Below are positions 1 through 64,000 of a DNA stretch of 64,000 bases, piece by piece. The DNA lies in NCBI GenBank assembly GCA_003223215.1, contig QHYH01000081.1:82481-146480 (forward strand), written 5' to 3'. Source of the stretch: Acidobacteriota bacterium (GTDB lineage: Bacteria; Acidobacteriota; Terriglobia; Acidiferrales; UBA7541). The translations under genes were made by a program, and so were the position numbers. The first letter of the stretch is position 1. Each line of letters starts with the position of its first letter. The notes below the pieces were generated by a model, which was not told where the DNA came from, made no database searches, and worked only from the letters and a program-made list of their open reading frames with translations.

Positions 1-549
1 GGCCAACCGGACGTCGAGAAACGGCGGCTGGACAATCCTCTCGAACTGCCGAACATGCTGAGCTTCCTCACCTACCGCGAATGGCGCGCCGACGTGAAAG
101 GTCTCCTGGAGTTCCCCGAGACGGCCTGGCCGGACCAGATTCCGCTGCTGTATTACAGCTACCACGTGATGGTGGGCCTGGGCACAATTTTCATCGCGGT
201 GATGGTGGTTGCCGCGATTCTGCTCTGGCGCGGCAAACTTTACGACTCGCGCGGGATGCTGTGGATCCTCATGGTCTCCGTTCCGCTGCCTTACATCGCC
301 AACACCGCCGGCTGGATGACCGCGGAACTGGGGCGCCAACCCTGGTTGATTTATGGATTGATGCGCACCGCGGAAGGAGTTTCTCCGCGCGTAGCCGCGG
401 GCAATGCCTGGTTCACGCTCATCGGCTTCATGGGCATGTACGCGGTACTGGCCGTTCTGTGGTTGTTTCTGATTTATCGCGAGATTGAAATGGGGCCCGA
501 GCCGGGCAGAGACGGTCGCGGCGATTTCGCCGACGCGCCGGCCGATTAG
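1..549 (+). CDS. cydA: cytochrome bd ubiquinol oxidase subunit I, C-terminal part
   Basis: This is the end of a gene that starts before the window; the frame is open from base 1 to the stop at 547-549. Cytochrome bd subunit I carries the quinol site and the haems of the terminal oxidase in the inner membrane. The visible part shows family blocks GQPD, LSFLTYR and GRQPW, and about three membrane helices (LLYYSYHVMVGLG onward, GMLWILMVSVPLPYIA, FTLIGFMGMYAVLAVLW). The GRQPW block near the C-terminus is typical of CydA. The N-terminal haem ligands and the Q-loop lie outside the window. cydB follows after 10 bases, as expected for a cydAB operon. Confidence 0.95.
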   Translation, partial: GQPDVEKRRLDNPLELPNMLSFLTYREWRADVKGLLEFPETAWPDQIPLLYYSYHVMVGLGTIFIAVMVVAAILLWRGKLYDSRGMLWILMVSVPLPYIANTAGWMTAELGRQPWLIYGLMRTAEGVSPRVAAGNAWFTLIGFMGMYAVLAVLWLFLIYREIEMGPEPGRDGRGDFADAPAD

Positions 550-559
550 GGAGGGTGCC

Positions 560-1609
560 ATGGGAACGGTGTGGTTCTGCCTGGTTGCGATCATGATTGC
601 CGTTTACGTGCTGCTCGATGGCTTCGACCTCGGCGCCGGAGCCATTCACCTGCTGGCGGCGAAAACGGAGGAAGAGCGGCGGCAGATTTTGGCGAGCATC
701 GGTCCGGTGTGGGACGGCAATGAAGTCTGGCTCCTGGCAGCGGGTGGCACGCTGTATTTTGCGTTCCCTGCGCTTTATGCCAGCGGCTTCAGCGGATTCT
801 ACCTGCCGCTGATGATCGTCTTGTGGCTGCTGATTCTGCGCGGTTCCTCGATCGAATTCCGCAATCATATCAAGAGCGCGGTCTGGGACCCACTCTGGGA
901 TTTTCTTTTTTGCAGCTCGAGCTTGCTGCTCGCGCTCTTTTTTGGTGCTGCGTTAGGCAACGTGGTTCGCGGCGTGCCGCTCGGGGCGAGCGGCTATTTC
1001 TTCGAGCCGCTATGGACCAATTTCCGACTAGGAGAGGAGACCGGCATTCTGGACTGGTACACCCTTCTCGTCGGCGTTCTCGCCCTGCTCGCGCTGGTCA
1101 TGCACGGCGGGCTTTGGGTGCAGTTGAAAACGGGCGGCGAGGTACGCTCGCGTGCCGGAAAATTGGCCGCCCGGAGCTGGTGGGGCGTGCTTGCGCTGAC
1201 GGCGATGGTCACCGGCATAACTTTTCGCGTGCAGCCGCAAATCCTGGTCAATTTCTCGACCTGGCCGTGGGGCCTGATCTTTCCTCTGCTGGCCGTAACC
1301 GGACTGGCCGGCGTTCCTTTCGAATTGCGAAAGCGCAGCGAACGCCGAGCTTTCTTCGCCTCTTGCGCGTATTTAACGGGCATGCTGACGAGCGTGGTCT
1401 TCGGCGTTTATCCCATGGTGCTGCCTGCGCGGAATCCCCTGTACTCGCTGACGGTGAGCAACGCCAAAGCCGGAAACTACGGCCTGAGGGTTGGGCTTGT
1501 CTGGTGGGTCCCCGGCATGATTCTTGCCGCCGGTTACTTCACGTTTGTCTACCGCTCCTTCGCCGGCAAAGTCGCCTTGGATAAGGACTCCCGCGGCCAC
1601 GGCGACTAG
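560..1609 (+). CDS. cydB: cytochrome bd ubiquinol oxidase subunit II
   Basis: 349 residues, the usual CydB length. Subunit II pairs with CydA to reduce oxygen at the expense of quinol. The start has the typical CydB opening (WFCLVAIMIAVYVLLDGFDLGAG), followed by the conserved VWDGNEVWL block near residue 55 and about eight hydrophobic helices. The ATG at 560 is chosen because a GGGAGGG ribosome site lies just upstream and the conserved sequence begins there; an in-frame TTG at 485 would add 25 non-conserved residues overlapping cydA. No cydX-like small ORF was recognised directly after it. Confidence 0.95.
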   Translation: MGTVWFCLVAIMIAVYVLLDGFDLGAGAIHLLAAKTEEERRQILASIGPVWDGNEVWLLAAGGTLYFAFPALYASGFSGFYLPLMIVLWLLILRGSSIEFRNHIKSAVWDPLWDFLFCSSSLLLALFFGAALGNVVRGVPLGASGYFFEPLWTNFRLGEETGILDWYTLLVGVLALLALVMHGGLWVQLKTGGEVRSRAGKLAARSWWGVLALTAMVTGITFRVQPQILVNFSTWPWGLIFPLLAVTGLAGVPFELRKRSERRAFFASCAYLTGMLTSVVFGVYPMVLPARNPLYSLTVSNAKAGNYGLRVGLVWWVPGMILAAGYFTFVYRSFAGKVALDKDSRGHGD

Positions 1610-1932
1610 CGCGATGCTGTGCGCTTCCCGAGGCAGCGTCGATTCGGTGGGCGAATCAGCCCCGGGGTCCGTTCTCGGGGGCCGCCCAAACAGTCAAGTA
1701 TCGAGTCCGAAACACTGGTACCCCCGTAGCGTTGACCTCGAGAAATTCCGCTGGGTACTGTGCCAACAAGGGCGCCCAGGTGTCCGCGGACGCATGTCCG
1801 CCAAAGAACGTCAGGCGAAAGACAAAGGTCCGGCAACAGAGCCCTTAGCCCTGCCTGACGCGGGGCCGTCGGCCCGGATGAATTCGCGGAACTTGGGGAA
1901 GGCGTGCTCGAAGCAAACAGCGCAGCTCAGAG
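1610..1932. other. intergenic region, no gene seen
   Basis: About 320 bases between cydB and the kinase gene. ORFs crossing it have no recognisable protein sequence. No convincing promoter, terminator or RNA was found, although the kinase promoter must lie here or further upstream. Confidence 0.5.
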
Positions 1933-4248
1933 ATGGAAACAGTAAGCAAAGCCGGAAGGTACGAGATCGTTGGCGAGCTCGGCCGCGGCGCCATGGGCAT
2001 TGTCTACAAGGCCGTCGACCCGGTAATCGGCCGCACCGTCGCCGTGAAAACCATCCGCCTCAGCGAAGAAGGCACCGGGCTCAACCGCGCAGAACTGCTG
2101 GCGCGGTTCCAGACCGAAGCGCGCGCCGCCGGCCTGCTCACTCATCCCAACATTGTGGTGGTCTATGACGCCGGCGAGGAAGACGGCCTGTACTACATCA
2201 CCATGGAGTTGGTGGAGGGCAAGAGCCTGCAAGTCCTCCTCGACGGCGGACATTCCTTCCCCTTGTCCCGCACGCTGCGCATCATGGACCAGACCTGCAG
2301 CGCACTGCAATTTGCCCATGAACGCAACGTCGTCCACCGCGACATCAAACCCGCCAACCTGATGCTCGCCGCCGACGACACCGTCAAAATCACCGACTTC
2401 GGCACGGCCAAGATCCTGCAGTTCGGCAGCACCCAGCAAACCTCGCATGTAATGGGCACACCCAGTTACATGTCCCCGGAGCAAGTGAAGGGGCGCGGTG
2501 TGGACGGCCGCAGCGATATCTTCTCCCTGGGGGTCATGCTCTATGAAATGATCACCGGCGAAAAGCCCTTTCCCGGCCAGAACATCACCACGGTCATCTA
2601 TAAGATTGTCAACGAGGAGCCCGTTCCGCCGCGCCAGATTGATGCCTCGATTCATCCCGGCATCAGCACGGTGGTGCTGAAGGCCCTCGCAAAAGAACCC
2701 GAGCAGCGCTATCAAAGCTGCCGCGAAATGCTGGAAGACTTGCGCAATTACCGGGCGCAAGGCTTTGCCGGAGCCAGCCCCAATTCAACGATGGTCATCG
2801 GTGGCGGCTCTCCTGCGGCAACCGTGGCCTCCGGCAATCTGGGCGGCCACGGATTTCCGGGCCACGCGCTTTCCGGCCATGCACCGGCGACAGATGATCC
2901 GACGGTTGTTGCCACCTCACGCTCTCCGAGAGAGCGCGCTGCTGCCCCCTGGCCGACTCCCGTCGTTCCCCGCACGGGAACGATGCAGTCGACCCCGGTC
3001 GAGCCTCCCAAGAAAAAGAGCGTCGTCGGCACGATTTTCGCGGCGCTGGCGCTTGTTGGCGTAATCGTCTACGGCGCAAACAAGATCAAACCCGTTTTTG
3101 AGGCCGCGCGCGCATTACACAACGCCCAGGTGAAGGAAACCCCTTCGTCCCGTTCCGCCGAACCTGCGCCGCGGGCTGCCACTCGGAATTCTGAGGCGAG
3201 CCCGAGCGCCGACGCCCCGCAGGGCCCGCACGAGGCTTCCACGAGCGCTCGGGACACCGTGGCCGAAGTGAAATCCGCGGATCCTTCGCCTGAAAAAGCC
3301 GCGCCAAGGAGACCCGACAATGCCATCAGTCCCAAGACCGCGGAATATAAGGGCCGCATTGAGGAAGCCATCTCCGAAAAAGGACTTGGCGGAGGCGCGA
3401 AGGTACAGAGCACGGGCAACACTTTGACTCTGGTCGGCAAACTCCGTCCCTCCGAACACGCCGAACTCTTGAAATTCCTCCGCAGCGCACCGGCAAGCGT
3501 GCATGTCATCGATCATATTGAGTACGACGATGCCGCCGCAAGCGCGGGGGCCGGCTCCGACGATTCGAGCCATCCGCTTCCGGCGCCGGGCCGCGGCGCG
3601 ATTCACGTGGTTACCGACGTGATCGGGGCGACTGCGCTTCTCCAGGGACCGGCCGGCCATGTCCTGGGCAAGTGCGAGACGCCTTGCAGCTTCAACAATC
3701 TCACGCCGCAGCGTTACGGCCTGGAAGTGCAAAAGGACGGCTATCAACCTGTGCAAACCGCGCTCCAGATCAAAGGGGACGAAGCCCAGGATCAAAAGAT
3801 TAAGCTCGAACCGCTCGCCAGGGGCATTTTCATCAGCACCGAGCCGCCGGGAGCGGACGTGTTCATCAACGGCGCAAAACAGTCCGGCCAGACTCCCGTC
3901 ACGTTGCCGCTCGCTCCGGGGCAGTACAACTTGGTGTTGCGGCTGTCCGGCTACGAAGCCCACTCCGGGACCATACAAGTGACGGATATTCAAACGCAAC
4001 TCAAGGTGCCCCTGACGGAAAGATCGGCTACGCGCGTTGCCTGGGCGCAAGTCACGAGCAATCCTAAGGGCGCGGAAATCATTGTGGACGACAACTCCAC
4101 CGGACAGTTCACCCCCGCGCGGGTTCAGATACCTTCGGGGATTCACACGATCACGCTCAAGCTCGATGGGTACCAGCTCGCAAAGCGGACCGTCGAAGCG
4201 AGCGAAGGGGGCACGGTGCCCATCAACCAGACGCTGCGGCAAAAATAA
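1933..4248 (+). CDS. Ser/Thr protein kinase with BON-like and three PEGA domains
   Basis: 771 residues. An STKc-type kinase domain occupies about residues 10-280: glycine loop GRGAMG (17-22), ATP lysine K39, catalytic loop HRDIKPAN (H135, D137), DFG aspartate D155 and the APE-like SPEQ motif. A Ser/Pro-rich linker leads to one membrane helix (about 364-381). The rest should be extracytoplasmic: a BON-like segment (about 470-533) and three PEGA-like repeats (about 557-630, 631-702, 703-771), recognised by GADVFING, GAEIIVDD and GYEA/GYQL motifs. PEGA modules are thought to bind surface structures, so this is probably a transmembrane sensor kinase. Its substrate is unknown. The PilZ gene downstream may be functionally linked, but the 237-base gap argues against tight coupling. 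Confidence 0.9.
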   Translation: METVSKAGRYEIVGELGRGAMGIVYKAVDPVIGRTVAVKTIRLSEEGTGLNRAELLARFQTEARAAGLLTHPNIVVVYDAGEEDGLYYITMELVEGKSLQVLLDGGHSFPLSRTLRIMDQTCSALQFAHERNVVHRDIKPANLMLAADDTVKITDFGTAKILQFGSTQQTSHVMGTPSYMSPEQVKGRGVDGRSDIFSLGVMLYEMITGEKPFPGQNITTVIYKIVNEEPVPPRQIDASIHPGISTVVLKALAKEPEQRYQSCREMLEDLRNYRAQGFAGASPNSTMVIGGGSPAATVASGNLGGHGFPGHALSGHAPATDDPTVVATSRSPRERAAAPWPTPVVPRTGTMQSTPVEPPKKKSVVGTIFAALALVGVIVYGANKIKPVFEAARALHNAQVKETPSSRSAEPAPRAATRNSEASPSADAPQGPHEASTSARDTVAEVKSADPSPEKAAPRRPDNAISPKTAEYKGRIEEAISEKGLGGGAKVQSTGNTLTLVGKLRPSEHAELLKFLRSAPASVHVIDHIEYDDAAASAGAGSDDSSHPLPAPGRGAIHVVTDVIGATALLQGPAGHVLGKCETPCSFNNLTPQRYGLEVQKDGYQPVQTALQIKGDEAQDQKIKLEPLARGIFISTEPPGADVFINGAKQSGQTPVTLPLAPGQYNLVLRLSGYEAHSGTIQVTDIQTQLKVPLTERSATRVAWAQVTSNPKGAEIIVDDNSTGQFTPARVQIPSGIHTITLKLDGYQLAKRTVEASEGGTVPINQTLRQK

Positions 4249-4322
4249 GCGGCAATGGGCCCTTTGCACGGCTCGGCAAAGACGCAGTTTTTCTCCGCAA
4301 AAAAGGCCTCGCTACCTAAAGC

Positions 4323-4337
4323 GTAACAATTTGTTAC
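4323..4337. promoter_or_regulatory. perfect 15-bp palindrome, possible operator
   Basis: GTAACAA and TTGTTAC are perfect 7-bp inverted arms around one T, in the gap between the kinase and PilZ genes. A few such palindromes are expected by chance in 64 kb, so only the intergenic position argues for a role. Confidence 0.25.
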
Positions 4338-4485
4338 ATCCGCCCCCTTACGCGCCCTGGAACGTTGCACCTTTCTCACTCATTCTAAAAAACTTAGATC
4401 AGCTTCCCTTAGGATCGACAGTTGCTTGACGATGGAGCAGGCTTTGTTTGGATTGTGAGGACAAAGCCCGGACTGCGAAGGAATT

Positions 4486-7128
4486 GTGGAGAAATCTTTG
4501 TCTCTTCGAGCCACCTTGCCAACCCATGACCGTGAGCGCGGGACGCTGTCGAACGCGCCGATCGATGCGACACCGAAGGCGGCGGGCGGCGCGACGGCCG
4601 TCTCCCACTGGCTATCCGCAAACACAGATCACCGACCCAGCGAGGTTTATCGCGCGCTTCGCGACTTCCACCTACTCCTGCGCTCCGAACGCCTCTATGA
4701 AAAGAATCACCCCAGCCGGCTCGACAGCCTGGATAGCGCCTACGATTCCCTGCGGCCCGTCGCGGAATCACTTGAAGGGCTCGAGATTCGAATCGAGCGC
4801 GGCGGAATTGTTGCGCCGCGGGTCAGTGAGCGGCACCTGCCGGACGCGCGCGGAGAAATGCAGGCGCTGGCCGCGGATTTGCAGCGCGTGGGCATCTGGT
4901 CCCTGGCTTTCGCGAGGAAGTTCCATGTGGGCGAACTGGACACGCTGGCGCGATTGATGAGAGAGTCATTACTGAAATCAGAAGAGCCCGCAGGCGCTTC
5001 CGGAAATGCTTGGTGGCCCACCCGCCTCCTGGAGAATCGTGTGGAAGGCATTTCGGTCAATACGCAAACCGACCGCAAAGTGGACACGGTGCTGGCAAGC
5101 CTGATTGGTGCCCTGGTCGCCTATGGCGGCCATACTCCCCGGGAAACCCCGGAAACGCCGATCAAAGCGCCGGACTCGGACGACCTGATGGCCACGCTGC
5201 GGTTGTTGGCGCGCCTTACACCGCCGCTCGAGACCGCGCGCGGCCTTGCTCCCGAAGAAGCGGCGCGCGCCATTCACGGTGCCATGGAGGAAGCCAGCCG
5301 CGAGAGCGTGAGCATGCTGCTCCACTCCGTCTCGCAATATGCTCCGCGCGACGGCGAGCAGCCTCTTCCTTACCTGCTGCGGCTGTCGGAAAACATCATT
5401 CTGGAATTTCTTAGCGCCGAGTTCGCCGGCGGCTCGCTGCATTCTCCGGGAGTCCGTCCGGCATTCCAGCGCTTTGCTGAAGTCTTGGTGGAATCCGGAG
5501 CCTACACGGGTCCTCATGCCTCGCAGCACCTTTCCTCGCTGGCGGTCACCTGGGCGAGCGACACGCATTGCGACCAGGTGATCGACCGGTTCTGGCTGGA
5601 ACTGCCGGCGCGGGAAAAATCAGCGGTGGTGCGCGGACCGGACGTCTGGTGCGTTCCCATCGCGGCTTTGCGGCAAACGCTTGGCCAACTCGTCGAAACC
5701 GGCGCGGACGCTCCTCGGCGCGAAGCGCGAAGCATGGTGCTGAATTATCTGCGTCGTCTGGACCTTCCCGATGCTTCGGCAAGGCGTTCGGTGGCGGCCG
5801 GTCTCAAAGAGCTTGTTCCGATCCTCGAATCCCTGTGGCCGAACCAATTGCCGGAGGAGCTCAGCCGCTCGGCCATGAAAGCTCTCCAGGAAGAAACGGC
5901 TCCGGAGACGGCAGCGCTGCTCGCCGCCTTGGTGGAAGCTCTCGGGCGCATCGCCGTGAATCGTGCCGACTTTGCCGGATTCGAATTGATCCTCACCGGT
6001 CTCGAGCGCTCCCCGCGCGACAAAGAACACGAGCATATGGCGGCTCTTGCAAACCGCCTGGTTGCGCAAGACCGCTGGTTCTTGCTGGTGGACGCTTCGC
6101 TTGCCAAACGGCCGCTCGATCCGGTTCTGCCCCGGCTCTTGCAGCGCGATCCGGAACGTTTGCTCGACCGCTTGACGCTGCTTTTGACCGAACCCCGAGG
6201 TGCAGAAATGCTGCAGGCGATGACCCGCCTCCTGCGCACCATCGGCGTGCCCGTCCTCAACGTTCTCGAAACCCGGCTATACGAGGCCCGGCGCCAGCGC
6301 GTGACCGCCGCCATCAAGCTCCTGGCGGCCTGCGACCCGGAGCGTTTGCTCCGCGGTCTCGCCCGGGCCATTGGGAGCTGGGAATGGAATCTTCAGGATC
6401 TGGCGGTAAGCGAGCTCTCGCGGCCCTCGAATTCCGCCTCGGCGCAAAGCGTTGCTTTCGTTTTCTCCGCGATTCTTGCGGAGGCGCATGCGATGGTTGT
6501 GCCGATGATGATCGACCAAATCGGATTAGCCAAGGAAGACACCGCCGTCCCGCAACTTTTGGAAATCGCCGCCGGGGAACACGAAGTTTTGCGCGATCAG
6601 TTTGTCCGCATCAAGGCCATCGAGGCCCTCGGTCGGATGCGTTCGTCGGATGCCGCCGAACTCCTGCGCACGCTCGTGGAAAAGCGCGAAGGCCTAGCTT
6701 ATCGAGAGCCCGCCGGCCTGCGCGCGGCGGCCGAGGACGCGCTTGCCCTCATCGAGAATCGGCCTTCGTTCAAGCAAGCTGCCGCCGCTTTTGGTGCCCC
6801 GACCCAAGCGAGCTCCGGGTACCTCGTTCCCCGCCGATATGTCCGTGTGCCCCTGGAGTCGCCGCTACGCGCGCAAATTGAAGGAATGCCCGCCGGTCTC
6901 GCCCGCGTCAAGACCATCAGCCTAGGAGGCGCTTACCTCGAGTCTCCGCAAAAACTTACCGTGGGCGACTCCATCAAGCTCGAAGTGCGCGCCGGCCTTC
7001 GCAAAATCACTTTCACCGCCGTGGTTCGCAATATCGGCCAGGAAGGCACCGGCGTGGAATTCGTCCACATGCGTGACGAAGACCGCGAACGTCTCCGCAA
7101 GTTCGTCCAGCGCCACCTGCAACTCTAG
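4486..7128 (+). CDS. HEAT-like repeat protein with C-terminal PilZ domain
   Basis: 880 residues, cytoplasmic, with no signal peptide or membrane helix. Most of the protein (about 50-770) is alpha-helical with HEAT/ARM-like repeats rich in Leu, Ala and Glu. The last 100 residues (783-880) form a PilZ domain, the usual cyclic-di-GMP receptor: RRYVR at 783-787 gives the RxxxR motif. The second motif reads TISLGG (810-815), so the usual D/N of (D/N)xSxxG is Thr, which may weaken ligand binding. GTG at 4486 is taken as start with AAGGA just upstream. The likely role is a scaffold whose state depends on c-di-GMP; the partner is not identifiable. Confidence 0.8.
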   Translation: MEKSLSLRATLPTHDRERGTLSNAPIDATPKAAGGATAVSHWLSANTDHRPSEVYRALRDFHLLLRSERLYEKNHPSRLDSLDSAYDSLRPVAESLEGLEIRIERGGIVAPRVSERHLPDARGEMQALAADLQRVGIWSLAFARKFHVGELDTLARLMRESLLKSEEPAGASGNAWWPTRLLENRVEGISVNTQTDRKVDTVLASLIGALVAYGGHTPRETPETPIKAPDSDDLMATLRLLARLTPPLETARGLAPEEAARAIHGAMEEASRESVSMLLHSVSQYAPRDGEQPLPYLLRLSENIILEFLSAEFAGGSLHSPGVRPAFQRFAEVLVESGAYTGPHASQHLSSLAVTWASDTHCDQVIDRFWLELPAREKSAVVRGPDVWCVPIAALRQTLGQLVETGADAPRREARSMVLNYLRRLDLPDASARRSVAAGLKELVPILESLWPNQLPEELSRSAMKALQEETAPETAALLAALVEALGRIAVNRADFAGFELILTGLERSPRDKEHEHMAALANRLVAQDRWFLLVDASLAKRPLDPVLPRLLQRDPERLLDRLTLLLTEPRGAEMLQAMTRLLRTIGVPVLNVLETRLYEARRQRVTAAIKLLAACDPERLLRGLARAIGSWEWNLQDLAVSELSRPSNSASAQSVAFVFSAILAEAHAMVVPMMIDQIGLAKEDTAVPQLLEIAAGEHEVLRDQFVRIKAIEALGRMRSSDAAELLRTLVEKREGLAYREPAGLRAAAEDALALIENRPSFKQAAAAFGAPTQASSGYLVPRRYVRVPLESPLRAQIEGMPAGLARVKTISLGGAYLESPQKLTVGDSIKLEVRAGLRKITFTAVVRNIGQEGTGVEFVHMRDEDRERLRKFVQRHLQL

Positions 7129-7304
7129 CCCTCGAATCGCCGACCCGGCATGCGCCAAGCCGCGTGAGTGGCGACAAGAAGCGACACTCCCCCCAGTTTT
7201 CTGCCGTTGCTCGTCTTGTCGCTTGCCAGACGGGCCCGCTTGCCACCATGCTCTGGTTGGCAGCCGGAGAGTTGACTCAAAGACAAGCGCAGAGAAGTTT
7301 TCAG

Positions 7305-7333
7305 TTGAAAGCCGGGCTCCATTGCAGTAAAAG
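7305..7333 (+). promoter_or_regulatory. possible sigma70-type promoter of the Oar-like receptor gene
   Basis: TTGAAA (7305-7310) and TAAAAG (7328-7333) are separated by 17 bases, about 85 bases before the receptor start. The -10 matches only 4 of 6 positions, so this is tentative. Confidence 0.35.
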
Positions 7334-7417
7334 CCCTGTATTCAATTGTTTCAGGTGTGAAGCCCGGCGGGGCCCGCCAGCGCTAGCGGCAATTCAGGTG
7401 CAACAGGAGGGAGACTC

Positions 7418-10400
7418 ATGCAATCGAGGCAAGTCGTGTGTGCTTTGGCGGGTTGGCGGTTGATGTGCGAGGCCGTGTTGCTTGTTTTGTTGGTCCTGGG
7501 CGGAGGAGCGACGGTGTCCGCCCAAGTCAATACCGCGACGCTTTCGGGCACGGTTTTTGATCCGCAGAATCTCGCCGTCAGGGGCGCAAAACTAACCCTG
7601 ACCAACGCGGCCACCGGGGCAACGCGCACCGCGGTCACCGACGACGGCGGCCGCTACAACCTCGTGGGTCTGCCCCCTGGGCATTACGAAATAACCGTGG
7701 ATGCCGGGACAAGTTTTGCCATTTATCAAGATAATGCTGTGATTCTGACCGTTGGCGAAGCCGCGACCCTCAATCCAGTGCTTCAGTTGGGCGGCGAGAA
7801 ACAAAGCGTCATGGTGACGGCCGAGGCAGCGCTGGTGGAAACGCAGAAAACCGACGTTTCATCGACGATCAACTCTCGTCAGATCACCAACTTGCCCATC
7901 AACGAGCGCAATTACATTAACTTCACTTTGCTCAATTCCCAGACCGCGCGCGACAACACGCCATCTATCGGCGCCGCACCGACGAGCGGTCTCAACTTTG
8001 GCGGGCAGCGCGCCCGGTCGAATGAGGTCAGCGTCGACGGAGCCGACGCTGTAGACAAGTCCGTAGGCGGCGTGCGCGCTACGGTGTCGCAGGAGGATGT
8101 GCAAGAGTTTCAAGTGATCACCAGCAATTACATGCCGGAGTACGGCCGCGCCACCGGCGGAGTGGTGAACATCGTTACGAAATCCGGCGCAAACCAAGTA
8201 CACGGAAACGCGTTCGGCTTTCTCCGTGCGACGGCAATCCAGGCGCGGGACCCCTTCTCTGTCCAGGGCAGTTTCAACCCCGCAACTGATTCCGTCACTC
8301 TCACTCCGGTGAAGCAGTCGTACACCCGTGTACAAGCTGGTGCCACGCTAGGCGGACCGCTCCAGAAAGACAAGACGTTCTATTTTTTCTCCTATGAGAC
8401 CATCCGGGCTCAGACGAGCGGATTCACCAGCATCGGAGAGGGCAACTTTGGCTTGGTGCCCGTTCCTGGCGCCAGCGTGTGCTCCTCGACGCCCCTGCTG
8501 CTAACGGGAGGCCCGAATGGGCAAGCAACTTTTTACCCCGCCGCGATCGCGGCCGCGGGCGGGTGCGGAAGCCCCGGAGCGGTTCCGCTTATCACCGGAG
8601 CAGCTCTTAGTGGCGCCGCCTCCGCAGTCGCCCTGTTTGGGAACACTGGGACTCTGCCAGCTCCGCTGAATTCATTCCCTGAGAACGGCACCGCCTGCGG
8701 CGGAGGCACAGCACCGTGCTTGCTTCCAGCAAGCTTCCAGGGACTTGTCACCCTTCTCGGAAACTACCCAACTCGCGAAGGCACTAGCCTCTGGTCGCTG
8801 CGGCTCGATCACAACTGGAGCAGCAACAACTCTACCTTTATCCGAGCGAGCGTGACACCTTCGCTCGTCACCGGCATCCAGGTGAACGCCCAAAACCAGA
8901 ATTTCGGCCAGAACGCAGGGAACCGCACCTCCCAACAGCAGACTCGTGATCTCGCCATCGTGGCCCAGCACACAACCGCAATGACCAACGCGCTTTTCAA
9001 CGAGCTCCGTTTCCAATTCGCGCGCAGGGGACTCCATTACGGGTTTTCCAATCTTCCGGGGGGAAGCGATCCGGCTGTTAACCTGACTGGATTTGCTTTC
9101 TTTGGCCGTGAGCCTTTCACGACCGAAGATCGGGTAGAGCGCCGGTTCCAGTGGACCGACAATCTCAGTTGGACAAAGAGAGGTCACACGTTCAAATTCG
9201 GCGGCGATGTCAACTTGATTAAAATCAACACCAATGCATCACAGATCTTTACGCTGAACTACGGCGGAGTGTACACGTTCGGCAGCCTGGATCCCGGCTC
9301 GTTCGGCTTCCCCGCCTCTTTCCCGTCGTTCAACGCGGTTCAGGCATACGGCCTGGGAATTCCGACTACCTACTTCCAGGGCATCGGCAATACCAAGCGT
9401 CCGACGACAGATACAGGACTGGGAGTTTTTGCCCAGGACAGTTGGAAAATCAGCAGTAAGTTCACCTTCAATTACGGGGTTCGGTACGACATCGAATGGG
9501 CGCCGATTTTTCCCCCGGCCACCGCACTCAACGCCGCCGCCGCACAGGCGGAGGGCGTTATTCAGGGCATCCCGCTAAACAGCAAGAACGTGCAGCCTCG
9601 CGCCGGAATTGCCTGGGACCCCTGGGGCAATGGCAAGACCGTGATTCGGGCGGGGTATGGAATTTTCTATGACAACCCGTCTCTCGCACTTGGGTTCCTT
9701 GCCAATGCCTTCGACGGCGCGGAATCCTCTTTGATTGAGACTGGTGGTGCGGGCCCATGCGTGGCTTCGCCTGGCGGTTGCAATCTCGACAACGTGTTAA
9801 ACTTCTCCGCCCTCAACGCCACGAACATTTTCCAAGGAACGCTGACCGGAAACATCACCGGCTGTTCGACCTCGGTTCCCGCGACGATGTGCTATTTGCC
9901 CCAGCAGCAGCGTTTCTATTTCTTCCAGCCCAATTCTCTGTTTACCGGCCAGCGCTACCTGGGATTCCCACTCGCACCGGCCGTGGGGCCGCCATTCGGC
10001 CCAGGATACCCCCTAACGGTGCTGCCCTTCACGATTCCCGTGGAGAAGAATTTCAAATTTGGCTACGCACAACAAGCCAACCTCACTCTTGAGCGAGAAA
10101 TTACCAAGGATTGGAAAATCAGCGCCGGATATAACTTCACACACGGAGTCCATTTGGACCGTACGCGGAACATCAACGTGACGAACCCGGCCCTCCTCGT
10201 TTCGAATGATAGCCACGCGGTTGCGGCCGGCCTTGTCGCCACGGGCACGAATCCGCTTACGGTTACGGTCCCTGTTTCGGGAACAGTCAACGGCTGTGGC
10301 GCAGGCACCCTTGTCGCCAACACGCCGGGTGGCGGAAGCGTTCTCATCAGCTCCCCTACGATCCCCATTCTCGTTCCGGGTATCGTCGGCGAGGGATTCA

Positions 10401-11395
10401 CCGGTCCGGATTGCAGCGGGAGTATGGTCGGTCTGATCGGCACTCCTGCAGTGTTCAACTACTTCCGGCCGTCCGGTCCGAACCCGTCCTTCGGCGCTCT
10501 GCTCCCCGGCGGCTATGCCACGCTCGTTGGTTTGGCACAGGCCGCGCGGTTCCTCGCACCGGGAACCGGTACGGTTCCTGTGCCGTGGAGCGATGTGAGC
10601 CCGCAAACCTCCCAAGGGAACTCCGTATACCACGCGTTCACGCTCACCGTGACAAAGAGGTTCTCCCACGGCGTGGAATTGCTTTCAGGTTGGACCTATT
10701 CACACACCATTGACGATTCGACGGACCTGTCCACGCTGCTCAACCCTCAGAACAACAACAACCCGCACGGAGAGCGCGGCAACTCGGATTTCGACCAGCG
10801 GCACCGCTGGATCACCAGCGCGGTCTTTCAGTCGCCCAGCGGCAAGTCCGGAGACGGCTTCGCCAAGCATCTATTCGGCGATTTCACCCTTGCGCCCATC
10901 ATCGAAGTCGCTTCTGGCCGGCCCTACAATGTCTTGATCGGCACGAATCCGAACCTGGACTTTGGCACCGCGACGAATCGCCCCGACGCTTTCCCCGCTG
11001 GGAAAGTACCCGCAGGCTTGCCGGTGATCACCTCTCCCTTTGTAAAGGGCACCGATTTCACGATTCCCACAGAATGCCTGGGGCCGACGAATCAGCCCTT
11101 CCCTCCGAGCCTCACCGTTCCGTCACCACCCTTTGGCTGTGTGGGGAATCTCGCGCGCAACGCCTTTACACGGCCCGGCTTTTTCCAGATCGACCTTCGG
11201 CTCGCGCGCAAGTTCGCTATGGGCGAGCGCATGAATCTGGAGGTGATCGCTGACGGCTTTAACATGCTCAACCGGTTTAACGTGAGCGACGTCAGCCCGC
11301 TCTGTGACCCGATCTCCGGCAGCTGCAACGCAGGCCAGCCGAGCGCCGCCCACGACCCGCGCACTTTCCAGTTTGCGCTAAAGGTGAATTGGTAG
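7418..11395 (+). CDS. Oar-like TonB-dependent outer-membrane receptor
   Basis: 1325 residues. A signal peptide ends near VSAQ (residues about 34-37). A carboxypeptidase-regulatory-like beta-sandwich follows (about 38-115; GTVFDPQNLAVRGAKLTLTN, then GRYNLVGLPPGHYEI). A plug-like region (about 130-260) contains GGVVNIVTKSG, and the rest is a long barrel ending in an aromatic residue (ALKVNW). This architecture is the large Oar/CarboxypepD_reg TonB-receptor group that is greatly expanded in Acidobacteriota. It probably imports or binds a large substrate such as peptide or glycan; the ligand cannot be read from sequence. AGGAGGG at 7405-7411 supports the ATG at 7418. A hairpin terminator follows, so it is probably monocistronic. 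Confidence 0.92.
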   Translation: MQSRQVVCALAGWRLMCEAVLLVLLVLGGGATVSAQVNTATLSGTVFDPQNLAVRGAKLTLTNAATGATRTAVTDDGGRYNLVGLPPGHYEITVDAGTSFAIYQDNAVILTVGEAATLNPVLQLGGEKQSVMVTAEAALVETQKTDVSSTINSRQITNLPINERNYINFTLLNSQTARDNTPSIGAAPTSGLNFGGQRARSNEVSVDGADAVDKSVGGVRATVSQEDVQEFQVITSNYMPEYGRATGGVVNIVTKSGANQVHGNAFGFLRATAIQARDPFSVQGSFNPATDSVTLTPVKQSYTRVQAGATLGGPLQKDKTFYFFSYETIRAQTSGFTSIGEGNFGLVPVPGASVCSSTPLLLTGGPNGQATFYPAAIAAAGGCGSPGAVPLITGAALSGAASAVALFGNTGTLPAPLNSFPENGTACGGGTAPCLLPASFQGLVTLLGNYPTREGTSLWSLRLDHNWSSNNSTFIRASVTPSLVTGIQVNAQNQNFGQNAGNRTSQQQTRDLAIVAQHTTAMTNALFNELRFQFARRGLHYGFSNLPGGSDPAVNLTGFAFFGREPFTTEDRVERRFQWTDNLSWTKRGHTFKFGGDVNLIKINTNASQIFTLNYGGVYTFGSLDPGSFGFPASFPSFNAVQAYGLGIPTTYFQGIGNTKRPTTDTGLGVFAQDSWKISSKFTFNYGVRYDIEWAPIFPPATALNAAAAQAEGVIQGIPLNSKNVQPRAGIAWDPWGNGKTVIRAGYGIFYDNPSLALGFLANAFDGAESSLIETGGAGPCVASPGGCNLDNVLNFSALNATNIFQGTLTGNITGCSTSVPATMCYLPQQQRFYFFQPNSLFTGQRYLGFPLAPAVGPPFGPGYPLTVLPFTIPVEKNFKFGYAQQANLTLEREITKDWKISAGYNFTHGVHLDRTRNINVTNPALLVSNDSHAVAAGLVATGTNPLTVTVPVSGTVNGCGAGTLVANTPGGGSVLISSPTIPILVPGIVGEGFTGPDCSGSMVGLIGTPAVFNYFRPSGPNPSFGALLPGGYATLVGLAQAARFLAPGTGTVPVPWSDVSPQTSQGNSVYHAFTLTVTKRFSHGVELLSGWTYSHTIDDSTDLSTLLNPQNNNNPHGERGNSDFDQRHRWITSAVFQSPSGKSGDGFAKHLFGDFTLAPIIEVASGRPYNVLIGTNPNLDFGTATNRPDAFPAGKVPAGLPVITSPFVKGTDFTIPTECLGPTNQPFPPSLTVPSPPFGCVGNLARNAFTRPGFFQIDLRLARKFAMGERMNLEVIADGFNMLNRFNVSDVSPLCDPISGSCNAGQPSAAHDPRTFQFALKVNW

Positions 11396-11420
11396 GAAAA
11401 ATTCCAAACAAAGTGAGGGT

Positions 11421-11451
11421 GAAGAAGGCCCTGCTCTGTCGGGTCTTCTTC
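11421..11451 (+). terminator. intrinsic terminator after the Oar-like gene
   Basis: An 11-bp stem (11421-11431 with 11441-11451, one G-T pair) encloses a 9-base loop and is followed by TTTCT. It starts 26 bases after the receptor stop codon. Confidence 0.7.
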
Positions 11452-11620
11452 TTTCTCAGCCTTTAGAACTCGGATGCACGCGTCTTCAGTCATCCCTCTC
11501 CCTTCCGCTTTTTCAGCCTTCCACTTTCCATCCCACATGCGCTCCTCCTGCCGTTCTCTCTCGACCGCGGACCTCTGCTAAAGTAAGGGAACCGTTTCCG
11601 TCATGACCTCAGGAGAACCA

Positions 11621-12784
11621 ATGACCGGAGTCCTTATCGGTGTAGCCATGGTGGTGGCTCTTGCGGTCCTCTGGCTGGTGTTCGAGGGCCTCAAGAGCCG
11701 CCAAAAGAAGGAAACTCTCGAATCGCAAATGAACGAATTGCGGCGTGACCTGCAGAGTGTGGCCACGGCGCAGGCCAAAAGCACCGGTCAGATGGAAGCG
11801 ATCGCCACGGGCGTGGCACAAAGGCTCGACAGCGTCACTCCGGCCCTGCAGGAAGCCGTCAAGAACTCCGCCCAGATCACCGGCCAGCTGGCCTCCGACG
11901 CCGAGACGCGCATGGCCGAAGAACTCAAGAATGCCCGCGACCAGATCAGCCAAATCCAGCGGCAGCTTGGCGAAGTCCACCAGGCCAGCGCGCAGTTGTC
12001 GCAGGCCGCCGAGACCATCGAAGGAATTCTGGGCGGCGCCAAGTCGCGCGGCTCGCTCGGCGAAATCACCCTCGAGCGTCTGCTCGAAGACTCTTTGCCT
12101 CCCCGCCTCTATGCCATCCAGTACCGCTTCAGCAGCGGCGAAGCGGTGGATGCCGTGATTTTCCTCCGCGACAAGAAACTGATGGCCATCGATTCCAAGT
12201 TCCCGCTCGATGCCTACCGCCGCATCGCCAGTGAGGGAGACGCAGCGCGCCGCGCCTTTGGCAACGCCGTCAAGGGCCACGCAGACGCCATCTCCAAAAA
12301 ATACATCGTGCCGGAGGAAGGCACGCTCGATCTCGCGCTCATGTTTGTGCCCTCGGAAAGCGTATACTACGAGCTGCTCATGATTGCGGACGCTAAAGGC
12401 CAGCCTTTGGACGCCTACTGCCGCGAAAAACGGGTCATCGCGGTTTCCCCGAACACGCTCTACGCCCACCTTTGCGTGATCGCCATGGGCCTGCGCGGCA
12501 TGCAAACCGAAGAGAATGTCAGGCGGCTCCTTGACAACCTCTCCGGGCTCGAGAAACACCTGGAAAAATTTGCGGATAAGTTCGCCGTCATGGGGACGCA
12601 TTTGAAAAATGCTGCCCAAAGCTACAGTGACGCCGACAAGCTGCTGGAAAAAACCCACGATGCTCTGGAAGGAATGCTCGCGCCGGACCCCGCCGAGCCC
12701 GCCCTGGAAAACGACCAAAGCCTGCTCCGCTTCACCGCGGAAGCCAACTCGACCGCACCCGCCGGCTCCAAAAAATCCGCTTGA
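11621..12784 (+). CDS. rmuC: DNA recombination protein RmuC
   Basis: 387 residues. RmuC proteins limit inversion-type rearrangements and carry a PD-(D/E)XK-like nuclease fold. Visible features: an N-terminal membrane anchor (GVAMVVALAVLWLVF), a long coiled coil (about 25-135), then the RmuC core with GSLGEITLERLLEDSL, AIDSKFPLDAY and the VSPNTLYAHL block, ending in a second helical region. The D and K of AIDSKFPLD fit the nuclease motif. The ATG at 11621 is preferred over one at 11603 because AGGAGA lies six bases before it. No operon partner is evident; the next gene is on the other strand. Confidence 0.93.
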   Translation: MTGVLIGVAMVVALAVLWLVFEGLKSRQKKETLESQMNELRRDLQSVATAQAKSTGQMEAIATGVAQRLDSVTPALQEAVKNSAQITGQLASDAETRMAEELKNARDQISQIQRQLGEVHQASAQLSQAAETIEGILGGAKSRGSLGEITLERLLEDSLPPRLYAIQYRFSSGEAVDAVIFLRDKKLMAIDSKFPLDAYRRIASEGDAARRAFGNAVKGHADAISKKYIVPEEGTLDLALMFVPSESVYYELLMIADAKGQPLDAYCREKRVIAVSPNTLYAHLCVIAMGLRGMQTEENVRRLLDNLSGLEKHLEKFADKFAVMGTHLKNAAQSYSDADKLLEKTHDALEGMLAPDPAEPALENDQSLLRFTAEANSTAPAGSKKSA

Positions 12785-13026
12785 GCCTTGCCGGTAGCGC
12801 CACAACGCGCAGCCATACTCGAATCCCTGCGGTTCTCCTCGTTTCGCCGACCGTCGTTCGCCCCGGACCCGAGGAGTCTGTCGGCCTTTCCCGGCGTAAC
12901 TTGTCCCTGTCCATCGAGAGCGGGAGAAACGCACCGCGGGGCGTGTACTGTCGAGAATCGGCACATCTCGTCCGATCGAGGGCGGTGATGGTGGCAGGTC
13001 TACGCCGCTTGGCACGAGCGATTCGG

Positions 13027-13899
13027 CTAGTGGCGCTCGGGGCGGCCGAGCGCGGGCACCAGCCGGATGGAGATGAGAAACGTGCCGTTCTTTTTGCCGA
13101 CGACCTCGAACGGCGCGACATTTTCTTCGTCGCCGCCGGAGCTCAGGCGCCGCACAGGATTTCCGCCCGCAAGCTCCGCGATATCCGGAGCCAGGTTGCG
13201 CGCTTCGAGAGAAATCTTTTCCGCGGTGCCGCGCACGCGCACCGTCAGCGTGCGATGCTCGCCGCGCTTGAGCGGCGAGGAATCGGCTTCCAGCTCCAGC
13301 CCGACGAAAACCACGGAGAACTCTGGCGCATCGCGTTTTGCGCACGAGACCGTGACCTTCGCCGGCCCGGGTTCGAGCTCCGCCGGCGGGAGAACCGTCA
13401 GCGCCAGCGGCGAGGACGCCAGCACCAGCGCGCCGTGGTCCGCGATCGTGACCTGGTTCGAATCGGCGTCGCCGCAAAATTCCTTGCCGAGAACTTCAAA
13501 GCGGTCCGTCAGCGAAGCCACATGCGGGGCCGAGGAGATTTCCATCGCGGGCGCTGACGCCTCGGTAGCCGTCAGAATCATGGACGACACGCGCCCCGGA
13601 CGGCCCTCGATCGACCCGAAAATGACGCCGGGATCGAGCGGCGCCACGAAAAGCGCCCGGCCCGTCGCGTCCGTCCTGAGATGGTCGCCGTTCGAGAAAT
13701 GGATCGCGACTCCCGGCGCGAGCCGCCCATTCGTATCCAAGACCGCGAGCGTGGCGCGTTCGCCGGAAACGATGCGCTTCGGCAAGAGCAGGATGCGGGC
13801 CGCGGCAGGCGCGAGAGGAGTTTGCTGCGCCGCCAGTGCGGGAGCCAGGCCGCTCGCGATCGACCAGGCAAGGAAGAAAAATTTGCGGCGGGCAGCCAT
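13027..13899 (-). CDS. secreted protein with IPT/TIG-like domain
   Basis: 290 residues from the ATG at 13899. A signal peptide (ARRKFFFLAWSIASGLAPALAA) precedes the mature protein. Beta-rich segments follow; the region from about residue 125 (PHVASLTDRFEVLGKEFCG) resembles an immunoglobulin-like IPT/TIG fold. An upstream start at 14019 would place 40 non-secretory residues before the signal peptide, so it is rejected. No catalytic motif is visible. The protein is probably extracytoplasmic and of unknown function. It is co-directional with the next minus-strand gene, but a gap of about 130 bases separates them. Confidence 0.6.
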   Translation of the reverse strand: MAARRKFFFLAWSIASGLAPALAAQQTPLAPAAARILLLPKRIVSGERATLAVLDTNGRLAPGVAIHFSNGDHLRTDATGRALFVAPLDPGVIFGSIEGRPGRVSSMILTATEASAPAMEISSAPHVASLTDRFEVLGKEFCGDADSNQVTIADHGALVLASSPLALTVLPPAELEPGPAKVTVSCAKRDAPEFSVVFVGLELEADSSPLKRGEHRTLTVRVRGTAEKISLEARNLAPDIAELAGGNPVRRLSSGGDEENVAPFEVVGKKNGTFLISIRLVPALGRPERH

Positions 13900-14031
13900 C
13901 CGTGAATTGTAGTGGAGAAGCAAGCGCCTGGGAAAGGCCCGCCGGGCGGGAGAAAGCGAGTTTTTAGAATCGCATCCCCAACTGGCATTTTTTCTTGTGC
14001 TCCTCGGGCACGCCAGCACTTCCTCGGGTGA

Positions 14032-14799
14032 TCATTTTCTAGAGACGACGGGCTCTTGTTCCGGCCGATACACCAGGACGGTTCGGCTCATGACGCCCGC
14101 CGAGAGGCGCCGCAAACGATAGCGGTAGGGCCGCGGCGCCCAACCCGTGGAGGAATCTTCCAAGCGGTAGAAAGTATCTTGATACTTCACCGTTCGCGGG
14201 GGTGTCCAATCCGGTTTCCTGCGGCTAGCGCGAATCTCCAAAAACCCTTCCGCACCTTCTGTGCTGACGCAAAGTTCATCGGGAATGCCGGCGGTTAGTG
14301 AAACGCGAACTTTTTCGCGGATCGCTCCGACATACGAAGACAAATTTCCTTCCGTGTAGCCGCCCTGTTCTGCGGCGCTCGGGCCGCGCTGCCCGGTGAT
14401 TTTCAGAAAGATCTGATCCAGCACAAACAGAGGAAGAATTCCAAGACCGCTTTCCGCAAAGGCCGCGGCCACGAGCCGGACGCTGCCCTCGACGGCGAAG
14501 TAGGCAATCAGCCAGGTGAGCGGATGCGTGGCAAAGATGAAGATGGCCATAAAGCCGATCTCTTGCTCGTTCACTCCCGGACCCGCTTTGCCTGCAAGGG
14601 CCAGGTCTAATCCGCGAGAGACCCAGGTGGTCACTGAATAGGAATACCAGTAGAGCATGGCGGCCACGGCAACCAGGAACTCGGCTAATCCACTCAGAAT
14701 GGAGGGGACGCGCCAATCGGCGGATGGGAGAAGCGCGAGCGAGCAGCGCCACCGTTTGGGCAGTAGCGCGACGAATGGCCCCAGAAGAAAACGGAGCAT
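14032..14799 (-). CDS. membrane protein of unknown function
   Basis: 255 residues from the ATG at 14799 (an ATG at 14829 is also possible). Two or three hydrophobic segments lie in the first half (SILSGLAEFLVAVAAMLYWY; GFMAIFIFATHPLTWLIAYF; a third around GLGILPLFVLDQIF). The C-terminal half is soluble, with a basic tail. I do not recognise the family. It is divergent from the PP2C operon across a region that contains two hairpins and a TATAAT box. Confidence 0.55.
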   Translation of the reverse strand: MLRFLLGPFVALLPKRWRCSLALLPSADWRVPSILSGLAEFLVAVAAMLYWYSYSVTTWVSRGLDLALAGKAGPGVNEQEIGFMAIFIFATHPLTWLIAYFAVEGSVRLVAAAFAESGLGILPLFVLDQIFLKITGQRGPSAAEQGGYTEGNLSSYVGAIREKVRVSLTAGIPDELCVSTEGAEGFLEIRASRRKPDWTPPRTVKYQDTFYRLEDSSTGWAPRPYRYRLRRLSAGVMSRTVLVYRPEQEPVVSRK

Positions 14800-14914
14800 G
14801 GCGGAGCGCCTTTTCAAAAAGCATACCATCGAGGACCAAGGGTTCGTTTCGGAATCGCGCGGCGCGGCCGATACCCCCGCCCCCCTTCTTTGTAAGCGCG
14901 CCTTTAAAGAACTT

Positions 14915-14920
14915 ATTATA
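14915..14920 (-). promoter_or_regulatory. TATAAT -10 box upstream of the membrane-protein gene
   Basis: On the minus strand this reads TATAAT, a perfect -10 hexamer about 115 bases before the start at 14799. No good -35 is seen at 16-18 bases, so the promoter is tentative. Confidence 0.3.
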
Positions 14921-14935
14921 GGGGCGGTCGACCGT

Positions 14936-14982
14936 CGCCTTTGCCAGCAAAGGCGAACCATCCCGCCTGCGTGGGGCAGGCG
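14936..14982. repeat. two adjacent hairpins in a divergent intergenic region
   Basis: CGCCTTTG/CAAAGGCG (14936-14943 and 14948-14955) is a perfect 8-bp stem with a 4-base loop. CGCCTGC/GCAGGCG (14964-14970 and 14976-14982) is a perfect 7-bp stem with a 5-base loop. They sit side by side between divergent genes and could be REP-like or regulatory. Confidence 0.5.
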
Positions 14983-15147
14983 CGGATGTGGCGTAAATGC
15001 GAGTAATTAGTAGGGTTCAGAGTCCTTTCCTGGCGCCTGGGGTGTGCTAGCGTGGGAGCAGGCCAGGAGAGGGCCCGGGCGTGTGGGCAGGGGTGTGAGT
15101 TCGCCGTGTCCTCGAACAGCCGTTGGAGGGCGCCAGCAGGAGCACGT

Positions 15148-15987
15148 GTGCAAATTGCGTGTGGCGGCGTGACCGACGTAGGTCGCGTTCGAACGAACAA
15201 CGAGGATTGCTTCCGCATCGTGATGCCGCTGAACCTCTACGTGCTGGCCGACGGAATGGGCGGAGAAGCACACGGCGAAATTGCCAGCGCGCTGGCGGTG
15301 GAAACCGTGGTGACACACTGCCTCGACGCGGAAGCCAATCCAGCGGCGAACGTAATCGGAAAGGTGGAGCCGCGCTGGAGCGCCAAGACCAAACGGCTTT
15401 CGACGGCCGTGCATCTGGCCAACAAGAAGATTTGCAAATCCGCAGAGGAGCATCCGGAGCAGCACGGCATGGGAGCGACCTTGACGGCGGCGTGGATTGA
15501 CCGTTCCAAACTGAGCATTGCGCACGTCGGCGACAGCCGCGCGTATTTGCTTCGCGGCGGTTCGCTGCTGCAGCTCACGCGGGACCACTCGCTGGTTGCG
15601 GAACAAGTGCGCCGCGGAATGTTAACCGCGGCGGAAGCCGAGGAGAGCGAAATGCAGAGCGTACTGTTGCGTGCGCTCGGCGTCCAGCCGGAGATCGAAG
15701 TGGATGCCGAAGAACACATGCTTTTTCCGCGCGACGTGTTGATGCTGTGCTCCGACGGATTGACGCGCGTAGTCACCGAGCCGGAAATTGCCGGGGTACT
15801 GCAAGCCGAAACCGATCCGATACGCGGCGCGGAAGAGCTGGTAGCCATCGCCAATGATCGCGGAGGCCCGGACAACATCACCGTGGTGATCGCGCGGATG
15901 CTTAAAGATTCCAAGGGATGGTTTTCCTGGTTGCGCCGCGGGGCGCGCAAGAACCTAGGCAACAATGGCCACGCTGGAGGAAAGTAA
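15148..15987 (+). CDS. PP2C-family Ser/Thr protein phosphatase
   Basis: 279 residues. PP2C phosphatases remove phosphate from Ser/Thr using two metal ions. Motifs in order: RTNNED, LADGMGG, GATLTAA, HVGDSRAYL, CSDGLTRVV and GGPDNITVV, which include the metal-binding aspartates. The C-terminus has a short basic tail (WFSWLRRGARK). The GTG at 15148 is chosen because AGGAG precedes it by five bases; the open frame extends back to a GTG at 15052 with no conserved sequence. It is the first gene of a three-gene operon; FHA follows after 2 bases. It probably opposes a Ser/Thr kinase, possibly the one at 1933-4248. Confidence 0.92.
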   Translation: MQIACGGVTDVGRVRTNNEDCFRIVMPLNLYVLADGMGGEAHGEIASALAVETVVTHCLDAEANPAANVIGKVEPRWSAKTKRLSTAVHLANKKICKSAEEHPEQHGMGATLTAAWIDRSKLSIAHVGDSRAYLLRGGSLLQLTRDHSLVAEQVRRGMLTAAEAEESEMQSVLLRALGVQPEIEVDAEEHMLFPRDVLMLCSDGLTRVVTEPEIAGVLQAETDPIRGAEELVAIANDRGGPDNITVVIARMLKDSKGWFSWLRRGARKNLGNNGHAGGK

Positions 15988-15989
15988 CG

Positions 15990-16715
15990 ATGCCTAAACT
16001 TAGCCTCATGTTCGACAACAAACTGGTAAGAGAGGTGCCGGTAGGAAGCCGCCCGGTAACCATCGGGCGCGCCCCGGATAACGACTTGTCCGTAGACAAC
16101 CTTGCCGTCTCCAGCTACCACGCGAAGGTTTACTTCGAAGCGGGGCGCATGGTGATCGAGGACCTGAACAGCCTCAACGGCACGTTTGTCAACGATCTGC
16201 GGGTCGAGCGCGCCACGCTGCACGACGGAGATAAAGTTCACATCGGCAAGCACACCATCAAGGTGGATACCAGCGGCGATGCGCCGGTGTCGTGGCAGTC
16301 CGGCCGCAAAGCGGCCGCGCCGCGCATTAACGAAACGATGGTGCTGGACACCAAGGAGCGGCGCCAGATGCTCCAGCAGGCCGCGGCGATGGGCGAGTCC
16401 ATGCAATTCGCCTCGACGCGCGTGAAGGTTGCGACGCTCATGGTGCTCGGCGGAAACACGGACCAAAAAGAGTACATTTTGACAAACAAGCTGACGGTCA
16501 TCGGAAAGTCCCCGATGGCCACGGTGAAAGTGAAGGGCTGGTTCAAGCCGCAAATGGCGGCGCAGATCAACCAGCGCGATGACGGCTACTTCCTTGGCCC
16601 CGGCGACAAAGTGCCCTCGGTGAACGGCAGACCTATCGGCGGACCGACGCGGCTGAACGACGGCGATGTGATTGAAGTTTCCGGCGTGAGGCTGAATTTT
16701 ATTTTCCGCGAGTAG
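15990..16715 (+). CDS. FHA-domain protein with two FHA-like domains
   Basis: 241 residues. FHA domains bind phosphothreonine peptides. The first domain (about 20-90) shows the classical pattern: TIGRAPDNDL, then SSYHAKV and NGTFVND, with the Arg, Ser and Asn contacts present. A second, more divergent FHA-like domain (about 150-241) shows TVIGKSP and SVNGRPI but lacks a clear phospho-binding Ser-x-x-His motif. The start at 15990 has GGAGG upstream and lies 2 bases after the phosphatase gene. The context suggests it reads or recruits phosphorylated proteins for the cyclase encoded next. Confidence 0.88.
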   Translation: MPKLSLMFDNKLVREVPVGSRPVTIGRAPDNDLSVDNLAVSSYHAKVYFEAGRMVIEDLNSLNGTFVNDLRVERATLHDGDKVHIGKHTIKVDTSGDAPVSWQSGRKAAAPRINETMVLDTKERRQMLQQAAAMGESMQFASTRVKVATLMVLGGNTDQKEYILTNKLTVIGKSPMATVKVKGWFKPQMAAQINQRDDGYFLGPGDKVPSVNGRPIGGPTRLNDGDVIEVSGVRLNFIFRE

Positions 16716-16727
16716 CGTTCGAACGCC

Positions 16728-19157
16728 ATGGCAGCTCCGTCAGCAGGCTGGTGGCAAAGGCGGGGCTTGTTCGGCCTCTACGAACTGCTGCAGTCGTGGT
16801 GGCGGCACCGCATCTCGTTCCTTCTCAGCCTGAGCATTACGCTCGCCGCGCTCACGAGCTACTACCTGGTTTTTCTGCAGGAAACGAGGACCCCGCTCTC
16901 CGAACTCGTCCAGCGTCTGGAACTCGACACGCTCGACACCCGCTTCCGTTATCGTCCCGCGCGATTCGCACACCCTGACTCGCGCATCGCCATCGTGGAT
17001 ATCGACCAGAAGGCGCAGGAAGTTTTGGGGCGCTGGCCGTTCTCGCGGATCTATTTTGCAACATTGCTCGACGCCCTTCACGAGGACGGGGCGGCTGTCG
17101 CGGCCTTTGACATCACCTTCAGCAAACCGGATCAAACTGCGGCGCCACTTCGTTCGCTTGCGGCTTCGCTCGAAGACCGCCGGCAAAACCGTGAACCTGT
17201 CGACCCCAAGGTTATCGGGGAGATAAACCGGCTCGTTGCCGAATACGATGCCGACACAAAGTTTGCCGCCGCCATCCGACGTTTTGGCCCGGTCATTCTT
17301 GGCAACTATTTCCTGTTTACGCCGGCGGACCTTCAGGGACTCAGCGATCGGACGCTCGACGCCTATGCCAACCAGATCTCGTTCTTCGCGTTTCCGCCGG
17401 CGCATGCGATGCGGCCGGAATCCGGGAAACAAGACAAGTTGAACCTGATCGAGGATTTCGCAGCAGCCAGATTGCTGCCGCGCGGCGCGGAAGCGAATTT
17501 GGACGCTCTTACCTCCGCGATGCGGGGCGACACCTCCTGGACCGGGTTCTTTAATTTTCCGCCGGACAGCGACGGAGTGGTCCGCCGCGCCACGCTGGTG
17601 CTACCGTACGGGCGCTCGCAAAATCCCGACGAGTGGGATCTCTATTCCTCGCTGGACCTCGTCGCTGCCCGGGCCCTGATTGGCCGGGAGGCGCAAGACA
17701 GCAATCTCTTCTACGGCCCGACGGGCATTTGGAAGATTTCTCTCGGAAGCAAGGCGGCGATTTACCCCGACGGCCGCGGCCAGTTGCTTATCAACTACGA
17801 GGGCCCTTGGGGAACTTTTCCGCACTACTCGATCGCGGATGTTCTCGAGCGAAAATGTGCGCCGGGAACATTCCGGGGGAAGCTGGTGCTGGTCGGCGCA
17901 ACGGCCACGGGGATCGGAGACCTCCGCGCAACGCCCTTTGGCGGCGCGAATTTTCCCGGGGTGGAAATCCACGCCAACGTCGTGGACAACATCCTCAACG
18001 ACCGCTTCTTGCGGCGAGGCGCGAAACAGGCGCTCATCGACGTGCTGCTGATTTTCGCTTTCGGCATTCCGCTGGGGATCTGGATGGCGCTCGTATCGCC
18101 GCGCTGGATGTGGTTTGGCGCTTTCCTGTTTGCGCCTTTGGTTGGGGTGGATTACTGGACGTTTTTGCACGGCTGGTGGCTCAACTTCACCGTGCCCGCG
18201 GTGACGCTCGCGTCCAACGTTTTGCTGGTTTCTCTTTATCGGTCGCTCGTTGAAGAAAAGGAAAAGCGCCGCGTGCGCGCGGCGTTCGGCCAATACCTCA
18301 GCCCGGAAGTGATCCGCAGATTGCTCGTGAATCGGCGGCTGGTCGAGCCAAAGAAAACGGAAATCACCGTGATGTTCAGCGATATTCGGGGCTTCACGAC
18401 GATTTCGGAAAAACTCGACGCCCAGGAATTGGCGCTTTTTCTGAACCAGTACCTCTCGGACATGACCAGCCTGGTTTTCGATCACCACGGCACGCTCGAT
18501 AAATATATCGGCGACGCGGTCATGGCTTTCTGGGGCGCGCCCTTCGAAGAACCGGGGCACGCGGCGAAGGCTTGCAAAGCCGCACTGAAGATGATGGACC
18601 GCGTCCGCGAGTTGCAAAAACAGTGGACGGCGGAAGGAAAGCCGCATCTCGATATCGGCATCGGCCTGAACACCGGCATGGCCAGCGTGGGCAACATGGG
18701 TTCGGCGCTGCGTTATGGGTATACGGCGCTCGGCGATGCCGTGAATCTGGCCTCCCGGCTGGAAGGGCTGAACAAAGACTACGGCACGCACATTATCGTA
18801 AATGAATCGACCTACCAGGCCGCGAAAGAAAGCGGCTTCCTGTTTCGCGAGCTGGATCTGATTCGCGTCAAGGGCAAGCTCCAGCCGGTCACCATTTGGG
18901 AGCTCATCGGCCGCGAGGGAGAGGATACCGTCTACGGCGCGCCGGAAGAGGCTCGCTCTCGAGTCGAGCTTTTCCAGAGCGCTCGCGCTCTCTACGGCAG
19001 GCGCCGGTGGCAGGCTGCGCAGCAGGCGTTCCAAGAAATTCTCGACAAGTGGGGGGACGACGGCCCTTCGCGTGCCTACTGGAAACGCTGCCAGGAATAC
19101 CTCTTCGCAGAGCCGCCCGCGACCTGGGACGGCGTGTTCACGATGACCCACAAATAG
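16728..19157 (+). CDS. CHASE2-domain class III adenylate/guanylate cyclase
   Basis: 809 residues. Order: a membrane helix (about 29-51); an extracytoplasmic CHASE2 sensor domain (about 60-425; IAIVDIDQKAQEVLGRWPFSR is typical); three more helices (about 435-508); a class III cyclase domain (about 545-725); then an alpha-helical TPR-like tail. Catalytic residues are visible: metal-binding D552 in FSDIRGF and D596 in YIGDAVMAFWG, K592 in DKYIGD as in adenylate cyclases, and the GDAVNLASRLE block with the transition-state Asn and Arg. It therefore probably makes cAMP. It starts 12 bases after the FHA gene, in the same operon. Confidence 0.92.
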   Translation: MAAPSAGWWQRRGLFGLYELLQSWWRHRISFLLSLSITLAALTSYYLVFLQETRTPLSELVQRLELDTLDTRFRYRPARFAHPDSRIAIVDIDQKAQEVLGRWPFSRIYFATLLDALHEDGAAVAAFDITFSKPDQTAAPLRSLAASLEDRRQNREPVDPKVIGEINRLVAEYDADTKFAAAIRRFGPVILGNYFLFTPADLQGLSDRTLDAYANQISFFAFPPAHAMRPESGKQDKLNLIEDFAAARLLPRGAEANLDALTSAMRGDTSWTGFFNFPPDSDGVVRRATLVLPYGRSQNPDEWDLYSSLDLVAARALIGREAQDSNLFYGPTGIWKISLGSKAAIYPDGRGQLLINYEGPWGTFPHYSIADVLERKCAPGTFRGKLVLVGATATGIGDLRATPFGGANFPGVEIHANVVDNILNDRFLRRGAKQALIDVLLIFAFGIPLGIWMALVSPRWMWFGAFLFAPLVGVDYWTFLHGWWLNFTVPAVTLASNVLLVSLYRSLVEEKEKRRVRAAFGQYLSPEVIRRLLVNRRLVEPKKTEITVMFSDIRGFTTISEKLDAQELALFLNQYLSDMTSLVFDHHGTLDKYIGDAVMAFWGAPFEEPGHAAKACKAALKMMDRVRELQKQWTAEGKPHLDIGIGLNTGMASVGNMGSALRYGYTALGDAVNLASRLEGLNKDYGTHIIVNESTYQAAKESGFLFRELDLIRVKGKLQPVTIWELIGREGEDTVYGAPEEARSRVELFQSARALYGRRRWQAAQQAFQEILDKWGDDGPSRAYWKRCQEYLFAEPPATWDGVFTMTHK

Positions 19158-19344
19158 AGCTTCCGCCGGTACCGCTGCTCGGGATGTTCCGCCTCCCGCC
19201 GAAGTAAATAGGGTGCCAGCCGTGCTGATGGAAGGCGCAAGGCCAAGCTGTTAATTGTGTGTTTAGGTTGCGTCTACGATGATAGCTTCCCGAGACTGCT
19301 TGCTCCGTGAACCATTCAGGAAGCAAGCCTTCGGGAGAAAATCC

Positions 19345-19812
19345 ATGAGCCTTCTGCGAACGACGAATCTTGCTGCGCTAGCTTGCCTGTTTGTCGCTGG
19401 AGTGGTCTCTGCTCAAGAAAAGAAGATCAAAAGATCAGACCTGCCGCCCGCCGTTGAAAAGACGGCGGCGGAGGTCAGCAAGGGCGCGACCATCAAGGGA
19501 TTTTCCAAAGAAACAGAAAACGGCAAGACCACTTACGAAGTAGAAATGGTAGTGAACGGACACACCAAAGACGTGGAAGTCGACGCTAATGGAGCAATCC
19601 TCGAGGTGGAGGAACAGGTCGAGATGGACTCACTGCCTGCCGACGTGAAAGCAGGACTCAACGCCAAAGCGGGTCGCGGCAGGATTCTGAAGGTCGAATC
19701 GCTCGTGAAAAACGGCCAGCTTGTGGCGTACGAGGCCAAAGTGGAAACGGCGGGCAAGAAATCGGAGATGCAAGTCGGTCCGGACGGTAGACCGCTCGAC
19801 CACCAAGAATAA
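19345..19812 (+). CDS. exported PepSY-like protein
   Basis: 155 residues from the ATG at 19345, with GGGAG upstream. A signal peptide ends at VSAQ. The mature part has two PepSY-like repeats, with patterns SKETENGKTTYEVEMVVNGH and VKNGQLVAYEAKVETAGKK, each followed by DANG or GPDG turns. Such proteins are small periplasmic domains of uncertain function, sometimes peptidase inhibitors. Neighbouring genes give no clear partner. Confidence 0.7.
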   Translation: MSLLRTTNLAALACLFVAGVVSAQEKKIKRSDLPPAVEKTAAEVSKGATIKGFSKETENGKTTYEVEMVVNGHTKDVEVDANGAILEVEEQVEMDSLPADVKAGLNAKAGRGRILKVESLVKNGQLVAYEAKVETAGKKSEMQVGPDGRPLDHQE

Positions 19813-19875
19813 GAACGATTTGCCTGGCCAGAGAGGGCGCTGGTTCAACACCAGGACCCAGGGCTCAGCACAGAC

Positions 19876-21318
19876 ATGGCGGTTGGAACCCTATACGTCG
19901 AGGAACTCAAAGCCACCATGCGCGGTCGCTTTGCGTGGCTTGGCGCCGGCGTCATGCTGCTGGCGGTCGGCTGCGTGGCGACCGTGGGGACGCAGGATAC
20001 TTGGCTTGACGGCTACGGCATCATCGCGTACTTCCTGGTGCCCCTGGCTTTCATCCCGCTCGCGGCCGTGTTTCTCGCTAGCCCTCGCGCGAATCGGTTT
20101 GTGGAGAGCGTATTCACGGCGCCGGTGGAACGCCGTGATTGGCTGGCGGCCAAAATCTTGGTGCTTGTGACCATAGCGGCCGCCTACTACGTGGCACTGC
20201 TTCCGATGATGCTCGTCTATACGCATCATGTGGGCCTGCCGTTGCTGTTGCGGAAGTTGCTCGTCTGGGCTCCGTGTTTGCTTCTCACGAGTATCGCCAT
20301 CGGCGCCCTAATCGGCGTGCTCTTCATTGGCCAGACCATCGTTGCTCCTGCGGCCACGGGCATGGGGGTGCTCCTGGCGTATGCCGGTTTCGTTCCGCTC
20401 CAGGAACTGCTGGTCGCGCAGGGCAACGGCGCGACGCGCACAGGCCACCTGACTCTGGCGAGCCCCGCGGTTTTGCTGAAGAACGCTTTCGCGTTCACGC
20501 TCGCCGTCGGCAGTATTCCCGCTACCACCACGCGCACGTGGATCGCTGCCGCGCTCGTGGTCATTGTTGCGCTGGCGCTTGCTGCGTGGGTGTTTCTCCG
20601 GGCGCAAGGCGTTGAAACCTGGGAAGCCACCCGCGCGCAACGCTGGACCATCGCGATCGGGATCCTGGCACTCGTCCTGATGCCCGTGACCATCGCGGAC
20701 ACCAACTACGACGCCCCTGCCCCGCACGGGACCAACGCTCCGTCGATCCAGCGCCTGTTCGCTCGTGCCGGCAGCAGCCTGGCGCTGACGTTGCCTGGCA
20801 GTCCGCCGCCCGCACGGTGTTGCGGCACCATCCTGAATCGCGACGAATGGCCGCCGTTCGGCACGGACGAACCTACGCGGCGGGATCTCCTGGTTTTGCT
20901 GCCCGTCGACGCCACCCAGCGCATTACGGACCTGCACATCCAGATCGCAGGAGAAAGCGGACTGGAAGTGAGCGCCAATCCGCAAGGGCTTTCTCCCGCG
21001 CCTGAAGCCCTTGAGACGCGCACCTACGCGAATGACTCCGGCCCGGCAGCCGCCGATGGCCACCACGTTGTCACCGGCTGGGTGGCGCGCGTTGCGGTTA
21101 CGTTAACTCCCACGCGGCCTTGGGACATAGGCGGCGATCGCTATCCTCTGCGTGTCGCCGCGACGTACCAGGTTGCCGGCGAAAGTCGGACGTTCTCGGC
21201 CCGGGCCGCCGTCGACGCGCAAGTGTCGAGCGCTATCTACGAAATGGGCGTCGCTTCGTTGATTTTCCCCATCGTCTGTTTTGGCCGGGCCTACCGGCGC
21301 TGGCGTCTGACGCGATGA
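19876..21318 (+). CDS. ABC-2-type transporter permease
   Basis: 480 residues. Six or more hydrophobic helices fill the first 280 residues (for example GRFAWLGAGVMLLAVGCVA, ILVLVTIAAAYYVALLPMML, WIAAALVVIVALALAAWVFL). A long soluble, probably extracytoplasmic domain follows (about 280-455), with a last helix near the C-terminus. The stop codon overlaps the start of the ATPase gene by 4 bases (ATGA), which is strong evidence for an export complex. The substrate is unknown. The extra C-terminal domain is unusual for a plain ABC-2 permease. Confidence 0.8.
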   Translation: MAVGTLYVEELKATMRGRFAWLGAGVMLLAVGCVATVGTQDTWLDGYGIIAYFLVPLAFIPLAAVFLASPRANRFVESVFTAPVERRDWLAAKILVLVTIAAAYYVALLPMMLVYTHHVGLPLLLRKLLVWAPCLLLTSIAIGALIGVLFIGQTIVAPAATGMGVLLAYAGFVPLQELLVAQGNGATRTGHLTLASPAVLLKNAFAFTLAVGSIPATTTRTWIAAALVVIVALALAAWVFLRAQGVETWEATRAQRWTIAIGILALVLMPVTIADTNYDAPAPHGTNAPSIQRLFARAGSSLALTLPGSPPPARCCGTILNRDEWPPFGTDEPTRRDLLVLLPVDATQRITDLHIQIAGESGLEVSANPQGLSPAPEALETRTYANDSGPAAADGHHVVTGWVARVAVTLTPTRPWDIGGDRYPLRVAATYQVAGESRTFSARAAVDAQVSSAIYEMGVASLIFPIVCFGRAYRRWRLTR

Positions 21319-22088
21319 GTGCTTTGATCGAATACGCGATTGAGATGGAGGGCCTGACTCGGCGTTTTGGCGACTTCGTCGCGGTGGACCACGTCACGTT
21401 AAAGATTCCGAAGGGCCAAATCTATGGATTCCTCGGTTTGAACGGCGCAGGAAAGACGACGACCATCCGCATGCTCACCACGCTCCTGCCACCGAGCGGG
21501 GGCAGGGCGAAGCTGTGGGGGCACGACGTGGTCAGAGAACCTCTCGCCGTCCGCAAGCTCGTAGGGCTTGTAAGCGACGAGACCAGCGAGAGTCAATCGA
21601 CCTGGACGGCGCGCGAGTACCTCTCCTACTTTGCCCGGATCCGCCGCCTGGCGAATCCTCGCGAGGAAGTCGAGCGAATCCTGGACGATGTTGGCCTAGC
21701 GGCCAAGTTTCGACCGAAACGGATCGGCACCTATAGCACGGGCATGAAACGAAGGGTGGAGATCGCGCGCGCCCTCATGGGCCGCCCAAAAGTACTTTTC
21801 CTGGACGAGCCCACGCGTGGGCTCGACCTGCCGGCTAAACGCGACATGTGGAGGCTCTTGCAGAGGCTTGCGGCCACAGAAAACGTCACCACGTTTCTCA
21901 GCAGCCATGATGCACAGGAAATCCGGAGCCTCTCGAGCGAGATCAGCGTGATCGCCAGGGGCCGGCTGGTTCATACGGGCGCAACGCGCGAACTGGGCGC
22001 CGACATCGACGCCTTCGAGGAGCGCCTGGTCGGGATGCTGACACAGTCCGAGCCGAGCGAGCCAGCCGGCTTGCCTTTCCGAGAATAA
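21315..22088 (+). CDS. ABC transporter ATP-binding protein
   Basis: 257 residues. Walker A is GLNGAGKTTT, the signature is YSTGMKRRVEIARAL (the C-loop reads STGMK rather than LSGGQ, as in many ABC-2 exporters), Walker B is VLFLDEPTRGLDLP, and the switch histidine is in SSHDAQEI. The start is the ATG at 21315, overlapping the permease stop. It powers the adjacent permease; family relatives export drugs, lipids or polysaccharide precursors. Confidence 0.9.
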   Translation: MSALIEYAIEMEGLTRRFGDFVAVDHVTLKIPKGQIYGFLGLNGAGKTTTIRMLTTLLPPSGGRAKLWGHDVVREPLAVRKLVGLVSDETSESQSTWTAREYLSYFARIRRLANPREEVERILDDVGLAAKFRPKRIGTYSTGMKRRVEIARALMGRPKVLFLDEPTRGLDLPAKRDMWRLLQRLAATENVTTFLSSHDAQEIRSLSSEISVIARGRLVHTGATRELGADIDAFEERLVGMLTQSEPSEPAGLPFRE

Positions 22089-22499
22089 GCGGGCAGCGCT
22101 AAGGAAGTTCCGATCGTTCTGCTCGTCGGCTCTTCCGCCCCAGCAACCTCCGAAGTGCAAAGTCCCGACCAAATTGGATGGAGCCATGGGTGTGCCCTAT
22201 GTCAAAATGGTGGCATCGAATGACTTATCGCAGCACGAGATTCGTGGATCTGTTGCTGCCCGGGCGTTAGCGTTGGTTTGCAGGGCGCGCCCGTTCGATC
22301 TTGGGCGTTGACTAAGGGAAGCCGCGCCGTTTGGAACCTGGGAGATTGTGGCCAGCCGAATGGTCCTTTAAAGGTCGCCCGGGTCGTACCCAAAACATGG
22401 CCCCAAGGAATCTAATAGCGCAAGGCAAGAGAAGCCACCCTGCCCATTGTAAACAGGGCGCGGATCACGCGTTCTGACGAGGAGAAAGAGAAGTAGGTT
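22089..22499. other. intergenic region before the RND operon
   Basis: About 410 bases. A TTGACT hexamer near 22310 has no good -10 partner. A GAGGAG run near 22480 lies rather far from the pump start. No gene, RNA or repeat was recognised; the operon promoter is presumably here. Confidence 0.45.
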
Positions 22500-25400
22500 A
22501 TGTGGATTGTCCGATTGGCACTACGCAGGCCATACACCTTCGTGGTGCTGGCGCTTGCCATTATTCTGGTCACCCCGCTCGTGCTGATGCGCACGCCCAC
22601 GGACATTTTCCCGGAAATCAACATCCCCGTGGTGACCATCGCCTGGACCTATACGGGGCTCTCGCCGCTCGAGATGGAGCGGCGCGTCACCTCGACCATC
22701 GAACGCGGCGCGACGACCATGGTCAACGATATCGAGCACCTGGAGTCGCAATCCCTTCCCGGCATGACCATCATCAAGCTCTTTTTTCATCCGCGAGCCA
22801 ATATCTCTACGGCGCTGGCGCAAACGGCCGCCGCCACCGAGACGATGATGAAGTGGCTTCCGCCGGGCGCCACTCCACCGCTCGTGATCATTTACTCCGC
22901 TTCGACCGTTCCGGTCATTCAAATCGGACTCACCAGCGACACCATGAGCGAGCAGGAGCTGTTCGACCTCGGCACCACCTATCTTCGTCCCAAGTTCACC
23001 ACCGTGCCCGGCGCGGCCATTCCCTGGCCGTACGGTGGAAAGCAGCGTTTCATCTCGGTGGATATCGATTCCGCGGCTTTGCAATCGAAGGGCCTCTCTC
23101 CCGTGGATATCGTGAACGCCATGAACCAGCAGAACCTCATCTTGCCGACGGGAACCGCAAAGCTCGGCCAGCTGGAGTACAACGTGGAGATGAACGGGAG
23201 CCCGCGCACCGTGGCGGAGCTCAACGATCTGCCGGTCAAAAGCGTGAACGGTAGCACCATTTACATGAAGGAAGTGGCGCACGTCCGCGACGGCTTTTCC
23301 CCGCAGACCAACATCGTGCGCGCCAATGGACGGCGCGGCGTGATCATGAGCATTCTGAAGACGGGCGGCACTTCCACGCTGGAAGTGGTTTCCCGCGTCA
23401 AAGAAATTCTGCAATACTACTCTGGGGCCTTGCCGGAAGGCTTGCACGTTACGACTTTTTTTGATCAGTCGCTGTTTGTGCGCGCGGCCATCCAGGGCGT
23501 GATCCGTGAAGCGCTGATTGCTGCTTGCCTAACCGCGGTCATGATTCTGCTTTTCCTCGGGAACTGGAAAAGCACGCTGATCATCGCCATCTCCATTCCT
23601 TTGTCCATCCTGGTGAGCGTCATCGCCCTGGGCGCCTTGGGAGAAACGATCAACATCATGACTTTGGGGGGCCTGGCGCTTGCCGTCGGCATCCTGGTCG
23701 ACGACGCCACCGTGGAGATTGAAAACATCAACCGCAACCTGGCCATGGGAAAAGAGACCATGCAGGCCATCCTGGACGGCGCAGCGCAAATTGCCGTGCC
23801 GGCGTTCGTTTCGACGATTTGCATTTGCATCGTATTCATTCCGATGTTCTTCCTGTCCGGCGTCGCGAAATTCCTCTTTGTGCCCCTCGCCGAAGCGGTG
23901 ATTTTCGCCATGCTTGCTTCGTATTTCTGGTCGCGAACCATCGTGCCTACCCTGGCGATGTACCTTCTTTCCGCGGAAGACGAATATCGCGCCGACGAGC
24001 ATGTCGGCGAAAAAATGGGATTCTTCCGCCGGTACCAGCAGGGATTCGAGCAGCGCTTTGAGGCTTTCCGGGATGGCTACCGGCGCGCGCTCGCGACCGC
24101 CTTGCATCACTCCTGGCTATTTACCGGGTGCTTTCTCGGCTTTTGTGTTCTGTCCGGAGGGCTCACTTTTGTGATCGGCCGTGATTATTTTCCGAGCGTG
24201 GACGCGGGCCAGATTCGCCTGCACATGCGCGCCCGTTCCGGGCTGCGGATCGAAGAGACCGCGCGGCTGGCGGACCAGGTGGAAACCGCCGTCAAGGAAA
24301 TCATTCCCAAGAGGGATTTGGTCACCATTCTCGACAATATCGGTTTGCCGTACAGCAGCATCAACATGACCTACAGCAATGCGGGCACCATCGGCACATC
24401 CGACGCCGAGATTCTCCTGCAGTTGAAAAAGGATCGCGGAAGCTCGACCGAAGCCTACATCCGGGGACTTCGCGAATTGCTGCCCCAGCGGTTCCCGTCG
24501 ACGCAGTTTTTCTTCCAGCCGCCCGACATCGTGTCCCAGATCCTGAATTTCGGCATGCCCGCGCCCATCGACATCGAGGTTATGGGACAAAATCTGGTAG
24601 GCAACTATCAAATTGCAGAAAAGCTCGTGACCGAGATCCAGCACATCCCCGGAGCCGTCGACGTGCACGTGCAACAAGCTTTCGACGATCCCACCCTGCA
24701 CATGGAGATTGACCGCACGCGCGCCCAGTCGGTCGGATTGCAGGCCCGGGACATTGCGCAGAACCTGCTGGTCTCGCTGAGTTCGAGCTTCCAGACGGCT
24801 CCCGTCCTCTGGATGGACCCGAAAAACGGCGCCACTTACCAAGTGGCGGTGCAAACTCCGCAATACCGGGTTGACTCGATGCAGGCGCTCGCGAACACTC
24901 CGGTCACCGGCGCCGGCGCGTCTGGCTCAGACCAGCCGCCGCAGATTCTTGGCAACCTGGTAAGCATTTCCTCGGCCATGCGGCCCGCGGTCGTGTCCCA
25001 CTACGACATCGAGCCGCTGATCAACGTTTACGCTGCCGTGGACGGGCGGGACCTCGGCGCGGTTTCCGACGAAATCGCGGAGCGCGTCCACGACATCGAG
25101 AAGGAACTGCCACGAGGCAGCCACATCACCGTTCGCGGCCAGGTACAAACGATGAAATATTCGTTCCAGGGTCTCGCTCTCGGGCTTGTTGGCGCGATCG
25201 TTTTGGCCTACCTGTTGATCGTTGTGAATTTCCAGTCGTGGCTCGATCCGTTCATCATCATCACCGCCCTGCCCGGGGCGCTGGCCGGCATCTGCTGGAT
25301 GCTGTTCCTCACGCACACGACGTTGAGTGTGCCTTCGATGATTGGCGCGATCATGTGCATGGGCGTGGCCACAGCGAACAGCATCCTGGTGGTTTCTTTC

Positions 25401-25700
25401 GCGCGCGAGCAGATGGAGGAAGGAAAGCCCGCCCGGCAAGCTGCGCTCGAAGCGGGATTTGTGCGCATTCGCCCGGTCATCATGACCGCGCTCGCGATGA
25501 TCATCGGGATGGTTCCACTGGCCATCGGTCTCGGTGAAGGCGGCGAGCAGAATGCTCCTCTCGGCCGCGCGGTGATCGGCGGCCTGATTTTTGCGACTTT
25601 CGCCACGCTGTTCTTCGTTCCCACGGTGTTTTCCATCATCCACGGGCGGCGGGAGCGCCGCAGGGGTCTGGAAACAGCCACCGCTCCGGTAATACCCTGA
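22500..25700 (+). CDS. RND-family efflux pump inner-membrane protein
   Basis: 1066 residues, the normal length for AcrB/MdtB-type pumps. RND pumps use proton antiport to drive substrates through a tripartite channel. It begins with a typical helix 1 (PYTFVVLALAIILVTPLVLM) and shows PTDIFPEINIPVV, the proton-relay aspartate pair in GILVDDATVEIENI, and two sets of helices flanking large periplasmic loops. The second half repeats the fold (ALGLVGAIVLAYLLIVVNFQSW). The substrate is not determinable; the sequence lies in the HAE1-like drug-exporter group rather than the metal CusA group by motif impression. Adaptor and outer-membrane genes follow in the same direction. Confidence 0.92.
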   Translation: MWIVRLALRRPYTFVVLALAIILVTPLVLMRTPTDIFPEINIPVVTIAWTYTGLSPLEMERRVTSTIERGATTMVNDIEHLESQSLPGMTIIKLFFHPRANISTALAQTAAATETMMKWLPPGATPPLVIIYSASTVPVIQIGLTSDTMSEQELFDLGTTYLRPKFTTVPGAAIPWPYGGKQRFISVDIDSAALQSKGLSPVDIVNAMNQQNLILPTGTAKLGQLEYNVEMNGSPRTVAELNDLPVKSVNGSTIYMKEVAHVRDGFSPQTNIVRANGRRGVIMSILKTGGTSTLEVVSRVKEILQYYSGALPEGLHVTTFFDQSLFVRAAIQGVIREALIAACLTAVMILLFLGNWKSTLIIAISIPLSILVSVIALGALGETINIMTLGGLALAVGILVDDATVEIENINRNLAMGKETMQAILDGAAQIAVPAFVSTICICIVFIPMFFLSGVAKFLFVPLAEAVIFAMLASYFWSRTIVPTLAMYLLSAEDEYRADEHVGEKMGFFRRYQQGFEQRFEAFRDGYRRALATALHHSWLFTGCFLGFCVLSGGLTFVIGRDYFPSVDAGQIRLHMRARSGLRIEETARLADQVETAVKEIIPKRDLVTILDNIGLPYSSINMTYSNAGTIGTSDAEILLQLKKDRGSSTEAYIRGLRELLPQRFPSTQFFFQPPDIVSQILNFGMPAPIDIEVMGQNLVGNYQIAEKLVTEIQHIPGAVDVHVQQAFDDPTLHMEIDRTRAQSVGLQARDIAQNLLVSLSSSFQTAPVLWMDPKNGATYQVAVQTPQYRVDSMQALANTPVTGAGASGSDQPPQILGNLVSISSAMRPAVVSHYDIEPLINVYAAVDGRDLGAVSDEIAERVHDIEKELPRGSHITVRGQVQTMKYSFQGLALGLVGAIVLAYLLIVVNFQSWLDPFIIITALPGALAGICWMLFLTHTTLSVPSMIGAIMCMGVATANSILVVSFAREQMEEGKPARQAALEAGFVRIRPVIMTALAMIIGMVPLAIGLGEGGEQNAPLGRAVIGGLIFATFATLFFVPTVFSIIHGRRERRRGLETATAPVIP

Positions 25701-25773
25701 TGGGCGTGCGGAGCGAATTCGCATCCCGGAGCAAGTTCGGCAGACGCAGTTTGCAATGCAGTACGGAGTTGAG

Positions 25774-26994
25774 ATGAGTCTTCAAGGCGGCAGTCAGGCT
25801 CCCGAAAGGGGGGCGAAGTTGTTCAAGGTGCTTACCGGCGGGGCGCTCCTGCTTGTGGTGCTTGGTGCGTTTACGATGCTCCAGCGCCGTGCGGAATACC
25901 GCACCCTCGCGGAAGAAACGGAAACGCTGGCGATTCAAACGGTCGGGGTCATTCACGCGACCCCGGAGGCAGGCGAGGAAGATTTGGTTCTGCCCGGCAC
26001 CATGGAAGCCTTCGTGGAATCGCCGATTTACGCGCGCACCAATGGCTACCTGAAAAAGTGGTATCACGACATCGGCAGCCGCGTTCAAAAGGGCGACCTG
26101 CTGGCGGACATCGACACTCCGGAAGTGGATCAGCAGCTCTCGCAAGCGCGCGCCGATCTGGCGACGGCCGAGGCCAATGCCCACCTTTCGGAGATTACCG
26201 CTTCCCGGTATACGGAACTCTTGAAAACGGACGGCGTATCGAAGCAGGAGGTCGATAACGCCGCCGGCGATCTTGCGGCCAAGCGCGCCATCGTGCAATC
26301 GGAGGAAGCCAACGTGCACCGCCTGGAGGAAATGAAATCCTTTCAGCACATTTACGCGCCGTTTTCCGGGGTCATCACGCGCCGCAACACGGACATCGGC
26401 ATGTTGATCAACGCCGGAAACACCGGATCCGCCGAGCAGTTGTTTTTCCTGGCCCAGACCAGTCCTTTGCGGGTTTACGTGCGCGTGCCGGAAATCTACG
26501 CGAACACCATTCATGCGGGCCTCGGAGGGTATCTCGAGGTCACGCAGTATCCGGGCAAAAAAATAGAAGGAAAGGTCGTGCGCACCGCGGAAGCAATCGA
26601 CCTGGCCACGCGCACGCTGAACACCGAAGTGGACGTTCCCAACCGCGATGGCACGCTGCTGCCCGGCGGCTACGCGCAGGTGCATCTGGAAGTCAAAGTG
26701 ACCGGTTCGCGGTTGCAGGTACCGGTGAACGCTTTGCTGTTCCGTTCCGAGGGCCTTCGCGCCGTCGTCGTGGACGCCAATCACAAAATCCATCTGAGGC
26801 AGATTACGGTCGGGCGCGACTATGGCACGAACCTCGAGGTTTTGCAGGGCCTCGATCCCAAGGATTGGATTGTCCTCAATCCGGAGGATTCGCTCGAAGA
26901 AGGCCAGGAAGTGCGCGTGAAAGAAATCGCCATGAATACCGCCGCCCCGGCACCCGGGAAGCCGCAAACACCGACACCGGGTTCCAACAAATAG
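25774..26994 (+). CDS. RND efflux periplasmic adaptor subunit
   Basis: 406 residues. An N-terminal membrane anchor (LTGGALLLVVLGAFTML) is followed by the first lipoyl half (IYARTNGYLKKWYHDIGS), a coiled-coil hairpin (about 110-170), the second lipoyl half (IYAPFSGVITRRNTDIGML), a beta-barrel and a membrane-proximal domain. It bridges pump and outer-membrane channel. The ATG at 25774 is preferred because GGAG lies five bases before it; an ATG at 25756 is also in frame. Its stop is 2 bases before the next start. Confidence 0.9.
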   Translation: MSLQGGSQAPERGAKLFKVLTGGALLLVVLGAFTMLQRRAEYRTLAEETETLAIQTVGVIHATPEAGEEDLVLPGTMEAFVESPIYARTNGYLKKWYHDIGSRVQKGDLLADIDTPEVDQQLSQARADLATAEANAHLSEITASRYTELLKTDGVSKQEVDNAAGDLAAKRAIVQSEEANVHRLEEMKSFQHIYAPFSGVITRRNTDIGMLINAGNTGSAEQLFFLAQTSPLRVYVRVPEIYANTIHAGLGGYLEVTQYPGKKIEGKVVRTAEAIDLATRTLNTEVDVPNRDGTLLPGGYAQVHLEVKVTGSRLQVPVNALLFRSEGLRAVVVDANHKIHLRQITVGRDYGTNLEVLQGLDPKDWIVLNPEDSLEEGQEVRVKEIAMNTAAPAPGKPQTPTPGSNK

Positions 26995-26996
26995 TA

Positions 26997-28469
26997 ATGA
27001 TGAGGGTGAAGCATCTCGCGGTCCTCGGTACCGTAGCTGTCTTCTTATTCGGCTGTACCGTGGGGCCGAAGTACCAGCGGGCTTCCGCTCCCGTTCCCGC
27101 CAAGTGGGATGTCACCGAGCCGTGGCGCGAAAGCGCCCCCAAAGACGGGGTCGCCAAAGGCGAATGGTGGAGCGTTTTCGAGAGCGACGAACTGTCCGCC
27201 CTTGAAAAGCAGACGCTCGACGCGAACCAGACCATCCAAGTGGCCGTTGCGCGTCTCGAGCAAGCACGCGCCGCGGCCGCGCTCGAAGTAGCGACGCGGT
27301 TTCCGACACTTTCCACCTCGCCCAGCGCCGAGCGCCAGCGGCTCTCCGGGAATCGGCCGAGCAGCAGCAACTTTCCGATCACCGGCGCGGTCTCTCAAAG
27401 CAACATCACTCTTCCGTTCGTCGCGGGCTATGAAGCGGACTTGTTTGGGCAGCGACGGCGCACCATCGAAGCGGCCCAGGCCTCCTACCAGGTCGCCGCC
27501 GCCGACCTTGCAAACGTGCGCCTGGTGATCACCGCGGAACTTGCGGGCGATTACTTCACGCTCCACCAGCTCGATTCCGAGCTGAACATCTTGAATCGCA
27601 CCGTCGACACGCTCCAAAAAGGCCTGCAACTGGTCGAATCGCGCCACGCCGGCGGCCTGGCCTCCGGTCTGGACGTCGCCCAGGAAGAAACCCTGCTAAA
27701 CACCACGAAAACGCAGGCAGTTTTGCTGCAACAACAACGCAAACAGGTTGAGGATGCCATCGCGGTGTTGCTCGGAAAACCTGCGCCTGATTTTCACCTC
27801 GTGCCGAAAGAATCGAACGCCGAGCCTCCTGCGCTCGATGCGGGATTGCCTTCCGACCTTCTCGAGCGCCGTCCGGACATCGCCGAGGCCGAGCGCCAGA
27901 TGGCGGTCGCCAACGCGCAGATCGGCATTGCGCGGTCGGCCTATTTCCCCTCGTTGAATCTTTTTGCGAACGGCGGATGGCAAGCGGCGGACATCGCCAA
28001 GCTTTTGAATGTGCAGAGCACCTTCTGGGCCGTCGGAGCCAACGTGGCGGAAGCCATCTTTACCGGCGGTTCGCGGCGCGCGCAAACGCAATTCGCCAAA
28101 GCGGGTTACCGGGCGAGCGTGGCTTCCTACCGCGACACGGTCTTAAACGCGTTCCGCGAGGTGCAGGACGACGTGACCGGCTTGCTGGTTCTCGACCAGG
28201 CTTTTCTCGCGCAAGAGAAGACCGTTGATTCGGCCCGCCGCACTGTGGATATCGCCACGAGCCGCTACGTGGGGGGCCTCGTCAACTATCTTGATGTCGT
28301 AAACGCCCAGCAGACCTTGTTGAATAACGAGCAGGAGCTGGCCGTAATCCGCGGCCAGCGCCTGGTGACCAGCGTTCTGCTTGTGAAGGCCCTTGGTGGC
28401 GGATGGGACGCTTCGAGCCTCGCCGCCGTGCAGGTCAAAACAAGACTGAAAGACGTAGTCGCGCCCTGA
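26997..28469 (+). CDS. outer-membrane efflux lipoprotein, NodT/OprM family
   Basis: 490 residues. A lipoprotein signal with lipobox LFGC (cysteine near residue 20) is followed by the family opening TVGPKYQRAS. Two TolC-like repeats follow; LLERRPDIAEAERQM and NYLDVVNAQQTLL are typical outer-membrane-factor blocks. Two adjacent ATG codons (26997, 27000) are possible starts. It is the third gene of the tripartite RND operon and forms the exit duct in the outer membrane. Confidence 0.92.
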   Translation: MMRVKHLAVLGTVAVFLFGCTVGPKYQRASAPVPAKWDVTEPWRESAPKDGVAKGEWWSVFESDELSALEKQTLDANQTIQVAVARLEQARAAAALEVATRFPTLSTSPSAERQRLSGNRPSSSNFPITGAVSQSNITLPFVAGYEADLFGQRRRTIEAAQASYQVAAADLANVRLVITAELAGDYFTLHQLDSELNILNRTVDTLQKGLQLVESRHAGGLASGLDVAQEETLLNTTKTQAVLLQQQRKQVEDAIAVLLGKPAPDFHLVPKESNAEPPALDAGLPSDLLERRPDIAEAERQMAVANAQIGIARSAYFPSLNLFANGGWQAADIAKLLNVQSTFWAVGANVAEAIFTGGSRRAQTQFAKAGYRASVASYRDTVLNAFREVQDDVTGLLVLDQAFLAQEKTVDSARRTVDIATSRYVGGLVNYLDVVNAQQTLLNNEQELAVIRGQRLVTSVLLVKALGGGWDASSLAAVQVKTRLKDVVAP

Positions 28470-28491
28470 AGCAGCCGCGCCCGGAGTTCGT

Positions 28492-29430
28492 TCAGGGATT
28501 GCCGGTGTCGTGCGCCGAGATGACGCGGCCCAATTCCGACGAGCGGCCCAGGCGATCGAACATCTGATACGCGGCGTCGGAAATCTTCGTGATGGCGTCT
28601 CCACCATCCCGCTCGCGCTTCAAATAGGTGGTCATCACGCTGATCACGTAGGGCCGTTTGCCCGCGAAAACGATCCCGCAGTCGTTCCGCACGCCCTCAA
28701 GCTCGCCCGGTTTGTTCGCCACTTTCAAGTCTTCGGGCAAATTGCGCGGGATGTAACTTTCCTTGTGCACGCTAAGCAAATGGAAAAAGTTCTCGGTCAT
28801 CTGCTGGTTCAAAACCTTGCCGCGATAGAGATTTTCGAGCAGCAGCATCATCTCGCGCGGCGTCGCGACGTTTTCTCGTCCTTCCGCGGCCGCTTTCAGG
28901 TCCATCATCTTGCGCCGCAACCGCGTGTGCGTCAGCCCAAGTGAATCGACCAGCGCGTTGACGTTTTCCATCCCAAGGCGATCGATGATGACGTTGGTGG
29001 CCGAATTGTCGCTCACGGAAATCATCAGGCCGGCGACGTCGCCGAGCGTCAGCCGGGTCATCCCCGGCGTCAGCACGCTCGAGATGCCGCTTCCCCCCAC
29101 CAGGTCCGCCTGCTCGAGCGTATAGAAGTCCGTGAGCTTGACCTTGCCTTGTTGCGCCTGGCGGTAAAGCTCCGCCAGAATCGCAATCTTGATCGAACTT
29201 GCCGTTGGCATGACTTCGTCGGCATGCAGCAAGTACTTCTGCCCGGTGGCCAGATCCAGGATGGCCACGCCGATAACGCCGTCCAGGTGGCGGTCCACTT
29301 CCTGGACATTGGCCTCCAGTTTTTGCCAGAGTATTTGTTCTTTTTCCCGTCCTGTCTGTTGCGCGCGCGCTGGGGCCGGCGCGCACAAGCCGACGGCAAT
29401 GAGAGCAAGGGCAATCCCCCGTGGGAACAC
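28492..29430 (-). CDS. class A beta-lactamase-like serine hydrolase
   Basis: 312 residues from the GTG at 29430, which has GGAG six bases upstream; a GTG at 29436 is also possible. A signal peptide ends near ARAQ. Active-site motifs: S78-S-I-K81 (SxxK), S140-D-N, and EGREN (183-187), which resembles the omega-loop Glu/Asn element. The KTG triad reads K240-P-G. That change is seen in some class A-related serine hydrolases, so beta-lactam resistance should not be assumed. It is convergent with the RND operon, with a gap of only about 20 bases. A TATAAT box lies just upstream. Confidence 0.85.
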   Translation of the reverse strand: MFPRGIALALIAVGLCAPAPARAQQTGREKEQILWQKLEANVQEVDRHLDGVIGVAILDLATGQKYLLHADEVMPTASSIKIAILAELYRQAQQGKVKLTDFYTLEQADLVGGSGISSVLTPGMTRLTLGDVAGLMISVSDNSATNVIIDRLGMENVNALVDSLGLTHTRLRRKMMDLKAAAEGRENVATPREMMLLLENLYRGKVLNQQMTENFFHLLSVHKESYIPRNLPEDLKVANKPGELEGVRNDCGIVFAGKRPYVISVMTTYLKRERDGGDAITKISDAAYQMFDRLGRSSELGRVISAHDTGNP

Positions 29431-29449
29431 GTTCACCTCCGCGTTCGGG

Positions 29450-29455
29450 ATTATA
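29450..29455 (-). promoter_or_regulatory. TATAAT -10 box close to the serine-hydrolase start
   Basis: A perfect minus-strand TATAAT about 20 bases before the GTG at 29430, giving a short leader that still includes GGAGG. The -35 region is weak. Confidence 0.35.
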
Positions 29456-29695
29456 GAGCCTGTCTCGCAGAAGGGTTTGAACTTTTGATTTCGAATCCCG
29501 GCCCCACCATGGCCAGGTGTGCGGGATCCGAGCGAGGCGGCTACGGAATCGACAAGGCAAGTTCTCTTGCGCCGGTAAGCGACCGCATGGTGCGGCAGAA
29601 TAGGCGCAGGCGCTCAAGTCGCTGCACCCATTTCCAATCCAAACGTCTCATCGAGGTTCAGTCGAATTCCTTAAGGGAACGCACTTCAGGAGCGG

Positions 29696-30040
29696 TTACC
29701 CCGGCGGCCAGCGGAATGGTCTCCCGCCCAGTAAATGTAAATGGAGGTGAAACACCGACTGGCCGGCTCCTTCGCCGCTATTCAACACCGTGCGGTAGCC
29801 CTGAAGGAGCTGGCGTTCCCGAGCAAGCTGCGCGGCGACCAGCTGCAGCTTTCCGAGTACCACTTGATCCTCCTGGCTTGCGTCCGTCAACGATTCGAAA
29901 TGTTTCCGTGGGCAAATCAGGATGTGCGTCGGCGCCTGCGGGCTGATATCCTCGAACGCGAACAGTTCGGGATCTTCATACACCATCTTCGACGGAATCT
30001 GCTTCGCCCCAATTCTGCAAAATAAACAATCCCTGTTCAT
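29696..30040 (-). CDS. HIT-family nucleotide-binding hydrolase
   Basis: 114 residues, the usual size of a bacterial HINT-type protein. These enzymes cleave nucleoside phosphoramidates and related nucleotides. The opening CLFCRIGAKQIPSKMVYED and the histidine triad HLHLHLL (near residue 98) are diagnostic. The start overlaps the rlpA stop by 4 bases (ATGA), so it is translated from the same mRNA. The C-terminus GGRPFRWPPG is typical of the family. Confidence 0.93.
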   Translation of the reverse strand: MNRDCLFCRIGAKQIPSKMVYEDPELFAFEDISPQAPTHILICPRKHFESLTDASQEDQVVLGKLQLVAAQLARERQLLQGYRTVLNSGEGAGQSVFHLHLHLLGGRPFRWPPG

Positions 30041-30906
30041 CGAATTCCTCCCGCGGGCGGTTCAGGATCCAGACGCGTGACGAACGGTGTAAAACCCTCG
30101 CGCAAACGCAGTTGGTCGCCGAACTGCCGGGCCGTATCTTCGCCGGTGATTTTACCCACGCGTACGCGGTAGAAAGTTCCATCCGGTGCGTCATACTGCT
30201 GAATGAAAATCGGCGAATAGGAAGGGTTGAGACGGTCGCGCAGCCGCTCGGCATTACCGCGATCCCGGAACGCTCCCACCTGCACGGTGAAAAATCCCGC
30301 GGCGGGATCCACGTTGCCGAGGACTTCCACCCGCACCGGCGCGACCCCCGGCCCCACCAGATCGATCTCCCGCGCCGCCGCCAGGGAAAGATCGATGACG
30401 CGATTCTCCACAAACGGCCCCCGGTCCGTGATGCGGACCGTCGTGCTTTCTCCATTGTTCAAGTTGGTCACACGCACCATGGTATCGAACGGCAGGGTGC
30501 GGTGGGCCGCGGTGAATTTATACATGTCGTAGATTTCGCCGTTTGAAGCGCGCCTCCCGTTGAACGGCTCGCCATACCAGGAAGCATTCCCCTGTTCGGC
30601 GTACCCGGCCGGAGCTGGGGCCGGCGTCGGTCTATCATGTCGCGCTCGCGGACCAGACGGCGTCTCGGGCACGTCCGTCGAACGCTTCGCGGATTCTTCC
30701 CTTCTCGGTGGCGTGCTCGTAGGTTGCGTCGGCGGCCGACTCGCAACGGGCCTCCGCCCCGCGCATCCCGAGCCGACCAAGGCCAACAGGAACAAAGTTG
30801 TCGACAAGAAATAGAGAATTCCGCCGAGGCTTTGCGCCTCACGAGCGCCAGCTCGCCGCCCGCTTGCCTTCCGTGCTCTGCGAGACCTCTTGACTGAAGT
30901 CTTCAA
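30037..30906 (-). CDS. rlpA: RlpA-type lipoprotein with DPBB and SPOR domains
   Basis: 289 residues. A basic N-terminus and hydrophobic stretch (ILYFLSTTLFLLALVG) end at a lipobox, SGC (cysteine near residue 48). A proline-rich linker leads to a double-psi beta-barrel (about 103-195; ASWYGEPFNGRRASNGE, then VRITDRGPF) and a SPOR domain (about 205-280; FFTVQVGAFRDRGNAERL), which binds denuded septal glycan. RlpA proteins act at the septum, some as lytic transglycosylases. The start is a TTG at 30906; the 27 residues before the hydrophobic stretch are rather long, so a later start is possible. Confidence 0.88.
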   Translation of the reverse strand: MKTSVKRSRRARKASGRRAGAREAQSLGGILYFLSTTLFLLALVGSGCAGRRPVASRPPTQPTSTPPRREESAKRSTDVPETPSGPRARHDRPTPAPAPAGYAEQGNASWYGEPFNGRRASNGEIYDMYKFTAAHRTLPFDTMVRVTNLNNGESTTVRITDRGPFVENRVIDLSLAAAREIDLVGPGVAPVRVEVLGNVDPAAGFFTVQVGAFRDRGNAERLRDRLNPSYSPIFIQQYDAPDGTFYRVRVGKITGEDTARQFGDQLRLREGFTPFVTRLDPEPPAGGIR

Positions 30907-30920
30907 AGGCCCGCCTGGAT

Positions 30921-31193
30921 TCAGGATTTGGAGGATTTCTGGGCTTTCTGCGAATTGCGCGCGGCATTGCGCTCTTCGAGCCAGCTCGCCGCCTCGCCAA
31001 GCTTCTCGGACACTTCACGCAGGAATTGCGCTGTGCGCTTTTCCGTTTCGGGAGCGATATCTTCTTTCAAGAGGGCCTTCAAGCGGGTCAGTTCTTCGTC
31101 TACCCGCTTCCCGAAATCTTCGAAACTGTGAATCTGTTTCAACTTCGCCACTTCCTCGTCGATGCGCCTGCCGAACTCTTCCAATCGGCCCAT
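30921..31193 (-). CDS. small coiled-coil protein
   Basis: 90 residues, highly charged and predicted almost entirely helical, with heptad-like patterns (RRIDEEVAKLKQI, EDFGKRVDEELTRLKALL). No signal peptide. It lies 14 bases before rlpA in the same direction, so the order is this gene, rlpA, HIT. No family recognised; a structural or cell-division role is only a guess from the neighbour. Confidence 0.65.
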   Translation of the reverse strand: MGRLEEFGRRIDEEVAKLKQIHSFEDFGKRVDEELTRLKALLKEDIAPETEKRTAQFLREVSEKLGEAASWLEERNAARNSQKAQKSSKS

Positions 31194-31267
31194 AGTTGCC
31201 TCTGGCGCGACATTCCGCGCGATTTCTGTATTATAGAAAGGCTCTTATCCGGTCGCAAGGAGGATGG

Positions 31268-32188
31268 TTGCCCCTACCCTACGGTTGGCAGTGGCGATTG
31301 GAGCGATGGAAAAACGCGCTCGGCGGACTTTTCGGCGGCGAGCAGCAACCCCGCCCGAAACTGTGTCCGGTTTGCGGCGCGCTTGTAGGCATCAAAGCCA
31401 CGCGCTGCCACGAATGCGGCGCCAACCTGCACTTTTCTCTCGCCGCCTTGAGCAAGAAACTCTCCCGCTTATTCGGCGAGAACGAGGCTCCCGCCACCAC
31501 CGCCTTGCTCATCGCCAACATTTTGATGCTCGGCGTGAGTTGGCTTTCCTTCGCCGCCGCCGGCCAGGGAGGCGGTCTGACCATATTGTGGGGATTGGTC
31601 GGTGAAGCGCAATACCGCCTTGGGGCAAGCTTTGGTCCCGCCATTTTCTTTGAAAATCAGTGGTGGAGACTGGTCACCGCGATGTTTCTTCACGCCGGCC
31701 TGGTGCACATCGGATTCAACATGATGGCGTTAATGCAACTCGGCCCGCCGCTCGAAGAGCTTTACGGCTCGGCCCGCTATTTGTTCTTTTATATGGTGAC
31801 GGGCGCTTTCGGTTTCTTCGTGAGCGCGGCCACCGGCCATTTCTCGCTGGGAGCCAGCGGAGCGCTGCTGGGGCTTGTCGGCTTGCTCCTGGCGATCACT
31901 ACAAAACGCGGCGGCGCCTACATGCGCGAAATACGCTCGCGCTTGCTTACGCAAGTGGTCATTCTTTTTGCGTTGGGGTTTTCCGGTTTCATGGCCATGG
32001 ACAACTTCGCTCACGGCGGAGGGCTGGCCGCAGGCTTCCTGCTCGGCAAGCTGTTTGCCGACCGTAAGCCGGTGACTGCCGGCGAACGGCGCACCGCCTA
32101 CGCCCTGGGATGGCTCGCTGGAGTCGTCATCATCGCGAGTTTCGTTTTGATGCTTCTGCACTATCACGATCCGCTTCCCGGCCGCTGA
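31268..32188 (+). CDS. rhomboid-family intramembrane serine protease with zinc ribbon
   Basis: 306 residues. An N-terminal cytoplasmic zinc ribbon (CPVCG, then CHECG) precedes six or more helices. Rhomboid hallmarks: HAGLVHIGFNM in the second helix region, catalytic Ser in GASGA (S197) and catalytic His in FAHGGG (H249). Rhomboids cleave membrane proteins within the bilayer. The start is uncertain: TTG at 31268 has AAGGAGG four bases upstream, while the frame opens back to 31196. A TATTAT box at about 31231 would lie inside the longer version, supporting the shorter one. Divergent from the small coiled-coil gene. Confidence 0.85.
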   Translation: MPLPYGWQWRLERWKNALGGLFGGEQQPRPKLCPVCGALVGIKATRCHECGANLHFSLAALSKKLSRLFGENEAPATTALLIANILMLGVSWLSFAAAGQGGGLTILWGLVGEAQYRLGASFGPAIFFENQWWRLVTAMFLHAGLVHIGFNMMALMQLGPPLEELYGSARYLFFYMVTGAFGFFVSAATGHFSLGASGALLGLVGLLLAITTKRGGAYMREIRSRLLTQVVILFALGFSGFMAMDNFAHGGGLAAGFLLGKLFADRKPVTAGERRTAYALGWLAGVVIIASFVLMLLHYHDPLPGR

Positions 32189-32255
32189 CAGCTCCTGGCT
32201 CCCTCGGCTCGAATGGCTATCCGCAAGACCTGTTTGATTTCTTGAAATCCCGGTT

Positions 32256-32819
32256 CTAAAGCGGTTGCGAGGGCAGGTTGAGGCGGCGGGCGACGGTGAA
32301 GGAATAGTGCACTCCCGAGATGACGCTCAGGGCCGACACAAAGTAAACGAGGAAACGGTTCAGGAGATCGAGATGGAAGGCCGGGTAAGCCGCGCCCAGC
32401 ACCACCGCAAAAACCAGGACAATCTGCGAAAACGTGGTGAACTTGCCGTAGATGCTCGGCGGAAACGGCCGGTAGCCGGAAGCCAGAATAATCACCACCG
32501 CCACCGTGAGAATGAGCAGGTCGCGGCTCAGCACCAGAATGGTAAGCCACCACGCCAGTTGCTTTTCAAACGCCAGAACGACAAAGGAAGAAGAGAGCAA
32601 AAGCTTATCGGCGATGGGGTCGAGATAAGCTCCGAGCGAAGAATGCTGGTTGAATCTCCGTGCGATCAGGCCATCGATGCCGTCGGAAAAGCCCGCAATC
32701 ACCAGAATCAGCAACGCCCACTTGTACTTCTCATAGGACATGAAAATCAGAAAGAACGGCAGGAAACAAAGCCGGAGGAAGGTGATTTGATTGGGTACGG
32801 TCCAGATTCGGCCCTTCAT
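32256..32819 (-). CDS. pgsA: CDP-diacylglycerol-glycerol-3-phosphate 3-phosphatidyltransferase
   Basis: 187 residues. The enzyme makes phosphatidylglycerophosphate from CDP-diacylglycerol and glycerol-3-phosphate at the inner membrane. The CDP-alcohol phosphotransferase motif DGLIAR...G...D...D is complete (GIDGLIARRF, then LGAYLDPIADK), and VPNQITFLRL at the N-terminus is typical of PgsA. About five membrane helices. Related CDP-alcohol transferases such as cardiolipin synthase cannot be fully excluded. Transcribed alone, convergent with the rhomboid gene. Confidence 0.88.
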   Translation of the reverse strand: MKGRIWTVPNQITFLRLCFLPFFLIFMSYEKYKWALLILVIAGFSDGIDGLIARRFNQHSSLGAYLDPIADKLLLSSSFVVLAFEKQLAWWLTILVLSRDLLILTVAVVIILASGYRPFPPSIYGKFTTFSQIVLVFAVVLGAAYPAFHLDLLNRFLVYFVSALSVISGVHYSFTVARRLNLPSQPL

Positions 32820-32918
32820 TGCGTTTACAAATAGCGTAATTCAGGAGCTCGTTTGAGGCAACTCGGCCGATGCAAAACGACGTTGTTAAATTAAACATGG
32901 TGGTTTTCGCAAGCCGCT

Positions 32919-33227
32919 TCAGGCGAATTCGGCAAGGAACTCTTTCAGCGAGCGGCCCAGCTTGCGCGCGAAAAGTTCGTTCATCGAAGGAATAGATCCC
33001 GAGGGCTCGTCGAGAGAAATGCGTTCGACGCGATGCATGGGAAAAAACACCGTGGGGAATCCCACGCGCTCGCCGTCGGGCTCATTCATCTGACGGATGA
33101 AATGATCGAAGGAATTCAGGTCGATGCCGCGCAGCGTGACCCCGGAAGGGTTGACGACCAGCAATTCGCCCCATATTTTTTCCTTGGGCGAGTGCAGGCT
33201 CACGATCACGATGGAATGCGAGTCCAT
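32919..33227 (-). CDS. conserved small protein of unknown function
   Basis: 102 residues, soluble, no signal peptide. The sequence begins MDSHSIVIVSLHSPKEKIWG, suggesting a beta-rich fold, and ends in a helix (LGRSLKEFLAEF). No domain recognised. Start and reading frame look coding (regular GC3 pattern, no overlap with other genes). It lies about 100 bases upstream of pgsA on the same strand. Confidence 0.6.
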   Translation of the reverse strand: MDSHSIVIVSLHSPKEKIWGELLVVNPSGVTLRGIDLNSFDHFIRQMNEPDGERVGFPTVFFPMHRVERISLDEPSGSIPSMNELFARKLGRSLKEFLAEFA

Positions 33228-33400
33228 GGATTAGGAGCGTCCTCCCGTTAGACTAACTCATTTGTCTATGCGCGATGGCTCCCCTTGCGGAATTAGGCAA
33301 GATCACGCGAGAGACCGGGTGTTCGCCCAAAGCGCAACGAGGCCTTCACCCATCCGCTGCTCGATGAGACAACCACGGAAAGCGAGGAAAACGGATGTGC

Positions 33401-34610
33401 CAGTGTAGTGTCCAGCAAATAACTGGACAAATGGGCGGGGTTCGGATATGCTCAGAGCATGCCCCGTTCAGTTGCTCCCCTCATCCTCCAGGACGCCGAT
33501 GAGGCGCGGATTCAACAGTGGCTCTCGGCGTTTGGCACACCTCAACAAGTGGCTTTGCGGAGCCGGATTGTGTTGGCATCGGCTGCCGGCGAATCGGACA
33601 GCGCGATTGCCGAGCGACTGGACACGAACCGCAAAACTGTGACGCTATGGCGGACACGATTTGCGCAGGAAGGACTGGAGAGCTTGTGGGAAGTGGCGCC
33701 GGGTCGTGGACGCAAACCTACGTATGGGAACGACAAGATCCAGGAAATCATCGATACCACCTTACAGACCAAACCCAAGGGCATGACCCAGTGGAGTTGC
33801 CGATTGCTGGCCGCGCAGTTGGGTGTCAGCAAGTCCACCGTCAATACGGTGTGGCGGAGTCATAATCTCAAGCCACACCGCGTCAAGACATTTAAGCTCT
33901 CCCGCGATCCGCGTTTTCTGGAGAAATTGACCGATGTGGTGGGGTTGTACCTGAATCCGCCGCAACAGGCGATCATCTTGTGCGTGGATGAAAAGAGCCA
34001 AATTCAGGCGCTGGACCGCACCCAACCAGGCTTGCCGTTGAAAAAGGGGCGCTGTGGCACGATGACTCATGACTACAAACGCAACGGCACAACGACCCTG
34101 TTCGCCGCTTTGGAACTGCTGCAAGGCAAGGTGATCGGACAATGTTACGAGCGCCACCGGCACCAAGAGTTTCTGAAATTTCTTAGGCGACTGGATGAAG
34201 AGTTTCCCGGCGAAGTCCCGTTGCACTTGGTGATGGACAATTACGGCACGCATGGCCACGAGAAGGTACGTGGCTGGCTGAAACGTCATCCCCGCTTCGT
34301 ATTGCACTTCGTGCCTACCAGTTCCAGTTGGCTGAACCTGGTCGAGCGATGGTTTGGAGAATTGACCTCTAAACGAATCCGGCGGGGTGCTTTCTTCAGC
34401 GTAGGCGACTTAGAGAAAGCCATTGAAGAATTCTTGCAGACTTGGAATGAAAAGCCACGGCCTTTCGTCTGGACCGCCACGGTCGAATCAATTGTCGAGA
34501 AACTCTCTCGATGCCGCCAAACCCTGGAGAAGATTAAGCCGGGATGCACCTCACCCCGGACACGAAAGTCGAAGAAACGATTGCCCAGCTAATTCTCGGA
34601 CACTTCACTA
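33401..34610 (+). mobile_element. IS630-family insertion sequence
   Basis: About 1.2 kb with imperfect terminal inverted repeats of about 27 bp (33403-33429 and 34582-34608). They share AGTGTCC near the tips and a CTGG-CA block inside. The single transposase ORF is intact. IS630/Tc1-type elements insert at TA; the right flank is TA (34609-34610) but the left flank is CA (33401-33402), so the target duplication is either mutated or misplaced by my boundary. Confidence 0.85.
33459..34592 (+). CDS. IS630-family transposase
   Basis: 377 residues. An N-terminal helix-turn-helix pair (QVALRSRIVLASAAGESDSA and following) precedes the DDE catalytic domain. Catalytic residues: D177 in CVDEKSQI, D260 in VMDNYGTH and E296 in NLVERWF, with 35 residues between D260 and E296 as in Tc1/IS630 enzymes. 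No frameshift or stop, so the element may be active. It sits between the 102-residue gene and the TfoX-like gene without disrupting a recognisable gene. Confidence 0.93.
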   Translation: MPRSVAPLILQDADEARIQQWLSAFGTPQQVALRSRIVLASAAGESDSAIAERLDTNRKTVTLWRTRFAQEGLESLWEVAPGRGRKPTYGNDKIQEIIDTTLQTKPKGMTQWSCRLLAAQLGVSKSTVNTVWRSHNLKPHRVKTFKLSRDPRFLEKLTDVVGLYLNPPQQAIILCVDEKSQIQALDRTQPGLPLKKGRCGTMTHDYKRNGTTTLFAALELLQGKVIGQCYERHRHQEFLKFLRRLDEEFPGEVPLHLVMDNYGTHGHEKVRGWLKRHPRFVLHFVPTSSSWLNLVERWFGELTSKRIRRGAFFSVGDLEKAIEEFLQTWNEKPRPFVWTATVESIVEKLSRCRQTLEKIKPGCTSPRTRKSKKRLPS

Positions 34611-34633
34611 GCAGGAGGCGGTAATGTCTGACC

Positions 34634-34660
34634 AGATTCCGCGCTTCGCTCGGAATGACA
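34634..34660. repeat. REP-like palindromic interspersed repeat
   Basis: The minus strand contains CATTCCGAGCGAAGCGCGG, a well-known dispersed palindrome whose spurious translation is VIPSEARNL. The arms TTCCG and CGGAA flank a GC-rich hairpin core. Only one copy was seen in this window. Confidence 0.6.
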
Positions 34661-34697
34661 CTGCTGCAAATTTTTTGGGCCAAAACAAGAAAACCTC

Positions 34698-35108
34698 TCA
34701 CCTCGCCCGTTCGTAGGCCTGGTTCAGCCACCACAAGGCATCGCGCAAATCACTTGTCGAAGCAACCTCGAAGGAAAACCAGCGCTTTCCGGGTGTAATG
34801 CGCGAGTCCTTCAGCACGCGTTGCAGCAAATCCTGCGGCATGGGATCGAACCGGAAAATGACGGAATTGGGGGTGTCGAATCCCCGCGTGACCGGCAGGC
34901 CGCCGAAGATTTTCTTGCCGCGATAGAGGCCCATCATCCCGAACATGGGCTTGGTCGAGATTCGCGGCCAGCCGCTCACTTCCGTCTTCAGCATCGCCGA
35001 CCACTGCTTCATTTCTTCGGAAATCGGCGGCATTTTCGGCCGGTCCCGCATGCTTCGCGCGTTTTGCTTGGCCGGCCGATTCCGTTTTGCCTTCTTCGCT
35101 TTCATCAC
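34698..35108 (-). CDS. TfoX/YjbR-like small protein
   Basis: 136 residues. A basic N-terminal tail (KAKKAKRNRPAKQNARS) precedes a compact domain with STKPMFGMMGLYRGKKIFGGLP, which resembles TfoX N-terminal/YjbR-like folds. The C-terminus (SDLRDALWWLNQAYERAR) is a helix typical of the same group. The function of such proteins is mostly unknown; some are linked to competence or DNA binding. The start may be the second Met. It lies downstream of the broken nitronate monooxygenase on the same strand, with a 13-base gap. Confidence 0.6.
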   Translation of the reverse strand: MMKAKKAKRNRPAKQNARSMRDRPKMPPISEEMKQWSAMLKTEVSGWPRISTKPMFGMMGLYRGKKIFGGLPVTRGFDTPNSVIFRFDPMPQDLLQRVLKDSRITPGKRWFSFEVASTSDLRDALWWLNQAYERAR

Positions 35109-35121
35109 GAGCCTCGGGCAG

Positions 35122-36120
35122 TCACGAAGCAGCCCGGGAAGTGCGGAAATCCAGCGAAGCGCCGCGTTCGAGTAGCGATTCGGCGTGCCGGACGATATTT
35201 TCGATGAGCCTGGCTGCGCTAGGGCGGTCGTGCAGCAGCCCTGCAGCTTCTCCGACGACCGTCAAACACATATCCAAATCCTGCTTCGCCCGGGCTTCGG
35301 CGTACGCGCTCGCAAGGCTGCCGCGCGCTATCCCCTTCGGCTTCCCGGTGCGCCCACTCGTCGGTGAACTTGTTTTTCAGAACTCGAAAGGAAAACTCCT
35401 GCGGCCAAGGAACACCGCGCAATCGATCGATCGCTTTTGTGCGAACGGTGTCGTCTCCGGTGGCGCGCACGGCGCGATCGGTCATCGCCTGCGGCGTGAG
35501 AGCCTCCGCGGAAGCCCAGAAGCGCGTCCCGATCAGCACGCCGTCGGCTCCCAGCATCAAAGCGGCAGCAAGCCCTCGGCCATCGGCAATTCCTCCCGCC
35601 GCAAGCAGCAACGTCTTGGCGCACGCTTCGCCAGATAACCCGCGACTTCGGGGACAAGAGGCAGCGTCGCGCGGGCCGCTCCGTGGCCGCCAGCTTCCGC
35701 GCCCTGTGCCACGATGGCGTCGGCTCCGGCATCGAGCGCTTGGTCCACATGCCGCAAGGTTTGCACTTGGCAGACCAGCTTGGCCTTGGCGTCATGAACC
35801 TTGGCCGCGAAGGGTTGCGGGTCACCAAAGGAAAGAAACACGCAGTACGGCGAACGCTTCAACACTTCATCGAGCGCTTGCGGCGCGCGATCGAGCGCCC
35901 AGGTGATGAAACCCACGCCAAACTTGCGGCCCTCGACGAGCCTAAGCTCTTGCGCGAGGTCCGGCTCGCCGCCGAGTGCTCCGGCGTATCCGCCGCCCAG
36001 GATTCCCAGGCCGCCGGCATCGGAGACCGCAGCGACCAAGCGCCCGCCCGCGACGAGCGCCATCGGCGCGGACAGCATCGGATGGCGAATTCCGAATTGC
36101 TCGGTCAACCGCGTTTTCAC
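35122..36120 (-). pseudogene. nitronate monooxygenase, two compensating frameshifts
   Basis: A 333-codon FMN-dependent nitronate monooxygenase (oxidises alkyl nitronates) read in three pieces. From the GTG at 36120 the frame gives RHPMLSAPMALVAGGRL, GGLGILGGGYAG and AQGAEAGGHG, ending in AGYLAKRAP. Near 35618-35621 one C appears lost and the frame shifts to KTLLLAAGGIADGRGLAAAL. At the G run complementary to 35332-35335 one extra base restores the first frame, which continues SAYAEARAKQDLDMCL to the TGA at 35122-35124. Both changes are in short homopolymers, so sequencing or assembly error is possible. As given, the product is truncated. It lies about 40 bases after the CoA-transferase B gene, on the same strand. 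Confidence 0.85.
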
Positions 36121-36161
36121 AACTGCCGTCCTTTCCCGAAATCCCCGCGCCGCGCTCGGTC

Positions 36162-36833
36162 TCAAACCGGCATGACTTTGGGGCCACCGGAAGCAAAAAT
36201 AAGCTTCGGCTCGGTGAGGGACTGCACTTGATCGAGCGTGGTATCGGGCGCGAGTTCGCGGAGAAGCAGGCCCTTGGGCGTAACGTCGATGACCGCGAGT
36301 TCGGTGACGATGTGGTCGACGACTTCGACTCCCGTGAGCGGTAGCGTGCATTTTTTCAGGATCTTCGGTTTGTTGTCGCGCGTCGCGTGTTCCATGGCGA
36401 TGAAGACGCGCTTGGCGCCGGCGACGAGGTCCATGGCGCCACCCATGCCTTTGAGCATTTTGCCGGGGATAGCCCAGTTGGCGAGCGTGCCCTTTTCGTC
36501 GACCTGCAACGCGCCCAGAACGGTGAGATCGATGTGGCCGCCGCGAATCATGCCGAAGGAGTCGGCCGACGAGAAATAGCAAGTCCCGGGAAGCTCGGTG
36601 ACGGTCTCCTTGCCCGCGTTGATGAGGTCGGGATCGACTTCGGATTCCAGCGGATACGCGCCGACGCCGAGCATGCCGTTCTCCGATTGCAGAATCACGT
36701 CCATGCCCTTGGGCACGTGGTTGGCCACGAGCGTCGGCATGCCAATGCCCAGATTGACGTAATAGCCGTCACGCAGTTCCAGCGCGATCCGCCGCGCAAT
36801 CCGTTCGCGTTTTTGCTCTTCCGTTAGCGGCAT
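36162..36833 (-). CDS. scoB: 3-oxoacid CoA-transferase subunit B
   Basis: 223 residues. With subunit A it moves CoA between succinyl-CoA or acetyl-CoA and a 3-oxoacid such as acetoacetate. SENGMLGVG carries the catalytic glutamate. [28 protein letters not shown] and [12 protein letters not shown] are family blocks. The ATG at 36833 is chosen because conserved sequence starts there; the frame is open far upstream across the M28 gene. The gene for its partner subunit lies on the far side of the M28-type gene, an unusual order. The acyl substrate is not certain from sequence. Confidence 0.92.
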
Positions 36834-36885
36834 AAAATCCGTCCACCGTCGAAAATTGAAAACGCCGGTCCCGCCCAGTACAACT

Positions 36886-37815
36886 TCAGGGAAACTTTTT
36901 CTCAAATCTAGGCAATGTTGCCGCCAGAACTTGGCCAACGATGCCCAGGCTTTTGGGATCAACTCTGTCGAGCCTGTCTTCTGTCGTGTGCCAATAGGGG
37001 ATCGAGAAATCGATGAGATCACAGCCGGCCACGCCCCGGCGGATGAAGGAAAAATGATCGTCCCCGCCGACGGCATAGTCTTGATCGACAAAGGTGTTTT
37101 TGTAGCCGAGTCGAGCTGCGGTTTCCCAGATGAAATCGACGAGCCAGCGCGTAGAGCCGCTGTCGCGCGTGATCCTGACATGGGACGGGCCAATCATATC
37201 GGCCAGGATCATGGCTTTGACGCGCTTGAGTTCGCCGGAAAGAGCCATTTGTGCGGCCATTTCGCGGCTGCCGTAGGTGTTGTTGCTGCCGTCGCTGTTC
37301 CAGTGAACGTTCCGAGCGTCAGTCCAGTTGCCTTGCGCTTCTTCGCCGTCGAAGAAGGCGATCCAGACGTTGAGAAAATGCTTTCGCGCGCAGAACAGGC
37401 GCGCCAGTTCGATCATGGTTCCGGTGCCGGAGCCGCCATCATCGGCTCCGACAAAGTTGGGTATGCGTACGGTGTCGTAGTGCGTGGTGTAGAGAATGAT
37501 TCCGGGGTGCGTGCCATGCAGTTTGACCACAATGTTTTTCATCGCCAGATTGCCGAGAACCGTAGAAGCGTGAAAATCGTGCTCCTCGACCGGGCAGCCG
37601 TAGCTTTTGAGCTGGCCGATAATGTAGGCCTGCGTTCGGCGAATGCCGTCAGAATCCGGCGGCCGCGGCCCAATCTCTACGAGATGCCGCACGTGTTCGT
37701 ATGCGCGGGACCCGTCGAATGCGGGGTTTACATCGGCCGAGAGCTGTCGAGCCGTTCGAGCGCATAGCACCGCTAAGGCTAAACTGAACGCAGCACGAAC
37801 ATAGCTTTGTCTCAT
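36886..37815 (-). CDS. M28-type glutaminyl-peptide cyclotransferase-like protein
   Basis: 309 residues with an N-terminal signal ([19 protein letters not shown]). M28-fold zinc ligands: H112 in THYDT, D125/D126 in GADDGGSG, E158/E159 in FFDGEEA, D206 in LADMIGP and H276 in [11 protein letters not shown]. The pattern FFDGEEA...[17 protein letters not shown] and WHTTED is closer to glutaminyl cyclases (which form N-terminal pyroglutamate) than to aminopeptidases. It is exported and soluble. It overlaps the scoA stop by 4 bases and precedes scoB by about 50 bases, so it is co-transcribed with a cytoplasmic CoA-transferase, for no obvious reason. Confidence 0.82.
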
Positions 37816-38507
37816 GACTTCCTCGTCGTGCGGCGCTCGATGCGCTTTTCGTATTTCGGGCCCTCGAAAATCGCGTCCACAAAAATCCCGGGCGTGTGAA
37901 TCTGGTCCGGCGGGAGCCGGCCGATGTCCGCCAGCTCTTCGACTTCGGCGATGACGTAATCGGCGGCGGTGGCCATCATGGGGTTGAAGTTACGCGCGGT
38001 CTTGCGGTAGATGAGGTTGCCCCAGCGGTCGCCCTTCCACGCTTTGATGAACGCGAAATCGCCGCGCAGGCCGCGCTCCATCACGTACATGCGGCCGTCG
38101 AACTCGCGGGTTTCTTTGCCTTCGGCGACCATGGTGCCGTAGCCGGTGGGCGTGTAGAACGCCGGGACGCCGGCGCCGCCGGCGCGCAGGCGTTCGCTGA
38201 GCGTGCCCTGCGGATTCAGCTCGACCTCGAGTTCGCCGCTGAGGACGAGCTGTTCGAAGAGTTTGTTCTCGCCCACGTAGGTCGAGATCATCTTCTTCAC
38301 CTGGCGCTGCTGGAGCAGCAGGCCGATGCCGAAGTCGTCCACGCCGGCGTTGTTGCTCACGATGGTAAGGTTCTTCGTCCCTTTGCGGCGGACGGCGGCA
38401 ATGAGGTTCTCCGGGATGCCGCAGAGGCCGAAGCCGCCCATGAGTATGGTGGCACCGTCGGCGAGCTCGGCAATGGCCGCGTCGGCGGAAGCGATGCGTT
38501 TGTCCAT
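37812..38507 (-). CDS. scoA: 3-oxoacid CoA-transferase subunit A
   Basis: 231 residues from the ATG at 38507 (conserved [14 protein letters not shown] follows; the frame opens upstream to 38597 without family similarity). Blocks: [34 protein letters not shown] and [25 protein letters not shown] are typical of the alpha subunit of succinyl-CoA:3-oxoacid transferases. It forms the enzyme with the product of 36162-36833. It is the first gene of the minus-strand run scoA, M28, scoB, nitronate monooxygenase. Confidence 0.93.
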
Positions 38508-38849
38508 GGGGTTGTAGCGGCGAGTTTCTCTCGCCGCTCTCTCGCCTCTGTTCCCGTGGTAAGTCTTTAGTTTTGAGAGCGAAAAAGCAAGCACCACGTT
38601 CGTTGTGGATCGTAGCCATTATGGCTGGCCCAAGGAGGAATCCCGAGATTGCGGGCAAATACTCACTGCGCCCTGCTTAGGGTTGCTGCTCGCCGCGCGG
38701 TACGATCGTTGCCGTGTCCAAGACAGGATTTTGCACGGGCCGCAGTCGCAACTAGCCCGATAGCGGCAACAGTAGGGCGCTGGAGCATCCCGTCTTCAGA
38801 CGCAGAGAAAATGGGGTTGTGTTGCACGAACGAGAAAAAAAAGATGGGC

Positions 38850-39716
38850 TCACGTCGCGTGGAGAACGACGGAGCGGAATAGGGCGGGCGTCATGCCGGT
38901 AATTCTGCGGAACGAACGCGTGAAGTGGCTTTGATCGGCGAACCCGGTCGCAAAGCTGACTTCCGCAAGCGAGGCGTGCGGATCGAGCAGGCGTTCGCAA
39001 GCGGTGCGGACGCGGAGGCGATGGATATGGTCGCCAATGCCTTCACCAACCGAGCGGCGGAAGATGCGTGAGAGGTGCACGGGATGGACACCGGCTTCGC
39101 GTGCGAGCTCGTCGAGGGTGAGGCGACGGCAATGTTCTGCCATTAGTTTGTCCTGGATGCGGGAGAGCCAGCCCGGGACGTGCCGGCTTTCATGCCGGGA
39201 CGCTCGCGCGGCGAAGGAGAGCATTTCGGCGAGCAGGCCTTCGACGGCGAGATCGTCAACGGCGCTGGGACTCTGTACTTCGCGGAAGAGTTTCATAGCG
39301 AGCCAGAGCAGCGGGCCGCCGCCGATGTCGTCCCGGGGAGTGTCTAGAGCGGCGGAGCAATCCGCGAGGCGCTTTTGCCACGCGGCGCGGATCTCGATTT
39401 CGTAAAGGCGGACGCCGCGAGGACCGATTTCGTCCTGATGGGGAATGCCCGCCGGCCGGAACATAAGGGTGAACGGTCCGTACTGGCTTTGGCGGCGCCC
39501 GTAGCGTTCAGCATACAGACCGTCGAGCAGGAGGGCGAAAAAGGCGAGTTCATGAGAGTGCATAGGGAGCTTGCGGGGAGCGGTATGGCGCAAATCGGTG
39601 AAAATGGCCCCACACTGTTCGCGCTTGCCTTGGATCGTGCCGAAGAAGCTACCTGCGGACATGTGTCGGGCTCGGGACACGCTGGAAACACCTGAACTGA
39701 CTCCCGCGTTAGACAT
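38850..39716 (-). CDS. AraC-family transcriptional regulator
   Basis: 288 residues. An N-terminal cupin-like sensing domain (about 40-150; LPMHSHELAFFALLLDGLY) is followed by a C-terminal double helix-turn-helix (about 190-285; LTLDELAREAGVHPVHLSRIFRR, then SLAEVSFATGFADQSHFTRSFRR), the AraC/XylS signature. Divergent from the cytochrome P460 gene, with 113 bases between start codons. Regulation of that gene is a reasonable inference, but no operator is evident. Confidence 0.9.
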   Translation of the reverse strand: MSNAGVSSGVSSVSRARHMSAGSFFGTIQGKREQCGAIFTDLRHTAPRKLPMHSHELAFFALLLDGLYAERYGRRQSQYGPFTLMFRPAGIPHQDEIGPRGVRLYEIEIRAAWQKRLADCSAALDTPRDDIGGGPLLWLAMKLFREVQSPSAVDDLAVEGLLAEMLSFAARASRHESRHVPGWLSRIQDKLMAEHCRRLTLDELAREAGVHPVHLSRIFRRSVGEGIGDHIHRLRVRTACERLLDPHASLAEVSFATGFADQSHFTRSFRRITGMTPALFRSVVLHAT

Positions 39717-39829
39717 AGAGGAGCCTCACCAAGGAGGTTGTCTTTATTCTAGACGCGCGGCAAGGGTGTTCGTTAGTGTGAGGCCACAACCCTCGAGGGG
39801 ATGGAAGGTTGATTTCAGGAGACGTGTCG

Positions 39830-40444
39830 ATGAAACCTACGTGGATCTTGATCCTTCTTTTGGCAGCGGCTTTGTTGCTGGCGGTAAGCATGCCGCAAGC
39901 GGGTGCAAATAAAGAGAACAGCGTGAACGCACCGGTGTATACGGCAGACGGAAGCCTGAAGCTCCCCGCGAATTACCGGGAGTGGGTGTACCTGTCGTCG
40001 GGCTTGGACATGAGCTACAGCCCAAATGCCATGAACATGGATCACTCGATGTTTGACAACGTGTTCGCTAACCCGGAGGCGTACAAGGAGTTCCTCGAGA
40101 ACGGCACGTGGCCGGACAAGACCATGCTGGTGCTGGAGGGGCGCAAGGCAGGGACCAAAGTGTCGATCAATAAGAACGGACATTTTCAGACCGGAGAAGT
40201 GATGGGGCTTGAAGTGCACGTAAAGGATGAAGCGCGGTTCCCGGCCGGGAAATGGGCTTTTTTCAATGTCGAAGACGGAGTGACCGGGAAGCTGCTGCCC
40301 AAGGAAATGGACTGCTACTCCTGCCACGAACAGCACGGCGCCGTGGACACCACTTTCGTGCAGTTTTATCCGACGCTGCTAGAGATTGCCAAGAAAAAGA
40401 GTACCCTCAGCAGGGCGTACCTGAAGGAAGAAGCGGGAAAGTAG
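39830..40444 (+). CDS. cytochrome P460-family c-type haem protein
   Basis: 204 residues from the ATG at 39830, with AGGAG nine bases upstream. A signal peptide (WILILLLAAALLLAVSMPQAGA) is followed by a P460-like beta-rich domain with PANYREWVYLSSGLDMSY, GRKAGTKVSI and KDEARFPAGKWAFF. One c-type haem site, C162-Y-S-C165-H166, lies near the C-terminus. Family members include hydroxylamine-oxidising cytochrome P460 and cytochrome c'-beta; many are uncharacterised. A role in nitrogen-oxide chemistry is possible but not shown. Periplasmic, transcribed alone. Confidence 0.85.
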   Translation: MKPTWILILLLAAALLLAVSMPQAGANKENSVNAPVYTADGSLKLPANYREWVYLSSGLDMSYSPNAMNMDHSMFDNVFANPEAYKEFLENGTWPDKTMLVLEGRKAGTKVSINKNGHFQTGEVMGLEVHVKDEARFPAGKWAFFNVEDGVTGKLLPKEMDCYSCHEQHGAVDTTFVQFYPTLLEIAKKKSTLSRAYLKEEAGK

Positions 40445-40995
40445 CTCAAAGGGCAATCGGAATCGTGCTCCAAAGAAAGTCGGTGTCTGAGGCGGAAGCG
40501 AGTTGCCCGCCGCCGTTCGCTGGATCCCCCCGGTTTGAGGTAGCCCTGGTACAGCAACGCTGACGTCACTGCCTTCGAGGCGACCTTGCCCTTCGAGCTT
40601 TCTTCCGAAATCGCCCGTTCGCAGCCGCTGGTGCCATTCACCGCCAACCACGGCTCCAAGGTGCCCGCGATCACCATGGTGAACAAATCCTGACAGGACG
40701 ACGCAAACAACATCATAAATAAACCCCGCTCCAGGCAGGTTGCCTACACGAATTTCAGCTAACAGGAACTTTCTCCGAGACAACAGGATCGCGTCGCGCG
40801 ACGCCGGATGACGTTGCTGCCCAGTTATATGTGGCCTGCACGGGAAAGACAGAGAGAATCGGCCACTTGTGCGCACTGATTAGCTCCTTCCCGGAGAGAT
40901 GGTATCACCCGATGAAACTTGGCAGGCTTGCCCGTGGATAAGACCGCAGCTCAGACTGCAACGGAAGGACTGGCGGATCCCCAAGCCAGTTTTCG
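40445..40995. other. intergenic region between P460 and flavoprotein genes
   Basis: About 550 bases. Overlapping minus-strand ORFs (for example 40366-40716) do not look like proteins. A plus-strand stretch around 40560-40695 reads as a fluent peptide ending in a stop, but has no start and no recognised family; it may be a gene fragment. Confidence 0.4.
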
Positions 40996-42882
40996 CTATG
41001 TCAAAACCTGGTCAAATAGTTGGCCGACAGCGCGTTGGGCTTCGAGGATGGAATAGCGATGGTCCATGGCGCCTGCCAGATCCGTGTTTGCAAAAGCGAT
41101 CCGGCCAAACGGTGCTCTACGAAGAATCTCCCGAGGCGCCGGTCGACCGTCCCGGCCGAAGAAGAACCCAGGCTGTGGACTTAGATAGGCGTGCCCCCAC
41201 CGGTTAAGTATGATCCCGGCAATGTCCCGTCCAGTATTCAGGCCGGCGTGCGCAAACATGTCGCTGAACTGTTCTCGGATTTGTCTTTCATAGTCTCTGA
41301 ACGACGTTCCTAACATCTCTCTGCGACCTCGATGCCCCTGTTCTTCGGTTGCATACCCGGGATAGGAGTACAGAATTTTCAAGGTGAGTACGATAGGCGA
41401 GTCTGGACTGATAGTAGGGTCCTCGACGCCGGTTAATGCCAGCTTGCGAACTTCCATATAGTTGCCGATCCCTTCAAACCATCGGCAACCGCTCATTCCC
41501 ATTTTGTACAGGAACTGCCAATTCCTCACGGCAACGTTCGCCATCATGCAGGGAGAACGGTAGAACTGGGCGTAGGCAGTGCGGTGAGTTTCCGGAAGAT
41601 CCTTGACGATGTGCTTCGCGGTCCAGGATCCGCCCGCCATTACAACCGAGTGCGCTTTCAGCTTGTACAGCTTGCCTGCGTTCAGGTACGCGATAGTAAC
41701 CGAATCGGCTTTGTCGGCTTCCCCGTCATGCATGACATGAATCGCGGTCGATGACAGGCGAACTCGCGTCCCGGCTCCTGGAATATCGAGTGAAGGAAAA
41801 TTCACTCGACCGCGGCAAACTCCTTCTACCGTGTCGCTGCCGTCTATTGCGCCGGGAATCAGACTCTTCAACATTAATCTGGCGATCGTCGTGTTCCCGC
41901 CCGGAAACATCTGATCTGAACCGCCTTTCTCTTCGGGCAATGGGTACAGCAGCTCAAAGGCATAGTCCGAGTACGCAGACAAGGCATCAGGACCGAGGCC
42001 TGAGCCCCCGCCCTCCACTGGCGAGAGGAACGTGCGGACGGTCTCGCGGCCGAGCCCAAAGCGTTCCATATAGTGCTGTTCCAGCGTGATCGAATCGAGA
42101 TATCGCGAAATCGCATCCCCTTCGACTTTAGGATGTTCGAATTTCCTGTTTTCAACCGCTTCACCCTTCAGCCAGCGCAACCATTCCAGTCGAGTTTCGT
42201 TCGAAACCGGAGCGCCCTGCAGGTCTTTTCCCACAGGATCAATCAGCCACATTCCTGGGCTGTGGCCGAATCTCCGGCCAAACCAGAAACCGTACTGTCC
42301 ATGCCGCAAGCCAATGGCCTCATAGGGAGTCTTGGAAAGGGGGAATTCCGGTTCAGAGCCAGCCCATCGCTGATACGTCAGATTGGGTGCTTGCAACCCG
42401 ATGGAATCGTAGAAACGGGCCAGGAAGCTGTGTGGGTATTGGATCTGATAGATGGCCGAGCCTTGGTGTGCAACCAGCCGCTTGCCATCTACGAGAAATT
42501 CATTTTGTTTTGCTTCACCACCGAAGATGGGATGATTTTCCAGAATCAAGCATTTCACGCCCGGACCGGCGCTCCTCTGGAAGAAAAGAGCAGCTGCGAG
42601 CCCACTGATTCCGCCTCCAATGACGACGCAATCGTAGTTCTCGCCGGTCTCGACCATGTCCTTGGGCAGGGCGTCGTACCGGCCATCGCGGATCGCATGA
42701 CCGGCTTCGAGGACATTCCAGGTATTGCCATTCGAGCTGCTGTAGTCGCCAATGCCGCCGTAACCGGTAAACTCGTCGTTTCCCGCCAGGAGCTGGCGAG
42801 GGGTCGCGCCCGCCAGTAACATTGATCCCGAGGCCAACAAAGCGGAGCCGAGGAAATCGCGGCGGGTGATGCGCGCTTCCAT
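40996..42882 (-). CDS. Tat-exported FAD-dependent oxidoreductase, spermidine-dehydrogenase-like
   Basis: 628 residues. A twin-arginine signal (R7-R8-DFLGSALLASG) implies folded export. A Rossmann FAD motif, VVIGGGISGLAAA (about 86-98; G89, G91, G94), and GGEAKQNEF follow. A second FAD-contacting region near the C-terminus reads GRIAFANTDLAGAMDHRYSI. The overall layout resembles spermidine dehydrogenase-type periplasmic flavoproteins; the true substrate is unknown. It has no close operon partner. Confidence 0.8.
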   Translation of the reverse strand: MEARITRRDFLGSALLASGSMLLAGATPRQLLAGNDEFTGYGGIGDYSSSNGNTWNVLEAGHAIRDGRYDALPKDMVETGENYDCVVIGGGISGLAAALFFQRSAGPGVKCLILENHPIFGGEAKQNEFLVDGKRLVAHQGSAIYQIQYPHSFLARFYDSIGLQAPNLTYQRWAGSEPEFPLSKTPYEAIGLRHGQYGFWFGRRFGHSPGMWLIDPVGKDLQGAPVSNETRLEWLRWLKGEAVENRKFEHPKVEGDAISRYLDSITLEQHYMERFGLGRETVRTFLSPVEGGGSGLGPDALSAYSDYAFELLYPLPEEKGGSDQMFPGGNTTIARLMLKSLIPGAIDGSDTVEGVCRGRVNFPSLDIPGAGTRVRLSSTAIHVMHDGEADKADSVTIAYLNAGKLYKLKAHSVVMAGGSWTAKHIVKDLPETHRTAYAQFYRSPCMMANVAVRNWQFLYKMGMSGCRWFEGIGNYMEVRKLALTGVEDPTISPDSPIVLTLKILYSYPGYATEEQGHRGRREMLGTSFRDYERQIREQFSDMFAHAGLNTGRDIAGIILNRWGHAYLSPQPGFFFGRDGRPAPREILRRAPFGRIAFANTDLAGAMDHRYSILEAQRAVGQLFDQVLT

Positions 42883-43650
42883 GCCAAGGGCTCTGTCGCC
42901 GGCGCGAGTGGATGCCGTTTTAGGTGCGCACGAAATCTTGTGTTACCTCGATCTTTGTCCCTGAGTGTACACCGAATCTTAGCGTCGCCGGTTGGACCGC
43001 TCCGATGCGAGCCATGGTGAGTTAGTCGCCGCGGCCCTTGATCGGAAATGCCTCGGGCACAAGACGGATGACATTCTGGCGAATCCGTTCTTGGCTGCTT
43101 GCGATCCTCGGGCGCGGCCGGATGGAACGCCAGATGGATCGACAGCCGCACTTCCGAGTGGCGATCACCAGGCGTCAGAGCGGAGAACCAGCATAAATCC
43201 TCGGAGGTCCGGATCCTAGTGAACGCGCCAGGAAGCTCCTGCGACTCTCACCGAGTATCTGGCGAAGAACGTCGCGAGCGGGCCGGTCGGGGTCAGGCAG
43301 CTCGATTCTAGCTTGCATTTGCTCGTACGCCCGCTCGACAGAAGTCCCCTTGATCGGCCGTTTGCTTTGGAGTGCGAGCTCTTCGCTAAACACCCGCAAG
43401 CTGAGCTCGGTCATTGGGCCTTCGGCGGCTTTTCTCCAGGAATTTTTACCGCCGCTTAGTCGTTCTCGGAATCAGATCCGCCTTTGGCGAATGCGCATTT
43501 CTTTGGGGGGCAAATGAGACATCTCCGCAAAATTGTCTCATCAAGCGGTTCGCTCCATGCCGTACAATTTAGACGAAGCACATTCTGCAGACCAACTGCT
43601 AAGCTAAGTGGTCGTTTGGCGGTTGGCGAACCTGCTCCAGGGGTTGTTTT
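42883..43650. other. long intergenic region with one doubtful small ORF
   Basis: About 770 bases between divergent genes. Apart from the weak minus-strand ORF at 43175-43414, listed separately, no gene, RNA, repeat or clear promoter was recognised. Confidence 0.4.
43175..43414 (-). CDS. possible small hypothetical protein
   Basis: 79 residues, charged, with a helical pattern (VERAYEQMQARIELPDPD). GAAGG precedes the ATG by about five bases. No family recognised and no neighbour supports it; it may be spurious. Confidence 0.25.
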   Translation of the reverse strand: MTELSLRVFSEELALQSKRPIKGTSVERAYEQMQARIELPDPDRPARDVLRQILGESRRSFLARSLGSGPPRIYAGSPL

Positions 43651-45645
43651 GTGATTGTCGATCCGCAAGATACGCGCAAAATCTCCCGAACCTGGCGCGA
43701 ATACCTCCACGAAATGAAGCAAAGCCTGGGGGTGGCTCGCTGGGTTTATCACGAATTCATCACTCCCGAAAGCCGTCATTGGACCAAGCGGATGCTTGTG
43801 TCTCTTGCCATTTCCGTCACCGCCTTGAACGGCATCGCTTGGTTGGCGAAATATTTGGTCGACGGACTCATTCGGCACGACGCATACGCCGTCAAGATGA
43901 GCTTCCTCGGCATGGCTGCATTCGTGGTCATATACGGCTATTTCGACAGCCTGCAAATGATCGCGCGAGAGTACGCGCAGGGCGCGAATCTCACGCAGCT
44001 CAAGCGCCGCATGAATGAGTTGTTCTTTGAGAAGAGCATGGGCCAGCACCTGCAGGAAAGCTCCTATCTGAACACAGCAAACATCGAGCGGGGCAAGGGA
44101 CGCATCGAGCAACTCGAAAATATGCTCATGTTCGAGGGCTCCTCCTCGATGATCTCGCTTACCGTCGCACTGACGCTCCTGTGGCTCCGCGTGCCGTCCG
44201 CCGGCTTGTTTATGACCCTACTTCTCGCGAGCTACCTGGTCTGGCTCGTGTATCTGAACCGCAACATTTCCGAAAACTGCGCGCCGTTCGATAAAGAATT
44301 CCGGCGCATCAACCGCTGGGAGCATGAACGCTGGGAGAAAATCGAGCGTGTCAAAACGTGTGCAAAAGAGGGTGAGGAGATCGCCTACCAAAATCGGTCT
44401 TTTCAAAAGGTCCTGGGGGAAGAGCGCAAATTCTGGCTCTGGTTCATCAGAAAGGTCACCTGGCGCGGATATTCCAACCGGTTGGTCCTTTTGGGCACGC
44501 TCGGCTATGGTGCTTGGCTGATTTGGCGAGGAGACTGGTCCAACGGTGTCTTCGTGCCGCTCCTGATGTACGCCACCAAAGTCAGCGAGAGCATCTGGCA
44601 TATCGGTCATATCGAACATCAGGTCAACTGGAACATGCCGGCGATTCGTACCGCGATGCTCACGCTGACGGTTCCACCGGACATCACCGATAAGGCGAAG
44701 GCCATCGAGCTCCAGAGAAAAAATGGCATGCGCGTAGAGATGCGCAATGTTTCCTTCGCATACGCCACGGAGAAGTGCGACCTGCCTGGCCTGCCCGCTG
44801 CCACGAACGGAGGTGCCAAGCCGGCGACGGCGGTTCTCCGCAATGTCAGCCTCACCATCGCGCCTGGCGAGAAGGCCGCTCTGATTGGCCCATCCGGCGC
44901 GGGCAAAACCACGATCATGCGCCTGCTCATGCGCTATATGGATCCGACCTCAGGGACAATGCTGGTCGACGGGCACGACTTGCGCGATGTGCGACTGTCT
45001 TCCTGGCTCAATCTCATCGCCTACGTGCCGCAACAGGCGCAGGTATTTGATGGGACCATCCGTGACAACCTACTGTACCGTTTCACCGATGAACCCATCA
45101 ATGTCCCCGATCAAGAACTGTGGGGCATCATGCGAAAGCTGAAGATCGATTTTGGGGACCGCCTGACCGACGGGCTCGACACACGAGTCGGCCGGCACGG
45201 AATTGAACTATCGGGCGGCGAGCAACAGCGGCTGATGATCGGAGCGGCCGCCATGCGTAAGCCCATATTCATGGTCGTGGACGAAGCCACCGCCTCGCTC
45301 GATGCCACCACGGAAAAGGCCGTGCAGAAGGGCATGGAAGAGGTGCTTGGGGATCACATGGGCGCCCTCATCATCACGCATCGCCTCTCCACCGTGCGCA
45401 GGCTCTGCAGCAAATTCTTCGTCTTGCGCGACTCGGAAGGGCTTGCCGCGGAAGAATCGCAACTGGAAGCTGCGGCATGCTCGTTCGAAGAACTCTACGA
45501 AATATCCCCAACGTTCCGCGTGCTCGCCGACGATCAGGGAGTGGTCATTCTCGATAGCCCGCAGCCACGCTCGGAAATCTCCACCGAGCCGGTAACCGAC
45601 CGAGAGGAGAGCATCCGCTACGCCGAACCCGAATCGATAGCGTGA
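43651..45645 (+). CDS. ABC exporter, fused membrane and ATPase domains
   Basis: 664 residues, a half-transporter expected to dimerise. The membrane domain (about 45-340) has six helices. The ATPase domain (about 360-600) has Walker A GPSGAGKTT, Q-loop YVPQQAQVF, signature ELSGGEQQRLMIG, Walker B IFMVVDEATAS and switch His in IITHRLSTV. A linker precedes a 65-residue acidic C-terminal tail. The start is a GTG at 43651. Family members export lipids, drugs or peptides; no substrate gene is nearby. The insertion AATNGGAKPATA before Walker A is slightly unusual. Confidence 0.88.
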   Translation: MIVDPQDTRKISRTWREYLHEMKQSLGVARWVYHEFITPESRHWTKRMLVSLAISVTALNGIAWLAKYLVDGLIRHDAYAVKMSFLGMAAFVVIYGYFDSLQMIAREYAQGANLTQLKRRMNELFFEKSMGQHLQESSYLNTANIERGKGRIEQLENMLMFEGSSSMISLTVALTLLWLRVPSAGLFMTLLLASYLVWLVYLNRNISENCAPFDKEFRRINRWEHERWEKIERVKTCAKEGEEIAYQNRSFQKVLGEERKFWLWFIRKVTWRGYSNRLVLLGTLGYGAWLIWRGDWSNGVFVPLLMYATKVSESIWHIGHIEHQVNWNMPAIRTAMLTLTVPPDITDKAKAIELQRKNGMRVEMRNVSFAYATEKCDLPGLPAATNGGAKPATAVLRNVSLTIAPGEKAALIGPSGAGKTTIMRLLMRYMDPTSGTMLVDGHDLRDVRLSSWLNLIAYVPQQAQVFDGTIRDNLLYRFTDEPINVPDQELWGIMRKLKIDFGDRLTDGLDTRVGRHGIELSGGEQQRLMIGAAAMRKPIFMVVDEATASLDATTEKAVQKGMEEVLGDHMGALIITHRLSTVRRLCSKFFVLRDSEGLAAEESQLEAAACSFEELYEISPTFRVLADDQGVVILDSPQPRSEISTEPVTDREESIRYAEPESIA

Positions 45646-45897
45646 TGAGAGCTGCCGATTCCGAAAAGTGCATTCCCAAACTGAATCCGAGACGCCGGCG
45701 GCAATGGGAAACCCCGCAGCCTCCTCCAGTAGGAAGGCAATTCAGATGCGCCATCGTTGATAAACACCACTCGACTAGCCAGGTCCCGGCGCAAGTTGGT
45801 TATTGCGGCCGATAGGACCGTCGTAGCCCGAGAGTACGGTGGTGAAGACGCGACTTGTTCCCAAGCCCGGCGGCTCTACAAGAAAAAGGGGGCGGTC

Positions 45898-48639
45898 CTA
45901 TTCAGTTCGTAACGCTTCCGAGGGTGAAATCAGGCTTGCCCGCAACGCCGGTATTAACGATGCGACCAGCGCCGAGAACCCAAGTGTTAGAACGGCCACG
46001 AAAATCTCCGCAGGGTCATACGGATTCAATCCGTAGAGTTGGCTGCCCAGGAATTGCACCGCCGCCAAAGCCAGGGGCAATCCAACAACCAGACCAATGG
46101 CCACCAGCGCGAACGCGCCGCGAATTATCAGCGCGGCCGCTTGCGTGGCAGTGGCGCCGAGCGCCATCCGCACCCCAATCTCGTTGGTGCGGCGTCCGAC
46201 GTTGTAGGCTGTCACTCCATACAGCCCGACGCAAGCCAAAACAAGCGAAAGAATTCCGAAGAACGACGTGAGTTGTGCAATCAGGCGCTGCTGCCGGAAT
46301 GTGCCAGCCACTTGCTCTCTCAAGGTCTGAATGGAAATGATCGGCAGGTTGGGATCCACCGAGGCCATGGCCTGGCGAATCTGCCCAGAGGACACGCTGG
46401 CTCCCGGCCGGGTGACAATAAGAATATCGTGCAGGAAATGCGAGCCTGGGTTGCTGTCCTTTCCGGTTGGCAACACGTCATGTTGCGCTTCGGGAACAAA
46501 GAAGAATGGGCCAATCGGGTGGTCAAGATCGAAGTCCAGATAGCGCGCGTCTTGGGCCACGCCTACAATTTCGTATTGGCGGGACGTCCCCATCCCAGTC
46601 TGTCCGAAGTACTTCTCGATTGGGTCCTCTTTCTGGAAAAACTTGCGCGCAAACGCCTGGTTGATCACGGCCACGTGCTGTGAAGTCGCAGTGTCGAGAT
46701 CGGAGATCCCGCGTCCCTCGATAATGGGAGTTCCGACGGCGGTAAAATATCCCGCAGTGACGCGATCCCAGGAAGTAGAAACGTCGTCCTTCGGTCCGGG
46801 CGCCGGACGTCCATCCACCCACACGCCAGCACCCCAATTGTTGCGGCTCAGCGGCGAGTACTGGCAGATGGCCACGTCCGACACACCGAGAACGCTCGAT
46901 AATGAATTCTGGATCCGCCCGTAAAGTGTGGTGAGTTGGTCTGGTCGATAGGCGACAAGACTCGGATCGATCCTGACGATCGTGCGCCGGTCCTGCGCGA
47001 AGCCAAAGTCTTGATTCTCGAGGTGGCGCAGAGCCGCCGTCAGCAGTCCGGATGCAGCCAGCAGCACCAGCGAGAGCGCTGCCTGGCACACGACCAGGGT
47101 CTTCCGAGGGAGCGCGCCTGTGCGGACAGTGGATCGGCTAGCTCCCCGGAGGGCTTCGATGGGATCTATCCGTGTGGTCATCCACGCCGGAGCGATGCCG
47201 AAAGTAACTCCCGCGATCAGCGAAACGCCGAAGGCAAAGAGCAGGACCGGCATGGAAGACGACGCGTCGATGGGAATAGCTGCCATTCCGCTCGTCGGCG
47301 GAAATGCGAAGTGCAGAATAAGGCGCGTCCCCGCAAATGCAATCACCAGACCCGCCACACCACCTGCGAGTGAGAGCAAAATGCTTTCGGCGAGGGCCTG
47401 CCTCACGAGCCGGAGCGCCTGCGCCCCCAGTGCTATCCTCAACGATATCTCCCGCCGCCGCTCCATGCCGCGCACGAGCATCAGATTGGCGACGTTGGCG
47501 CAGACAATGAGGAGCACGAAACTTGTCACCATCATCAGGATCTGAAGCCAGTGCTCATATTCCTCACGCATGCTCGTGATGCCGGCGCCTCCGGGGCGCA
47601 AGAACAGGGTCTGCTCGGGAAATTCCGCGCGATCGTTGGCGCTCATGTCACCCCAACGCGAGCGCAGCCACTGCTTGAGCTCCGCCCTCATCTGAGCTTC
47701 GATGGAGGCGGGGTTCGCGCCGGGCAGGATACGTCCGATTAGGTCTAACCAGGAATTGTCGGACTGATAGATATCCGCAGCGGCACCCAGCAACGGTTGG
47801 GTGTTGATCGGCAGAAAGAAATCGGGTGGATTCGTGCGCAGGGTGTCGCCAAAGAAACGCGGCGGAGTGATTCCCACGACCGTAAATGGCTTGTCGTCTA
47901 TGTTGAAGACGCCACCGACGACGGAAGGATCCGACTCATATCGTTGCTGCCATAAGCGATAGCTCATCACTGCGGCAGGTGGAGCGCCGGCTTGGTCGTC
48001 GCCGGCGGTCAGCAGCCGTCCGGCATAGGCGCTGATGCCGAACATGGTGAAGTAATTGCCCGAAACGAACTCCCCGGGATAGCCTTGCGCTGCCTCGGCG
48101 CTACCGGAGCGCCGCACACCTAGCAGCGAGGTGCTCGCCTGGAACGCCGCCAATTCTCGAAACCCTTGGGTGTGGTCCCGGAAATGTTTGTAAAGATCGT
48201 AGGAGACAAGGGAAAACTCGTTTTCTTGGCTGTACCCGCCCCAATAGCAACAACGTGCTTCTTTTCCCAAGCGATACAATTCAGCCGGATCGGCCACTGC
48301 CAGCGACTTCAGCAGAACCGCATAGACCAACGTAAAAATGGAAGTGGTCGCGCCAATGCCTAGCGCCAGGGTGAGCACAACCGTGACCGTGAACGCGGGG
48401 CATCTCCGCAATCGACGTGAAGCATACCGCATGTCGTGCAGCAGAGCTTCTACAGACGGTAATCCCCGCTCATCCCGGTACTCTTCCTTTACGGCCTCCA
48501 CCGCGCCGAACTTCAGGATCGCCTGGCGCCGCGACTCTTCCGGAGACAGACCGGCGCGCAGGTTGTCCTCCGCCTGCAAGGCGATGTGAGCTTCAATCTC
48601 GGCTCGCAGTCGTTCCTCATCCTTTTCGGTTCTCGCCAC
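45898..48639 (-). CDS. MacB/FtsX-type orphan permease (acidobacterial ADOP type)
   Basis: 913 residues with no own ATPase. An N-terminal permease-prefix region (LRAEIEAHIALQAEDNLRAG) is followed by a first membrane helix (AFTVTVVLTLALGIGATTSIF), a large extracytoplasmic MacB core domain, then three FtsX-like helices (WLQILMMVTSFVLLIVCANV and following). A second copy of helix, core and FtsX unit follows (VVCQAALSLVLLAASGLL onward). This doubled layout is typical of the acidobacterial duplicated orphan permeases. The function is unknown; they may act in envelope export or sensing. The PadR gene lies 34 bases upstream on the same strand. Confidence 0.9.
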   Translation of the reverse strand: MARTEKDEERLRAEIEAHIALQAEDNLRAGLSPEESRRQAILKFGAVEAVKEEYRDERGLPSVEALLHDMRYASRRLRRCPAFTVTVVLTLALGIGATTSIFTLVYAVLLKSLAVADPAELYRLGKEARCCYWGGYSQENEFSLVSYDLYKHFRDHTQGFRELAAFQASTSLLGVRRSGSAEAAQGYPGEFVSGNYFTMFGISAYAGRLLTAGDDQAGAPPAAVMSYRLWQQRYESDPSVVGGVFNIDDKPFTVVGITPPRFFGDTLRTNPPDFFLPINTQPLLGAAADIYQSDNSWLDLIGRILPGANPASIEAQMRAELKQWLRSRWGDMSANDRAEFPEQTLFLRPGGAGITSMREEYEHWLQILMMVTSFVLLIVCANVANLMLVRGMERRREISLRIALGAQALRLVRQALAESILLSLAGGVAGLVIAFAGTRLILHFAFPPTSGMAAIPIDASSSMPVLLFAFGVSLIAGVTFGIAPAWMTTRIDPIEALRGASRSTVRTGALPRKTLVVCQAALSLVLLAASGLLTAALRHLENQDFGFAQDRRTIVRIDPSLVAYRPDQLTTLYGRIQNSLSSVLGVSDVAICQYSPLSRNNWGAGVWVDGRPAPGPKDDVSTSWDRVTAGYFTAVGTPIIEGRGISDLDTATSQHVAVINQAFARKFFQKEDPIEKYFGQTGMGTSRQYEIVGVAQDARYLDFDLDHPIGPFFFVPEAQHDVLPTGKDSNPGSHFLHDILIVTRPGASVSSGQIRQAMASVDPNLPIISIQTLREQVAGTFRQQRLIAQLTSFFGILSLVLACVGLYGVTAYNVGRRTNEIGVRMALGATATQAAALIIRGAFALVAIGLVVGLPLALAAVQFLGSQLYGLNPYDPAEIFVAVLTLGFSALVASLIPALRASLISPSEALRTE

Positions 48640-48673
48640 GAGCTGAGCCGCTTAACGAAGCGCCTTAGCCTCC

Positions 48674-49030
48674 TCATTTCAGATCCTCCGCCCTCACCGC
48701 AAAAAATCGGTCAATGATTGCTGCTGTCTGATCCCAATCATGTTTCTCGGCCTGCAACTGCTTGCGCCCCTGCCGCGTCAGCCGGTAGAAGCGTGCCTTG
48801 CGGTTGTTTTCCGAAACGCCCCACCCCGAGGTGATTGAGCCCTCCTGCTCGAGCTTCAACAGAACCGGATAGAGAGTGCCTTGATTCACTGCGAGCAAGT
48901 CTCCGCTGATCTGCTCGATGCGACGAGCGATGCTGTAACCGTGCATCGCGCCCAGCACATCAAGGGTCTTAAGGACCATCAGCGCCAATGTGCCTTGCAG
49001 CACGTCCCTCTTCTGTTTCTTCTCTTCCAT
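48674..49030 (-). CDS. PadR-family transcriptional regulator
   Basis: 118 residues from the ATG at 49030; an ATG at 49063 is also in frame. A winged helix-turn-helix is visible: LQGTLALMVLKTLDVLGAMHGYSIARRIE, then NQGTLYPVLLKLEQEGSI, followed by a basic wing and a short C-terminal helix. PadR genes commonly sit directly before ADOP permeases and probably repress the pair. The sequence CCCAATGGAA occurs at both candidate starts, 33 bases apart. Confidence 0.9.
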   Translation of the reverse strand: MEEKKQKRDVLQGTLALMVLKTLDVLGAMHGYSIARRIEQISGDLLAVNQGTLYPVLLKLEQEGSITSGWGVSENNRKARFYRLTRQGRKQLQAEKHDWDQTAAIIDRFFAVRAEDLK

Positions 49031-49238
49031 TGGGTTCCCAACAGAAGCTTGGCACATTTCCATTGGGAAAGCAACAGGGCGGCGGCCTTCTTATGGCCTC
49101 CTTTCGTGGCGGTGCCGCTTCCTGCGAGTGCGGTCAAAAAAAACGCTTGATAACCCGGCGGTCTTGTTGGTAAGTTCTGAATAGACAGAAGATACAGACA
49201 TGGGCGGACAAACGCAATGCCGCGCAAGGCCCTGACCC

Positions 49239-50214
49239 GTGGCTCAGAAGTTCATCCTGCGCACAGGCCAAACTCTCTTTCCATCAGGACTGAGAATGGC
49301 TGTCGTCGGGGGCGCATCCTGGCTGATTCTTTTGGCTGGCGTTCTCCGCGGCTTTTTTCGGCTGAGCATTTTTGATCTGTTGTTCCTTCTCGCGCCGTGG
49401 GTAATGGCTCCCCTCGGTTTGAACCTGGTGGCTGCACAGGCCGACCGCCTTGCTCAAATGAACGTATTGGTCGTCCGGTACTTACTGTTTCCAGCCGCGG
49501 CTCTAGCTCTACTGCGAGCTTCTTTCTAAAAGACGGGCGGGCAGCGGGTGCGTTGGTATGCCCGTGGCTCATTGTGGCTTCGGCGGTGGCTCTCGACGGC
49601 CTGGAGAGGTTCATCAGAACGCGCCTGCAATCGTTCCCGGAATTCTGTTTCGCTCTTGGCGAAGGATATGCGTTTGTCGGCGCACTGTGGCTCGCGGCCT
49701 CGCGCACAGGAATGCAACTTTTTGGTTTCCGTGAGCCCATCGTGCTCCTGACGGCGATCCATTTCCATTACGCATGATTGATGGCGGCAATCCTTGCGGG
49801 GCTCGCGGCATCCTCGATGCGCACTCCCCTGGCTCTGCGAACTGCTTTGTCGTGTGCCGTTGCCGGTCCTGGTCTGCTGGGTCTGGCGTTTCTCATCGGT
49901 CCAAAACTGAAACTCGCGGCCGTCTGCCTGCTGGTGATTGGCGGATGTGGGATTGCTTTTGCAACTTTTCGTGTTGGATTGGGTAAAGCCCGCGGAATTG
50001 GTGGACGCCTGCTGCTCCTTGGAAGTGTCTGCGTAATTTTTGGGATGGCACTCGCAGGCATGTGTGGGCTATGGGCGAATACCCGCTCCATGCCTTTGTC
50101 AATCTCGAACAAATGGCGCGCTATCATGGGGTTCTCAATTCGGTCGGCTTTGGTCTGTGCTCGCTCGTGGGCTGGAGCTTGTTGCAACGTAAGAGTATGC
50201 CGGAATGCCAATGA
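49239..50214 (+). pseudogene. YndJ-family membrane protein, frameshifted and with a nonsense codon
   Basis: A multi-helix membrane protein recognisable as YndJ-like from three pieces. Piece one runs from GTG 49239 (ASWLILLAGVLRGFFRLSIF) to a stop at 49527. The frame moves by -1 near 49505-49528 and gives GALVCPWLIVASAVALDGLE, then LLTAIHFHYA. The next codon is TGA (49775-49777), where the family has Gly (HFHYAG), so GGA probably became TGA; the same frame then continues LMAAILAGLA. A second -1 shift near 50066-50074 leads to MARYHGVLNSVGFGLCSL and a stop at 50212. HFHYA and HGVLNSVGF are the family hallmarks. The gene is dead as given. Confidence 0.8.
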
Positions 50215-51602
50215 AATTGCCGGATCTGTGGCGATGGGACGGACGTGTCGTCCGCCTGGCCTACGCCACCGTGGGGCTTGTCGGCGTGGCCATCAAACAC
50301 AATCTAGACCGGCTGATTGCATCCTCGTTCCTGGGCTATAAGAACAGTTCAATTACTGGGTGCCTCTGGGGAGGGCGGCGCGGCTGAATCATCTCTCGGA
50401 TACCGAAGCCAAATTTCTCGCAACGTTGTTGCTTGTCTCGATTCCGTTTATCTGGGTCGGCGTGGCGATGACGGTGAAACGGCTGCGCGACGCGGGCCAG
50501 CCGCTTTGGCTTGTGATCCTTTTCTTTGTCCCTCTTATCAATTTGCTGTTTTTTCTCCTTCTTTGCGCGTTGCCGCCGCATGAGCGTTCTCAAGAATTGG
50601 AAGGAGCGCCGTGGCCGGGACCGCATGGAATCGATCGCTTCATCCCACACAGCAAAATCGGCAGCGCCGCGCTTTCGATTGTGGTTGCAACCGTTCTGGG
50701 TCTCGGGTTCGTTGTCATGGGAACCCTCTAGTGATCGGCGCTTACGGCTGGGGCTGTTCGTGGCTCTCCCTTTCTGCCTTGGAATGTTTTCGGTGCTGCT
50801 GTACAGCTACCACGAGCCACGAGAGTGGTTTGACTGCATGGGTTTGGCGCTCGTGCCCGTGGGCTTGGTTGGCGTCACGCTGGTTCTGATCGCCGTACAA
50901 GGAATCATCTGCGTGCTGATGGCCGCGCCGTTTGCGTTGGCCCTGGCGGCGCTTGGAGGCGCGCTCGGTTATGCGATCCAGGCGCGTCATTGGCGTCCAA
51001 AGCAGACGCCTGCCATGTTCTCCATTTTGATTTTGCTGGTGCCGGCATGGTTTGGAGCGGAGCGCGCAGCGGCTTTGCGACCGCCCGTCTACGAGGTCCG
51101 CACTGCGATCGAAGTGAATGCGCCTACCAAGAAAGTGTGGAATGAAGCGGTTGCCTTTGCCGACATTCCGCCGCCGAAGGAACTGCTGTTTCGCTCGGGA
51201 GTCGCCTACCCAATTCGTTCTGAGATTACCGGACATGGCGTTGGCGCTGTTGGCGCTGTGAGGCAGTGCATTTTCTCGACAGGACCGTTTGTCGAGCCAA
51301 TCGAAGTGTGGGACGAGCCGCATTTGCTGAAGTTCGGAGTGACGGCAAGTCCGGCGCCGCTCAATGAACTGACACCGTATGGACATATCGACGCGCCGCA
51401 CCTGCACGGGTACTTTGTTTCGGAGGAAGGCCAGTTCTTGCTGACCGCGCTTCCTGGCGGACGCACGCGGCTCGAAGGCGCAACGTGGTATCACAACGCC
51501 ATGTGGCCGGCGACGTATTGGCATTGGTGGTCGGACTACATCATTCGCAAGATCCATTCCCGCGTGCTGGAACATATTCGAGCCCAAGCCGAGAGTCGTT
51601 GA
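50205..51602 (+). pseudogene. DUF805-SRPBCC fusion protein, three frameshifts
   Basis: Reconstructed as one gene starting at ATG 50205: LPDLWRWDGRVVRLAYA and KHNLDRLIAS are DUF805-like. Near 50335-50345 the frame shifts by -1 and gives FNYWVPLGRAARLNHLS, then WVGVAMTVKRLRDAG and several helices. A second -1 shift near 50728 gives VIGAYGWG, and a third in the G run near 50751 gives LFVALPFCLGMFSVLLYSYH. The C-terminal part (about 51090-51602) is an SRPBCC/polyketide-cyclase-like domain (YEVRTAIEVNAPTKKVWNEA). The ORF 50526-51602 alone could still encode a membrane-SRPBCC protein. It overlaps the end of the yndJ remnant. Confidence 0.7.
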
Positions 51603-51649
51603 CATTGTTCTTTAGTGCAGACAGCACAGAGAACGCAGAGAAGAAAATC

Positions 51650-52084
51650 GATGGAACATTTCACAACCCAATGTCAAACACGGGACAGAGAAAGACGAAT
51701 TGATGGCCACGCTTTCCGGTTTCTTCAGTTTTCTCGCCGCGCTGCCGGCCGCTACGGGTCTTTACGGAGTGATCTCCTACATGGTCGTCCAGCGCACCAA
51801 GGAGATCGGAATCCGCATGGCCATCGGCGCAAAGCGCGTGGACGTCGTAGGCATGATCTTGAGGGAAGCAGGTATCCTGACGGTTGCAGGCCTGGTGATC
51901 GGGACCGCCCTGGCTCGGGCTTCTGCCAGTAGTGAAGTCACTGCTATACGGATTGAAGCCGCGTGACCCATTCACGTTGGTCATCGCCGTAGTCACCCTG
52001 ACGGCCGTTGCGGCGCTCGCCACCCTCCTACCCGCCTACCACGCTTCGCGACTGGATCCCCTGAAGGCCCTACGTTATGAGTAG
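51650..52084 (+). pseudogene. C-terminal remnant of an ADOP/MacB-type permease
   Basis: Only the last FtsX-like unit remains: LMATLSGFFSFLAAL, then GLYGVISYMVVQRTKEIGIR and the GAKRVDVVGMILREAG block. The frame changes near 51930 and continues SLLYGLKPRDPFTLVIAVVT to HASRLDPLKALRYE and a stop at 52082-52084. A further shift lies near 51695. The family C-terminus DPLKALRYE is intact. It is a plus-strand fragment, unlike the complete minus-strand copy at 45898-48639. The start boundary is approximate. Confidence 0.8.
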
Positions 52085-52689
52085 CTGAGCACTTGCAGCT
52101 GGCAGAGCTCCGCGTTTGCTCGGCATTTTTCAAACCGACTCTCCTCGCTCCTCTGGTACAATCCGCCACCGGCAGATCAGCTATGAACTCGCACTTCGCC
52201 TGGCCGTCGTCGCATTTGGTTTTTTGCTTCCTCTGGTTGCACAGGAACCAACTTCGACTCTATGACTTCGACGCCTTTGCGAAACGGAGCAACTTGGGTT
52301 GCAAATAGAATTGACACTCATGCGACCTGAATCGTTCCCGGGACCGCTGGCTGAGGTTCAAGTTTCTGCTTAGTCTAAACCTACTAGTACCGGGTCGGCC
52401 GATCTGTGCTTTGATCACCGATAGCCTCATTCCGCATCCCTTGTATGCAGCTCAAAAGGAAGAGTTTGCAGCAGCCAGTAGCAAGGCTTCGCATCCAGGG
52501 GCAGTCATGGCAAAGACAGACACTGTAATTGGAGTCGTCTGTTGGCCAGGAAACAGGAAATAGATCCTCCGAAAGAGGTTTCGCGGAGGGGAAGAGAAAC
52601 TAATTTCTTCGGATGGTGTTGGGGTCTACAGCAAAGGTTGGTCGCCACCGGCAGGGTCGTATGGCGGCTAGAGCTTTTTGGGCCGAATC
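52085..52689. other. intergenic region with a possible hairpin
   Basis: About 600 bases. CCTCCG and CGGAGG (52566-52571 and 52583-52588) can pair with a 11-base loop. No gene or RNA was recognised; a plus-strand ORF at 52093-52308 does not look like a protein. Confidence 0.4.
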
Positions 52690-54684
52690 ATGAGATTCGT
52701 TAAGGCCAACATTGCTGGACTCACCTCCCCACGGCAACAGTCCGAGATGAAATCCATCCTGGGCGGCACGTGGCCGCCGCTCATGCCGTTGCCGGTATTC
52801 AAGTATGAAACAGATGAGTATCGCGCCACGATTGATTTCGACAAGAAGCGCGGAGAGTGGGTGTGTCGAAAGACATCTTTGCCGTCCAACAAGCTTCAGG
52901 AACTGCGCGGTGGACTGAGAGAAATCACCATGGCATTGCCCCATGGCGAAGCAGAAATGTTCACCGAAGACGCGGAACAGCAGGAACAGGAACTGGAGAA
53001 GGATGCTAATCGTCGTCTTCAGGCCATTCATGACTGGAGAGAGAACTACGAGAACGGCGCACGCTATTTTGAACTACGAGACTATCTCTCGGAGAGCCAG
53101 CGAACCGAAATTGACGACAGCCTCCGGCTGTCTCTTACTGCCCGCCAGCTTCAGTTCAATTCGAAGAACGTTGCGTATGTTTTTGACGCTCTTTCGACTG
53201 CGGGCGGCAGGTTTGCAGCGCTCATTGAATTCGCGAAGCGGAATAAAGCGAGGCAGGGAACTGGCCCCCAGGCACAAGGGGAAGGAGCTAGGGAGGCTGA
53301 ACCCGCAATTGACCACGACAAGCAGTCCCTGGGAATCAATTCTCGCGAGCTCGGACCCGTCCTTAATAACAATAACCCGTTTGTTCAAGATCAGGAAGCC
53401 GCAGAGCGTTGCACCGGCGCCGACGAGTTCCCGGCCGTGTCGATTAAGGATGTTCTCCCGGAGCAAGACCAGGCCTCCTTGGCAGAACGAATGGCACACA
53501 CTGCGTCTCAACAATTGGAGATCGAGACCTGTGAGATTGTGGATGCGGATTCTCAATCGCTCGTCGAACATCCTCACGAAGAAAGGCACCACTCCATCGC
53601 ATCTACCAGTTTTGCGCCGCAAGTTCGAACGGGCCAGTCGTCCGCGGATCGCATCGAGGGCTCGTCCTCGCGCTTTCCTGCTCTTGAAGTATCCGCATTT
53701 CAGGTCGCTGTATTTGCATTACTGTTTCTATTCGCGGTGATCGCTTTCACCGTTGGGCTCACAGTGGGACGCGGCCCGCTCGGGAGGCGCCTCCGAGAGG
53801 CCCCGAAATCGGTGCTCGCCATTGATGCCAAGTCACCGACACTGCTTGATCAAGCGCACGGATCGACTTCGCGAACTCCCACTCCGCCGGTGGCGAGTTC
53901 CGACACCGCGGGCACCAATAGGCTCGACGACGCCACGCCTTCCGAAGGAAAGTCCAAGGAGAGCACCCGAGGCTCAGAATATTTCGCGGAAGTACGGTCC
54001 ACGGATTCAGATTCATGTCCGACAAGGGAATCTAAAGCATCTGCTAGGCCCGAAGTCAATTCCGAGCACAGTGGCGCGATCGGGCTAATTGGGCGAAACG
54101 CATCGCCTCCGGCGAGTTCCAAGCTCGCACATTCAACCAAGACTGTCGGCCCGATAAGTAGTGCACCAAGAAGGCCCGCCCCATATGGACTAACCTCTAC
54201 GATAGGCGCAGCGCCGCACCTGCCAAGACCTTCGACGATCCTTGTCACTGCCCCAGGTCGGGGAAGCCAACCGTTCAGGGTGAGTTTCCCGAAGAAGGCG
54301 ATCGCCGCCACGTCTTCCTTCGCAATGTCCTCGCAGCTTTCTGTCCTCGTTTCTCCAGCGGCTCATAGGCCCGCTCGATTAGAAGCTGGCGGGCTTGTCT
54401 CCTTCGCTTGGCCTGGTTATCCAAGGCCGCGGGATCGCTATGGATTGGCTGAAACAATAAGGGTCCGCGCCACTATCGGGCAGCTTGGCCAAGTGCTGGA
54501 AGTAAAGTTCTTGAGCGGCTCCGTCTCTCTTCTTCCTACCACAGAACGAGCCATTCGCCAGTGGCGTTACAGCCCCACTTTGTTGGACAAAAGGCCGGTC
54601 CAAGCTCAACAGGACGTCACGATTGAATTCCGTCCGCCACAATATTCGTTGCAAGTGTCAACTCAGCATCCATCGCCCAACTAG
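52690..54684 (+). CDS. TonB-like C-terminal domain protein with one membrane helix
   Basis: 664 residues. The N-terminal third is charged and helical (EDAEQQEQELEKDANRRLQA). One membrane helix lies at about 336-362 (FQVAVFALLFLFAVIAFTVG). A long low-complexity Ser/Pro/Ala region follows. The last 90 residues resemble a TonB C-terminal domain (RVRATIGQLGQVLEVKFLSG, then RAIRQWRYSP). Such proteins are frequent in Acidobacteriota; a coupling role in envelope energy transfer is possible but not shown. ATG 52690 is taken as start; an in-frame TTG lies at 52678. Confidence 0.7.
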   Translation: MRFVKANIAGLTSPRQQSEMKSILGGTWPPLMPLPVFKYETDEYRATIDFDKKRGEWVCRKTSLPSNKLQELRGGLREITMALPHGEAEMFTEDAEQQEQELEKDANRRLQAIHDWRENYENGARYFELRDYLSESQRTEIDDSLRLSLTARQLQFNSKNVAYVFDALSTAGGRFAALIEFAKRNKARQGTGPQAQGEGAREAEPAIDHDKQSLGINSRELGPVLNNNNPFVQDQEAAERCTGADEFPAVSIKDVLPEQDQASLAERMAHTASQQLEIETCEIVDADSQSLVEHPHEERHHSIASTSFAPQVRTGQSSADRIEGSSSRFPALEVSAFQVAVFALLFLFAVIAFTVGLTVGRGPLGRRLREAPKSVLAIDAKSPTLLDQAHGSTSRTPTPPVASSDTAGTNRLDDATPSEGKSKESTRGSEYFAEVRSTDSDSCPTRESKASARPEVNSEHSGAIGLIGRNASPPASSKLAHSTKTVGPISSAPRRPAPYGLTSTIGAAPHLPRPSTILVTAPGRGSQPFRVSFPKKAIAATSSFAMSSQLSVLVSPAAHRPARLEAGGLVSFAWPGYPRPRDRYGLAETIRVRATIGQLGQVLEVKFLSGSVSLLPTTERAIRQWRYSPTLLDKRPVQAQQDVTIEFRPPQYSLQVSTQHPSPN

Positions 54685-54732
54685 TGGCGGTCAAATGAGT
54701 GGTCTCCTTCCGGGTGCCTCCGGAAGCTTGCG

Positions 54733-54967
54733 ATGAAACGGGAGGCCTTGGACAAGCCCAAACGCTTCGCTAAGGCTTGGCTGCGAGCCGGAAAAACCGT
54801 TGAACTACGGGATCGCGATAAAATTATCGCCCGTATTGTCCCTGCTGCACACCGCGAAGGAACGAAAGTAGAACTGCCGGACTTCGCGGCCCGACGCAAG
54901 AAGATTTTTGGCGACGGCGTTATGGCCGGGTCCCGATCTTCTGATCGAAGAACGAGGGCGCTATTGA
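54733..54967 (+). pseudogene. type II antitoxin gene with a one-base insertion
   Basis: A PhD/VapB-like antitoxin: GKTVELRDRDKIIARIVP and KVELPDFAARRKKIFGDGV. An extra C in the CCC run at 54932-54934 breaks the frame. Without it the protein would end GSDLLIEERGRY with a stop at 54965-54967, overlapping the toxin start as in normal TA pairs. As given, the antitoxin frame runs on into the toxin frame. Confidence 0.7.
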
Positions 54968-55370
54968 CGATTTACGTCTCGCTTTACGTCAAAGACGCTC
55001 ACTCGACGAGAGCTGACCAGATGTTGGCCGCCGGGGCTAGACCGTGGATTACGCCGCTTCATATTGCCGAATGGGCCCATGCCATTGCACAGCAAGTCTT
55101 TCGCCGGCAGATGACCATTACCGAAGCAGATCGCGTGCATCGAGAACTCGACGATGACCGCGCCGCTGGCCTGTGGGAAACCATCTCGGTTCCAAAGTCT
55201 ACCCCGGACGTCTGTGCAGATTTGGCCGCCGCTTTGGACCTAAGCTGGGAGTGTGTACTCTTGACAGCCTACATGTGGCCTGCGCCCTTGAACTAAAGGC
55301 TGAACGATTCTGGACTTTTGACGATCGACAGATGAAACTCACCAACCACTGGGCTCGAAAACCCGTTAGC
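54964..55370 (+). pseudogene. PIN-domain toxin (VapC-like), deleted and frameshifted
   Basis: The toxin starts at TTG 54964: TIYVSLYVKDAHSTRADQML. Homologues usually read TIYADTSFLVSLYVKD-like here, so about six residues including the first catalytic Asp are missing, consistent with a small in-frame deletion near the repeated TTTACGTC. Near 55240 the frame shifts by -1, after which LGVCTLDSLHVACALELKAERFWTFDDRQ restores the PIN C-terminal motifs with the later Asp residues. The end is diffuse. RNase activity is not expected. Confidence 0.7.
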
Positions 55371-55491
55371 CGATATCCCCTATACCCGTGCTCCGCAAAA
55401 ATTCTTTCTACCATTGACCTCGGGGAATGCCCATTTCGGCGGCCGCATGGGGCCGTAATTCCATCACTCGCGCAACGGCGGAAAATTCCGC

Positions 55492-55523
55492 TTGACAATA
55501 TGACCCATGCTGTCATATTGTCA
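55492..55523 (+). promoter_or_regulatory. promoter covered by a 31-bp perfect palindrome, likely operator of the GntR regulator
   Basis: TTGACA (55492-55497) and TATTGT (55516-55521) are spaced by 18 bases. The arms TGACAATATGAC (55493-55504) and GTCATATTGTCA (55512-55523) are perfect 12-bp inverted repeats around a 7-base spacer, covering most of both hexamers. The next gene, 17 bases downstream, encodes a YtrA-type GntR repressor, so autorepression of the three-gene operon is the natural reading. Confidence 0.8.
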
Positions 55524-55539
55524 TAGGACAGAGTGACGC

Positions 55540-55956
55540 ATGATACTGCAAATCAATTTCAAGTCCGGCATGCCCATCTATCTCCAATTGGTCGATCAGA
55601 TCAAGACCGCGGCTGCATCGGGGGCGCTGCGGCCCGGCGAGGCGCTCCCATCCATCCGTCCGCTGGCTGAGGAACTTCGCGTCAACCGCAACACGGTCGC
55701 CAAAGCTTATTCGGAACTGGAAAGCCTCGGCGTGATCGAGACGCTTCCGGGGCGAGGTTGTTTCCTGAAAGAGAATCATTCGGCCCTGAGAAAGGAAGTC
55801 CGCCGCAAGCTGCTCATCGAGGAAATCGACCAGGCCATTGTACAGGCTCACCATCTGCAAGTACCCCGCCATGAGTTTCTCCAATTGATTCATGAGCGAA
55901 TGGATGTTCTGGACGACAAACGGCGCGCCAACGAAGACCACAAGAAAGAGGTATGA
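55540..55956 (+). CDS. GntR-family regulator, YtrA subfamily
   Basis: 138 residues. A winged helix-turn-helix (about 10-75; PIYLQLVDQIKTAAASGAL, then LPSIRPLAEELRVNRNTVAKAY) has only a short C-terminal helical part (about 85-138) and no large ligand domain, which defines the YtrA group. Those regulators usually control adjacent ABC transporter genes, as here. The palindrome at 55493-55523 lies over its promoter. The ATPase gene follows after 6 bases. Confidence 0.92.
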   Translation: MILQINFKSGMPIYLQLVDQIKTAAASGALRPGEALPSIRPLAEELRVNRNTVAKAYSELESLGVIETLPGRGCFLKENHSALRKEVRRKLLIEEIDQAIVQAHHLQVPRHEFLQLIHERMDVLDDKRRANEDHKKEV

Positions 55957-55962
55957 CCAGCC

Positions 55963-56856
55963 ATGAGCTCTCCAACTCCCGCGATCCAAGTCGAAAACCT
56001 CTCATACGCCTACGGGCGCGCGGAGGCCATCCATGATTTGAGCCTTGCAGTGCAGCCCGGCCGATGTTACGGACTTTTCGGTCGCAACGGCGCGGGCAAG
56101 ACAACCACGATGAAGTGTTTGCTCAATCTGCTGCGCCCGCAGCGCGGGCAGGTGCGGGTATTCGGTCTCGATCCGGCAAAGCAAGAAGTCGCGGTGAAGC
56201 GGCTTCTCTCTTACGTACCCGACCAGGTGGCATTCTATCCGTGGATGAGTGTTCGCGAGACGCTGGATTACCTCGCTTCCTTTCGTCCGTATTGGAATCG
56301 GAAGACGGAACAGGAGTTGCTCGGGCATTTTGGGCTCGATCCGGCGCAGCGCACGGGAAGTCTGTCGAAGGGCCAGAGAACCCAAGTGGCGTTGATCGCG
56401 GCGGTCTGCCCGGAGACGGATCTGCTGGTGCTCGATGAACCGACGTCGGGCCTGGACCCCATCGTTCGCCGCGAGTTCATCGAGACGGTGATCGGCGCGT
56501 ACCAGGAAGGGATTCCCGGCAAGCGCACGATCCTGGTTTCCACCCACCTCATCACTGAATTCGAGGGATTGATTGACGAGTTCACGATCATCGATCACGG
56601 TCAGGCCGTGCTGACGCTGGACTCCGACCACGCCCGCGAGCGTTATCGGAAAATTCGCGCACGCTTTGCGCAATCGCCGCCGGAACTCGACCTGAAAGCG
56701 GCACTGCGCGTGCGGCGCGACGGCCGCGAACTCGAGTTGATCGCCAATGGCGCCGGAGACGAATTGCTGGAGCGCTTGCGGCAGCACAATCCCGAGGCAC
56801 TCTCGACGGAGTCGCTGACGCTCGAGGAAATCTTCGTCGCAACCTTGAAATCATAG
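55963..56856 (+). CDS. ABC transporter ATP-binding protein (YtrB-like)
   Basis: 297 residues. Walker A GRNGAGKTTT, Q-loop VPDQVAFYPW, signature SLSKGQRTQVALI, Walker B LLVLDEPTSGLDP and switch His in STHLITEF. A C-terminal extension of about 70 residues (RERYRKIRARFAQSPPELDL onward) is typical of ABC-2 exporter ATPases. The start is 6 bases after the regulator gene and the permease gene starts 9 bases after its stop. It powers the next gene product; the cargo is unknown, though ytr-like operons often respond to cell-wall antibiotics. Confidence 0.92.
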   Translation: MSSPTPAIQVENLSYAYGRAEAIHDLSLAVQPGRCYGLFGRNGAGKTTTMKCLLNLLRPQRGQVRVFGLDPAKQEVAVKRLLSYVPDQVAFYPWMSVRETLDYLASFRPYWNRKTEQELLGHFGLDPAQRTGSLSKGQRTQVALIAAVCPETDLLVLDEPTSGLDPIVRREFIETVIGAYQEGIPGKRTILVSTHLITEFEGLIDEFTIIDHGQAVLTLDSDHARERYRKIRARFAQSPPELDLKAALRVRRDGRELELIANGAGDELLERLRQHNPEALSTESLTLEEIFVATLKS

Positions 56857-56865
56857 GAGACGGGA

Positions 56866-58788
56866 ATGAGCGCGAAAACCACGCGAATCCTCAAAGAGGC
56901 ACGCTCCCTGTTCTGGCCCTGGTGCGCGGTAATCATCGCGGGCGCGCTCCGGCTGGTTGAGCAGTCGGATTCCGCTTTGCTGAGGGGCGGCGCTCTTCAG
57001 GGAATTCACCCCTTGGTCGAGGCTATCAGTTTTCTTGGATTTTTCGTGGGCATCCCGCTGCTGGCGACTCTTTCGCTCGGCAATGAATTCCACCACCGCA
57101 CTCTTCAGCTCCTGCTCAGTCAACCCGTTAGTCGGATGGAAATCTGGAGCGAGAAGTTGATCGTCACGATCGTCGCGGTCCTCGCGGCGGCCTTGGTTTT
57201 CCGATATGGCCAGCAATCAACGTTTCCGCAGGACCCGGAGCTTTGGGTGGTTGGGGGAGCATTAATCATCGCCATGATCTCTTCGGCGACATTTTGGACG
57301 CTGGTCGCAAGGTCGACGATGGGGGGACTCGCCCTAAACGCGGTTAGCTGCTCCATCCCTCTCGTCTGGCACCTCCGGCGGGAGGGGATTGCCGAAACCA
57401 TGACGACCCGATCGGTCGCCGTCTTCGCCGTCCTCAGCTACGCGGGGGTAATGCTCTGGCTTGGCCGGCGCGCGCTGGCGCGGTTTCAGGTGACGGGAGG
57501 CCTCGCCGGCGATGATCTGCTGATGGCCGGGCCGAAGATGATGCCTAGAGCTGTGGCGGAATGGCTTCGCTGCCGTTCCACAAGCCCGCTTCTCAACTTG
57601 ATCCGCAAGGAACTTCGTTTATTGCGGCCTGTTTGGCTGATCAGCCTGCTGGCCGTCCCCGCATGGATTTGTCTGCCCGTGCTTGGGTTCACGGTCGAGC
57701 GGGGATCGGCACTCGCAGTGCTCATGCTAGCTGCGTTCACTCCTTTGATTGCGGTTCTAGCCGGGACCATGTCGCTGGGGGAAGAAAGAACGTCGGGGAC
57801 GCATTCCTGGCACCTGACCCTGCCCGTGCCGGCTCGCCGCCAGTGGCTCATCAAACTGGTCACAGCCGTGTTCACCGGTTTGGTTTGTGCCGGTCTGCTT
57901 CCCATCTCGCTGCTGATGGCCGACAGATTCATCTTCGGATCGACCCTCATGTCCGTGAACCTGGATGCGGGGATGACCTGGCTGCTTGGGGTGCTGCTCT
58001 TGAGCTTTGCCTCATTCTGGTGCGCCTGCGCGGTTAATGGAACCGTGAGTGCTGCACTGGCTGTTTTTCCGGCCCTGATCGCACTGCTTCTTGCTGGTGG
58101 ACTCGGCGACTGGGTTGCGAACAGACTATTCCTTGGTGGAGGAAGGGACTTCATTGTCTCGAACTTCGGTCTCTTCGCAAATTTCCGATTTACCAAGGCA
58201 GTTTCAAACATAAACCTGCTCGCTATCGTTGTACCTTCAAAGCTGCTTCTACTTCTCTTGTTGCTCCCCACGTTGGTCTTCGCAGTGATCCAAAGTGGCC
58301 GGCTGTTTCGGAAGCTACTCCAAGACAGGCCCCTTTTTGTAGTACGGCGTTTGTTGCCTTTGGCCATCACTGCATTTTTGTGCAGTTTTTTGCTGGCAGC
58401 CTTTTTTGCCTTCGTGGCCCATGCCCAGCAACAGATGTGGGGAATGTTCCGTGAGATCCACGAAGCGATTGAGAACACTCAACCCGGCGCTGGGAACCTG
58501 GATGCGGCGCATCCGCTGCAAGTTTCGCTGGAAGATTTGAACAAGGCTGCTCCACTCTCCGAACGCACGCAACGGTGGCTGCGCAACGCCCGCATCAGTG
58601 TCGCTCCCGACAAGCCTCACCTCGGCGGTCGCTACTGTTGCCCGGGAAACTCCAGGGGCATCCCCTTTGCTCCTAACCAGGCATATTCGTGGTATTTGGC
58701 CACTATCCATCTGCCAAGCGGTTCGGACTGTACCGTGTCGTTCCAGGCCGGAGGCAGGTACGGCATTCTCGGTGGGGTATGTAGGTAA
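56866..58788 (+). CDS. ABC-2-type permease of the ytr-like operon
   Basis: 640 residues with AGGAG before the ATG. The layout looks like two permease units: helices at about 18-32, 45-70, 95-110, 125-195, then a second set from about 255 to 480 (WLISLLAVPAWICLPVLGF; LLGVLLLSFASFWCACAV), a further helix near 510-535, and a soluble C-terminal domain (about 540-640). It is the membrane partner of the ATPase before it. The C-terminal domain has no recognised family. Confidence 0.85.
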   Translation: MSAKTTRILKEARSLFWPWCAVIIAGALRLVEQSDSALLRGGALQGIHPLVEAISFLGFFVGIPLLATLSLGNEFHHRTLQLLLSQPVSRMEIWSEKLIVTIVAVLAAALVFRYGQQSTFPQDPELWVVGGALIIAMISSATFWTLVARSTMGGLALNAVSCSIPLVWHLRREGIAETMTTRSVAVFAVLSYAGVMLWLGRRALARFQVTGGLAGDDLLMAGPKMMPRAVAEWLRCRSTSPLLNLIRKELRLLRPVWLISLLAVPAWICLPVLGFTVERGSALAVLMLAAFTPLIAVLAGTMSLGEERTSGTHSWHLTLPVPARRQWLIKLVTAVFTGLVCAGLLPISLLMADRFIFGSTLMSVNLDAGMTWLLGVLLLSFASFWCACAVNGTVSAALAVFPALIALLLAGGLGDWVANRLFLGGGRDFIVSNFGLFANFRFTKAVSNINLLAIVVPSKLLLLLLLLPTLVFAVIQSGRLFRKLLQDRPLFVVRRLLPLAITAFLCSFLLAAFFAFVAHAQQQMWGMFREIHEAIENTQPGAGNLDAAHPLQVSLEDLNKAAPLSERTQRWLRNARISVAPDKPHLGGRYCCPGNSRGIPFAPNQAYSWYLATIHLPSGSDCTVSFQAGGRYGILGGVCR

Positions 58789-59033
58789 GGGTCGGTGCGT
58801 CAGCCTGAAACCTTTGTGAAACATGCTCTCCGAAATCGCGCCTACCATCGTCGCTCCACTTTCGAGCTCTGCGGTTACGTAGCACCCTTACCTTCCGTCC
58901 AGCACATCCTGCCATGACCGCATCTATCTTTTTTGTCACTCCCTACATGACACGATGAGCAAGCGGCGATTGCGCGGTTTCTGTCGACACCGGAATCGTG
59001 GAAAATATCGGGAGGCGGCGGAAAGGATACTCT

Positions 59034-59516
59034 ATGACAAAGCCACGAACACTCGCTCTGCTAATTGTCGTCGCCCACTGGATCTTCGCAATGTGGCATC
59101 TGTTCCTTGCGGCGAAGATTCTTCCACCCCCAAACAACAACGTTAGTTGGCTGGCCATAGTTTTGTTGACGTCACTGCATTTGGGCGTATCAATTACGTT
59201 GTGGAAGCTTAGCGATAAATTTACCGGGCTGGTCTCGTTGATCTTCTTTTTGGCTGCTTTGGGTGTCGATCTTTATGAGCACTTCCTGCATAAATCTCCA
59301 AACAATGTTTTCATGGTAGCGTCCGGTAATTGGACGGCCTGGTTTGACGCAAGTGTCTTTGTCCTTCTCGTGCTCGAGATTCTGGGATGCTCGCTTGGAA
59401 TTCTGGTCCGAGGCGATAGGGCAAGGAAAAACAAGTCAACCCCGGAACTCAATTCAAATCTCAGCAAGCAACGCACCAGGCCCTCCTCCAGTCAATTCAA
59501 CGCGCTCACGGCATGA
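59034..59516 (+). CDS. small four-helix membrane protein
   Basis: 160 residues from the ATG at 59034, with AAAGGAT upstream. Four hydrophobic helices (LALLIVVAHWIFAMWHLFLA; LAIVLLTSLHLGVSITLW; GLVSLIFFLAALGVDLY; ASVFVLLVLEILGCSLGI) are followed by a basic Ser-rich tail. Family not recognised. No operon partner is obvious; the ytr-like operon ends 245 bases upstream. Confidence 0.6.
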   Translation: MTKPRTLALLIVVAHWIFAMWHLFLAAKILPPPNNNVSWLAIVLLTSLHLGVSITLWKLSDKFTGLVSLIFFLAALGVDLYEHFLHKSPNNVFMVASGNWTAWFDASVFVLLVLEILGCSLGILVRGDRARKNKSTPELNSNLSKQRTRPSSSQFNALTA

Positions 59517-59664
59517 AGGCTTTTGCCACCACGGAGGTTCCAGGCTATAACGAACTCACGCTAGGGATGGTTTGTCGGAACTTCCCTTAGCGCGTAACGA
59601 AAGGTTTGCCGTGAACCTCCATAAATCGCTCCATCGCCCGTGATGATGCTCGTTTACGCTTGGG

Positions 59665-59925
59665 ATGAAGATAGCGCACCTGATTCTTGGCGCCCTCGCA
59701 TCGTTGGCCGCGGAGGCAGCAATGGCCGCCATCGCACGCTCGAGCCCGTGTCTGCCTTGGGTGGTCGGCGCCATTCTCCTCGTGGCATTCGTCCCGGAAC
59801 ACATTCTAATCTGGGTGAGATTTCCCGTTTGGTATCACCTGGTCTTTCTCATAACTCTCGGTCCGCTGGTTGCGCTCGGCGCAGCGCTCCTTCGCCGCCG
59901 CGCCTCCTCGCCAAAGGCCGTGTAA
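59665..59925 (+). CDS. small membrane protein
   Basis: 86 residues, with three hydrophobic segments (HLILGALASLAAEAAMAAI; WVVGAILLVAFVPEHILIWV; VFLITLGPLVALGAALL) and a basic end. GGG lies just before the ATG. No family recognised. Confidence 0.5.
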   Translation: MKIAHLILGALASLAAEAAMAAIARSSPCLPWVVGAILLVAFVPEHILIWVRFPVWYHLVFLITLGPLVALGAALLRRRASSPKAV

Positions 59926-60357
59926 ACCTTCGTCAGCGTTATGGCTCCCAGTCTGTGGCGGTACCGGAGTTGATTCACGAGTACTTCCACACTGAGGAAG
60001 AGGTTAATGAAAATCATTCAGGGCGAGCGGGTAGGACGGTCCCCTGCGAAGGCGGGCTCCTTCTACCTGTCCGGCTCTGACCGTAACTGTTGCCGAATTT
60101 GGGCTTGAAGGAATGTCAAACTCACCCAATTCAGTATCAAAAGCCACATTGCCACTCGGCCAGAGTCCTGCTTCTTTTGACAGTGTTCGAGACTCCATCT
60201 ACGGTTGCAAACTTAACTGTTCGGCTTCTTTTGTTGCCTTGTCCATCAAGGCTGGGGCCCGTGCTCAGAGGGTTGCTCAAGTGCGGAAAATGCGAAATGA
60301 ATAAAAAGACCATGGCGACGGATTGAAGCACCACGGCTTTTCATTGGGAGGTCCAAT
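59926..60357. other. intergenic region, nothing confident
   Basis: About 430 bases. A plus-strand ORF at 60113-60304 has a GGA before its ATG but no recognisable protein character. GGGAGG near 60350 serves the next gene. No RNA or repeat found. Confidence 0.4.
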
Positions 60358-60894
60358 ATGAACTGCACGATTGGAACTGTATTTTGCTGCGCGGCGTTCT
60401 TGGCCGCCGTCAGCCTTTCCACCACGACGCATGCCCAGACAACTCCATTTACAAAAACTCAGATTGCCGACCGCATCCGTAAAGTGGAAGACGGCGTGGA
60501 CCAATTCCGCAAGTATCTGGAGAGCCGCGGAGGAGACGCTAAGGACCGGGCGGAATCGGCGCAGAGCAGCGGAGCGACAACGCGCCGGCAGCGTTCAAAT
60601 TCAGCGAACACAGAAGCTCGGGGGAATCAAGCCAAGCAAACAAAAGACGATCTCGAAGACGCCATGGACGATCTGAATCGCACCACGAACCGTCTCCGGC
60701 GCAAGTTCGATCCGACGCCGAATTATCTGGAGACAAAGGTGCAAATGGAGCAGGTCATGGACAGCGGGCGCCGCGTCAATCAGGTGATGGTTAAGGGGAA
60801 TTACGGCACTCAGGCAGAACGATACTGGGCTGCTTTGCGCTCGAATATCAATGATCTTGCGCGCTCCTACAACTTGACGCCCCTGGGCGCATAG
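60358..60894 (+). CDS. exported helical protein of unknown function
   Basis: 178 residues with GGGAGG upstream of the ATG. A signal peptide ends at THAQ. The mature protein is charged and helical, with a low-complexity Gln/Ser/Arg stretch (about 65-95) and helices KQTKDDLEDAMDDLNRTTNR and ETKVQMEQVMDSGRRVNQVM. Periplasmic and soluble. No domain recognised; the final YWAALRSNINDLARSYNL motif looks conserved in type but I cannot name it. Confidence 0.65.
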   Translation: MNCTIGTVFCCAAFLAAVSLSTTTHAQTTPFTKTQIADRIRKVEDGVDQFRKYLESRGGDAKDRAESAQSSGATTRRQRSNSANTEARGNQAKQTKDDLEDAMDDLNRTTNRLRRKFDPTPNYLETKVQMEQVMDSGRRVNQVMVKGNYGTQAERYWAALRSNINDLARSYNLTPLGA

Positions 60895-61068
60895 GAACAA
60901 GGAAGAACGCTGCCGGATCGCGGACTTGTGGCTGGCGAATTGTTGTTTTGCTTCGGGGCATTGCTAGGGGGCATTGCGTTGAGCCTTGACACCGCATCAA
61001 TTTCGCCAGGGACAGGTCATTTGCCATGCTAATTCTGTTACAATCATTTAGAATCATAGAGTTGGAGT

Positions 61069-61115
61069 GGGCGTGTAGCTCAGCTGGGAGAGCACCTGCT
61101 TTGCAACTAAGCAGG
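61069..61115 (+). pseudogene. 5' half of tRNA-Ala (TGC), 3' half lost
   Basis: Acceptor 5' strand GGGCGTG, D-arm GCTC-AGCTGGGA-GAGC, and anticodon arm CCTGC with loop TTTGCAA (anticodon TGC at 61102-61104) match tRNA-Ala. Four extra bases, CTAA, precede the closing GCAGG (61111-61115). The variable loop, T-arm and 3' acceptor are not present. The following sequence is unrelated until a 34-bp repeat at 61160. Confidence 0.8.
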
Positions 61116-61159
61116 TTAAATTACATAAGTGCCGCATCTGGTGTCGCTTACACGCAAAC

Positions 61160-61193
61160 GTACGGCGCAATCATCGCCTTGAATTGGACGGAA
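61160..61193 (+). repeat. 34-bp direct repeat, copy 1
   Basis: Begins GTACGGCG. Matches 63544-63577 at 32 of 34 positions in the same orientation. It lies downstream of the tRNA-Ala half. TTGGACGGAA is itself repeated in tandem (61184-61193 and 61195-61204). Confidence 0.85.
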
Positions 61194-61347
61194 GTTGGAC
61201 GGAAATCGATGCCGGGAATCTTCGCATGGTTCTACCCCCTGAGAGCTTTCTGCGCGGAACGATCAATCTGACCCCACGGGCTTCGCGCTCTTCGTCAGGA
61301 AGGCGGGTCCCTTTTCAGGCTTCTGTAAGTCGTTGATTCCACGGTTG

Positions 61348-61405
61348 GGAACGTGGTTCAGTTGGTCAGAACGCCGCCCGGTCACTTGTTCGAGTTCCGC
61401 ACTGT
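61348..61405 (+). pseudogene. decayed tRNA-Asp-like sequence
   Basis: The stretch TGGTTCAGTTGGTCAGAACG followed by CCGCCC, GTCAC and TTCGAGT matches the D-arm, anticodon arm and T-loop of tRNA-Asp. About 15 bases between the anticodon and T-loop are missing and the acceptor ends do not pair. Confidence 0.5.
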
Positions 61406-61446
61406 CACGGCCACCTCCGGCAGAACCTTCAATCCCAGCAGGACCA

Positions 61447-61779
61447 CTAATCGTCCTTTTTCCTTCCCCGCTCTGGCCTTACCGCGCCGGGGACCATTTT
61501 TCGCCGACTCGTGCTCGGTTCTTTCGTGAAGTGAAGCATGGCATTCCGCAGCAGCCAATTCGCTTTGGTTTGATAACCCCGGCCATCAGCTTTGAGCCAG
61601 GCAATGACGTCGGAATCCAGACGCATAGTTACGGGTTTCTTCTTTGGCCGATAGAACTTGCCGATTTCGGCTCCGCTCCAATCGAGGATCGGGGGCACGT
61701 CGGAAAAATCAATGTCCTGGTCTCTCTTTGCGGCGATGGCGCGGATGTCTCGCTTCTGCTCCTTTGTGAGCTTCCTCAT
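61447..61779 (-). CDS. brnA: BrnA-type antitoxin
   Basis: 110 residues from the ATG at 61779 (the frame opens to 61851 but conserved sequence begins here). KRDIRAIAAKRDQDIDFSDV and KKKPVTMRLDSDVIAWLKAD are BrnA blocks; a ribbon-helix-helix DNA-binding region lies at about 50-90 (TMRLDSDVIAWLK...YQTKANWLL). BrnA neutralises BrnT and represses the operon. It overlaps the end of brnT by about 70 bases. A basic C-terminal tail (RRKMVPGAVRPERGRKK) extends past the usual end. Confidence 0.88.
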   Translation of the reverse strand: MRKLTKEQKRDIRAIAAKRDQDIDFSDVPPILDWSGAEIGKFYRPKKKPVTMRLDSDVIAWLKADGRGYQTKANWLLRNAMLHFTKEPSTSRRKMVPGAVRPERGRKKDD

Positions 61780-62047
61780 AGGCTCTCCTTTCGTGCGACT
61801 CAGCAGCACGAGCCGAAATGATGCGGATGATTTCTTCACCTTGTTGTTCACGGAAAGTATGCACGGCTAGTAGAATCGAACCGGGCCCTATAGCTCCAAC
61901 CGTTATCCATCGCTGTTCATCTTCAGAAGTGAAGTCGCGTTGCGTAAGAGCGTAGGGATCATCGAAAACGAGCATAGCCGTTTCAAAGCGAACATCGTGC
62001 TTGCGAAAGTTTTGTCGGTTTTTCTGTTCATCCCATTCAAACCGCAT
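61709..62047 (-). CDS. brnT: BrnT-type ribonuclease toxin
   Basis: 112 residues. RFEWDEQKNRQNFRKHDVRFETAMLVFDD and RIISARAAESHERRAYEE are typical of BrnT, an RNase with a RelE-like fold. Family members are usually about 90 residues; the extra 20 here (KGAEARHPRHRRKERPGH) run into the brnA reading frame. The usual toxin-first order is kept. Probably functional as far as can be seen. A promoter and palindromes lie just upstream. Confidence 0.88.
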   Translation of the reverse strand: MRFEWDEQKNRQNFRKHDVRFETAMLVFDDPYALTQRDFTSEDEQRWITVGAIGPGSILLAVHTFREQQGEEIIRIISARAAESHERRAYEEAHKGAEARHPRHRRKERPGH

Positions 62048-62051
62048 AAGC

Positions 62052-62112
62052 TGGTCGCGACCAAAACAGGGTATGACCTTCTTTGGCGCGTGTCAATACA
62101 TTTGTACGTACA
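62052..62112 (-). promoter_or_regulatory. brnTA promoter region with two perfect palindromes
   Basis: On the minus strand, TTGACA (62096-62091) is followed after 17 bases by TACCCT (62073-62068), a weak -10. TGGTCGCGACCA (62052-62063) and TGTACGTACA (62103-62112) are perfect palindromes on either side. One may be the BrnA operator. The rest of 62113-62360 shows no gene. Confidence 0.45.
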
Positions 62113-62360
62113 CATCTTGACTCTGCCCCACACATCTCGCGTGTCGAACGGCAGCGTGAAATATGCACTAGCGTCAGCCCGTGAATCATCACCCTTTAGT
62201 TTCGTCCTGAATTCCTTTCGCATTAGTCCCCCAGATCAATTCGTATGGCAAGGAGTCGTCGTCCCGTGGAGGCCGTGTCGAAGTATTGCTTAATGATCTG
62301 TTTCCGACCGTGCGGTAGATCGCGGTCTTTTGCGACGCGCCGCGGTGCTGGCTCGCGTTC

Positions 62361-63052
62361 TTACTTTTTGAGCGGCTTAATAACTACCTCCTTAAAGAAC
62401 ACAATGTCGTTGTCGCTATGATTCTGCAATCCGAACCAGCCGAACTCCGGGCGCGGTCCGCGCTGCGGCTCGAAATCGAACTTCTTCTCTGGCACCGGAT
62501 CGCCTTCCTTGAAGTCCGTTACTTTCTTACCATTCAGCATGACAATTGTGTGATTGCCGTCCAAAGTGATATCCATCGTGTTCCACACTCTGGGCCCGGC
62601 TTCCAGGCGTTTTTCACCAGCGGTTTGGTCAGGGAGTACAACATGCCGGTCTCGTGATACTCGTCCTCATTCGACTTCTCGGGATGATTGTCGATCTGCA
62701 CTTCGTAACCATAATGCACCGGCATCCATGCTTCACGGGGTTCGATGGGAATACGGATGAAAACTCCCGAATTGTCGTTTTCATCGCGCATCTTGAACAC
62801 AACGTGAATTTCACAGTTGCCGATCTTTCCTCCCATGCAGTAGAGCAGGCCCATTCCGCCGTGCGTGCGGATCAGGCCGTCTTCCACCGTATCGCCGCCG
62901 GGACCGACATGTTTCCATCCTGTTAGATCTTTGCCGTTGAAAAGCTGCTGCCACTTGCCGGGGTCGCCCTTGCAGCTGTCTTCATCGGCGGCAAGTGCCA
63001 GAGTCGCAAGTCCGGCAATCAGAAAAGTGCACACAATAAATCGTTTTAACAT
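62361..63052 (-). pseudogene. DUF1080 (3-keto-disaccharide hydrolase-like) protein, frameshifted
   Basis: From the ATG at 63052 a signal peptide (FIVCTFLIAGLATLALA) leads into DUF1080 sequence: WQQLFNGKDLTGWKHVGPGG, then DENDNSGVFIRIP and GYEVQIDNHPEK. At about 62585-62589 the sequence has TGTG where TG is expected (GPEWNTMDI), a two-base shift. The second frame then gives NTMDITLDGNHTIVMLNGKK and FGWFGLQNHSDNDIVFFKEV to a stop at 62361. Intact members are periplasmic enzymes acting on oxidised sugars. Confidence 0.85.
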
Positions 63053-63394
63053 AGGGGATCTCCTCGAGTGTCCTGCTTGGCTGTCATAAGGACAGACCAA
63101 TCTACTCGCACCTGCGCAAAGACGTCAAAAAGGTTGGTTAGTCCTCTCGTCCCGGCCTACTCAGGCGGCTCAAATCAGTAACGTTCTGCAGTAACTCGAA
63201 AACCTCGCAGCGTGGACACAATGTGGATCGCGTTGGCACCGGAACCGGTGCCTACTCGCTCGGCGAGCCACGGCAGATCGAGTTCCGCTCTTCGATTGAA
63301 AAACGCGGATCGCCGCTTCGAAGCTCGTACAAGAGCGCCTTCTGCCTGATTCCCGCAACGTCGTTCCTACGTGAAACAGGTAGACAAGGTTTTT

Positions 63395-63417
63395 CCTGTT
63401 TCCCTATCGGAAACAGG
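63395..63417. repeat. perfect 9-bp hairpin upstream of the TnpB fragment
   Basis: CCTGTTTCC and GGAAACAGG flank the loop CTATC. A third copy of GAAACAGG lies at 63373-63380. IS200/IS605 elements carry subterminal hairpins, so a link to the TnpB remnant is possible. Confidence 0.5.
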
Positions 63418-63520
63418 GGTTCGACGGAGTGGACGGACAATCAAAGACTGGGTATTTGAACCCAGCACCGTAAGCCCTTGAAAGTACAATGGCCTGCAGT
63501 GCAAGCGCGCACAAGCCTCT

Positions 63521-63577
63521 CCTGGGAGAGCACACGCCCACGCGTACGGCGGAATCATCGCCTTGAGTTGGACGGAA
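63521..63577 (+). repeat. second copy of the tRNA-Ala-derived repeat
   Basis: CTGGGAGAGCAC (63521-63532), identical to part of the tRNA-Ala D-arm at 61084-61095, is joined directly to ACGCCCACGC and then to the 34-bp repeat (63544-63577). Compared with copy 1, about 55 bases between the D-arm and the repeat are missing. The joining sequence resembles a tRNA-Ala 3' acceptor (CACGCCCA). Confidence 0.7.
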
Positions 63578-63732
63578 TTGACCACCGCTGGCCCGCGATG
63601 CAGCCCACAACCAATGGCAGGAATCGCACCCAGAGCCTGCGCCGATACTTCTGGGCGTCATCCCAGCTCGCGATAAGCCACTAAAATCGCTTGTCTGGAA
63701 GCCTGTGCCCAAGTTTCCGATTTTCCGGTCAG

Positions 63733-64000
63733 GAGTTGGACTTGAGCGCGTATGTCCGTCCGCGTCGCACATGGGGCTTTTACGAATTCCGCCGGCAGTT
63801 GGAGTACAAAGCGAAGCTGAACGGCGCGGAGCTCGTGATAGCAAGTCGCTGGTTCCCGAGCAGCAAGATGTGCTCGGTGTGCGGTCGGATTGCGGAAGAT
63901 CTGCCATTGTCCGCGCGGGAGTGGACCCGCGAGTGTGGTGCGTTCCACGACCGGGACATTAACGCGGCAAAGAATCTCTGCTGTTACCCACTCGCTAGGG
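63733..64000 (+). pseudogene. IS200/IS605 TnpB-like (OrfB) C-terminal fragment, runs off the window
   Basis: The frame through 63751 reads [34 protein letters not shown] and [11 protein letters not shown], the RuvC-like and zinc-finger end of TnpB nucleases. The first zinc pair, CSVC, is present. The second, usually CxxC before GxxHDRD, reads TRECG and lacks one cysteine. No upstream TnpB sequence is seen in frame, so this is a fragment or decayed copy. It continues past base 64000. Confidence 0.8.

Follow-up and report, generated by a model that had tools for sequence, protein, structure and literature searches.

A phosphatase, a tandem FHA adaptor and a CHASE2 cyclase encoded together in a soil acidobacterium: a candidate phosphothreonine signalling module with cAMP output

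In bacteria, signalling by Ser/Thr kinases and signalling by cAMP are as a rule treated as separate subjects. In a soil acidobacterium, a three-gene signalling operon encodes a protein phosphatase, an adaptor with two FHA domains and a membrane cyclase, and the question arises whether protein phosphorylation could control the production of cAMP from this single locus. A previous sequence-only reading had indeed proposed a circuit in which kinase activity gates the cyclase through the FHA protein. The features considered here, all within the window (i.e., the whole stretch of 64,000 nucleotides analyzed), are as follows.

1933..4248, + strand: Ser/Thr kinase with PEGA repeats (771 aa), the proposed trans-acting kinase
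15148..15987, + strand: PP2C-family Ser/Thr phosphatase (279 aa, GTG start), Stp1/PstP/IreP type
15990..16715, + strand: tandem FHA adaptor (241 aa) with FHA1, a disordered linker containing Thr116, and FHA2
15990..16268, + strand: FHA1 domain (residues 1-93), canonical phosphothreonine pocket
16335..16337, + strand: codon of Thr116 in the linker motif NETMVLDT, proposed phosphosite and FHA1 ligand
16428..16715, + strand: FHA2 domain (residues ~147-241), FHA fold with a degenerate pocket
16728..19157, + strand: CHASE2-class III adenylyl cyclase (809 aa)

The operon and its two enzymes

The three genes lie on the + strand with gaps of 2 bases (PP2C-FHA) and 12 bases (FHA-cyclase), exactly at the coordinates given by the sequence-only reading, and each of them is supported by Pfam: PP2C_2 (3.5e-13) for the phosphatase, FHA (1.3e-23) for the adaptor, and CHASE2 (7e-58) plus Guanylate_cyc (3e-27) for the cyclase. 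That reading had also correctly noted a Ser/Thr kinase (STPK) in the same window, which we locate at 1933-4248; its inventory of the three genes stands, but the second FHA domain (~147-241) and the conserved threonine in the linker had been overlooked. In the genus, which comprises kin of Candidatus Acidiferrum, the PP2C and FHA genes are adjacent in all of the 35 FHA-bearing genomes, the cyclase follows the pair in 21 of them, and the spacing of 12-13 bases between the FHA and cyclase genes is retained in most of the genus. Because the pair is adjacent in every one of these genomes and the cyclase comes next in 21, a chance arrangement is excluded, and, as judged from gene order, the three genes are co-transcribable and the operon is real. 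The downstream genes for a PepSY protein, a 480-aa membrane protein and ABC proteins were considered as further members and rejected; their adjacency to the operon is not conserved.

The phosphatase gene starts with GTG at 15148, with a ribosome-binding site (CAGGAG) 5 bases upstream, and its product scores 237.5 bits against the Stp1/IreP equivalog of NCBIfam (NF033484; cutoff, 230). All of the metal-binding Asp residues (D20, D35, D129, D203, and D242) are present, and its relatives in PDB are PstP, Stp1, and PppA. The cyclase is composed of a transmembrane segment, an extracytoplasmic CHASE2 domain, further transmembrane segments, a catalytic domain, and a TPR-like tail, and its best match in PDB is CyaB of P. 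aeruginosa. Its catalytic hexad (D552, K592, D596, T666, N673, and R677) is intact with the adenine-specifying Lys and Thr/Asp in place, and these class III adenylyl cyclase residues are kept in all linked cyclases. The protein is thus a class III adenylyl cyclase and a predicted producer of cAMP. In the genome, furthermore, it is the sole match to PF00211 and the only class III cyclase found, while cNMP-binding domains are matched 24 times.

Adaptor, linker threonine and kinase

The AlphaFold model of FHA1 has its nearest solved folds (Foldseek) in FhaA, GarA, OdhI, and the FHA domain of DgcB, and the residues of its pocket (G26, R27, S41, H44, N63, and G64), which make up the GR...SxxH...NG signature, are invariant columns in the ortholog alignment. 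FHA2 is modeled with a pLDDT of 95.8 and resembles GarA/OdhI with a TM score of 0.83-0.85, and the corresponding region of one ortholog (L085) is matched by Pfam FHA at 2e-6; in this domain, the pocket Arg is replaced with K173 (IGKS...), the Ser with P187, and the His with A190. FHA2 has, therefore, the fold of an FHA domain but has lost the phosphothreonine pocket, which is kept in FHA1. As a whole, the adaptor scores 56.8 bits against the OdhI/GarA equivalog (NF041660) and 47 bits against the TagH-type Fha family (TIGR03354), below the respective cutoffs of 200 and 120.

Which phosphothreonine might FHA1 recognize? The sequence-only reading would have the kinase act on the cyclase, or on itself, and the FHA protein gate the cyclase by binding that phosphopeptide directly. 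While the gene order would fit this idea, and the threonine motifs in CHASE2-STPK linkers described below support docking of the FHA protein on the kinase, we found no FHA-ligand-like motif (T-x-x-L/I/V) that is conserved or linkage-specific in the aligned linked and unlinked cyclases. Binding of the FHA protein to a phosphorylated cyclase is hence without support in the sequences, and the contact between adaptor and cyclase is inferred from gene order only. The best conserved candidate ligand sits instead in the FHA protein itself, and we regard direct gating through a cyclase phosphopeptide as improbable.

The candidate in the adaptor is Thr116, which is Thr in all 43 orthologs and is located in a flexible segment beside FHA1 (residues 99-120, with AlphaFold pLDDT <50). 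Conserved across phyla, the linker motif was detected in 65 of 80 remote loci as compared with 3.3 expected with shuffled linkers, mostly at 9-15 residues C-terminal to FHA1. The same motif also occurs in the juxta-kinase linker of 29 of 36 CHASE2-STPKs (1.3 when shuffled), and it is kept, with Thr286 (NSTMVIGG), in the juxta-kinase linker of the kinase in the window as well as in the orthologs of that kinase. The likelier FHA ligands thus appear to be Thr116 in the adaptor's own linker and the matching motifs in the kinases, rather than the cyclase. The presence of a linked kinase is associated with that of the linker motif in raw counts (Fisher p = 0.0014), but the tree offers only one or two informative independent contrasts; with phylogeny counted these are too few, and covariation of the two is hence not claimed.

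Loci from other families and from other phyla have a CHASE2-Ser/Thr kinase ahead of the PP2C-FHA pair, and the ancestral module in those lineages begins with this kinase; the locus in the genus is without it. Comparison of the kinase domains as well as their tree places the STPK of the window closest, among those of its genome, to the CHASE2-STPKs, and this gene, 11 kb from the operon, is syntenic, lying 10-22 kb upstream of the PP2C-FHA pair in those cases in which one contig carries both. We infer that the linked CHASE2-STPK was lost in the genus and that, of the remaining kinases, the one at 1933-4248 is the strongest candidate for a role in trans. Descent of this STPK from the lost CHASE2-STPK was rejected: its branch is not part of the linked clade, and both kinases are present in the sister genus, so that it is a related paralogue and not a displaced copy. 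With 24 protein kinase matches in the genome against one linked PP2C-FHA pair, the phosphatase might alternatively serve as a feedback enzyme for many STPK substrates, the FHA protein as a GarA/OdhI-like regulator with a metabolic or structural role, and the cyclase as a reporter of its own CHASE2 ligand only. The fold of FHA1, nearest to GarA/FhaA, would agree with such roles, but the deep conservation with one particular type of kinase, and not with metabolic genes, makes them very improbable.

Distribution of the module and recruitment of the cyclase

Conservation of the gene order had been set beforehand as a check on the proposal, and the order is kept well beyond the genus. Burkholderiales and the window's sister genus add a CHASE2-STPK upstream, and all four genes (kinase-phosphatase-FHA-cyclase) are arrayed there. 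Loci with CHASE2-STPK, PP2C and FHA, either with or without the CHASE2-cyclase, were found in Acidobacteriota, Nitrospirota, Elusimicrobiota, and Proteobacteria, and PP2C and FHA adjoin in nearly every deeper locus outside the genus. The three-gene operon is, on this comparative evidence, a lineage-specific form of a four-gene kinase-phosphatase-adaptor-cyclase module, which is apparently undescribed; in the literature searched, we found no description of PP2C and tandem FHA combined with a CHASE2 cyclase or STPK.

Monophyly of the linked cyclases is rejected (p-AU 8e-7), and with it one ancient linkage that was inherited or transferred as a block. The cyclase has therefore, as judged from the tree, joined the same FHA gene at least two times, in two separate clades, while an ancient linkage followed by many unlinkings may be an alternative history. 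Within the genus, the cyclase was lost at least six times with the PP2C-FHA pair retained. Gating of the cyclase cannot, therefore, be the only job of the pair; the adaptor would have other targets, with the cyclase as an optional output. These losses also favor the view that PP2C-FHA is a general phosphothreonine module (cf. PstP with FhaA/FhaB/GarA) with its targets elsewhere, the cyclase being a co-expressed passenger that is not contacted. Consistent with such a passenger are the absence of an FHA-ligand motif in the cyclase and the loci of Nitrospirota, Elusimicrobiota, and many Proteobacteria that have PP2C-FHA but no cyclase. A mere passenger would nonetheless hardly be expected to be recruited independently, in two clades, to an identical position, to keep a spacing of 12-13 bases in most of the genus, and to share its CHASE2 type of sensor with the linked kinase, and we consider this view rather unlikely, albeit a serious one.

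Proposed mechanism and its relation to known systems

We favor, with modest confidence, the reading of the operon as a phosphothreonine signalling module with cAMP output. The kinase would phosphorylate Thr116 in the adaptor linker as well as threonines in its own linker, and FHA1 would bind these motifs, first docking on the autophosphorylated kinase and then turning to the intramolecular site as in OdhI/GarA and DgcB; the intramolecular binding would free or mask surfaces of the adaptor for its partners. PP2C would strip the phosphates and reset Thr116. The adaptor would control the adjoining membrane cyclase, probably via FHA2 or a face of FHA1, and the CHASE2 domain of the cyclase would provide a second extracytoplasmic input, so that cAMP would rise only if the kinase state and the CHASE2 signal agree. 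The earlier idea of a kinase gating the cyclase through the FHA protein is partly supported: it gains from the gene order, the two recruitments of the cyclase, the closeness of the window STPK to the linked kinases, and the intact catalytic residues of all linked cyclases, but finds no ligand motif in the cyclase. More tentatively, a cross-phylum four-gene relay is possible in which one linker phosphothreonine in the adaptor gates a class III adenylyl cyclase and so couples Hanks-type kinase signalling directly to cAMP.

Parts of this scheme have precedents. PknG carries N-terminal phosphothreonine sites in an autophosphorylated linker, which recruit GarA through its FHA domain (PMC8546545). 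Like OdhI/GarA of Actinobacteria (PknG/PknB), our adaptor is a small FHA protein, with those proteins among its nearest solved folds, and carries, near FHA, a disordered segment with a conserved Thr motif (ETTSVF there and ETMVLD here). Unlike them, it has its Thr between two FHA domains and C-terminal to FHA1, instead of N-terminal to a single FHA domain, and it shares an operon with PP2C and a cyclase, whereas 2-oxoglutarate dehydrogenase is inhibited by OdhI/GarA. In DgcB of Bdellovibrio, pThr14 in the tail of the FHA domain activates a diguanylate cyclase (PMC6733907); a phosphothreonine motif beside an FHA domain is again the proposed switch of a nucleotide cyclase, but DgcB unites FHA and GGDEF in one protein making c-di-GMP, while here a separate FHA protein would putatively gate a CHASE2 membrane class III cyclase. 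The PpkA-PppA-Fha1 pathway of T6SS, in which a transmembrane STPK, PP2C, and FHA are encoded together and form one Thr-phosphorylation switch (PMC3953482), resembles the module in other lineages, where the three genes are together (the kinase of the window being 11 kb off), but differs from it in the tandem FHA with the linker Thr motif, the CHASE2 sensor, and the cyclase output in some lineages; no T6SS genes were seen among the large ORFs inspected in the window and the outgroup loci. CHASE2-STPKs are included in a survey of cyanobacterial kinases (PMC2176072), and the domain architectures of these and of CHASE2-class III cyclases in cyanobacteria and others are the same as here; those were described as single genes, however, and not with PP2C and tandem FHA.

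The conserved operon of kinase, phosphatase, phosphothreonine reader, and cyclase, with the cyclase recruited at least two times, points to a direct link between Ser/Thr kinases and cAMP, which Thr116, as a single named residue, makes testable. The module is present in cultivable Burkholderiales (Rhodoferax, Hydrogenophaga, Acidovorax, and Polaromonas), which makes it accessible to experiments in vivo. Having any class III cyclase, furthermore, often depends on the operon in the genus: no class III cyclase was detectable in 13 of the 14 genomes without the operon cyclase, and, of the 21 genomes having the operon cyclase, 10 have no other class III cyclase (in one of these 10 the operon cyclase is broken). 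If the relay is true, the only class III cyclase of the window organism would be under its control.

Operon architecture and the tandem-FHA adaptor

The host of the window is an acidobacterial genome (8.8 Mb in 279 contigs, 97.65% complete), of which the closest named relatives are labelled Candidatus Acidiferrum and Acidobacteria gp2. The three-gene operon recognized in the sequence-only reading was confirmed on the + strand, with gaps of 2 bases (PP2C-FHA) and 12 bases (FHA-cyclase), and all domains and active sites of its products are intact:

15148-15987, + strand, PP2C phosphatase (GTG start, CAGGAG 5 bases upstream)
15990-16715, + strand, FHA protein
16728-19157, + strand, CHASE2-cyclase

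The FHA protein (241 residues) has two FHA domains in tandem. FHA1 (residues 1-93) possesses every residue of the phosphothreonine (pThr) pocket and, in structure comparison, resembles the FHA domains of FhaA, GarA, OdhI, and DgcB. FHA2 is matched weakly by Pfam in the window (0.008) and more clearly in the ortholog L085 (2e-6); when modelled alone, residues 145-241 adopted an FHA fold (pLDDT 95.8, TM 0.83-0.85 to GarA/OdhI), in the pocket of which the pThr-binding Arg and Ser are substituted (K173 and P187). The linker (residues 99-120) is predicted to be disordered and contains NETMVLDT; Thr116 is kept in 43 of 43 orthologs amid variable surroundings.

Gene order across lineages

PP2C and FHA genes are adjacent in the window and in all 34 relatives with a full-length FHA match. 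The three-gene order, which we had asked to be conserved, is kept in 21 of these 35 genomes of the genus (the broken cyclase of L034 and the contig-end one of L060 included) and at L096 and L152, loci without a linked kinase like the window; in the sister genus (L067) and many Burkholderiales (Rhodoferax, Polaromonas, Hydrogenophaga, Acidovorax, and Ramlibacter), it is extended by a CHASE2-STPK into a complete four-gene order. This fusion kinase also precedes PP2C in other families of the class (L069-L072, L074), and CHASE2-STPK/PP2C/FHA occurs in Nitrospirota, Syntrophaceae, Elusimicrobiota, Mariprofundaceae, and Gammaproteobacteria. The remote loci are the best 80 of 557 relatives in a scan of named genomes, annotated by profiles. 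L077 has an FHA gene without a preceding PP2C, and L135 is rearranged. The kinase-bearing module is the ancestral form, and the window's genus has lost the linked CHASE2-STPK.

Several variations were also noticed. One genome has a second PP2C-FHA pair (L068, G003:C24:11000-22000) behind a soluble 581-aa STPK of a different type, and in Elusimicrobiota (L089, L092, L097, L139) longer arrays have an additional STPK ahead of the CHASE2-STPK, with the Thr motif described below lost from FHA linkers and kept in kinases. Just upstream of PP2C, several genus members, not including the window, have a divergent gene named by eye as GAF-like (ELEELNRIGIALSETRDVERLL...; L042:2299-3990, L050:2235-3911, L044:2447-4084), which could share a promoter region with the operon or be a further regulator.

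Threonine motifs and the candidate kinase

Linkers of the remote loci are otherwise unalignable, but T-[MVIQTL]-[VILMF]-[LIVFM] was found in 65 of 80, usually with its Thr 9-15 residues past FHA1, versus a mean of 3.3 with each linker shuffled. Two scan patterns were used, one including the strict acidobacterial form; proteobacterial forms (e.g., FEKTMIIK) fall outside the latter, so that circularity is avoided for most loci. In 29 of 36 linked kinases, the same motif type occurs in the stretch from CHASE2 to the kinase domain (1.3 when shuffled), often twice (ETVILG, GTMLLDG). Motifs in both proteins are what a reader domain docking on its own kinase and on itself would need, an arrangement that parallels PknG-GarA (PMC8546545) and DgcB, in which specificity is determined by position +3 of the pThr peptide (PMC6733907).

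The STPK at 1933-4248 resembles the kinase domains of all four CHASE2-STPKs tested (46-49% identity) more closely than does any other STPK of the genome. By kinase-domain phylogeny, its sister group is formed by the FHA-linked kinases (92/95), and the genome's other kinases branch outside. No other STPK of the genome has the motif in a soluble linker next to the kinase domain (NSTMVIGG, with Thr286, in this one), since the few further matches resemble membrane segments by eye; Thr286 is retained in orthologs within a variable linker. Across the genus, these orthologs are syntenic, 10-22 kb upstream of PP2C-FHA where one contig holds both. Taken together, these results make this STPK a plausible trans-acting kinase of the module. 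That it is the original CHASE2-STPK, displaced, was rejected, because the sister genus has both kinases and the STPK is sister to the linked ones; it is thus a paralogue. The gene directly downstream of the STPK (4486-7128) encodes 880 aa ending in a PilZ domain, so that a c-di-GMP receptor may lie close to the kinase.

Cyclase turnover and the proposed relay

With the sister genus as root, the PP2C+FHA tree requires 8 changes of cyclase presence, at least 6 of which are forced by well-supported branches; the changes are mostly losses, since the sister genus has the cyclase. At L034 (G030:C73), the cyclase is a frame-shifted pseudogene beside an FHA protein 96% identical to the window's, and in the close relative L035 (G024:C42), a 571-aa gene named by eye as carboxypeptidase-regulatory-like takes its place; at L060, the cyclase runs off the contig end. 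Many genomes are metagenome assemblies, in which single gene absences may be gaps, but an RND transporter gene directly follows FHA in most cyclase-less loci, which argues against gaps. No PF00211 cyclase was found in 13 of the 14 genus genomes without the operon cyclase. A PF00211 search of the window's genome matched the operon cyclase alone, and 24 cNMP-binding-domain matches are present there.

Phylogenetic analysis of 42 CHASE2-cyclases placed the linked cyclases of the Acidiferrum family (100/100) among unlinked acidobacterial ones, and those of proteobacteria in a separate group (81/95). A single clade of all linked cyclases was rejected (257 log-likelihood units worse when forced, p-AU 8e-7). 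The cyclase thus appears to have been recruited next to the FHA gene more than once, two gains being the simplest reading; an ancient linkage followed by several unlinkings takes more events. The class III hexad is conserved in every linked cyclase. Elsewhere, L160 and L163 (other families, same order) have CHASE2 proteins of 885-889 aa with two cyclase-profile matches each, which reflect either two cyclase domains in tandem or one match that was split. L002 (G000:C1) encodes a CHASE2-histidine kinase, the one other CHASE2 protein of that genome, adjoining an NtrC-type response regulator.

The sequence-only reading proposed that the FHA protein be checked for binding to phosphorylated cyclase or kinase peptides. 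No conserved FHA ligand was found in the linked cyclases. Because of this, any contact of the adaptor with the cyclase would probably be through FHA2 or a non-phospho face of FHA1. GarA contacts its enzymes by a non-phospho face of its FHA domain.

The mycobacterial PknA/PknB-PstP-FhaA/FhaB proteins constitute a known kinase-PP2C-FHA cassette. T6SS PpkA/PppA/Fha1 is another (PMC3953482); also known are CHASE2-STPKs (PMC2176072) and, in DgcB, an FHA-gated cyclase within one protein. Our search of the open-access literature found no paper joining CHASE2, an FHA domain, and adenylate cyclase.

The mechanism has its basis in conserved gene order, intact active sites, a tandem-FHA adaptor in which a single pocket is preserved, conserved Thr motifs, and repeated gain and loss of the cyclase; from these we infer phosphorylation, binding, adaptor-cyclase contact, and the direction of control. 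The kinase would phosphorylate Thr116 of the adaptor, FHA1 would bind pThr116 and so dock on the adaptor itself, or else on the kinase, and PP2C would reset the phosphorylation. The module is most likely a phosphothreonine relay, to which the membrane cyclase, with its own CHASE2 input, would be an optional output.
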